Assembly (NCBI GenBank): GCA_009908745.1 | Contig: JAAAOU010000156.1 | Span: 1 to 32,836 of the forward strand | DNA length: 32,836 bases | Direction: 5' to 3' | From: Bacteroidota bacterium | Lineage (GTDB): Bacteria > Bacteroidota > Bacteroidia > Chitinophagales > Saprospiraceae | In this document: piece by piece, positions 1-32,836 of the stretch | Position numbering within the stretch: the first letter of the stretch is position 1 | Layout of the letters: the number at the start of each line of letters is the position of its first letter | Translations under genes and position numbers: made by a program | Notes under the pieces: generated by a model | Seen by the model: the letters and a program-made list of their open reading frames with translations, nothing else | The model's database searches: none | What the model was told of the DNA's origin: nothing

Positions 1-589
1 TGAACCCTAAAGACCTTAGGAAAATCAGCAAAAAACTCAGCCTGCTGCTCCGCCACAAACCAGAACTATACGGCCTAACCCTCGACCGGCAAGGCTGGTG
101 TGAAGTCGATGCTCTTTTAGCTGCCTTTCGGCAAAATGGGCAAATACTCCCTCAAGAGATGCTGGAAACCGTGGTAAGCCAAAACGATAAAAGACGGTTT
201 AGCTTCAGCGAGGACGGGCGTCGCATACGCGCCAATCAAGGGCATTCCATTGATGTTGATTTGGGATACGAAGCCATGCAACCGCCGGAAACGCTCTATC
301 ACGGTACACAGCGACCCGGTTTTTAGGCCGTATTTTTGAGGTCGGGCTGCAAAAGCAACAGCGGCATCACGTCCATCTTTCCCCGGACTTAGAAACGGCC
401 TCAAAGGTGGGAACGCGGCATGGCAAGCTGGCCATATTAAGCATTGATGCAAACCGGATGGCAAATGATGGCCATATTTTTTACCGCTCGGCCAACGGCG
501 TATGGCTGACGGACCAAGTGCTTGTGAAATATTTTCAGCTTTACGAAGTGCCACCGACAACCAATAGGACACCCAAAGAGTTAGAATAA
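1..589 (+). pseudogene. kptA: RNA 2'-phosphotransferase (KptA/Tpt1), 5' edge partial and frameshifted
   Basis: KptA/Tpt1 enzymes move the 2'-phosphate from spliced or repaired RNA to NAD. The first part reads from base 3 (the A of the start codon would lie just outside the window) and contains the family motifs LLRHKPE, LDRQGW, DKRRFSFS, the QGHS segment and YHGT. It then hits a TAG at 324-326. The rest of the family, RFLGRIFEVGL, HHVHLSPD, VGTRHGK and ENGVWLT-like NGVWLTDQV, continues in another frame from about base 317 to the TAA at 587-589. A shift between 312 and 317 (one base lost or two gained) rejoins the two halves with family-like spacing, right after the YHGT motif. Identity of the family is clear. 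Whether this is a real pseudogene or a sequencing or assembly error cannot be told here. The gene ends 31 bases before the efflux adaptor. Confidence 0.85.
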
Positions 590-620
590 ATGTTATAACA
601 ACAATTCATCCAAACGCCCT

Positions 621-1715
621 ATGTCCAAAAAAGCTGTACGCATTACTGCATTGATTGCCGTTGTCCTGCTCGTGGCTGCTTTCTTCTTTTACCAGGATGA
701 GATACTCGGTGAAGATACGCCAAAGCCGGCAGCCGAAAGCTCAGAATCTACCGGTTCCGCACCGGAGGAAGCACCACCTATTCCTGTAGAAGCGGTAGTC
801 ACAGAAGCCAGCTCCCTACGCGATGCCATTTCAGTAAACGGCTCTACGGTGCCGAACGAAGAAGTAGCCATCACGGCGGAAGTGCCGGGCAAAATCGAAG
901 AGCTAGAGTTCGAGGAGGGGCAGTTTGTCAAAAAGGGGCAAGTACTGCTGCGCCTAGAAGATGAAGAGCTGCAAGCCGAACGGCAGCGGCTGGTCGTGCA
1001 GCGGCGCCTCAACCAGAAGATTGCCGAACGCCTCAAAGCCCTGTACGAAAAAGAGGGGGTCAGCCTGCAGGAATACGAGGTGGCCGCCGCGGAAGTCGAA
1101 AAAACCGAAGCGGAAATCGCCCTGCTCGACGCCCAGTTGGAAAAACGGGTGATCCGGGCACCCTTTGGCGGGCAGTTGGGGTTGCGCATGGTCAGCGAAG
1201 GCAGCTACCTGTCACCGGGCACCCCCATCGTGCAATTGATCAGCACCAACCCCATCAAGCTGGAATTTGACGTGCCGGAGAAGTACAGCCAAGCCGTGGA
1301 GGTGGGCAGCCGGGTGGAATTCCGGCTCGACGGCAGCGACCGCCGCTTCCACGCCAACGTCATCGCCCGGGAACCCAATATAGACCCCGACACCCGCACC
1401 CTGCGCTTCAAAGCTACCGCGCCCAACCCGGGCGGCGGCATATTGCCCGGCGCTTTTGCCGATGTACAGGTGGAACTGGAGGAATTTGCGGGGACCATAC
1501 TCGTGCCTACACAAGCCATCATTCCGGAGCTGAACAACAAAAAAGTCTTCCGCTACCGCAACGGGAAAGCAGAGCCCGCCATAGTGGAAACCGGCATCCG
1601 CCAAGAACGCTACATTCAGGTGGTTAAAGGCCTATCGCCCGGGGATACCGTCATCACCACCGGCCTGCTGCAAATCAAGCCCGGCGCTCCCGTCACCCTA
1701 TCCAAAATCCAGTAA
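621..1715 (+). CDS. RND efflux periplasmic adaptor (membrane fusion protein)
   Basis: This 364-residue protein should link an inner-membrane RND pump to an outer-membrane channel. Residues 7-23 form an N-terminal membrane anchor, followed by an acidic, proline-rich linker to about residue 55. A split lipoyl domain is visible: the first half around VPGKIEELEFEEGQFVKKGQ (residues 88-107) and the second around RAPFGGQLG (179-187). Between them lies a short charged alpha-helical hairpin (about 115-175). The beta-barrel follows (KLEFDVPEKY onward), then a C-terminal membrane-proximal domain ending in TGLLQIKPGAPV. Length and order match HlyD/AcrA-type adaptors. The stop lies only 4 bases before the pump start, so the two are surely co-transcribed. 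The short hairpin and the missing lipobox are ordinary for this group. The substrate cannot be told from sequence. Confidence 0.93.
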   Translation: MSKKAVRITALIAVVLLVAAFFFYQDEILGEDTPKPAAESSESTGSAPEEAPPIPVEAVVTEASSLRDAISVNGSTVPNEEVAITAEVPGKIEELEFEEGQFVKKGQVLLRLEDEELQAERQRLVVQRRLNQKIAERLKALYEKEGVSLQEYEVAAAEVEKTEAEIALLDAQLEKRVIRAPFGGQLGLRMVSEGSYLSPGTPIVQLISTNPIKLEFDVPEKYSQAVEVGSRVEFRLDGSDRRFHANVIAREPNIDPDTRTLRFKATAPNPGGGILPGAFADVQVELEEFAGTILVPTQAIIPELNNKKVFRYRNGKAEPAIVETGIRQERYIQVVKGLSPGDTVITTGLLQIKPGAPVTLSKIQ

Positions 1716-1719
1716 TGCC

Positions 1720-4700
1720 ATGAGTTTATCCTCCTTAAGCATCAAACGCCCGGTCCTCGCTACCGTCCTGTCCATTGTCATCGTGCTCTTTGGCGTTATT
1801 GGGCTGACTTACCTTGGCGTGCGCGAATACCCGAGCGTCGACCCGCCCATCATCACCGTACGGACCAACTACGTGGGGGCCAATGCGGATATCATCGAGT
1901 CGCAAATCACCGAACCGATCGAAGAAGCCGTAAACGGCATCGCGGGCATACGCTCCATCACTTCCGTCAGCCGCGACGGCCGCAGTACGCTTACTGTGGA
2001 GTTTGACTTGGAAGTCGACTTGGAAACCGCCGCCAACGACGTCCGCGACAAAGTATCGCAGGTGGTAGGCGAGCTTCCCCCCGACACGGACCCGCCCGTT
2101 GTTTCCAAAGCAGATGCCGACAGCGACCCCATCATTTTCCTCAATATCCAGAGCGATCAGCGCTCCTTGCTGGAGCTGACAGATATTGCCGAAAACGTCT
2201 TCAAAGAACGGCTGCAAACCATCAACGGCGTCAGCGAAATCCGCATCTGGGGGCAGAAGAAATACTCCATGCGGCTGTGGATTGAAGCGGACCGCCTAGC
2301 CGCCTATGGCTTGACGCCGCTTGATGTACAGCAGGCGCTGCAACGCGAAAACATCGAACTCCCCTCCGGCCGGGTGGAAGGCGCGAACACCGAGCTGACC
2401 GTCCGCACACAGGGCCGGCTGACCACACCGGAGGAATTCAATGACCTCATTCTGAAGGAAGACGGCGGCCGCATCGTCCGCTTCCGCGATGTGGGCTACG
2501 CCGAGCTCGGGCCCGAGAACCTGCGGACGGTGCTGAAACGCGACGGTGTGCCTATGGTCGGCAATGCCATCGTCCCACAGCCGGGTGCCAACAACATCGA
2601 AATTGCCGATGCTTTCTACGAGCGGCTGGAGCAGATCAAGAAAGACTTGCCCGCCGATATCCAACTGGGGATCGGTTTTGACAAAACCCAGTTCATCCGC
2701 GATTCTATTGACGAAGTGGAACAGACCATCTATATCGCGTTTGGGCTAGTGGTCATGATCATTTTCCTCTTCCTGCGCGACTGGCGGACAACCATCATAC
2801 CGGTCATCGTCATCCCCATTGCCCTGATCGGTGCCTTCTTTGTGATGTACGCCGCCAATTTTTCCATCAACGTGCTGACCCTGCTGGGCGTAGTGCTGGC
2901 CATCGGTTTGGTGGTGGACGACGCGGTGGTGGTGCTGGAGAACATCTACGCCAAAGTGGAGAACGGCATGACACCTTTGCAAGCTGCGCTGAAGGGAGCG
3001 GATGAAATCTTTTTCGCCGTAATCGCGACTACCGTGGCTTTGGTCGCCGTATTCATGCCCGTCATTTTCTTGCAGGGGCTGACCGGGCGGCTGTTCCGCG
3101 AATTTGGGGTAGTGATCGCCGGGGCGGTAGTGATCTCCTCTTTTGTCGCCCTGACGCTGACGCCCATGCTGTCCAGCAAAATACTCAAGCAACGCGCCCG
3201 GCACCCGTGGTTCTACCGGGTGACGGAGCCTTTCTTCGTGGCGCTGACCAACGGCTACCGGTCGACGCTCAACGGCTTTATGCGAGTCCGCTGGCTGGCC
3301 ATCGTCATCATGGCGCTGAGTGGTTGGTTGATTTACGACATTGGCAGTGGGCTGCCGCAGGAGCTGGCCCCGTTGGAGGACCGCAGCCGGATCCGCGCTT
3401 TTGCCCGCGCCCCCGAGGGCTCTACCTTTGAATACATGGACGCCTACACCAATGAGCTGGTCAAGGTGATGATGGAGCATATCCCCGAAAGCGAGGGTGT
3501 CATTTCGGTGACTTCGCCCGGCTTCGGTGCTTCCACTTCCGTCAACTCCGCTTTTGCCTTTGCGGTGCTAAGCGACCCGCAAACCCGGGAACGCAGTCAG
3601 ATGCAAATCCTCAACGATCTGCGCCCGGAAGTTGGCCAACTGACCGGCGCGCTGACCTACCTCAGCCAAGAGCAGAGCATTGGCAACCGCCGGGGCGGGC
3701 TGCCGGTGCAGTACGTGCTGCAAGCGCCGAGCTTCGAAAAACTGAAGGAAACCCTGCCCCGCTTTGTGGAAAAAGTGCGCCAAGACCCGACCTTCAGCTT
3801 CGTGGATGTCGATTTGAAATTCAACAAGCCCGAGCTGAATATCGAAATCAACCGGCAAAAGGCCCGCGACTTGGGGGTGTCGGTACTCGATATTGCGCAG
3901 ACGCTGCAGCTGGGGCTGAGCGGGCAGCGCTTCGGCTACTTCATCATGAACGGCAAACAGTACCAAGTGATCGGGCAGATACAGCGCGAGGGCCGGGATG
4001 AGCCGGTGGATGTGCGCTCGCTTTATGTGCGTAACGAATCGGGGCGTATGATCCAATTGGATAACTTGGTCACCTTCCGGGAGCAAACTACGCCGCCCAC
4101 GCTCTACCGCTTCAACCGCTTTGCCTCGGCCACCGTCTCCGCCGGGCTGGCGGGCGAGAATACCATAGGCGATGGCATTGAGGCCATGAACGCTATTGCC
4201 GACGAGACGCTGGGGGATGGTTTCTACACCACCCTCACGGGCACCTCCCGCGATTTTGCGGAAAGCTCTTCTAGCCTGGTGTTTGCGTTCGGCTTGGCGT
4301 TGATATTGATCTACCTGGTGCTCTCAGCGCAGTTTGAAAGCTTCCGAGACCCGTTTATCATCATGTTTACCGTGCCGCTGGCTTTGGCGGGTGCGGTGAT
4401 TTCGCTGCTGTTTTTTGATCAGACCCTTAACATCTTTAGCCAGATCGGCATCATCATGCTCATCGGGCTGGTGGCCAAAAACGGTATCCTCATCGTAGAA
4501 TTCGCCAACCAACGCAAGGAAGCCGGGCTCAGCCGGCTGGAGGCGATCAAGGAGGCTTCGGTGGCGCGCTTCCGCCCCATTCTCATGACGAGCTTGTCGA
4601 CCATACTGGGGGTACTGCCCATTGCGCTAGCCCTGGGTGCCGGTTCAGAAAGCCGCGTATCTATGGGTATTGCGGTCATCGGCGGGCTGGTTTTTGCCAC

Positions 4701-4815
4701 GGTTTTGACGCTGTATGTGATCCCGGCCATCTACTCCTACCTGTCGAGCAAGGAGGCCAAACGGTCTAAAAGAGAAGCCGAGCTGGCCGAAGCGGAAATG
4801 GAAGCGGCGGAGTAG
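1720..4815 (+). CDS. RND multidrug efflux permease (HAE1/AcrB-like)
   Basis: A 1031-residue inner-membrane proton-driven pump, the usual size for the HAE1 family. It starts with the family hallmark SIKRPVLATVLSIVIVLFG (TM1) and has two large periplasmic loops and two blocks of transmembrane helices (about 335-500 and 860-1005). The proton-relay aspartates are present as adjacent D400 and D401 in GLVVDDAVVVLENI, and the partner lysine is K920 in GLVAKNGILIVEFAN. It should therefore be active. The C-terminus is a short charged tail rich in Glu, Lys and Ala. It pairs with the adaptor immediately upstream. No TolC/OprM-type outer-membrane factor is encoded in the window, so the channel must come from elsewhere. 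MdtB/MexF-like drug export is likely, but substrate specificity is not readable. Confidence 0.95.
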   Translation: MSLSSLSIKRPVLATVLSIVIVLFGVIGLTYLGVREYPSVDPPIITVRTNYVGANADIIESQITEPIEEAVNGIAGIRSITSVSRDGRSTLTVEFDLEVDLETAANDVRDKVSQVVGELPPDTDPPVVSKADADSDPIIFLNIQSDQRSLLELTDIAENVFKERLQTINGVSEIRIWGQKKYSMRLWIEADRLAAYGLTPLDVQQALQRENIELPSGRVEGANTELTVRTQGRLTTPEEFNDLILKEDGGRIVRFRDVGYAELGPENLRTVLKRDGVPMVGNAIVPQPGANNIEIADAFYERLEQIKKDLPADIQLGIGFDKTQFIRDSIDEVEQTIYIAFGLVVMIIFLFLRDWRTTIIPVIVIPIALIGAFFVMYAANFSINVLTLLGVVLAIGLVVDDAVVVLENIYAKVENGMTPLQAALKGADEIFFAVIATTVALVAVFMPVIFLQGLTGRLFREFGVVIAGAVVISSFVALTLTPMLSSKILKQRARHPWFYRVTEPFFVALTNGYRSTLNGFMRVRWLAIVIMALSGWLIYDIGSGLPQELAPLEDRSRIRAFARAPEGSTFEYMDAYTNELVKVMMEHIPESEGVISVTSPGFGASTSVNSAFAFAVLSDPQTRERSQMQILNDLRPEVGQLTGALTYLSQEQSIGNRRGGLPVQYVLQAPSFEKLKETLPRFVEKVRQDPTFSFVDVDLKFNKPELNIEINRQKARDLGVSVLDIAQTLQLGLSGQRFGYFIMNGKQYQVIGQIQREGRDEPVDVRSLYVRNESGRMIQLDNLVTFREQTTPPTLYRFNRFASATVSAGLAGENTIGDGIEAMNAIADETLGDGFYTTLTGTSRDFAESSSSLVFAFGLALILIYLVLSAQFESFRDPFIIMFTVPLALAGAVISLLFFDQTLNIFSQIGIIMLIGLVAKNGILIVEFANQRKEAGLSRLEAIKEASVARFRPILMTSLSTILGVLPIALALGAGSESRVSMGIAVIGGLVFATVLTLYVIPAIYSYLSSKEAKRSKREAELAEAEMEAAE

Positions 4816-4947
4816 AAGAATAGGAAGTCGGTAGCGAGCGGTATACAAAACGCTTCTGGCCGAAAAAAGATAAACCAAATGCCCCACTGCTGGTTTTCAC
4901 TGTGATTTTGATTTTCCCAGAACGTAAACCCAAGCACAAGCGCCATA

Positions 4948-7197
4948 ATGAAGAGTCACCTGCGGCTTATATCCGTTACCGTATTTATACTGCTCGCCAT
5001 CATCAGCGGCTATTTTGTCACCCAACTGAAGTTCTCCTTCGACTTTGAACAGTTTTTTCCGGAGGGGGACGAGGACTTGGAGTTTTTTCGCGATTTCATC
5101 GAGAACTTCGAGGGGGATGACAACTTCCTGCTCATCGCAGTCCGCCGGGAAGGGGGCGCTTTCGAGCAGGATTTCCTGCAGCGTTTCCACCAGTTTTCCC
5201 TCGACACCCGCAAGTTGCCGCACGTGGAAGAAAGCCAGTCGCTGACCATGTTTTCCTACCCGGTCAAGACGCCATTCGCCATCACCTCGGTCCCGGCCAT
5301 CCACATTGACCAGCCGGAGCGCTACGCGGCGGACCGCAAGCGTATACTGAACGACGAGCGTTTTGTCCACAACCTTATTTCCGAAGATGGCGAGACGCTA
5401 GTGATTTTCCTGAAGACAATCCCCAGCATACAGCTCAGCCAAGCGGAGGAGCTGATAGAGGCACTCAACGGCCTGGTTGAAGAATACGAGTTTGAGGAAT
5501 ACCACTACCTGGGCAGGCCCTTTTTTCAGAAAGAACTGGTAGCCATGCAAAAACGGGAGATTACCGTATCGGCTATCATTTCGGGTATTTTGGTGACGCT
5601 GGTGATGTTCTTTTTGTTCCGTCGGCCGTGGGGCATATTCGTGGCGCTAGTGTCTATCGGGCTAGGTATGCTGCTGTTTATGGGGCTGCTGGGCGCTACC
5701 GGTCGGGAACTAAACGCCATGGCGGCGCTGTATCCCGTGCTGATGATTATCGTGGGTACCTCGGATGTCATACACATCATGTCGAAGTACATCGACGAGC
5801 TGCGCAAGGGGGAGCGGCAAGACCGGGCGATTGTAACGACCATAAAGGAAATCGGCTTGGCGACGCTGCTGACGTCTACCACCACCGCCATCGGCTTTGC
5901 GTCGCTGCTGACGAGCAAAGTCGGGCCCATACGCGACTTTGGGATCAATGCGGCCATTGGGGTGATGGTGGCTTATGTGACGGTTGTCTTTTTCACGACG
6001 GCCGTACTGTCATGGTTTCGGGCAGACCAGATCATCAAGCTGGGGCGCGGGCATGCTTTTTGGGAAAAATGGATGGACCGCTCTTACCGCTTCACGCTGC
6101 GCTATCCGGCGCGGATTGCCGTTGGCGGCATGCTCACACTGTTCATTGCACTGTGGGGCATCTCCAAAATCACGACCAACTACGGTATTATCAACAACAT
6201 GCCGATTGGTGAGAAAATCACGGAGGACTTCCGCTTCTTCGAGCAAAACCTGACCGGCTTCCGGCCGCTGGAGTTTGCCGTGACGGCCAAAGAAGGCTAC
6301 AAAGCCAATGACTGGGAAGTGATACAGGCGATGGCCAAAGTAGAAGACCATTTGAAAGAGTACCCCTCTATTCAGGCCGTAGCCTCTATCACTACCGTCT
6401 ACAAGAGCATCCACCAGATGATGAACAACAACGCGCCGGAAGCTTACGAGTTGCCCGATACCCGGGAGCAATTTCAGCGCTACCAGCGCCTAGCCACGCG
6501 CATCCCCAAAATGAATGTCAATGTGCTGCTGAGCAAAGACCGGGAAAAGGCGCGCATCACCTCCCGCATCAACGACGTAGGCGCGGATACCATCAAGCAG
6601 ATGGGGCAGCGCATCGACCGTTGGATTACCGAAAACACGGATACGTCGGTGGTGGCGTTCAAACGGACGGGTACGGGCTTGATCATTGACAAAAATGCGG
6701 AATACGTCCGCCGGGACCTGCTCTACGGACTAGGAACTGCTATCCTGATCGTGAGCTTGCTGATGGCCTTGTTGTTCCGCAACCTCAAAATGCTGCTCAT
6801 TTCGCTAGTACCCAACCTCTTTCCGCTCATACTGGCGGGGGCGCTGCTGGGTTTCCTGGGGATAGAGCTGGAGGCCGGGGTATCCATCGTGTTCGCCGTC
6901 ATTTTCGGTATCGCCGTGGATGACACCATTCACTTTTTGAGCAAATACAAGCTGGCGCGGAATAAAGGGCTGGAAGTAGAAAAAGCCATGCGCATCACCT
7001 TCTTGGAAACGGGCAAGGCGATTGTGCTGACCTCTATTGTGCTGTTTTTCGGCTTCTTGGTCATGCTGTTTTCCATCCACCCCCCCAGCGTAACCATCGG
7101 TTTGCTGATCAGTCTGACGCTGGTGAGCGCGCTGCTGAGTGATTTGCTGTTTATCCCGCTGCTAATCCGGCGGTTGATGCCTAATCAAAAAGGCTAA
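4948..7197 (+). CDS. MMPL/RND-superfamily exporter (HAE3-like, sterol-sensing-type)
   Basis: This 749-residue membrane protein has the internal two-fold repeat of the MMPL/RND superfamily: TM1, a periplasmic loop, and a five-helix bundle, twice. The paired signature segments are GTSDVIHIMSKYIDEL in the first half and GIAVDDTIHFLSKYKLARNKG in the second. The polar Asp residues there are the usual proton-coupling positions. It is shorter than HAE1 pumps because its periplasmic loops are small. Members export or move lipids and hydrophobic molecules, but the cargo here is unknown. It lies 132 bases after the HAE1 pump on the same strand and may be read from its own promoter. Its stop is 3 bases from the stop of the convergent moeA gene, leaving no room for a terminator between them. 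Confidence 0.88.
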   Translation: MKSHLRLISVTVFILLAIISGYFVTQLKFSFDFEQFFPEGDEDLEFFRDFIENFEGDDNFLLIAVRREGGAFEQDFLQRFHQFSLDTRKLPHVEESQSLTMFSYPVKTPFAITSVPAIHIDQPERYAADRKRILNDERFVHNLISEDGETLVIFLKTIPSIQLSQAEELIEALNGLVEEYEFEEYHYLGRPFFQKELVAMQKREITVSAIISGILVTLVMFFLFRRPWGIFVALVSIGLGMLLFMGLLGATGRELNAMAALYPVLMIIVGTSDVIHIMSKYIDELRKGERQDRAIVTTIKEIGLATLLTSTTTAIGFASLLTSKVGPIRDFGINAAIGVMVAYVTVVFFTTAVLSWFRADQIIKLGRGHAFWEKWMDRSYRFTLRYPARIAVGGMLTLFIALWGISKITTNYGIINNMPIGEKITEDFRFFEQNLTGFRPLEFAVTAKEGYKANDWEVIQAMAKVEDHLKEYPSIQAVASITTVYKSIHQMMNNNAPEAYELPDTREQFQRYQRLATRIPKMNVNVLLSKDREKARITSRINDVGADTIKQMGQRIDRWITENTDTSVVAFKRTGTGLIIDKNAEYVRRDLLYGLGTAILIVSLLMALLFRNLKMLLISLVPNLFPLILAGALLGFLGIELEAGVSIVFAVIFGIAVDDTIHFLSKYKLARNKGLEVEKAMRITFLETGKAIVLTSIVLFFGFLVMLFSIHPPSVTIGLLISLTLVSALLSDLLFIPLLIRRLMPNQKG

Positions 7198-7200
7198 TGC

Positions 7201-8424
7201 TCATCGAAGGGGGGCCCGGTAGAAAATCAACGGAAACACCTCTCCCGATGCGAAATGGTCGCGCCCCCTCGGCAATTCCAAGAAAGCATCGGCATCCACC
7301 AGGTTGGCCAAATCACCGGAGCCTTTTCCTTTCACAGGCTGCGCCATCAGCCGGCCGCTTTCAGCATCGTGCTGAGTGCGCACTTGCAGGAAATAGGTCA
7401 AGTCTCGCTGGAACGTGAAGTCTTCCGCCAGTGCCGCATAAGCGTAGCCCATCGGATCAAGCCCCAAGCTCTTACGCAACCAAGGGCGTACATAGCGATG
7501 CGTACACATAAAGGAAGACACGGGGTTGCCAGGCAGCGCAAAAACGGTGCACTGCCCCTCCACATCCCCGAACCAGAACGGTTTGCCCGGCCGTTGTTTC
7601 ACCTTATGGAAATGCTTCTGTACACCCAAAGCCTCCAATGCAGCCGGCACATAATCGTATTTCCCTTTCGAGACGCCGCCGCTTAACAAAATAACGTCGT
7701 AAGATTCGATACAGCGGCCCAGTGCTGCCTTTGTGGCTTCCAGCTCATCGTCGATGTGCAGCCGGTCCGCCTGAACACCCCAGCGGGCGAGTGCCATCTG
7801 TATGGTGTGCGAATTGGAGGTCCGGATTTGGTGGAGGGCGGGCGATTCGTGGACTTCCACCAGCTCATCCCCGGTAGAAACGATGACGGCGGTAGGCATT
7901 TTGGCGACTGTCAGCTCGGGCAGCCCTACGGTAGCCGCCACGCCGATCTCTGCGGAAGAAAGCACCGCCCCGGATTGGACGATCAGCGTCCCCTCCTTGC
8001 GGTCCAGCCCTTGAAGGTGTGCATTCTGGCGGGATTTGACTTTGGCACCTTCCTGAATGACCGCCTGCCCATCGGCTAGCTCTACATCCTCATAGCGGAT
8101 GACAGTGTCCGTGCCGGCCGGCAATACGGCGCCGGTCATGACCTCTAGGCAGGCATTAGGGTCTTTCAACTGTAATTGTGGGCTGCCGGCCGCTTGGGTG
8201 GCTTCCACAGGATAGACCCGTTGCCCGGCTTCGTAGGCCGCCCACTGAATGGCTATGCCGTCCATTCGCACTTGCGTAAACGGCGGGAAGTCACGGTCGG
8301 CCCGGATATCCTGCCGCAGCACCCGGCCGCGGCACTCGTACAGGGGCCGCTGTTCCTCGCCAAAGGAGCGGGTACGGGCCAATACAATCTCGGTAGCTTG
8401 CTGTATATCCAACATAAGGCTCAC
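7201..8424 (-). CDS. moeA: Molybdopterin molybdotransferase MoeA
   Basis: MoeA inserts molybdate into adenylylated molybdopterin, the last step of basic molybdenum cofactor synthesis in the cytosol. The 407-residue length is typical. Visible motifs are the N-terminal substrate loop FPPFTQVRMDGIAI (the MDG/MDGYA-like site), TGAVLPAGTDTVIRYED, the STGDEL motif, SGGVSKGKYDYV (nucleotide-binding loop, SGGVS.G..D), the PGKP segment and the LPGNPVSS motif. The gene is the last of a minus-strand run and its start lies 6 bases after the stop of the upstream lipoprotein gene. It ends nearly against the convergent exporter gene. Together with moaA and the formate-dehydrogenase-like gene upstream, it points to local cofactor supply for that enzyme. 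No moaC, moaE, moaD or mobA is seen in the window. Confidence 0.95.
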   Translation of the reverse strand: MSLMLDIQQATEIVLARTRSFGEEQRPLYECRGRVLRQDIRADRDFPPFTQVRMDGIAIQWAAYEAGQRVYPVEATQAAGSPQLQLKDPNACLEVMTGAVLPAGTDTVIRYEDVELADGQAVIQEGAKVKSRQNAHLQGLDRKEGTLIVQSGAVLSSAEIGVAATVGLPELTVAKMPTAVIVSTGDELVEVHESPALHQIRTSNSHTIQMALARWGVQADRLHIDDELEATKAALGRCIESYDVILLSGGVSKGKYDYVPAALEALGVQKHFHKVKQRPGKPFWFGDVEGQCTVFALPGNPVSSFMCTHRYVRPWLRKSLGLDPMGYAYAALAEDFTFQRDLTYFLQVRTQHDAESGRLMAQPVKGKGSGDLANLVDADAFLELPRGRDHFASGEVFPLIFYRAPLR

Positions 8425-8430
8425 GACGGT

Positions 8431-9345
8431 TTATTTTGGTTGGCAATTTAGCTCCACTTGCAGAAGGTCGGGCACGATGAAAGGCTCGCTTGACAGCGTA
8501 TCCGCAGTCTCACAGTCTTTGATACGCAACAGCACTTGGCTGCCGTATTCTCGCTCTACCACCCGGTAGCTAGGGGTAGCATCGGCCTTGCTGTCAAAAG
8601 CTTTGATTGTGACTTCAAACATACTGACGCTCCTGCCTTTATTGCCTAGGTCAATGCCCGCGAGCCCTTCTACCTGCCCTATGAGCTTGACAACGTCCGG
8701 AATCGTAGCCGTGTACTCAAGCGGCGGTTCAATAGGGTACACCGTCCCGCTTTGATTTTCCTTTAGCTTGACTTCAGAGAGCTGTATGGTCCGGCGCATA
8801 TCCGACATGAACACCCGGTCGGTCTGCTTTTCATCGTAGCTTAGCGTAAAGGTCTGCCCCCCCGGAATCACCGGCCCGTCGTAATCAGGCCAACAGGCCG
8901 AGGGTGTAGCTTGGCTAGGCGGTTCGAGTGTGGTATAATGGTTGAATAACCGTACCTCTTCATCCGGCAATACATATAGGATGGAAGAAGTCGCCAGCCG
9001 TACTTCCTCGCTGTCGGTCTGCTTCACGATCGAAAGGGATCGGTGCCCTTGGTCCGAGGGGATATTGACATTCCAGTACACTAAATTGTTCCGCGAACCA
9101 TCCACCGGCTCCGGCTCCACCTCCACTTCGGCCTTGTCTAGGCGGATGGTGATATACTCCGGAGGCACATTCGCAGTAAACAGGCGAATACTGCGGCCCG
9201 GGCAAGAGGCGTTTACCCAAATGGGGTACTCCGGTATGATAGCGGTTGGCGCCCCAAAGGCCTGTTCGTCAGCATCTTGTTGCTCCGTTTGGCAAGCAGG
9301 CAACAGTAGTAACAGCGATACCGCCATTAACACGCTTATTCTCAT
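8431..9345 (-). CDS. Hypothetical lipoprotein inside the molybdopterin operon
   Basis: A 304-residue protein of unknown function. The frame is open for another 32 codons upstream, but the ATG at 9345 is preferred because it gives a textbook lipoprotein signal: MRISV, a leucine-rich core, then LLPAC with the lipidated Cys at residue 18. The mature part looks beta-rich and extracytoplasmic, with segments such as PEYPIWVNASCPGRSIRLFT and several Cys residues (for example ACWPDYDGP and CETADT). I recognise no domain. It follows moaA by 168 bases and runs into moeA with a 6-base gap, so it is probably co-expressed with cofactor genes. Whether it takes part in formate or oxyanion handling at the envelope is only a guess from position. 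The start choice is fairly sure, the function is not. Confidence 0.75.
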   Translation of the reverse strand: MRISVLMAVSLLLLLPACQTEQQDADEQAFGAPTAIIPEYPIWVNASCPGRSIRLFTANVPPEYITIRLDKAEVEVEPEPVDGSRNNLVYWNVNIPSDQGHRSLSIVKQTDSEEVRLATSSILYVLPDEEVRLFNHYTTLEPPSQATPSACWPDYDGPVIPGGQTFTLSYDEKQTDRVFMSDMRRTIQLSEVKLKENQSGTVYPIEPPLEYTATIPDVVKLIGQVEGLAGIDLGNKGRSVSMFEVTIKAFDSKADATPSYRVVEREYGSQVLLRIKDCETADTLSSEPFIVPDLLQVELNCQPK

Positions 9346-9391
9346 GTAATTGTAAGTTGATTTTTCCCGTAATCTCAGCGGACGGCTAAAA

Positions 9392-9416
9392 GCGGGAAGT
9401 CGGCTTTTCCCGTCGC
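9392..9416 (-). terminator. Weak hairpin with short T run between moaA and the lipoprotein gene
   Basis: Read on the minus strand, CGGGAA (9412-9407), an 8-base loop and TTCCCG (9398-9393) form a short stem, followed by GC and then TTTT. A second GC pair beyond a 3-base bulge would extend it. It could attenuate transcription after moaA, but the stem is short and the T run has only four bases, so this is a weak candidate. Confidence 0.25.
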
Positions 9417-9513
9417 TCAACCAACTCCACCAAAATGGCAAAGGAAGTAGTTAACAATGATGCTTCCGCCGGCGCAGCACGGGAAACCCATCAGGTTCGG
9501 TCACCAGGATAAA

Positions 9514-10509
9514 CTACCCGCCGATTGTCGACATCGACTCCTGAACCGGCAGGCCAAAGGTACGATTCTGTTCGGCTTCCCACCCATCTTTAGCCCGGTT
9601 ACCTAGCGCATTTAGGAAAGTATCGCGCAGTTGAGCATCACTTGCCCCCTCCCGCATAATATCCCGGATGTTGAAGACGCCGTCGTCGTAGAGGCAGGTT
9701 TTGAGCATGCCTTTGGGGGTGATGCGAATCCGGTTGCAAGTGCCGCAGAAGGTCCGGCTGTAAGCGGCGATGATGCCCACCGTGCCTTTGTGGCCGGGGA
9801 TACGGTAGTTGTAGGAAGTGGAGTGCGGGGGGTCCGGCACTTTTTCGATATCCGGGAAATGCGCTCTGAGGTGGTTCAAGATAGCGCGGTGGTTCCAAGC
9901 CAGCTTTTCGTAATGCGCCCCCTCGCCGTTGAAGGGCATCTCTTCGATGAAGCGTACGCTTACCGGGTCATTTTTGGTGAGCATAGCCATCGGGATGATG
10001 TCCTGCGTGTTTTTCCCGTCCATGACCACTGCATTGATTTTAGTGGGGATGCCGTGGTCGAGCAGGGCTTCGTAAGTCTGCATGACTTTATCATAAGCAT
10101 CGCGCCGGGTGATAGCCAAAAAGCGGTCCCGGTCCAGCGCATCCAAGCTGAGGTTGATGGAGTTGATACCCATTGCCTTGAGCTCGGGCACAAGTGCTTC
10201 GGTCAGCGTACCGTTGGTGGTGATATTGACCTTTTTTATGCCTTCAGTAGCACAAAGGTCCCGCAAGAAGTGGATCATATCGCGCCGTACGAAGGGCTCC
10301 CCGCCCGTGATGCGGACCTTTTCGATGCCCATACCCGCCAGCAGCTGCATTAGCCGCAGCATTTCCTCGTAGGAAAGCAAGGCGTCCCGCGCTACGTACT
10401 TGATGCCTTCTTCCGGCATACAGTAGAAGCAGCGTAGGTTGCAGCGGTCGGTGACGGCCAGGCGTACATAGTTGATAAGGCGGCCGTGATTGTCGTATAG
10501 TTTAGGCAT
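9514..10509 (-). CDS. moaA: GTP 3',8-cyclase MoaA (radical SAM)
   Basis: MoaA uses S-adenosylmethionine and two [4Fe-4S] clusters to convert GTP to 3',8-cyclo-7,8-dihydro-GTP, the first step of molybdopterin synthesis. The 331-residue protein has the radical-SAM triad in CNLRCFYC (C23, C27, C30), the GGEP motif (residues 69-72) that binds SAM, and the second cluster set in FCGTCNRIRITPKGMLKTC (C255, C258, C272). It ends in the conserved Gly-Gly tail (STIGG), which is needed for activity in characterised MoaA. All key residues are therefore present. It begins 54 bases after the stop of the formate-dehydrogenase-like gene, so the enzyme and its cofactor gene are probably one transcript. Confidence 0.97.
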   Translation of the reverse strand: MPKLYDNHGRLINYVRLAVTDRCNLRCFYCMPEEGIKYVARDALLSYEEMLRLMQLLAGMGIEKVRITGGEPFVRRDMIHFLRDLCATEGIKKVNITTNGTLTEALVPELKAMGINSINLSLDALDRDRFLAITRRDAYDKVMQTYEALLDHGIPTKINAVVMDGKNTQDIIPMAMLTKNDPVSVRFIEEMPFNGEGAHYEKLAWNHRAILNHLRAHFPDIEKVPDPPHSTSYNYRIPGHKGTVGIIAAYSRTFCGTCNRIRITPKGMLKTCLYDDGVFNIRDIMREGASDAQLRDTFLNALGNRAKDGWEAEQNRTFGLPVQESMSTIGG

Positions 10510-10563
10510 AGTGTTAACGTTTTATGCGGTAGCGAAGCCAGTCTCTGCGCGGCGGTAAGGAGT

Positions 10564-12921
10564 TTATACCTTGCGAATCTCCACAGCTACCCACTTCGAC
10601 GTCGGCGTCTTGCTGCCCTTCGCAATAGCATCAAGCGGCACCAAGACATTCGCCTCCGGGAAGTAAGTGGCCACACAGCGGCGCGGGATGTCATAGGCTA
10701 CTACGATAAATTTGGAAGCCACCCGGACCTCCCCTTTGTGCTTGCCGACCAAATCTACAACATCGCCGGCGTTCAATCCAGCTTCTTGCATATCAGCTTT
10801 GTTCATCATCACCACCCGGCGTTCGTTGTAGATGCCCCGGTAGCGGTCGTCCAAGCCATAGATGGTTGTGTTGAACTGATCGTGGCTGCGTACCGTCATC
10901 ATGATGTATTCGCCATCGCCCAGCTTTTTCTCAGGCACTTCGGTAGGGGTGAATACCGCTTTGCCGGAGGGCGTATTGAATTTTTGCTCCCGCGCGCCAT
11001 TGGGCAGGTAGAAGCCGCCCGGTTCGCGTACCCGGCGGTTGTAGTCTTCGAAGCCCGGCACTACTTGCTCGATGGCATCCCGGATATGGTCGTAATTGCT
11101 CACCATTTTGTCCCAGTCGACCTTGCTTTTGGCCCCAAGTGTTGCTTTAGCGACGCCCGCCACGATAGCCGGCTCGCTTTTTAGGTGGCTGGAAGGCGGG
11201 TCGAGCACGCCCTGCGAGGTATGCACCACCCCCATAGAATTTTCTACACTGACAAATTGCTGCCCGGCCTGCTGCATATCCTGATCGGTACGGCCCAAGC
11301 AAGGCAATATCAGCGCTTTCTTGCCGTGGATGAGGTGGCTGCGGTTGAGCTTGGTGGAGACCTGTACGGTGAGGCTGCATTTTTTCAAAGCCTCCGCCGT
11401 GTATTCCGTATCCGGTGTAGCAGACATAAAGTTGCCGCCTAGAGCGAAGAAGACAGATGCCTGCTCCTCGTGCAGGGCTTTTATAGCGTCCACCACGGCG
11501 TAACCGTGCTCGCGGGGCGGTTCAAAGCCAAAAGTCGCTTTCAGTTTGTCCAGGAAGGCCGGCTTGGGGGCTTCCCAGATGCCGACGGTGCGGTCGCCCT
11601 GTACGTTGCTGTGGCCGCGCACAGGGCAGGTGCCGGCACCCGGTTTGCCGATACTGCCTTTGAGCAGCAGCAGGTTGACCACCTCTTTGATATTATCGAC
11701 GCCATTCTCGTGCTGCGTGAGCCCCATGGCCCAGCAGATGATGATCTTTTTAGACTTTTTGAGCATGGCGGCCGCTTCCTTGATCTGCTCGCGCGATACG
11801 CCGGAGGCTTTCAGCAAGTCGCCAAAGTCATGGTTTTTAAGTTCGGTAATAAAAGCTTCGTACCCTTCTGTTTTCTCCTTGATGAAGTCCCAGTCGAACA
11901 CCGTGCCCGGGTTTTTTTGCTCTTCGTGCAGCAGTTGCAGCATAATCGCCTTGAGCAAGGCAATATCCCCGTTCACCCTTACTTGCAGGAAGAGGTCAGT
12001 GAGCTGTGTGCCGCCGGTCAGCATCTTGCCGGGCCGTTGGGGGTTGATGAACTTTTGCAGACCCGCTTCGGGCAGCGGGTTGACGGTAATGATTTTGCCG
12101 CCGTTTTCCTTGCAACGCTCCAGCGCCGAAAGCATGCGCGGGTGGTTGGTGCCTGGGTTCTGGCCGATGACCATAATGACCTCTGCCTCGTACAAATCGG
12201 GCAGCGTCACGGAGCCTTTGCCGATGCCTACGGTCTGCGCCAAGCCGTGCCCACTCGATTCGTGGCACATATTGGAGCAGTCTGGCAGGTTGTTGGTGCC
12301 AAATTCGCGTACGAACAATTGATACAGGAAGGCCGCTTCGTTACTTGCCCGGCCGGAGGTGTAGAAAACAGCCCGGTCAGGTGTGTCCAGCGCCTTCAGC
12401 TCTTCCCCTATCATCTTGAAGGCGTCTTCCCAACTGATCGGCTCGTAGTGGTCGGTACCTTCACGCAGTACCATAGGCTCTGCTAGCCGGCCCTGCTTAC
12501 CGATTTCGTAATCGCTCCACTGCCGCATTTCGGATACGCTGTGCTGGGAGAAAAACGCCCCACCGATTGTCTTTTTCTGGGCTTCCTCTGAGATCGCCTT
12601 GATGCCGTTCTCGCAGTACTCGCCCATCTTGGAGCGCTCATCGTCCGGGTCGGGCCAGGCGCAACCCGGGCAATCGATACCGCCTTTCTGGTTGAGCTTG
12701 AACATGGTCTTGAAAGCTTGGCCCGGCGCCATATACTTAGTGGCGTGCCCCAGCGCTGCGGTCACGCCCTTAAACCCCGCTGCTTTGTCCTTTATTTTGC
12801 CCACTTTCAAGCCAGTAAAGGCTTCTGGGGGTTGTGCACCAGGTATACGTTGGGATTCCTCGACGATTATATCGTGTCCTTTTTCTTCTACAGAGGTAGT
12901 GGTATCTTGTTTCTTTTCCAT
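10564..12921 (-). CDS. FdhF/YdeP-family molybdopterin oxidoreductase (formate-dehydrogenase-like)
   Basis: A 785-residue cytosolic molybdopterin-dependent oxidoreductase. The open frame runs 31 codons further upstream, but ATG at 12921 is preferred: the added N-terminus is unlike the family and a TAnnTTTG box sits about 80 bases upstream of this ATG. The N-terminal iron-sulfur site is CPGCAW (C84, C87) plus C103 in EYCENG, as in YdeP-type proteins. The residue at the metal-ligand position is Cys219 in NMCHESSGHGL, where E. coli FdhF has selenocysteine. Cofactor-binding segments include VIGQNPGTNHPRM and SHDQFNTTIYG near the end. YdeP-type enzymes have poorly known substrates; formate is supported by the nearby fdhD and oxalate/formate-type carrier. 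There is no twin-arginine signal. It heads the run that continues into moaA. Confidence 0.9.
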   Translation of the reverse strand: MEKKQDTTTSVEEKGHDIIVEESQRIPGAQPPEAFTGLKVGKIKDKAAGFKGVTAALGHATKYMAPGQAFKTMFKLNQKGGIDCPGCAWPDPDDERSKMGEYCENGIKAISEEAQKKTIGGAFFSQHSVSEMRQWSDYEIGKQGRLAEPMVLREGTDHYEPISWEDAFKMIGEELKALDTPDRAVFYTSGRASNEAAFLYQLFVREFGTNNLPDCSNMCHESSGHGLAQTVGIGKGSVTLPDLYEAEVIMVIGQNPGTNHPRMLSALERCKENGGKIITVNPLPEAGLQKFINPQRPGKMLTGGTQLTDLFLQVRVNGDIALLKAIMLQLLHEEQKNPGTVFDWDFIKEKTEGYEAFITELKNHDFGDLLKASGVSREQIKEAAAMLKKSKKIIICWAMGLTQHENGVDNIKEVVNLLLLKGSIGKPGAGTCPVRGHSNVQGDRTVGIWEAPKPAFLDKLKATFGFEPPREHGYAVVDAIKALHEEQASVFFALGGNFMSATPDTEYTAEALKKCSLTVQVSTKLNRSHLIHGKKALILPCLGRTDQDMQQAGQQFVSVENSMGVVHTSQGVLDPPSSHLKSEPAIVAGVAKATLGAKSKVDWDKMVSNYDHIRDAIEQVVPGFEDYNRRVREPGGFYLPNGAREQKFNTPSGKAVFTPTEVPEKKLGDGEYIMMTVRSHDQFNTTIYGLDDRYRGIYNERRVVMMNKADMQEAGLNAGDVVDLVGKHKGEVRVASKFIVVAYDIPRRCVATYFPEANVLVPLDAIAKGSKTPTSKWVAVEIRKV

Positions 12922-12999
12922 GGTCGAATTGATGTGTTCGGTCAAAACGAAAACTAAGGCAGCGTTAAGCCGCGTTAGCTTATTTTTTGTGTGTAAATA

Positions 13000-13007
13000 C
13001 AAATATA
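13000..13007 (-). promoter_or_regulatory. Bacteroidota-type -7 box (TATATTTG) for the formate-dehydrogenase-like gene
   Basis: On the minus strand the 8-mer TATATTTG fits the Bacteroidota -7 consensus TAnnTTTG exactly. It lies about 80 bases before the chosen ATG at 12921. No clear TTTG box is found at the expected -33 spacing, so this rests on a single short motif. Confidence 0.35.
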
Positions 13008-13038
13008 GGCGCAATCCCGTCGCCCTTATGCCTCTATT

Positions 13039-13066
13039 TTATCAAAACAGTACGAAGGTTTGATAA
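13039..13066. promoter_or_regulatory. Inverted repeat, possible operator in the divergent promoter region
   Basis: TTATCAAA (13039-13046) and TTTGATAA (13059-13066) form a perfect 8-bp inverted repeat with a 12-base spacer, so the half-site centres are two helical turns (20 bases) apart. It lies between the divergent formate-dehydrogenase-like gene and MFS carrier gene and upstream of the TATATTTG box. That is a good place for a shared operator. The AraC-type protein encoded nearby or a Crp/Fnr protein could bind it; neither is shown. Confidence 0.35.
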
Positions 13067-13163
13067 GATGCTTTCATTTTTTAATTCGGCAAAGCCCTTC
13101 TTTTGTAAATATAAATTTTGCAAGGCATTACATTATTGAACACCATATAAATAACAAAACAAC

Positions 13164-14603
13164 ATGGCACTCTTTTCCTTTCTGGACCGTTCGCACTCGA
13201 TGGCCAAGCCCGGTTACAACCGCTGGCTGGTCCCGCCCGCTGCCTTGGCTATCCATTTGTGTATTGGCCAAATTTATGCTTACAGCGTCTTCAACAAGCC
13301 GATGACGCGTATTGTCGGCATCACCGAGTCAGCCCCTAGTGACTGGGAGCTGACCACGCTAGGCTGGATATTCTCAATTGCCCTAGTTACGCTTGGCGCC
13401 TCGGCAGCGATCTTTGGCAAGTGGCTGGAGCGCGTGGGCCCGCGCAAAGCGATGTTCGCCTCGGCGCTCTGCTTTTCGGGGGGCTTTTTCATAGCAGCCC
13501 TAGGTGTGCACCTCCACCAGATCTGGCTGGTTTACCTCGGGCACGGCTTCATCGGCGGTATTGGGCTAGGACTAGGGTATATCTCTCCGGTCTCCACCTT
13601 AATCAAATGGTTCCCAGACCGGCCCGGTATGGCTACCGGCATGGCCATCATGGGTTTTGGCGGGGGCGCGATGATTGCTTCGCCTATGGCTGTAGCCCTG
13701 ATGGACACTTTTAAATCGGCCACTTCCACTGGCGTGGCTCAGACATTCCTAGTTATGGGTGCGGTGTATTTCCTATTCATGATGTTTGGGGTGTTTACGG
13801 TGCGCATCCCCCGCCCGGACTGGAAACCGGAAGGCTGGGTGCCGAAGCCGGCCAACAAGCGCCACTTCGTCGCCAAGGGCCATGTAGATGCGGACGTAGC
13901 CATCCGCACGCCACAGTTCTACCTGCTATTCGCCGTGCTGATGCTGAACGTGACCGCGGGGATTGGCGTACTAGGCCAAGCCTCGGTGATGATCCAAGAG
14001 ATGTTCTCGGCTGCATCGGTGGGTGAAAAAGCGGCCGTAGGCGCAGCAGCCGCAGGTGGGTTTGTCGGCCTACTGAGTCTCTTCAATATGATTGGCCGCT
14101 TCTTCTGGTCGTCCCTTTCTGACCGTCTTGGGCGGAAGAATACCTATAATGTCTTTTTCTTGCTGGGAGCGGTACTCTACTTTGCGATCCCGACCATAGG
14201 CAATATGGGCAGCATGGTGCTGTTCGTGCTCTGCTTCGGCATCATAATGAGCATGTACGGGGGCGGTTTCGCCACCATCCCGGCATACTTGAAAGACATG
14301 TTCGGCACGCTGCAAGTGGGAGCCATCCACGGCCGGTTGCTGCTTGCTTGGTCGGCGGCGGCTATTTTGGGCCCGGTGCTGGTCAACTACATCCGCGCTT
14401 ATCAGATAGAGACCCTACAATTGCCCGCAGCGCAGGCCTATTCCATCACCATGTACATCATGGCGGGCTTGCTCATCTTGGGCTTTGTGTGCAATATGAT
14501 GGTGAAACCAGTAGACGACAAGCACCTGATGGTACTGGAAGACGAGGCTGGAGATGCAGCGAGCGTGGCCCCCGCAACGGCGGTGCAGTCAAAAACCAGC
14601 TAG
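13164..14603 (+). CDS. MFS transporter, oxalate/formate antiporter (OFA) family
   Basis: A 479-residue inner-membrane carrier with about 12 transmembrane segments. The OFA family exchanges or imports small carboxylates such as oxalate, formate or lactate. Family-like features are the N-terminal NRWLVPPAALAIHLCIGQIYAYSVFN helix, GKWLERVGPRK in the first cytosolic loop (MFS motif A region), the glycine-rich GHGFIGGIGLGLGYISPVS helix, KWFPDRPGMATG, and SLSDRLGRKN in the second half (the repeated motif A). Divergent from the formate-dehydrogenase-like gene and 241 bases from it, it likely supplies or exports that enzyme's substrate or product. The ATG at 13164 is followed by a short hydrophilic lead, as expected. 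A 39-codon companion gene follows. Exact substrate is inferred from context only. Confidence 0.92.
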   Translation: MALFSFLDRSHSMAKPGYNRWLVPPAALAIHLCIGQIYAYSVFNKPMTRIVGITESAPSDWELTTLGWIFSIALVTLGASAAIFGKWLERVGPRKAMFASALCFSGGFFIAALGVHLHQIWLVYLGHGFIGGIGLGLGYISPVSTLIKWFPDRPGMATGMAIMGFGGGAMIASPMAVALMDTFKSATSTGVAQTFLVMGAVYFLFMMFGVFTVRIPRPDWKPEGWVPKPANKRHFVAKGHVDADVAIRTPQFYLLFAVLMLNVTAGIGVLGQASVMIQEMFSAASVGEKAAVGAAAAGGFVGLLSLFNMIGRFFWSSLSDRLGRKNTYNVFFLLGAVLYFAIPTIGNMGSMVLFVLCFGIIMSMYGGGFATIPAYLKDMFGTLQVGAIHGRLLLAWSAAAILGPVLVNYIRAYQIETLQLPAAQAYSITMYIMAGLLILGFVCNMMVKPVDDKHLMVLEDEAGDAASVAPATAVQSKTS

Positions 14604-14657
14604 TAGTGCTGTCCGAACCCGTTTGTCACAAATTTGTTAATAAAACACATTCTGACC

Positions 14658-14777
14658 ATGGAAAACAACAAGAAAGGGCTTACGCCACAGGTTATTCTGG
14701 CTTGGCTGTTTGTCGGCCTGCCGCTGATCTGGGGCATATCCCAGACGATTATGAAGTCTTTGGCTTTGTTCAACTAA
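14658..14777 (+). CDS. Small membrane protein, MFS transporter small-subunit type (39 aa)
   Basis: A 39-residue ORF, 54 bases after the OFA-type carrier. It reads M-E-N-N-K-K-G-L-T-P-Q, then a single hydrophobic helix (VILAWLFVGLPLIWGIS, residues 12-28) and a short tail ending in LFN. Tiny one-helix proteins placed directly after OFA-type MFS genes are a recurring family annotated as MFS transporter small subunit. Position, size, charged start and helix all fit. It probably sits in the membrane with the carrier; its role is not established. Its TAA stop is almost touched by the MITE copy starting at 14780. Confidence 0.8.
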   Translation: MENNKKGLTPQVILAWLFVGLPLIWGISQTIMKSLALFN

Positions 14778-14779
14778 GA

Positions 14780-14941
14780 GAGTGTGTTAGGACTTTAGTA
14801 ATCGGTCTACAAACTACACTTTTTCGCTTATACTTCGTCCCGAAAATCCTCATTTAGCTAAGGCTAAACTCCGGTTTTCGGGCCTCGTCTAACCAAAAAA
14901 TTGCTAGTTTTCGACTAGAAGACCAAAATCCCAACACACTC
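14780..14941. mobile_element. 162-bp MITE-like element, copy 1
   Basis: A non-coding element with terminal inverted repeats (GTGTTAGGA at the left, TCCCAACAC at the right, plus an outer GAGT/ACTC pair) and inner palindromes (TTTAGC/GCTAAA, CGAAAA/TTTTCG). Copy 2 at 28580-28741 has the same length and differs at 10 of 162 positions. It lies 2 bases after the stop codon of the 39-codon gene, and the flanks are TAAGA and TAGAA without a perfect target duplication. No transposase is encoded; it would have to be moved in trans. Confidence 0.85.
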
Positions 14942-14951
14942 TAGAAAAACC

Positions 14952-14983
14952 GCGGCTGCACGGGCTTCCCCTCTTGCAGCCGC
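14952..14983. terminator. Perfect 9-bp hairpin between the carrier unit and the AraC gene
   Basis: GCGGCTGCA (14952-14960) and TGCAGCCGC (14975-14983) form a perfect stem with a 14-base loop. A run of five A at 14945-14949 makes it a T-tailed terminator shape only on the minus strand. On the plus strand there is no T run. Without the MITE it would lie directly behind the 39-codon gene. It sits 19 bases before the AraC-type start and could alternatively shape that leader. Confidence 0.4.
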
Positions 14984-15002
14984 CTAATCAATACCTATTG
15001 CC

Positions 15003-16391
15003 ATGCCCTACCGACTCGAACAATACTTCCAGCAATTAAGCAACAGCCTGCAACAAGCCGTGTACTTGCACGAGCGACAATTGCAACAGCTCGTGGTACA
15101 GGGCAAGCTTTCGCAAAAAGAAGCGGACAAACTGGCGCAAGCCTACGCCGCTTCTTTGGAAAACGAGGCCGCACCGGTGGAGTGGACGGGTACGCAGACG
15201 GAGCTGGACCAAGATTGGCTCCGGGAAGTCAAGTCGGTTATCAAGGAGGTCGCTTGGAAGCACGAGCTGTATACCGGGCAGTCTTCCAAAGACCAGAGCG
15301 CACAGCTGATGGCAACTTCCGTGCAGCAGCGGGGCCAGCAGATACAGCAGGAAGTCAACGAGGCGTTCGCTTACGCCCGCCGCTTATTTGAGCAAGAAGG
15401 CCGGATTCAACCCCAAGCGGAGGAGCAAATCCGCATGACGGCCATCAACCAAATTACGCACGAACGGCTGCAAGTCAAAGTGCCCAAATGGTACTTAGGT
15501 CGCCGCATGGTGCAACACAGCACGGAAATTGTGGACCAGATCAGCAAGCGCACCAACTGTAAAGCCACCATTTTCCAGCGCATCCCCGAGGGCTTCCTGC
15601 GGATTGCCACCAATATTGAGACCTTGGAGGGTAAGCGGGCAGTGGGGACTTTTATCCCCAACGATTCGCCTGTGATCCAGTCCATAATCAAAGACCAAGC
15701 TTACCGCGGCAGTGCCTTCGTGCTGAACAACTGGTACGCCTCGGTCTACGAGCCCTTCGAAGTCGGCGGCGAGATAGCTGGCATACTGTACATCGGTATC
15801 AAAGAGGAACTGACACGGGCTGAGCAGTCGCAAATGGAGCAGCCTAAAATCAAAGCGATACTGGACAGCCTCTTCGACTGGCACAGCCTGGCTGATGGCA
15901 AAGGGGAAGCGCCGCTGGGGAAGATTATCGACTACTTCACCCGGCCGGAGCAGCAAGGGGCCCTGAGCGCGCACCCGCTCTTGGAGATGGGCCTCAAAGA
16001 ACTTGCCGTACTGCTGATGCAGGAAAAGGAGCGGCGGGAACTGCAGGATGAAGCGCGCGAGGAGCAACAGCTGAAGCTACTGCGCAACTATGTGCAGCAA
16101 AACCTGGCTGAAGACATTTCCGTGGACGCCCTCGCCCGGCTGGCCTGTATGAGCCAAGCCTCCCTGTACCGCTACTTCCGCGACCGCCTGGGGCTCACCC
16201 CTGTGGAGTTTGTGAACAACGAACGGCTCAAGCTGGCCGCCCGCCAATTGGAGGAAGCTCCCGATACCAGTATACAAGACATTTGCTTGACTACGGGCTT
16301 CAGAAACTGTTCTTACTTCATCAAGCTATTTAGAGAACGGTACGGCTTGACGCCCAAGCAATACCGCGAAGCACACCTAACGGCGGCTTAG
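15003..16391 (+). CDS. Soluble Cache-domain AraC-family transcriptional regulator
   Basis: A 462-residue regulator. Residues 1-155 are charged and helical, rich in Gln and Glu. Residues about 160-268 resemble the Cache_3-Cache_2 ligand-binding fold known from chemoreceptors: EIVDQISKRTNCKATIFQ, IATNIETLEGKRAVGTFIP, SPVIQSIIKD and YRGSAFVLNNWYASVYEPF, ending in GILYIGIKEEL. A helical linker (about 325-356) leads to a C-terminal double helix-turn-helix of AraC type (about 358-458) with LARLACMSQASLYRYFRDRLGLTP and GFRNCSYFIKLFRERYGLTPKQYR. No transmembrane segment or signal peptide is present, so the Cache domain would sense an internal ligand, unlike most Cache domains. Location inside the formate island suggests a small organic acid ligand and regulation of the carrier or dehydrogenase; this is inference. 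Its 3' end overlaps convergent fdhD by 4 bases. Confidence 0.85.
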   Translation: MPYRLEQYFQQLSNSLQQAVYLHERQLQQLVVQGKLSQKEADKLAQAYAASLENEAAPVEWTGTQTELDQDWLREVKSVIKEVAWKHELYTGQSSKDQSAQLMATSVQQRGQQIQQEVNEAFAYARRLFEQEGRIQPQAEEQIRMTAINQITHERLQVKVPKWYLGRRMVQHSTEIVDQISKRTNCKATIFQRIPEGFLRIATNIETLEGKRAVGTFIPNDSPVIQSIIKDQAYRGSAFVLNNWYASVYEPFEVGGEIAGILYIGIKEELTRAEQSQMEQPKIKAILDSLFDWHSLADGKGEAPLGKIIDYFTRPEQQGALSAHPLLEMGLKELAVLLMQEKERRELQDEAREEQQLKLLRNYVQQNLAEDISVDALARLACMSQASLYRYFRDRLGLTPVEFVNNERLKLAARQLEEAPDTSIQDICLTTGFRNCSYFIKLFRERYGLTPKQYREAHLTAA

Positions 16392-17245
16392 AGTTTGATC
16401 CGTTCTGGCCCGCCGTACACGTTGAAGCGCTTTCCCCGCAGAAACCCTACCAAGGTCATCCCATTTTCTTCCGCCAATTCCACGGCTAAAGTGGAGGGCG
16501 CACCAACCGCCACTAGCATAGGCACGCCGGCCATCGATGCTTTTTGCACCAGCTCAAAACTCAGCCGGCCGCTGACCATCACGGCTTGCTCCCGCAAGGG
16601 GAAATTACCGCTTTGCAATGCCGCGCCAATCAGTTTGTCCATGGCGTTGTGCCGGCCTACGTCCTCGCGCAGGTGGAGCAGCTGCCCATCGGGGCCAAAA
16701 GCGGCGGAGGCGTGTATACCGCCGGTCTGATCGAATAAAGATTGCTGAGCCGAGAGTTGGTTGGGAAAGGAGTGAATCTGATCGGCCGTGAATACGGGGT
16801 GCCCTTTTCGAGGATAGTACATATTGACGGTACGCAGCATCTCTATGGAGGCTTTGCCGCAGACGCCGCAGCTGGAGGAAGTGTAAAAATGCCGGTTGAG
16901 CTTGTCGAAGTCTACGGGCAGCTCCGGAGCGAGTTCCACGAGCAGGATATTTTCAGCGGACTCGGGCGATAAGGCCTGCCCCACATGCCGCACGCCAATG
17001 ACTTCCTCCGCCCGGCCAATAATGCCTTCGGTAAACAAGAAGCCGATGGCGAGTTCTTCATCCTGCCCGGGTGTACGCATGGTGATGGCGAGGCTGCGGT
17101 GTTCCCGGTTGCCAGTGGGGCCAAAGGCGAGCTTGATTTCCAAGGGCTCTTCACAGGCGACGAGGTCGGGCTGCTCGGTTTGTTGGCCAGCTTTGACCTG
17201 AAGGATGGGCTTGGTTTTCGTGCCAACGGTGTTGGGGGATGCCAT
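16388..17245 (-). CDS. fdhD: Formate dehydrogenase accessory sulfurtransferase FdhD
   Basis: FdhD passes sulfur from a cysteine desulfurase to the molybdenum centre of formate dehydrogenases, which need it for activity. The 285-residue protein has the key CGVCGK motif (C126 and C129, the mobile loop cysteines), GFLFTEGII near residue 70, the GGIHASAAF segment and the DVGRHNAMDKLIG cofactor-binding segment, then SGRLSFELVQK. All are typical and intact. It is read toward the Cache-AraC gene, with the two stop codons overlapping. Its presence is the strongest sign that the YdeP-type enzyme in this island acts as a sulfurated formate-dehydrogenase-like protein. Confidence 0.96.
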   Translation of the reverse strand: MASPNTVGTKTKPILQVKAGQQTEQPDLVACEEPLEIKLAFGPTGNREHRSLAITMRTPGQDEELAIGFLFTEGIIGRAEEVIGVRHVGQALSPESAENILLVELAPELPVDFDKLNRHFYTSSSCGVCGKASIEMLRTVNMYYPRKGHPVFTADQIHSFPNQLSAQQSLFDQTGGIHASAAFGPDGQLLHLREDVGRHNAMDKLIGAALQSGNFPLREQAVMVSGRLSFELVQKASMAGVPMLVAVGAPSTLAVELAEENGMTLVGFLRGKRFNVYGGPERIKL

Positions 17246-17312
17246 GGTGTTTTTACTAAAAAAACACTGGCGTATGGCTTGGGTTCAAGAAAAGCGGCGT
17301 AGAACTTGGATA

Positions 17313-17406
17313 GCGTAGACTTGACAAGGGCGGGATGTTCCGCTTGGGAAAGCATGGCGTAGACTTGACAAGGGCGGGATGTTCCGCTTGGGAAACTTGT
17401 CAAGTC
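17313..17406. repeat. Two 39-bp direct repeats (44-bp period) with a nested inverted repeat
   Basis: A 39-base unit beginning GCGTAGACTTGACAAGGGCG occurs at 17313-17351 and again, identical, at 17357-17395. The second copy's GACTTGACAAG (17362-17372) pairs perfectly with CTTGTCAAGTC (17396-17406), giving an 11-bp stem with a 23-base loop. The right arm is 4 bases from the stop codon of the LRR gene (minus strand), so the hairpin could end that transcript, though no T run follows. A degraded third start (GGCGTAGAACTTGG) lies just to the left at 17296. Confidence 0.8.
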
Positions 17407-17410
17407 AAGT

Positions 17411-19387
17411 CTAGTAGAACAGGAACTGCCGCATCCTATCGCCGTCGAGCTCATTGCCTGCGGTGTAGTACCTGATGCTTTGTTCGATTAGGTCGGGGCG
17501 CATGCTCCTGAGCCCCCAGGGGGTGTAGATGGTACGCAGGGCTTCTTCGGAGCAGTTTTGTAGCAGCAGTTGCTCGTAGGTTTGTCGTGGTTCGTATTGA
17601 AGCTTCCATGCCAGAAAAATATCCGTCAGCAGCGGCAAGGGTACGCCCCCCGATTGCAGCAGTTGCAGGGCTAACTTGCGGTTTTTCTCCTCGCGGTGAA
17701 GCAGCATGAGTTGGAGCTTTTGCACCTTGCGCTCATCGTAATGATCGGCGAATTTTCGGCCTAGCGCCAGATTGAGGAAACGGGTCAAACTCAGCCGGGA
17801 AATGAAGCGCTGCTCTTTCTGCAATGGAGGCAGTGCCACCGTTTTTCTTAAGCGCCCGAGTACGATATAGTCTGCGGATTGGTTGGCATCCGTGATCACC
17901 GTTAGGCCTTGTTGTTGGAGTACCTCGATAGTCGCGGCAGCCTCGAACCCTGTTTGCCCCAGCAGCAGCAGGCTTGCCCCGTTAGCACTAGTGGGGATTT
18001 CCTGCACCGGGCTACGCTCTTGGAGTAAATGCCGGCGTATTTTATAGTTCCAGTCTCTCATGACGCCGAGGGCTAGTACCTGAAGTAGATGCGGTGTAGG
18101 GGTAAGCGGAATCGCTACATGAGGATCCTTTATTATTTCGTAGAGAATCTCCATGAAGGCTTCGGGGACATCGTAAGAGTTGCACTTACTGATAAACCTA
18201 ATCAGCTTCCTGTCGCTAAGTGCATTTCCTGCGCCGTGGATTTTTCGTAAGCTCCTTAGTTGAAAAAGCGAGGGGGGCATGGTTTCCATCTGGTTTTTGC
18301 GGATATCCAGCTTTCTCAGATGGCGCCATTGATGCAGGCGGCCCGGAAGCTGCGTCAGCTGGCAATCCCGTAAGGAGAGCTCTTCCAATTGAGTCAACTG
18401 GCACACGGATTCAGGCACTTGCCGTAGGGGGTTGCCGCTAAGCGACAGTTTCTTCAAGGAAGCAGGCAAGGCGGGTAGTTGCCGTAGCTCATTGCCCGAG
18501 AGGTCGAGCGTTCTCAAGTTAGCCAGCGTGGGCAGTTGATCCGGCAGACGGCTTATTCCGTTCCCCGACAATTTCAGGCGCTCCAGCCGCTGTGCGTCCT
18601 CAATTTGAGGGGGCAAGGCACTGATCTTATTGTTGTCAGCTTCAAAAACAGCCAGCCAAGGGAGGCTCCAAATAGGGCGCGGTATCTGAGTAAGCTTATT
18701 GCGGTTTAAGACCAACTGCCGCAGCCTGCGCAGGTCGCCCACCTCTTCAGGAAGGGACTTGAGGTTGTTGCGCTCTAGGAACAAAAAATGGAGTGCCCTC
18801 AAACCGTGGATATCAGCTGGCAAGTGGCTTAGGCGGTTATAGCTCAAGTCGAGCCGCTCTAGCCGCTTGAGGCGGCATAGGGTCTTTGGAAAGGTGCGTA
18901 TACGGTTGTGGGAAAGCACCAAACGGCGCAGGCTATGCAGATGGTGCAGGCCGAGGATACTGCGTATTTTATTGCTGTCGGCCTCCAAGCACTTTAATTT
19001 TCCTAGCGTTTGTATCTCTTTTGGAAGGGCTTCTAGCTGATTGTGGCTAAGCAGCAGGGTGTTTAAGCTGCTCAGGCCCGTAATGGCGGCGGGGATTTCG
19101 GTAAGGCGATTGCCAGACAGGTTGAGTTTCTCCAAATTCTGGAGCTCGAACAGTGCTTGTGGCAGCACCGCAATTTGATTATTGGCGAGGCTGAGCGTCC
19201 GCAGTTGCTTCAGGCTACTGATTTGGGGCGGAATGGTTTTCAAGGCGTTGTCGTTGAGGTGCAGATGACGCAATTGGGGGAGTGCAAAAACCAGCGGCGG
19301 CAGTTGATCCATACCACGATTGCGCAGATAGAGGGCTTTGACTTTATCCTGTTTGCGCCGGGCCTCTTCTAGATTATAACACTTCAT
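17411..19387 (-). CDS. Leucine-rich-repeat protein with C-terminal BRCT-like segment
   Basis: A 658-residue protein with no signal peptide or membrane helix, so probably cytosolic. Residues about 15-400 are some sixteen 23-residue leucine-rich repeats of the LxxLxLxxNxLxxLPxxl type, for example LRTLSLANNQIAVLPQALFE. After a helical stretch, residues about 465-515 (GASLLLLGQTGFEAA, IEVLQQQGLTVI and QSADYIVLGRL) read like a BRCT fold: strand, glycine turn, helix, strand, and a conserved DYIVLG end as in ligase BRCT domains. The rest is helical and I do not recognise it. Its ATG overlaps the stop of the MutS-like gene (ATGA), so translation is probably coupled. LRR and BRCT are both binding modules, which suggests an adaptor for the MutS-like ATPase. 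The BRCT call is by eye and moderate. Confidence 0.85.
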   Translation of the reverse strand: MKCYNLEEARRKQDKVKALYLRNRGMDQLPPLVFALPQLRHLHLNDNALKTIPPQISSLKQLRTLSLANNQIAVLPQALFELQNLEKLNLSGNRLTEIPAAITGLSSLNTLLLSHNQLEALPKEIQTLGKLKCLEADSNKIRSILGLHHLHSLRRLVLSHNRIRTFPKTLCRLKRLERLDLSYNRLSHLPADIHGLRALHFLFLERNNLKSLPEEVGDLRRLRQLVLNRNKLTQIPRPIWSLPWLAVFEADNNKISALPPQIEDAQRLERLKLSGNGISRLPDQLPTLANLRTLDLSGNELRQLPALPASLKKLSLSGNPLRQVPESVCQLTQLEELSLRDCQLTQLPGRLHQWRHLRKLDIRKNQMETMPPSLFQLRSLRKIHGAGNALSDRKLIRFISKCNSYDVPEAFMEILYEIIKDPHVAIPLTPTPHLLQVLALGVMRDWNYKIRRHLLQERSPVQEIPTSANGASLLLLGQTGFEAAATIEVLQQQGLTVITDANQSADYIVLGRLRKTVALPPLQKEQRFISRLSLTRFLNLALGRKFADHYDERKVQKLQLMLLHREEKNRKLALQLLQSGGVPLPLLTDIFLAWKLQYEPRQTYEQLLLQNCSEEALRTIYTPWGLRSMRPDLIEQSIRYYTAGNELDGDRMRQFLFY

Positions 19388-21195
19388 ACTTCCCCGATTT
19401 TGATACCCATTTGCTGCATGAGCAGGGTGGCGTTGAAGCTTTCGCTCACGCCCTTTCTAAGTTTATAGTCAAAGTACAGCTTCCCGTCCTTGATTTCCAC
19501 CTCAATGCAGAGGTTTTCTATACGCCCCTTGGCTTCGGCTTCCAGTTCCCCCAGCTCCAAGTCGTGCGTGGCGATAATCCCCGATCCCCGGCTGCGGATG
19601 AGTTGCCGGATGAGGGCCTTGGAGCCGGTGTGGCGGTCGTTGCTATTGGTACCTTTCAGTATTTCGTCCAAGAGGAAGAAGGCCTGCAACTGTGGTGGCT
19701 GATGATCAGCGGTAGCTTCCACCGCTTCGATGATGAATTTGAGGCGTTTCAGCTCTGCGTAGAAGGAAGAAGTGCTTTCCTGCAGGGCATCTTGCGTACG
19801 CATGCTGGTATAGACCTGCAGGGGCGGCAGTTCTAGCTGTTTGGCGCAAGCCGGCGCACCCGCCATAGCGAGCACGATATTGATGCCTACGGTGCGCAGG
19901 AAGGTGCTTTTGCCCGCCATGTTTGAGCCAGTGACCAGCTTGATATGGCCATCGGTGGGCAATTGGATGTCATTGCACACCCGTTTGCCGCGGGGCAGCA
20001 GGGGATGGCCGACCTCCACCGCTTCTACCTGCATGCGGCGGGTGATCGTGGGCATGGCCCAGTCGGGATTGTTATGGTAACAATTGGCGTAGCTGCTCAG
20101 GGCTTCGAACGCGGCCATGGCTTCAAACCAAGCGGGCAATCGGTCTTGCATGCCGGTTTTCCACTTCTCCAGGCGGTAGACGTATTGCAATTCCCACAGC
20201 CCGAGTATATTGAAGATAAAAGCGAAGGCATTGTAGCGGACATTCAGCTGCCGGATGATGTACGATAGCCGTTGGATCATGACGGAAGCCTCTTTGCCCG
20301 TTTCGTCAAAGCGGCCGTGCAGTTCCCGCAGGAGCGGCGACTCAAATGCTTGGCCCTCGATTTGCTGTATGAGCTTGGCGTAGTGCGACAAGGCTTTCTC
20401 GGCATGGGCGGTTTTCAGGTGCGTGGTATTGACCTGTTCGGCAAACTGCCGCAGGATCAGCAAAGCGGGGAGGTAAAGCAACAGGCCTAGGTACCAAGGC
20501 AAGTAAAGCGCCCAGATCACAGCTGCCAGCACCGACCAGAGCGGTAGGGCGTACAGGGCGACAACCACCCATTTTTTGTCGGTGAGAAAGGGCGGCTCGG
20601 TGAGCCAGCGCTTCAGCAGCTCGATCTGTGCGGGGTCATCCTCCGCCTCTAGGCCGTACGCCTGAAAGTGCTGCCGCCAGTCTAGCATATCCGCCAGTTC
20701 TTTGGTAGCGTCTTGCCTAGCCTGAATTTCTTTTGGGGCGGCGGGCTTGGACAGCCAGTCAGCCAGCTGTTGTTGCCCCAAGGCGGTAGTGGCCCGGTTG
20801 AGGTACTGAAAGAGGGAAAAAGGGCCGAAGAGGTCGAGGTCGATAGCGTTGGGATGGTCTGCTTTCAGGAAAGCGGCCCCGTCGGCGTAGTTGGAGAAAT
20901 CGTGCTTATCGTAGGCGGCGGCTTCCCACTCATTGAGCTGCGCTAGACGGCTTTGGTGCTGTTCCTCCTCTTTGATACCTTGGTGCCAGCGCACGAAACG
21001 GTAGAACCCAAACAGGAAGACGACGACGCCCGCAATACCCGCCAAAAAGTGCACCGACGACCACAGCAATACGATAGCAGCTATGCTGAGCAGGAAGATC
21101 AGCAAGCGGATGAGGGAGAAGCGGTTGTAGCGTTGGCGGAGTGCTTCTGCCGCTTCTTTAAATGCTTGGGCCCGTTGTGTGTAGGATTGCCCCAT
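19384..21195 (-). CDS. Membrane-anchored MutS-like ATPase
   Basis: A 603-residue protein with the MutS ATPase at its C-terminus: Walker A TGSNMAGKST (about residues 420-429), a SSFYAELKRLKFIIE helix, Walker B FFLLDEILKGTNSNDR (about 502) and THDLELGELE. This is the MutS domain V signature (DE..GT). The usual N-terminal mismatch-binding domain I (with its Phe-X-Glu) is absent. Instead residues about 27-65 form two transmembrane helices (LIRLLIFLLSIAAIVLLW and FLAGIAGVVVFLFGF) and about 205-250 form another hydrophobic pair. It is therefore a membrane MutS-related protein of the kind seen in Bacteroidota, not a canonical mismatch repair protein. ATG at 21195 is preferred over the TTG two codons upstream. 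It is coupled to the LRR gene. Confidence 0.88.
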   Translation of the reverse strand: MGQSYTQRAQAFKEAAEALRQRYNRFSLIRLLIFLLSIAAIVLLWSSVHFLAGIAGVVVFLFGFYRFVRWHQGIKEEEQHQSRLAQLNEWEAAAYDKHDFSNYADGAAFLKADHPNAIDLDLFGPFSLFQYLNRATTALGQQQLADWLSKPAAPKEIQARQDATKELADMLDWRQHFQAYGLEAEDDPAQIELLKRWLTEPPFLTDKKWVVVALYALPLWSVLAAVIWALYLPWYLGLLLYLPALLILRQFAEQVNTTHLKTAHAEKALSHYAKLIQQIEGQAFESPLLRELHGRFDETGKEASVMIQRLSYIIRQLNVRYNAFAFIFNILGLWELQYVYRLEKWKTGMQDRLPAWFEAMAAFEALSSYANCYHNNPDWAMPTITRRMQVEAVEVGHPLLPRGKRVCNDIQLPTDGHIKLVTGSNMAGKSTFLRTVGINIVLAMAGAPACAKQLELPPLQVYTSMRTQDALQESTSSFYAELKRLKFIIEAVEATADHQPPQLQAFFLLDEILKGTNSNDRHTGSKALIRQLIRSRGSGIIATHDLELGELEAEAKGRIENLCIEVEIKDGKLYFDYKLRKGVSESFNATLLMQQMGIKIGEV

Positions 21196-21308
21196 AAACA
21201 ATATTGTTGAAGCGCAAAAGTAGGGAAAGTGCAGGTACTGAGCACCGATTATGAGTTAAAAACAGCTATTCCTGCCCCTACCGTCCTAAAGCTTAGCCCG
21301 CTACGGTC

Positions 21309-21471
21309 TATAGTCTGACAACTCAGGATTTGTGAAAATATGACGCCGCTATTTTTTCGGCTGGCAAGGCGGAAAACGTAGGCATAGCCTAAGTTCTGTC
21401 GAGGCTTTCCAACGCAGCAAGGCGGAAAAAGAGCAAGTCAGAATTCACAAATTTCGGGTTGTCAGACTATA
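21309..21471. mobile_element. 163-bp palindromic MITE-like relic overlapping the photolyase 3' end
   Basis: TATAGTCTGACAAC (21309-21322) and GTTGTCAGACTATA (21458-21471) are perfect 14-bp inverted repeats. A second pair, TTTGTGAA (21329-21336) and TTCACAAA (21444-21451), lies inside them. The core has the direct repeat GCAAGGCGGAAAA twice and a palindromic TAGGCATAGCCTA. It encodes no protein. The right arm contains the last codons and TGA stop of the CRY-DASH gene. Only one copy is present in the window, so mobility is inferred from structure alone. Confidence 0.7.
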
Positions 21472-22875
21472 AATGCGTTTCACTGCCCACTCTAACTTAC
21501 TGGACAATGCTTCGGGTGCCGGGTAATCTGTACCGATCTGCAGTCCATACTGCGCTTGTTCTTCTTTGCCCATAGCAAAGGGTGCATAGATTTTTGGCGC
21601 AGGCACCTCGGACAGTTCCGGCAGCCAGTGCCGTACAAATTCCCCTTTTTTGTCGTATTTCTTACTCTGCCAAATCGGGTTGGTGAAGCGTTGTTCCGTG
21701 GCCTGCGTATTCCAGTTGAGCCAATTGCTGCAAACATCATAGTCGATAAGTTGAGACTCAAACCAAGCGGCGCCCCAAGTCCAGTTGATGCCGTACTCCT
21801 TCGCCAAAAAGCTAGCGTGGTTCACCCGCCCGCGGTTGGACATGAAGCCCGTCTGATTCATCTGCCGCATGTGCGCATCTAGGAAAGGGATGCCCGTCTC
21901 TGCCCTGCGCCACTTGTCGAAAAGCGGTTGATCTTCCTTCCATTCCAGCTCTTTGCCTTTAATCCCACTTGGGAAAAACATGCGGTTGCCGTGCTTCATG
22001 CCCAGATACTGGAAAAACTCCCGCCATTTGAGCTCAAAGATTAGCCAGTAGGTGGAGATATTCTTTTTGACTTCCGCCTCGTACTTCTTGTTTTCCCAAT
22101 AGACCCGGCGGGGCGACAGGCAGCCCAGCGCGAGGTAAGGGGAGAATTTGGAGCTGTAGTCGTCGCCCAAGGACTGATTGCGGGTCCACTTGTAGCGGGT
22201 AAGCAGCTCACTGTCGAAGAAGTAGTACTGCAACCGTTCGAGGGCTGCTGTTTCCCCTCCTTTATAGGCGGGGGTACCGGCTTCCTCAAAACCCAAATCG
22301 GCCAGCGTTGGCGTGTTGCCGTATTCAGCTCCTTCCAGCAATGGAAGGCGGACTGGTTCGGGCAAAAGCGGACGGACTTTGCCGCCCTTGCGCAGTTGCT
22401 TGCGGAAGGTCTTGAAAGTAGCCGCGGTTTCCTCAGGCTCGAAAGAGAGATCATCCGGGTGGTACAGCAGATGGCTCCAATCCCGTTGAAATTGGCATTC
22501 CAAGGGGGCAATGGAACGTTGCACCGCCTTTTCCTCTTGCCGTTCCTCCCAGGGGATGTCCGCCTGTGCGTAGACGGCCTGAATGTCATGCTGGCGAACC
22601 AGCTTAGGCAGGGCCTCAGCCGCTGGGCCGACCACGACTTGCAAATCACCGCCAATGGCGCGCAAGTTTTTACGCAGGTTGTCGAGGCTTTGCAGCAAAA
22701 AAGCCGCCCGGTTGACGCCCGTTTTGCGAAAGCCCAGTGGAAGCTCCCGAAACCAGTCGGGGTCAATGCAGTAGACCGGCAGGATGGCTTGGCTTTCCTT
22801 GATGGCGTTTTGTAACACCGGGTTGTCATGCAGGCGCAAGTCTTTTCGGAACCAGAGGATGCTGCGGGTGGGCAT
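21445..22875 (-). CDS. CRY-DASH family photolyase/cryptochrome
   Basis: A 476-residue flavoprotein. It starts RSILWFRKDLRLHDNP (N-terminal photolyase alpha/beta domain for the antenna cofactor), with an FAD domain from about residue 220. DASH-type hallmarks are WRNQSLGDDYSSKFSPYLALGCLSPR-like (here KWTRNQSLGDDYSSKF), YWLIFELKWREFFQYLGMKHGNRMFF, GFMSNRGRVNHASFLAKE and WFESQLIDYDVCSNWLNWN. CRY-DASH proteins repair cyclobutane dimers in single-stranded or looped DNA with light and may also signal. The last eight residues (YSLTTRNL) and the stop codon are encoded by the palindromic element at 21309-21471, so the C-terminus has been replaced or extended. This should not harm the FAD core. A small unknown gene lies 50 bases upstream in the same direction. 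Confidence 0.94.
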   Translation of the reverse strand: MPTRSILWFRKDLRLHDNPVLQNAIKESQAILPVYCIDPDWFRELPLGFRKTGVNRAAFLLQSLDNLRKNLRAIGGDLQVVVGPAAEALPKLVRQHDIQAVYAQADIPWEERQEEKAVQRSIAPLECQFQRDWSHLLYHPDDLSFEPEETAATFKTFRKQLRKGGKVRPLLPEPVRLPLLEGAEYGNTPTLADLGFEEAGTPAYKGGETAALERLQYYFFDSELLTRYKWTRNQSLGDDYSSKFSPYLALGCLSPRRVYWENKKYEAEVKKNISTYWLIFELKWREFFQYLGMKHGNRMFFPSGIKGKELEWKEDQPLFDKWRRAETGIPFLDAHMRQMNQTGFMSNRGRVNHASFLAKEYGINWTWGAAWFESQLIDYDVCSNWLNWNTQATEQRFTNPIWQSKKYDKKGEFVRHWLPELSEVPAPKIYAPFAMGKEEQAQYGLQIGTDYPAPEALSSKLEWAVKRIYSLTTRNL

Positions 22876-22925
22876 GGTTTTTTAAGCACCTAACGGAGGG
22901 CAGGAGGTAGTGTTCATAAAGTCGG

Positions 22926-23357
22926 TTAGTTAGGCACATTGTCCCGGATGAAGCTTAAATACCCTCTAGCCCCATTTTCCTTGCGCCAAAAGCGGGCAGA
23001 GCGGCGTAAGTAGTTGAAGCCTGTAGCGTAGAGTGTTTCCAAGTAAGGGATCGTCTTTCCGCCGAGGGTGTAATCCGTGTTTTGGAGGACGTGCTCGTCT
23101 GCCCCTAACTCTTCCCGTACATCCAAGGCTGTTATAATCGCTTCGATCAGGGCTTGCTTGCGGGTAATCGTGGAAGTGGGTTCGTCCATACTTTTACCTT
23201 GCGCTAGCTTTTTGAAGAACTTTTGGAGCGAGTCGTAGACCATTTCAACGTCTTTATCTTCGAGTCTCGGGTGCTCTTTGGATACCTTAATGACAGCTTC
23301 TTCTACACTGAACAGGCAAGGCTGCAGGAAGTCGGGCGGCATGTGGGAATTAGACAT
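22926..23357 (-). CDS. Hypothetical protein (143 aa)
   Basis: A 143-residue soluble protein that I do not recognise. It has no signal peptide or membrane segment. The N-terminal half is helical and charged (FSVEEAVIKVSKEHPRLEDK, VYDSLQKFFKKLAQGK), the middle carries TITRKQALIEAIITALDVREE, and the end is aromatic and basic (FNYLRRSARFWRKENGARGY). It ends 50 bases before the CRY-DASH start and likely shares its transcript. It is divergent from the helicase fusion, separated by 124 bases that are AT-rich. The ATG at 23357 is chosen; a second Met five codons in is also possible. Confidence 0.65.
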   Translation of the reverse strand: MSNSHMPPDFLQPCLFSVEEAVIKVSKEHPRLEDKDVEMVYDSLQKFFKKLAQGKSMDEPTSTITRKQALIEAIITALDVREELGADEHVLQNTDYTLGGKTIPYLETLYATGFNYLRRSARFWRKENGARGYLSFIRDNVPN

Positions 23358-23481
23358 GGACCAGTTTTTTCGTTTTTTAAAAGAAAGTAATTTTTTTAAA
23401 TAGGGCTGCTAAGCCTTCTGTTTAGAAGAATAAGGCAGTAGCTTTAGGAGCTGTGAAATTAAAGAAAACGCACCAAAACAC

Positions 23482-26148
23482 ATGCAATTACTGAGATATA
23501 ATGAGTTCTCTGCCAAAGGCCTGAGCAGCAAAGTGAAAAAAGTGGAGCGGATGCTGCAGGCAGGGGACTTCAAATCCGCGGAGGTTAAGAAAATCAAGCA
23601 GCTGGGCTACTTCCGCGCCAAGCTCGACCACGAGAACCGGTTGCTATTCAAATTTGCGAAGCATCAGGGGGAAACTTACATCTTGCTGCTGGAAGTCATT
23701 CCCAATCATGACTACGACAAATCGAGGTTTCTGAGGGGGGCGTCGGTGAAAGACAACCACTTTAGCGAAGTGCAGGGGCCCGAGAAGGTAGAGGAAGAGA
23801 CAATGGAGGCCATACGGTACGTCAACCCGGCTACCAAACGCTTCCACTTGCTCGACAAGGTCCTGTCATTGGACAGCGATCAGGAGGAAATTTACAACCT
23901 GCCCGCACCGTTGATTATCATTGGCTCGGCGGGCAGCGGCAAGACGGCGCTGACGCTGGAAAAGATGAAGGGCTACCCCGGCCACGTAGCCTATGTTTCG
24001 CTTTCTCCCTACCTGGTGGAAAATGCGCAGCGCATCTATGAGTCGTACGGGTACGAAAACCCAAAACAGGAGATTGACTTCCTCTCTTTCCGGGAGTACC
24101 TGGAGGGGATACAGATACCGGAAGGCAAGGAGCTAGACTACCGCAGCTTTGAGCGCTGGTACGAACGCGGGCCCCGGCAACGTTTCAAATTCAAGGAGCC
24201 TTACAAGCTCTTCGAGGAATTCAAGGGGGTGCTGACTGGTTCGGTGACGGATGCGGCGTACCTCAGCCGGGAGCGTTACGAAGAGCTTGGCGTCAAGCAG
24301 TCGATCTTCTTGGGCAGCGAACGGGGCAAGGTTTACGATCTCTTCGAGCGCTATCTGCGCTTCCTGAAAGAGCAGGGCTACTACGACAGCAACATGGTAG
24401 CGTACCAATATATGGATCGGGTGACGCCAAAGTACGACTTCGTGATCGTTGATGAGGTGCAGGACGTTACTAACATTCAGCTGCTGCTGATTTTGAAATC
24501 GCTGAAGACACCCGGCAACTTTTTGCTCAGTGGGGATGCCAATCAGATCGTGCACCCCAACTTCTTTTCTTGGTCGAAGATCAAAAGCCTATTTTTCAAT
24601 CAAGATTTAAAGGGCAGCGCGCTGCGCATTCTCAAGACCAACTACCGCAACTCCCGGCAGGTGACCAAGCTGTCTAACGACCTGCTAAAAATCAAGAATG
24701 CCCGCTTTGGGTCCATCGACAAGGAGAGCACCTACCTGATCAACACCGTAGCGGACAAGGAAGGGAAAATCCACTTTTACCCGGACAGCGACAAAGTGCG
24801 CAAGGAGCTCAACAAACGGACGAAGGACTCCGCCAAATTTGCGGTGCTGGTGCTGGACAAGCAGCAAAAAGCACAAGTGTCGAAAGATTTCAAGACCCCG
24901 CTGGTGTTTACCATTCAGGAGGCCAAGGGGTTGGAGTACGAAAACATCATCCTGGTCAACTTCATCAGTGATCACGATAGCGAATTCCGCACTATTGCCA
25001 AAGGCGTAAGCGAAGCCGACCTGCTGGATGAGAACCTGCGGTACGCCCGCGCTAAGGATAAAACCAACAAGGATCAGGAGGCTTACAAATTTTACATCAA
25101 CTCCCTGTACGTGGCCTTCACCCGCGCCGTGCAGAACGTCCACATCGTAGAGGCCAAAACTAAGAATGAGCTGCTGCAACTCCTCGGCGTGATGGAGACG
25201 GAAGAGGAGGTAAAGATTGAAAAACAGGCTAGCGACGAGGAGGAGTGGCTGGAAGAAGCCCGCCGCTTGGAGCTGCAGGGAAAATTTGAGCAGGCCGAAG
25301 CCATCCGGGCCCGCTTGCGCGGCATTGAGTTTGTGGGGGCAGAGGAGGCCGAGTTGCTGGCAGAGCGGATATTCGACCCGGAAGCCAGCCATACGGAGCA
25401 GGACGTGGAGCGCCTCTTTTTGTTTGCCCGCACGCGGCACCGCATTGCACTGGTGCAGCGGCTGCATGAGGAATTGAACTACGGCCCGGCCAAGCAATAC
25501 TTGGGCGAGTACCAGAAAGCACAGCAACAACTGGCTAACCATGTGCGCAACAAAAACCGGAAAAAGGTGGAGCGCATCGTCAGCAAGTTTGGCGTAGATA
25601 TACCGGATGCCGCAGAAGGCATGACCGGCCTGATGATTGCCGCGCAGCACGGCAAGATCGACATGCTTTACTACTTCCTGGAGCAGGATGCCAACCGCAA
25701 CCGGCAGGACCATCTGGGGCGCACCGCTTTGCAGCACCTGATTTTGGGCTACGACCGCCGGCAGCTCAATAAGTTCTTGCTGGAAACCTGGTACCCCAAG
25801 CTGGCCCCTTCCGCCGGGCAGTGCCGCTACGATGGCCGTCTGTACATCATCAACCACAAGAGCATGGAGTTTTTCCTCTACAATGTGCTCAACGCGATCC
25901 GCCTCGATGTATTCGCCCCCAATGACCCGCTGCCGGAGCGTTGCTTGCTGATGGACGACTTCATGCAGTTTATCGAAGAAATGCCGCCATCGCTACTCCC
26001 CGATTACCGCCGCAAGCGGCAGTATGTCAACAGCATCCTCTCCAAACACGAAGTCAACCGGGATGACCCGTACAACCGCAAACTGTTTGTGCGCCGCAGC
26101 CGGGGTTGCTACGATGTGCTGCCGGGGGCGGAGGTGAGCTGGGGGTAG
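23482..26148 (+). CDS. RelE-like / UvrD-type helicase / ankyrin fusion protein
   Basis: An 888-residue multidomain protein. Residues about 10-85 (SSKVKKVERMLQAGDF, QLGYFRAKLDHENRLLFKF, ILLLEVIPNHDYDKSRFL) resemble the compact RelE/ParE fold, with a YFRAKL..ENRLLF core. A superfamily 1 UvrD/Rep helicase follows: a Q-motif-like DSDQEEIYN, Walker A GSAGSGKT (148-155), motif II VIVDEVQD (D324, E325), motif III SGDANQIVHPNFFSW, TNYRNSRQV, the IQEAKGLEYENIILV segment and VAFTRAVQNVHIVE (motif VI, near 543). An acidic coiled linker follows, then one or two ankyrin repeats (about 713-755, GMTGLMIAAQHGKIDMLYYFLEQDA and DHLGRTALQHLI). No nuclease motif is obvious. RNA/DNA handling in defence or repair is plausible but unproven. 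The start at 23482 gives the whole RelE-like part. Confidence 0.87.
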   Translation: MQLLRYNEFSAKGLSSKVKKVERMLQAGDFKSAEVKKIKQLGYFRAKLDHENRLLFKFAKHQGETYILLLEVIPNHDYDKSRFLRGASVKDNHFSEVQGPEKVEEETMEAIRYVNPATKRFHLLDKVLSLDSDQEEIYNLPAPLIIIGSAGSGKTALTLEKMKGYPGHVAYVSLSPYLVENAQRIYESYGYENPKQEIDFLSFREYLEGIQIPEGKELDYRSFERWYERGPRQRFKFKEPYKLFEEFKGVLTGSVTDAAYLSRERYEELGVKQSIFLGSERGKVYDLFERYLRFLKEQGYYDSNMVAYQYMDRVTPKYDFVIVDEVQDVTNIQLLLILKSLKTPGNFLLSGDANQIVHPNFFSWSKIKSLFFNQDLKGSALRILKTNYRNSRQVTKLSNDLLKIKNARFGSIDKESTYLINTVADKEGKIHFYPDSDKVRKELNKRTKDSAKFAVLVLDKQQKAQVSKDFKTPLVFTIQEAKGLEYENIILVNFISDHDSEFRTIAKGVSEADLLDENLRYARAKDKTNKDQEAYKFYINSLYVAFTRAVQNVHIVEAKTKNELLQLLGVMETEEEVKIEKQASDEEEWLEEARRLELQGKFEQAEAIRARLRGIEFVGAEEAELLAERIFDPEASHTEQDVERLFLFARTRHRIALVQRLHEELNYGPAKQYLGEYQKAQQQLANHVRNKNRKKVERIVSKFGVDIPDAAEGMTGLMIAAQHGKIDMLYYFLEQDANRNRQDHLGRTALQHLILGYDRRQLNKFLLETWYPKLAPSAGQCRYDGRLYIINHKSMEFFLYNVLNAIRLDVFAPNDPLPERCLLMDDFMQFIEEMPPSLLPDYRRKRQYVNSILSKHEVNRDDPYNRKLFVRRSRGCYDVLPGAEVSWG

Positions 26149-26150
26149 GG

Positions 26151-26204
26151 GAGCGACGTAGGCGTAGCCTACGACGAACAGGGCGTAGCCTATGACGAAC
26201 AGGG
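26151..26204. repeat. GC-rich palindromic repeat cluster (CGTAGGC family), left
   Basis: Two units of a palindrome (core CGTAGGCGTAGCCTACG, each followed by ACGAACAGGGC or a close variant) start three bases after the helicase stop codon. The 43 bases at 26143-26185, including that stop, recur identically at 28188-28230. The same family returns at 26344-26375, 28128-28249 and 29676-29747. The cores can fold into hairpins on either strand. No coding role is seen. Confidence 0.8.
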
Positions 26205-26210
26205 CCGGAC

Positions 26211-26375
26211 TGCCTTTGCTTGCAACGGCTTGCGCCTGGCCACCGCCACCCACCCATCGGCTGGGCTGTAGCCAGTCGATGGGTGGGCGGCTTGCTGTCC
26301 GTAGGTGGCTTTGGAGCACCTTCTACCCGTAGCTTACCACCTTGAGCGACGCAGGCGCAGCTTACGCCGAACAGG
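26211..26375. repeat. 165-bp direct repeat R1, left of the AAA-ATPase gene
   Basis: The segment recurs as R2 at 27993-28157 with 5 differences in 165 bases and the same orientation. It contains a long hairpin: CCCACCCATCGGCTGG (26249-26264) pairs with 26272-26287 over 16 positions with a single G-T pair and a 7-base loop. R1 ends 22 bases before the ATPase start codon, so its hairpin and T-rich end may form the gene's leader. Confidence 0.9.
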
Positions 26376-26397
26376 AAAGTTTTTTATTTTTACATCC

Positions 26398-27945
26398 ATG
26401 GAGAAACTACCCATCGGCATACAAGACTTCGGAGAGCTGCGCAGGGGCGGCTATGTGTATGTAGACAAGACCGAGCTGATCCACCGCATGGTCACGATGG
26501 GCAAGCCCTACTTCCTTTCCCGGCCCCGCAGGTTCGGAAAATCTTTGCTCGTTTCTACCCTGAAGGCCTTGTTTGAAGGCAAGCGGGAGCTGTTCGAAGG
26601 CTTGTGGATCGAAAACCGCTGGGACTGGCAGCAGACCAACCCGGTGCTGCATTTTTCTTTTGAGGCTATCGATTATGATAAGAAAGGGCTCGAAGCGGCT
26701 TTGCAGTTGCACCTCAGGATGAAAGCCGAAGCATTCAACCTGAGGTTGGAACGATTGGGCAGCAAAGAACAGCTTGCAGAATTGATACAGAAAATCGCAG
26801 CCAAACATGGTCAGGTCGTACTGCTTATAGACGAGTATGACAAGCCTATCACCGACTACCTCACCGAAGAGGGTATAAGCCAGGCTAAGGCGAACCGGGA
26901 CTTGTTGCGCGAGTTTTACGGTGTCCTTAAAAGCGCCGACGAGCACCTGCGCCTGATTTTCATCACCGGCATCTCCAAATTTGCGAAAGTTTCCATCTTT
27001 TCACATCTAAACAACCTCTCTGACCTTACCTTGCACCGCGCCTATGCCACGCTAACGGGCTATACACAATCGGAGCTGGAATATTACTTCGAGCCTCACC
27101 TGCAAGCTGCCGCACAGGTTTTGGAGCTCCCCCCGGCACAACTACTCGAAAATATCCAGGAATGGTATAACGGCTATTCCTGGGATGGCCGCAATAAGGT
27201 CTACAACCCTTTTGGTATACTCAGTTTTCTGGATCAGCAGGCTTTCGTAAATTTCTGGTCGGCCAGCGGTACGCCCCGGCTGATTGTTGAGCAGATGCGG
27301 CAGCAGCAGCTTTATGCTATGGAGGAAGTGCCTATCAAAAGCTTTATTTTCGAACATTTTGACCTGGACCATATCGCGCTTGTCCCACTGCTATTCCAGT
27401 CTGGCTACCTGACGGTAAAATCAGCCAACCTGCTGAAGGGGGAATATGTGCTGCATTACCCTAACAAAGAGGTACGCGAAAGCATGTACGCTTTTCTGCT
27501 GCAAGAGCTCTCTCCCGAGCCGACTCGCCACAATACCGGCCGCACGGTCCACGACCTACAGCAGGCTTTTGCTCAGGACAACCTGGAGCAGGTGCGGGAT
27601 ATCTTGGACAGCGTGCTTGCAGATTTGCCTTACGAAACCTTTGATAAAACGTCTGAGGGCCTGTTTCACGGCTTGGTACACATCTTATTCAACTACCTGG
27701 GGCTCTACTGCGATAGTGAGGTGCACTCCGCCCGCGGGCGGGCAGATGCGGTGGTTCAGATGCCGCAGTCCGTCTATGTCTTCGAATTCAAAATTCACCA
27801 AACGGCTACCGAGGCGCTTCAGCAAATCCGTGAGCGCGACTACGCGCAGCGTTTCCGCAGCAGCGGCAAGCGGGTATTGGGAATCGGGGTCCACTTTGAT
27901 GGGCAGGAACGGCGGATTGCGGGCTGGGAGGTGGAAGCGCTTTAG
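26398..27945 (+). CDS. AAA-ATPase-like / PD-(D/E)XK nuclease-family protein
   Basis: A 515-residue protein of the AAA-ATPase_like plus PDDEXK_9 architecture. N-terminal YVDKTELI and SRPRRFGKSLL (a Walker A variant ending GKS, about residues 40-50) are followed by VVLLIDEYDKPI (Walker B, about 140) and FITGISKFAKVSIFSHLNNL (sensor region). The C-terminal nuclease-like fold has GRADAVV...VYVFEFKI, matching a D-x(n)-E-x-K active site, near residues 445-465. These genes occur in many copies in Bacteroidota genomes; their role is unknown and they are often thought mobile or defensive. The frame is open for 31 more codons, but ATG at 26398 is preferred since the family begins MEKLPIGIQDF. Direct repeats R1 and R2 frame it. 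The last 18 bases of the gene are repeated at 29746-29763. Confidence 0.9.
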   Translation: MEKLPIGIQDFGELRRGGYVYVDKTELIHRMVTMGKPYFLSRPRRFGKSLLVSTLKALFEGKRELFEGLWIENRWDWQQTNPVLHFSFEAIDYDKKGLEAALQLHLRMKAEAFNLRLERLGSKEQLAELIQKIAAKHGQVVLLIDEYDKPITDYLTEEGISQAKANRDLLREFYGVLKSADEHLRLIFITGISKFAKVSIFSHLNNLSDLTLHRAYATLTGYTQSELEYYFEPHLQAAAQVLELPPAQLLENIQEWYNGYSWDGRNKVYNPFGILSFLDQQAFVNFWSASGTPRLIVEQMRQQQLYAMEEVPIKSFIFEHFDLDHIALVPLLFQSGYLTVKSANLLKGEYVLHYPNKEVRESMYAFLLQELSPEPTRHNTGRTVHDLQQAFAQDNLEQVRDILDSVLADLPYETFDKTSEGLFHGLVHILFNYLGLYCDSEVHSARGRADAVVQMPQSVYVFEFKIHQTATEALQQIRERDYAQRFRSSGKRVLGIGVHFDGQERRIAGWEVEAL

Positions 27946-27993
27946 CCTCTCACCGTACCAGCGTCACATCCCCTTGCCGCGTCCACACCCCGT
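27927..27993. repeat. 67-bp junction repeat A (ATPase 3' end plus CHU_C-type 3' remnant)
   Basis: These bases recur as repeat B at 29746-29811 with a 1-base indel and few substitutions. Both copies hold the ATPase C-terminal codons (V-E-A-L-stop) followed on the other strand by a type IX sorting-domain end. The two repeats bracket about 1.75 kb of foreign-looking DNA. Copy A ends exactly where R2 starts. Confidence 0.85.
27950..27993 (-). pseudogene. C-terminal remnant of a type IX sorting-domain (CHU_C) gene
   Basis: Read on the minus strand, this short stretch encodes GVWTRQGDVTLVR followed by a TGA at 27952-27950. That is the same C-terminal peptide as the intact gene at 29768-32836, which ends in TAG. 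The upstream part of the gene has been cut off by the repeat R2. It is a small fragment and cannot be functional. Confidence 0.75.
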
Positions 27994-28157
27994 GCCTTTG
28001 CTTGCAACGGCTTGCGCATGGCCACCGCCACCCACCCATCGGCTGGGCTGTAGCCAGTCGATGGGTGAGCGGCTTGCTGTCCGTAGGTGGCTTTGGAGCA
28101 CCTGCTACCCGTAGCTTACCACCTTGAGCGATGTAGGCGCAGCTTACGCCGAACAGG
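27993..28157. repeat. 165-bp direct repeat R2, right of the AAA-ATPase gene
   Basis: A near-identical copy of R1 (26211-26375). The differences include a G-to-A change at the outer end of the long hairpin stem, so the stem is slightly shorter here. It begins at the end of the CHU_C remnant and runs into the palindrome cluster. Confidence 0.9.
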
Positions 28158-28249
28158 GCGACGTAGGCGCAGCCTACGCCGAGCAGAGGGTAGGGGAGCG
28201 ACGTAGGCGTAGCCTACGACGAACAGGGCGCAGCCTACGACGAACAGGG
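28128..28249. repeat. GC-rich palindromic repeat cluster, middle
   Basis: Four or so units with cores such as CGTAGGCGCAGCCTACG and CGTAGGCGTAGCCTACG, spaced by CGAACAGGGCG-like or CGAGCAGAGGG-like linkers. The last two units (28188-28247) repeat the segment just after the helicase gene almost exactly. Together with R2 they fill the 27946-28307 stretch, which has no gene apart from the CHU_C remnant. Confidence 0.8.
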
Positions 28250-28307
28250 GCTCTTGTTGACTATATGCTTGAAACTCCTTACATTGATAGTCAATAAAGT
28301 GAGTATT

Positions 28308-28814
28308 ATGAGAGGGAAGCCCCACAGGGATGTTCACCATAGAAGTGATACTTTCGAATCCAGACGGTCTGCGTTCAGATGGATTAAAAGAATCTTGGGG
28401 ATCCCAGTGATCACCCACCCTACAGAAACCATTAGGAATAAAAATAGCGAGGCGTGGAAAAGAGAAGGATTGAGGCGTAACAAAAATAAGGGGCTGTACA
28501 TTTTCAAATGGCTTGGCAAGTTATTTAGTGTCAGAGAAGATGACGGCAATTTTTACGTCGATCAAGGTCCCCATTTTAAGACCGTGTTGGGACTTTAGTA
28601 ATCGGTCTGCAAACTGCACTTTTTTGCTTATACTTCGTCCCGAAAATCCTCATTTAGCTTAGGCTAAACTCCGGTTTTCGCGCCTCGTCTAACCAAAAAA
28701 TTGCTAGTTTTCGACTAGAAGACCAAAATCCCAACACGGTCTAACTATGGTAAACACGGCAAGAAGCTCAAGGGGCACGCTTATTATCCTAAAAAGAAGA
28801 AGCAGAAGCAATGA
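28308..28814 (+). pseudogene. Small basic protein gene interrupted by MITE copy 2
   Basis: The intact front part encodes 90 residues starting MRGKPHRDVHHRSDTF and ending GNFYVDQGPHF. The frame then enters the MITE and stops at a TAG at 28596-28598, after a foreign tail. Removing 28577-28741 (the left TAA partner and the element) joins it in frame to NYGKHGKKLKGHAYYPKKKK and a TGA at 28812-28814, giving 113 residues. That restored stop overlaps the next ATG as ATGA. The restored protein is very basic, Lys- and His-rich, with aromatic ends like several toxin tips, but I recognise no family. It is AT-richer than its neighbours and was probably acquired with the gene that follows. Possible toxin or effector with a downstream antidote, by arrangement only. 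Confidence 0.65.
28580..28741. mobile_element. 162-bp MITE-like element, copy 2, with TAA target duplication
   Basis: Terminal inverted repeats run GACCGTGTTGGGA to TCCCAACACGGTC, with the same interior as copy 1 at 14780-14941. The outer flanks are TAA at 28577-28579 and TAA at 28742-28744, a 3-bp target duplication of TNA type. This suits mobilisation by an IS5-like transposase (inference). Its outer two base pairs differ from copy 1 but remain complementary in both copies. No ORF spans it. Confidence 0.88.
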
Positions 28815-29518
28815 TCAATTATAAGATTTACAACAGCCTATTGGAGATTGAAGACCTGAATCTTGAATCCAGCTTGTTCTCCTTGACTTTGCAAAACCAA
28901 AAGGTTCTTGAGTCTTTGAAGGTCCTACAGGTGAAAGAAAACGCCCACTTTCAGCGAGATATGCTTTCCTTATTCAGGGACTTTCTGGTTTTTAGCACCA
29001 AAGCGCACAAGGTGTATTTGGTATTCCTTGAGCCGTACCCCCAGAAAAAGAATAGAATCAGGAGCAAAAAAGGGCTTTTTTACCCCCATAGTATTGTATT
29101 CAGGCAATCTGCCACCTACGAAACTGAAATAGAAGTCTCACCGGGCGAAACATTACTAGCCGGTATTACCCAAGTCACCGTGTCTGATATTGACCGTGTG
29201 GCCGACTGCCTTGATGAATTGCCCTTTGCTTTTGGCTTAGCCGTCCCCCAACAAAAAAGGGCGTTTGCCAATAGTAGAAAAGATACGCTGGAAACAATCG
29301 TACGTCAAGGACTAAAACCGGGAAAGATATATTGGAAAAACTGGCTCAAGATTGTTGCCCTACTTCTAAAGCCAGAACGTAAAATCTTCACGCTGCAAAC
29401 GCTTAATGACAGCGAATATTTCCGGGTTTTTCACCATAGAGCTGACGGACAGTGGGAAAAGCAACTAGAACACTTTTTTGCGCAGCAGCTCCAGAACCGC
29501 CCTGCTTTACAAAGCTAA
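28811..29518 (+). CDS. Hypothetical protein (235 aa), partner of the interrupted gene
   Basis: A 235-residue soluble protein with no signal peptide, membrane segment or cysteine. It begins MINYKIYNSLLEIEDL and carries alternating beta-like stretches (KVYLVFLEPYPQKKNRIRSK, YETEIEVSPGETLLAGITQV), then FAFGLAVPQQKRAF and a basic-aromatic region KPGKIYWKNWLKIVALLLK. I do not recognise a family. Its ATG overlaps the restored stop of the upstream MITE-broken gene (ATGA), so the pair was once translationally coupled. The AT-rich composition differs from the surrounding genes and fits horizontal origin. An immunity or antitoxin role would fit the arrangement, but the sequence itself does not show it. 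Confidence 0.75.
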   Translation: MINYKIYNSLLEIEDLNLESSLFSLTLQNQKVLESLKVLQVKENAHFQRDMLSLFRDFLVFSTKAHKVYLVFLEPYPQKKNRIRSKKGLFYPHSIVFRQSATYETEIEVSPGETLLAGITQVTVSDIDRVADCLDELPFAFGLAVPQQKRAFANSRKDTLETIVRQGLKPGKIYWKNWLKIVALLLKPERKIFTLQTLNDSEYFRVFHHRADGQWEKQLEHFFAQQLQNRPALQS

Positions 29519-29675
29519 TAGCCGTACCGAAACACCATACCGTAAGAGAAGAATACTTGCCTGCTACCCGTAGCTTACCACCCCAAACCAAACGCAACGC
29601 TCGTCGTTGCTTGCAGCTAATACGCCCTATCGACTGGAACTGCCATTTAGTAAGCTGAGCCTACTTCTGACGCGG

Positions 29676-29747
29676 GCGACGTAGGCGCAGCCTACGCCGA
29701 GCAGAGGATTGCAAGGACCGACGTAGGCGCAGCCTACGACGAACAGG
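29676..29747. repeat. GC-rich palindromic repeat cluster, right
   Basis: Two units (29676-29704 and 29719-29747) with the core CGTAGGCGCAGCCTACG, one followed by CCGAGCAG and the other by ACGAACAGG. They lie in the 249-base gap 29519-29767, which also repeats the CTGCTACCCGTAGCTTACCA segment of R2 at 29561-29580. No gene is seen in the gap. Confidence 0.8.
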
Positions 29748-29811
29748 AGGTGGAAGCGCTTTAGCCCCTACCGCACCAGCGTCACATCCCCTTGGCGCGT
29801 CCACACCCCGT
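29746..29811. repeat. 66-bp junction repeat B
   Basis: The right-hand copy of the repeat at 27927-27993. Its left part is a fragment of the AAA-ATPase 3' end (GTGGAAGCGCTTTAG), with no ATPase gene attached. Its right part is the real 3' end of the type IX-secreted protein gene. Presence of both gene ends in both copies shows that these two genes were once directly convergent. Confidence 0.85.
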
Positions 29812-32800
29812 CCGGCGTTTGCACTTCGATTTGGTAGTAGTAGACTTCGGCGGGCTGCGGCTTGCCGTTGAAGGTGCCGTCCCAGCCGCGGGTGGGGTAC
29901 TCATTGTTGTACACTTGCTGCCCCCATCGGTTGAAGATGCGCAAGACAGCCACCTGTGCCTCGGCATTGCCCACTACATTGAAGAAATCGTTGGTGCCGT
30001 CACCGTTAGGCGTGAAGGTGTTGGGCATGGCGAGTTGAAGCTCCCCGCCCGGCACTTCCACCTCGATTTCGGCTACACAGCCCCATTCGTCCTCGATACT
30101 GGCGTAGTAAAAGCCCGCCTGCAGGTTGGTACGCTCTAAATCGACGCTGCCGTCCTCCCAAATCAGCGTGTGCGTACTATCGGATAGCATCAGTAACAGG
30201 CTGCCATCGCCGTAGCCAAAGTCAGGCGTCGTTTCCACCTCGTACAGGGGCGGGGGGTAGTAATCCAGCATCAGGTAGACGGTGGAGTCGCAGCCGTTGG
30301 CGTCGGTAAGCTGCAGGGTATAGTCACCAGCGGTTTCGAAGACCTCTCCGCCAATGTCTAGCACCTCACCTTCGCAGAGGGTGGTGTCGAAAAAGGACTC
30401 CGAAGGGGTTTCCACAGCGAGTTGCAGCACGACCAGGGAATCGCAGCCGGCTTGGGACTGTAAGATGGCTTCGTAGGTGCCTGCCGTATCTAGTCCCTGC
30501 TCATTGAACAGGTAGGTTTCTCCTTCGCAGATGGTCGCTTGCAGGGTTTCTTCGTACTCGGGTAGCACGGCCAGTTCTAGGGTTACGGTGCTGTCGCAGC
30601 CCAGCGTGGTCTGGTACTCGGCGGTGTAGGTGCCGGTCTCGGTCAGGGGCTGGCCGTTGAAGAGGAGGGTGTCGGATTGGCAGATGGTGGATTGGAGGTT
30701 GGAATTGTATGAGGCGTTTACAGTTAATTCCGTCGTAACCGTACTATCACAGCCTTGTACAGACGTTAATGTGTCCAGATAGGTGCCTGCCTGGCTGTAT
30801 ACCTGATTGCCAACCACCACGCTATCACCTTCGCATATAGTGAATGCCTGTACATTAGGGAAGTTGATATACTCCTCTGTCACTTCAAACTCGTAAGGTT
30901 GCGAGTAACAGTTGTTTTCATCAATGGCAATTACGGTGTAAAGGCCAGGTGTGAGATCGGTGAATAATCCATCAGCTTGTGGCGGTCTATCATCTAATTG
31001 AAAAAAGTGATAAAGGGCATCTCCCTGAGCAGAAAAAGAAATAAATGCATCTTGATCCAAACAGCTCCAGCTTAAGTCTGTACTATCAACGTCCAGTTGT
31101 ATCTCAGATACTTGCGATGTGATTTCGACTGCCCGGGTTGATTCACAACCACGCTGGTCCTTTACTGTTATCTGGTAAGTACCTGGAGTAAGCTCCGTGA
31201 AAGTACCCGCATCTTGCCAGTCACCATCATTTAATTTATACCCATAGGGGGGCACTCCATCAATACCGCTAATGACAATTTGCCCTAGCCCTCCGCAAAT
31301 TGCTGCTTCCTGAAAAACTATAGAATCCCGCAGCGGCTCCGGAATCGAAAACTGAATGGAGCTATCTTGATAGGAGCAGACGGCGGCGGCCGTTGCTGTA
31401 TAGTTATCTGGCGGGAGATCAGTAAAAATACTATCCGAAGTAGAAATATCATTAGGGTTGGGTACCAAATTATACACAAAGGGACCGTCGCCACTTAATG
31501 GGTTAATAACCAACTCTCCAAGTTCACAACCCAATTGTTGGTCAAAATTGACCAAAAAAGGAGCAGGCGTACATATTTCAGGTTCCTCCATATTCTGACA
31601 GTCATCAAAGTTTTCTTCAAAAATCACTTCACCTCCTTCATCGGCTACCTTGAGCCAATCTACCATTCCAGAGCCCTTGAAATAAAATCGGATGTTTCTA
31701 ATATCGCATATAGCCTCCTGTGCTGGTAGCTCTTTGAATACTGTTCCGTTATACTTGAAGTAAACGACACCGTTCGAAAACTCCATTTCTAAGATGAAAA
31801 ACTCAGAAAAGTCAAAAATCAGTTCAGGAAGGTCATTTAACTGCGTATCGCCTGACCATATCCTCGTGTATTGTAGCGCCCAAGACGCCCCCATTGCTTT
31901 AAGTCCAGTATTTAGTCCCTCCCCTGTCAATGACACTGTTATATCATACGCATTAAGGCCGCCATCTTGCTGGGCGTTTTTAAGCCTGGCCTGAAAAGTA
32001 AAGTTCTCAGGTATGCAGATGGTATCGCAAAAATTGAAGTTTGTCCAGTAGTAGTTTATATCCGAAAAGGAAGAAGGTAAATGCATCACCCCGTCCTGTA
32101 CGAAATCGCAAATATCTTCATCAGGCTCTACATAGTTATTCAAACTTCGTATCTGACCCCGCCAGCCGGGCTGGCAACCATCAATTTCAATCTCCTGCGT
32201 CGCTGACGTGGAGTCCCCACAGGCATCGATTATTGTTAATGTGATTACATAATCTCCCGGAGCTAAATAAGTGTGTACGGGTCTTTCTTCATTAGAAGTG
32301 GCACCATCACCAAAATCCCACGCGTAATGGAAAGCGCCTTCTGTTTCGGGGAAAAAGGCTTTTTTAGTTCCATTAAACGAAACAACCTGAAACTCTGCTG
32401 TAATAGGGTCAATGCTCAAAGAAAGCGTTTTTGTGTTATTGGCGTCATAGTCATCGGGGGAACCGTTCACTTTCGAAGCGGAAACTGAAAACTCAAAGTT
32501 TTCCTCTATCAGACTCAAGCAAGGCAAACTAATATAAGCGGTATCACTTGGCAGGATTGTGCCAGACCACACATAAGATGTCGAAGCAGCTGTCGTCCCG
32601 TATTCAAATTCAATGGAAGTGATAGGCGTACTGCCATTATTGCTCACAAGCACCTTCGGACATACCTTACTTTGACAAAGTTGGGTTTTCAGGTCCAATA
32701 GCCAGATATCAGTATCCGCGCCGCCTTGGCAAGCATCCGATTGTAAAATTTCGGATCGCCCATTTTCAAGCGCTGCAATCATTCTTTCCTTTTGCCCAAG

Positions 32801-32836
32801 TGTAAAATGCCAAGGAGTACAGGAAGTGTAATCCAT
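29768..32836 (-). CDS. Type IX-secreted multidomain protein, probable M43 metalloprotease (N-terminus outside window)
   Basis: The frame is open to the right edge, giving 1022 residues. The first visible residues, MDYTSCTPWHFTLGQKERM, match the Met-turn and end of M43 (cytophagalysin/pappalysin) proteases, so the real start and HEXXH site should lie beyond the window. A PKD domain follows (about 150-222, FHYAWDFGDGATSNEERPVHTYL), then a beta-rich region that may be a jelly roll, and two SprB-like units (GVPPYGYKLNDGDW, TPGTYQITVKD). Four repeats of about 68 residues follow (CEGDSVVVG...QGCDSTVT; C..SDTLLF; CEGETYLF; CEGEVLDIG). The end is the gliding-motility C-terminal sorting domain, NTFTPNGDGTNDFF, IFNRWGQQVY and RGWDGTFNGKP, ending GDVTLVR. 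It is exported by the type IX system and likely surface-bound. Cysteines suggest disulfides. Confidence 0.9.
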   Translation of the reverse strand: MDYTSCTPWHFTLGQKERMIAALENGRSEILQSDACQGGADTDIWLLDLKTQLCQSKVCPKVLVSNNGSTPITSIEFEYGTTAASTSYVWSGTILPSDTAYISLPCLSLIEENFEFSVSASKVNGSPDDYDANNTKTLSLSIDPITAEFQVVSFNGTKKAFFPETEGAFHYAWDFGDGATSNEERPVHTYLAPGDYVITLTIIDACGDSTSATQEIEIDGCQPGWRGQIRSLNNYVEPDEDICDFVQDGVMHLPSSFSDINYYWTNFNFCDTICIPENFTFQARLKNAQQDGGLNAYDITVSLTGEGLNTGLKAMGASWALQYTRIWSGDTQLNDLPELIFDFSEFFILEMEFSNGVVYFKYNGTVFKELPAQEAICDIRNIRFYFKGSGMVDWLKVADEGGEVIFEENFDDCQNMEEPEICTPAPFLVNFDQQLGCELGELVINPLSGDGPFVYNLVPNPNDISTSDSIFTDLPPDNYTATAAAVCSYQDSSIQFSIPEPLRDSIVFQEAAICGGLGQIVISGIDGVPPYGYKLNDGDWQDAGTFTELTPGTYQITVKDQRGCESTRAVEITSQVSEIQLDVDSTDLSWSCLDQDAFISFSAQGDALYHFFQLDDRPPQADGLFTDLTPGLYTVIAIDENNCYSQPYEFEVTEEYINFPNVQAFTICEGDSVVVGNQVYSQAGTYLDTLTSVQGCDSTVTTELTVNASYNSNLQSTICQSDTLLFNGQPLTETGTYTAEYQTTLGCDSTVTLELAVLPEYEETLQATICEGETYLFNEQGLDTAGTYEAILQSQAGCDSLVVLQLAVETPSESFFDTTLCEGEVLDIGGEVFETAGDYTLQLTDANGCDSTVYLMLDYYPPPLYEVETTPDFGYGDGSLLLMLSDSTHTLIWEDGSVDLERTNLQAGFYYASIEDEWGCVAEIEVEVPGGELQLAMPNTFTPNGDGTNDFFNVVGNAEAQVAVLRIFNRWGQQVYNNEYPTRGWDGTFNGKPQPAEVYYYQIEVQTPDGVWTRQGDVTLVR

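Follow-up and report, generated by a model that had tools for sequence, protein, structure and literature searches.

One gene of a marine bacterium encodes, in a single chain of 888 residues, a predicted RelE/YoeB-type toxin fold, a superfamily 1 (SF1) helicase, ankyrin repeats and a conserved C-terminal domain. The gene lies in the 32,836-nucleotide stretch of DNA analysed here (the window). We read it tentatively as a self-contained mobile sensor-effector, most likely of the anti-phage or anti-element pool, in which the helicase would gate a RelE-fold RNase. The open reading frame is present with an ATG start, and its homologues align from the same start. The features discussed below are:

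23482..26148, + strand: whole gene, 888 aa, with RelE-like, SF1 helicase, ankyrin and C-terminal domains
23482..23751, + strand: RelE/YoeB-fold domain, residues 1-90 (predicted fold, residue conservation)
23752..23838, + strand: variable linker, residues 91-119 (median identity 0.22 in the alignment)
23839..25191, + strand: SF1 helicase core, residues 120-570 (Pfam, motifs, alignment)
25192..25551, + strand: connector, residues 571-690 (W589, G600 and Q604 conserved; modelled as helical at low confidence)
25552..25791, + strand: ankyrin repeats, residues about 691-770 (Pfam)
25792..26145, + strand: conserved C-terminal domain, residues 771-888 (alignment conservation)
22926..23357, - strand: 143-aa ORF divergent to the RelE-helicase gene, a possible companion

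Matches from the homologue search either covered all of residues 1-611 or were weak and confined to the helicase, with no intermediates. Our alignment has 39 rows, the window protein and 38 homologues. A duplicate of the window gene (L004), a fragment at a contig end (L039) and a fragment with a stop (L046) are left out of the 39-row counts, as are two sequences found later (L052 and L053). Across these rows, most of which were found with a query containing the RelE domain and which therefore lean towards full-length forms, the median identity to the window protein is 0.46 in the RelE domain, 0.50 in the helicase, 0.23 in the ankyrin part and 0.28 in the C-terminus. Conservation of the RelE domain thus comes close to that of the helicase, and sequence change is fast in the ankyrin part and the C-terminus.

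The AF2 model of the full-length protein was too poor for a structure search (pLDDT 66, pTM 0.38), and that of residues 1-112 reached a pLDDT of 90.4 and a pTM of 0.85. In the PDB, Foldseek matched this N-terminal model best to a YoeB/ParE toxin, with a TMq of 0.53 and E 6.6e-4; no other match fell below 0.001. VIA-align, a second look at the candidates from Foldseek itself, gave a best Z of 8.6 with 2.2 A over 74 residues; among the best 50 matches listed, 48 are toxins of the RelE/ParE superfamily and the other two are Cami1 (structure 8phj) and Txp40. Residues 1-90 are accordingly predicted to adopt the RelE/YoeB-type fold that the sequence-only reading had proposed. Pfam matched no family in residues 1-120 of the window protein. 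Among 29 N-termini of the family, PF24732 ParE_like was matched in six (best 2.8e-5) and YoeB_toxin in one, weakly at 0.063. A profile of the 29 N-termini reaches YoeB chains only at E 0.23, and its hhalign comparison with 11 YoeB toxins is weak, with a probability of 23%; because of these two values, the sequence alone would not settle the RelE assignment. A search with PF24732 of the window's own genome gave no match anywhere, controls included, and was therefore uninformative.

The domain carries a cluster of basic, His and Tyr residues that appears to be of the catalytic type. Thirteen residues are identical in all 39 rows (K37, R45, A46, R53, L54, L70, E71, I73, H76, Y78, S81, F83 and L84), and position 47 is K or R in every one. 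The cluster is made up of R45, R53, H76 and Y78 together with this basic position. In the register of the profile and hhalign alignments, R53 aligns with YoeB R65. We take R45 and K47 to occupy the places of RelE K52 and K54, and H76 that of YoeB H83. The general base of YoeB, E46, presumably falls on K36 of the window protein, a position that is Lys. RNA cleavage by the RelE-fold domain may be inferred from this cluster. The fold is common to the RelE, YoeB, HigB and ParE toxins (the BECR fold); the window domain differs from them in being part of an 888-aa helicase with no antitoxin gene seen, and in the Lys at the place of E46.

The claim of a full set of SF1 motifs was borne out by Pfam and by the alignment. 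UvrD-helicase, AAA_19 and Viral_helicase1 score above cut-off, and the motifs comprise Walker A (148-155), DEVQD (324-328), GDANQ (351-355), N387/R389, EAKGLEY (480-486) and VAFTR (544-548), with residues that are invariant or nearly so across the aligned family. With motifs I, II, III, IV, V and VI the UvrD-like helicase is complete. The ankyrin repeats were also found, with Ank_2 above cut-off at 3.5e-7 in the window protein and repeats in all 29 family members scanned. In the C-terminal domain, R871 and Y877 occur in 39 of 39 rows and R843, R846 and E857 in 38 of 39. The Pfam scan of the whole protein found neither a CARF domain nor a Schlafen nuclease domain, and SLFN-g3_helicase scored 22.1 bits, below its cut-off of 24. 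Group 3 Schlafens, which we take to be analogous to the window protein in joining a translation-targeting nuclease to an SF1-type helicase in one chain, differ in this sub-threshold helicase match, and their nuclease fold is unrelated to the RelE fold.

These parts suggest how the protein might work. The ankyrin arm and the fast-evolving C-terminal domain would bind a trigger, or a host or phage protein. The SF1 motor would engage nucleic acid with ATP and so shift the pose of the N-terminal domain, which would then cut RNA, probably ribosome-bound mRNA, in the manner of YoeB, RelE and Cami1. Cami1, a CARF-RelE protein of type III CRISPR, is described in the available text of PMC11229360 as a RelE domain controlled by a second domain of the same chain; it differs in having a CARF sensor and a cA4 signal, and no helicase. 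No adjacent antitoxin gene was seen among neighbour ORFs of at least 70 aa at 32 loci, so the RelE domain is probably kept silent in cis.

RelE/ParE-type N-termini also occur on related helicases. ParE_toxin scores above the Pfam cut-off in the N-termini of four cousin helicases without ankyrins, one of which is flanked by brxC and pglX within a BREX operon, and another of which adjoins DpdE-like and methylase genes. Four forms of 690-700 aa have a HigB-like N-terminal match below cut-off (0.00013 to 0.024). The forms of 1280-1500 aa (L002, L028 and L030) and that of Paraclostridium gave no RelE/ParE match in Pfam, and their N-termini resemble RelE by eye only. A 100/99 branch separates the repeat-less ParE_toxin cousins and the ankyrin group in the helicase tree, whose root is arbitrary and in which several long branches meet, so that single and multiple origins of the fusion are indistinguishable. 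These domain matches point to a RelE/ParE-like domain as a recurrent partner in this helicase lineage. The alternative that the N-terminus is an ordinary helicase accessory domain is countered by its RelE-type fold, but the distinction is blurred by this recurrence.

The pairing has a precedent in ArmD of the anti-phage system ARMADA type II. A 2025 preprint (PMC12458937), in its available text, describes ArmD as a UvrD-family helicase that begins with a RelE-like domain, as the window protein does. Protection requires ArmD, its Walker A mutant is inactive, and the system is reported to be non-abortive, acting without cell death; the section that reports this lists no mutants of the RelE part (PMC12458937). 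In fusions of this kind a RelE domain therefore need not kill. Joining such a toxin to a helicase was thus already known from the preprint; no description of the form that stands alone and has ankyrins was found in the texts available. According to the preprint, ARMADA II is carried by mobile defence islands that also contain RadC/ArdB and CbtA/CbeA modules (PMC12458937); similar modules lie near three of the four E. coli loci of the present family that were read. ArmD, called GajB-like, works with YprA-, BrxHII- and PglX-like partners encoded in the same operon of four genes (PMC12458937), whereas the window gene is solitary, and its protein adds ankyrins and a C-terminal domain when set against the published description, rather than the sequence, of ArmD. 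The repeat-less ParE_toxin cousins are similar to ArmD in layout, and the ankyrin family looks like its single-gene relative.

It is rather unlikely that the window protein acts as such an ArmD-like helicase, its motor working directly and non-abortively on invading DNA and its RelE fold serving not as a toxin but as an accessory that binds RNA or protein and might, for instance, grip nascent RNA or R-loops. The need for the Walker A lysine of ArmD, reported without cell death (PMC12458937), and the recurrence of RelE/ParE-type domains on the cousins and HigB-like forms would fit this explanation, but the invariance of R45, R53, H76 and Y78 exceeds the needs of a passive clamp, and the ARMADA and BREX partner genes are absent among the ankyrin-clade neighbours scanned.

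We compared the surroundings of the gene at 32 loci. No neighbour ORF of at least 70 aa recurs at three or more of them, except for synteny within one distant genus (g49) and one scattered cluster at three loci (L066, L069 and L081), made up of ORFs of 249-413 aa at dissimilar distances from the gene. The repeat-rich setting described from the window sequence fits, with interspersed repeats of ~165 bp at 14784-14943, 28580-28745 and about 21308-21474. The nearby PD-(D/E)XK ATPase is likewise present, as an AAA-ATPase_like/PDDEXK_9 protein at 26389-27945, but it is not a conserved partner: the stretch 26305-29518 is missing beside the copy in a congener, where the very next gene is related to the T9SS-type gene that the window has from 29768 on. 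In one other genome (L066) the gene and a similar PDDEXK_9 ATPase are 21 bp apart, on opposite strands; among five sister genomes, three have copies of the window's ATPase at other places, and we therefore take this adjacency to be coincidental. An HD-domain gene in g49, present in 50 of 65 genomes and within about 1.7 kb in 16 of the 25 that carry the gene, was rejected as a partner because it is about as common without the gene (30/40) as with it (20/25). The 143-aa divergent ORF, which has no Pfam family, also adjoins the congener's gene (73% aa) and has no counterpart among the ORFs of the remaining loci in the comparison; it is a possible but unproven companion. In four closely related g49 loci a small ORF of 87-97 aa, 15-57 bp downstream, may be a local companion.

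Defence genes near the window copy were sought with PADLOC. Seven neighbours between 17411 and 29518 gave weak matches only (best E 0.0017), and no YprA-, BrxHII- or PglX-like gene was found among them, both flanks included. The protein itself reached 43 bits at best, in the helicase part only. Ten neighbours of seven homologues yielded three matches (two candidate systems and one caspase) and seven without a match. Gabija offers a likeness in GajB, a UvrD-like helicase in defence with a weak PADLOC match of about 40 bits; the window protein differs in its extra RelE and ankyrin domains, and no GajA partner was found beside the gene, the only GajA-model match among the seven neighbours being one of 0.021 to a MutS-like protein. 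The defence role that had been proposed is strengthened by the BREX cousin, the DpdE-like/methylase cousin, the mobile-element loci of E. coli and ArmD; the seven neighbours scanned in the window lend it no support.

The gene is accessory, patchily spread, carried on plasmids and found across phyla. It occurs in 2 of 6 genomes of its own genus, 8 of 150 of its own family and 25 of 65 of g49, which rules out a universal core gene, and in 111 of 5426 E. coli genomes. Plasmid records with the family gene number 135, some of them holding cousins only. In the helicase tree, Methylosinus groups with the Bacteroidota family f17 (94/94, not starred). Such a distribution, together with frameshifted copies at two of four E. 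coli loci, argues against an everyday role in RNA surveillance or ribosome rescue, in which helicase and RNase would clear stalled mRNAs, loosely like Upf1-type decay. This role appears improbable, although the Viral_helicase1 and sub-threshold SLFN-g3 matches would suit it, as would housekeeping-type neighbours in several genomes (H+-pyrophosphatase, Tex and GlgC types) and the metH- and mnmA-like genes beside the gene in one genus.

The same mobility could mean that the gene serves its element, aiding plasmid or satellite keeping, replication or competition with other elements, and not protection of the cell. Beside the plasmid records, this would agree with the Gp2-like genes that lie upstream at each of the four E. 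coli loci that were read; AlpA and YfjI are named near one of them, and genes of CbtA/CbeA or YeeU, RadC/JAB and antirestriction type lie near three. We give this explanation little credence, since anti-element competition and defence overlap, and no integrase or relaxase was seen among ten Bacteroidota neighbours scanned on short contigs with partly annotated flanks. A collection of 50,697 phage records held no match to the gene, nor did viral contigs searched with one sequence; a profile search of viral contigs found eight loci, comprising one full-length relative, one partial and six helicase-only matches.

In favour of a mobile sensor-effector we count the fold, the invariant cluster, the lack of a recurrent neighbour, the patchy spread with plasmids, the BREX and Dpd-like cousins and the ArmD precedent. 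Against it stand the poor PADLOC fit, the housekeeping neighbours, the Lys at the place of YoeB E46, the non-abortive action of ARMADA II, the small ORF in g49, the absence of a match in phage records and the frameshifted E. coli copies.

No description of the RelE-helicase-ankyrin protein, and no published test or phage assay of its gene, was found among the matches listed in the open-licence literature. The available text of Gerdes 2025 (PMC11980606) does not mention helicase, UvrD or ankyrin, and leaves out many multidomain RelE/ParE proteins; the portions available of PMC3710099, PMC5512222, PMC9122126 and PMC2701414 hold nothing on the architecture. Pathogen-specific E. coli proteins include UvrD/REP helicase-like and ankyrin repeat-containing clusters in the available text of PMC5571608, one of which may be the present family.

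A wider reading, which we regard as doubtful, is that of a one-gene immune protein with a RelE-type ribonuclease under the cis control of its SF1 motor and its ankyrin sensor, as one branch of a broad, phyla-spanning RelE-helicase class. This class would include a gene present in 101 Shigella plasmid records, whose annotation, where inspected, says no more than helicase, ankyrin protein or hypothetical. Its members would carry ankyrins, perhaps TPRs, or no repeats, and stand alone or in BREX, Dpd-like and ARMADA operons, a grouping about which we are similarly sceptical. The invariant R53 and H76 and the Walker A lysine make the questions of RNase and motor directly testable. If true, the toxin-antitoxin world would gain a toxin that lacks a separate antitoxin and is governed by a motor within its own chain, and a common, apparently unstudied gene of plasmids and islands, the E. 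coli and Shigella copies included, would be tied to the RelE-helicase parts of ARMADA and of one BREX operon.

The gene under study lies in a Bacteroidota genome in 541 contigs:

23482-26148, + strand, focal open reading frame of 888 residues

The closest named relative found, from Phaeodactylibacter xiamenensis, is 93% identical across the entire protein. UvrD-helicase, AAA_19, Viral_helicase1 and Ank_2 were all matched above Pfam cut-offs, and residues 1-120 matched no Pfam family. Together with the fold search described below, these matches indicate that the anatomy proposed in the sequence-only reading, a RelE-like domain followed by a helicase and ankyrins, is about right. We aligned the window's protein with 38 homologues, giving 39 rows; the 28 of these homologues that are in alignment A1 are 37-93% identical to it. 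The helicase motifs are invariant or nearly so: Walker A (148-155), DEVQD (324-328), G351/D352, N387/R389, E480-Y486 and V544-R548. Ankyrin repeats are present in 29/29 members scanned. Measured against the window in the 39-row alignment, residues 1-90 have a median identity of 0.46 and the helicase 0.50, whereas the ankyrins reach 0.23 and the C-terminus 0.28. By these sequence measures the family therefore has a conserved putative effector-motor core and a fast-changing arm. Full-length structure prediction returned a poor model.

For the N-terminal domain, sequence alone is no more than suggestive of a RelE identity. Scanned singly, six of 29 N-termini matched PF24732 ParE_like (best 2.8e-5) and one matched YoeB_toxin (0.063). 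Searching the PDB with a profile of the 29 N-termini ranked YoeB chains near the top, at E 0.23 and intermixed with unrelated chains, and hhalign against 11 YoeB toxins from related genomes gave a probability of 23%. The domain was modelled with AlphaFold2 from an 8-sequence alignment (pLDDT 90.4, pTM 0.85). The best Foldseek match of the model, and the sole one below 0.001, was a YoeB/ParE toxin (E 6.6e-4). VIA-align gave a best Z of 8.6, with 2.2 A across 74 residues, on a scale where Z <8 can reflect merely a common arrangement; among the 50 matches listed, 48 were RelE/ParE/YoeB/HigB/YafQ-type toxins and the other two were Cami1 (CARF-RelE) and Txp40. The model makes it almost certain that the domain has the RelE fold suspected from sequence.

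Thirteen positions of this domain are identical in 39/39 rows (K37, R45, A46, R53, L54, L70, E71, I73, H76, Y78, S81, F83 and L84), and position 47 is Lys in 33 rows and Arg in 6. In the register of the PDB profile match and of hhalign, R53 aligns with the Arg of the YoeB H-R-[LV]-V-Y strand, which we take to be R65. R45/K47 presumably correspond to RelE K52/K54 and H76 to YoeB H83; the YoeB general base, which we assume to be E46, would be K36 here. Because invariant residues appear to fall on RelE/YoeB active positions, the predicted site looks like a working one of this type, not a dead one, and we somewhat favour an active RNase.

The fusion of a toxin to a helicase is already known in kind, since ArmD, the RelE-UvrD protein of the four-gene anti-phage system ARMADA II, is described in a 2025 preprint (PMC12458937). 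According to that preprint, protection is lost on deletion of any of the four genes or mutation of the ArmD Walker A lysine, and the mechanism is termed non-abortive. Among the top matches in the open-licence PMC literature we found none that deals with the solitary ankyrin form.

RelE/ParE-type N-termini also occur on cousin helicases that match the window's at only ~25-28%. One, from Deinococcus sp. NW-56, matches ParE_toxin above cut-off (7.9e-6):

L105 15511-17532, plasmid ParE_toxin-UvrD fusion between brxC and pglX, within a BREX operon

The order at this locus is BrxB, BrxC (1220 bits), the cousin gene and PglX (1206 bits), with PglZ and BrxL farther along; HNH- and DarT-type genes follow. 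Two Pseudanabaena plasmid cousins, retrieved with the Deinococcus protein as query, match ParE_toxin above cut-off (6.5e-7 and 7.2e-8), and one adjoins a DpdE-like helicase (670 bits) and a DrmMI-like methylase. A Thermomicrobium cousin also scores above cut-off (1.1e-6). The Euhalothece (0.0015) and Crinalium (0.0033) cousins match YoeB/HigB below cut-off, and the Crinalium protein has a weak TPR match; four 690-700-aa forms have HigB-like matches, likewise below cut-off (0.00013 to 0.024). The Paraclostridium cousin has TPRs above cut-off and an N-terminus alike by eye only. No ankyrins were listed in the cousins scanned whole (L002, L103, L104, L106-L110). Since cousins bear such N-termini without ankyrins, the toxin-helicase pair seems to be the stable part and the repeat arm the exchangeable one, the TPR half of this picture coming from weak matches. 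The window's own genome has a related helicase (28%) in a 1437-aa open frame (L002 286-4128, contig C379), whose N-terminus is RelE-like by eye only, without Pfam support.

Counting the window's own genome, the gene occurs in 2/6 genomes of its genus, 8/150 of its family (one a fragment) and 25/65 of the distant genus g49 (two split). Among 296 genomes sampled across the phylum, 124 have some helicase match and 23 match across RelE domain and helicase jointly (rows at E <=1e-170). The focal protein is matched by 135 of 72,556 plasmid records, and in 123 the match extends across >=80% of the query. Shigella accounts for 101 records, Escherichia for 13, Piscirickettsia for 10, and Deinococcus, Methylosinus (one strain) and Cetobacterium for 2 each, with single records from others; some of the matches are cousins alike in the helicase only (Euhalothece, Deinococcus NW-56, Crinalium, Paraclostridium). 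The N-domain alone recovers 131 plasmid records, from Shigella (103), Escherichia (13), Piscirickettsia (10), Methylosinus (2), Thermus, Deinococcus and Polymorphobacter. Among the rows listed, the Shigella homologue is annotated as a hypothetical, ankyrin or UvrD-helicase protein, or is unannotated; an E. coli record named pINV also bears it. In E. coli 111/5,426 genomes match, 95 across >=80% of the gene, and 102 copies were placed on chromosomes and 10 on plasmids. The phage records searched gave no match. The helicase tree recovers the ankyrin family as a single clade (100/100) and also joins Methylosinus and Bacteroidota family f17 (94/94, not starred). The gene looks old, mobile and accessory. 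On an IMG/VR contig, a full-length 37% relative (L052 8001-10859) adjoins ORFs resembling, by eye, a Mu-type transposase set and a YfjI-like gene. At a contig end lies a relative's C-terminal part (L053 2-1501), followed by ORFs that by eye resemble phage-tail or contractile-injection genes.

Neighbours (ORFs of >=70 aa, <=8 kb from the gene) were compared at 32 loci, and none recurred in >=3 loci besides the g49 synteny and one scattered three-locus cluster. Beside the g49 copies lie, among others, metH-like, mnmA-like, L,D-transpeptidase and HD genes, the HD gene being present in 20/25 gene-bearing versus 30/40 gene-lacking genomes. Four related g49 loci have a small ORF of 87-97 aa, 15-57 bp 3' of the gene, with a AIGALAIGTLAIGKL-type hydrophobic repeat:

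L070 8187-8447, small ORF
L071 12119-12400, small ORF
L072 11952-12242, small ORF
L074 12428-12694, small ORF

In the congener a T9SS-type gene comes 19 bp after the focal gene. The window's ATPase block is missing beside that copy, so the nearby PD-(D/E)XK ATPase, to which the sequence-only reading had drawn attention, is probably not meaningful. Of ten neighbours of seven Saprospiraceae-type homologues, three matched PADLOC (candidate systems PDC-S27 and PDC-S01, and a caspase domain) and seven had no PADLOC match. Pfam identified H+-pyrophosphatase, Tex, a GlgC-type enzyme, CHAT, M64 peptidase, thioredoxin, two further ATPases and a second PDDEXK_9 ATPase among these neighbours. At four E. 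coli loci with wide flanks the gene is preceded by Gp2-like genes together with a small helix-turn-helix gene (named AlpA in one), and 3/4 adjoin CbtA/CbeA- or YeeU-, RadC/JAB- and antirestriction-type genes. In the ARMADA preprint this module is attributed to defensive satellite-like elements (PMC12458937). Two copies at these four loci carry a frameshift annotation, and their settings are near-identical.

The window also holds dispersed repeats and two further genes:

28580-28745 and 14784-14943, interspersed ~165-bp repeat, inverted ends CCGTGTTGGGA...TCCCAACACGG
about 21308-21474, second dispersed ~166-bp repeat, many copies across the genus's genomes
17411-19387, long leucine-rich-repeat protein, 658 aa
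19384-21201, protein with MutS domain V, domain III slightly below cut-off

The ~165-bp repeat is MITE-like, with 24 matches in its own genome (self, both strands and fragments counted) and many in sister genomes. MutS domains I, II and IV were unmatched in the 19384-21201 protein. Its gene has DNA matches in 4/5 sister genomes; where a sister genome also has the focal gene, the two lie on different contigs.

The sensor-effector role in anti-phage defence first proposed for the protein is plausible. As a working scheme, the protein probably combines sensor arms, a motor and a cis-held RelE-fold RNase: the ankyrin and C-terminal arms would act as sensors, the SF1 motor would load onto nucleic acid, and the RelE-fold domain, held in cis, would then be released and cut RNA on ribosomes. 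That the protein acts against phages or other elements we put at an even chance.
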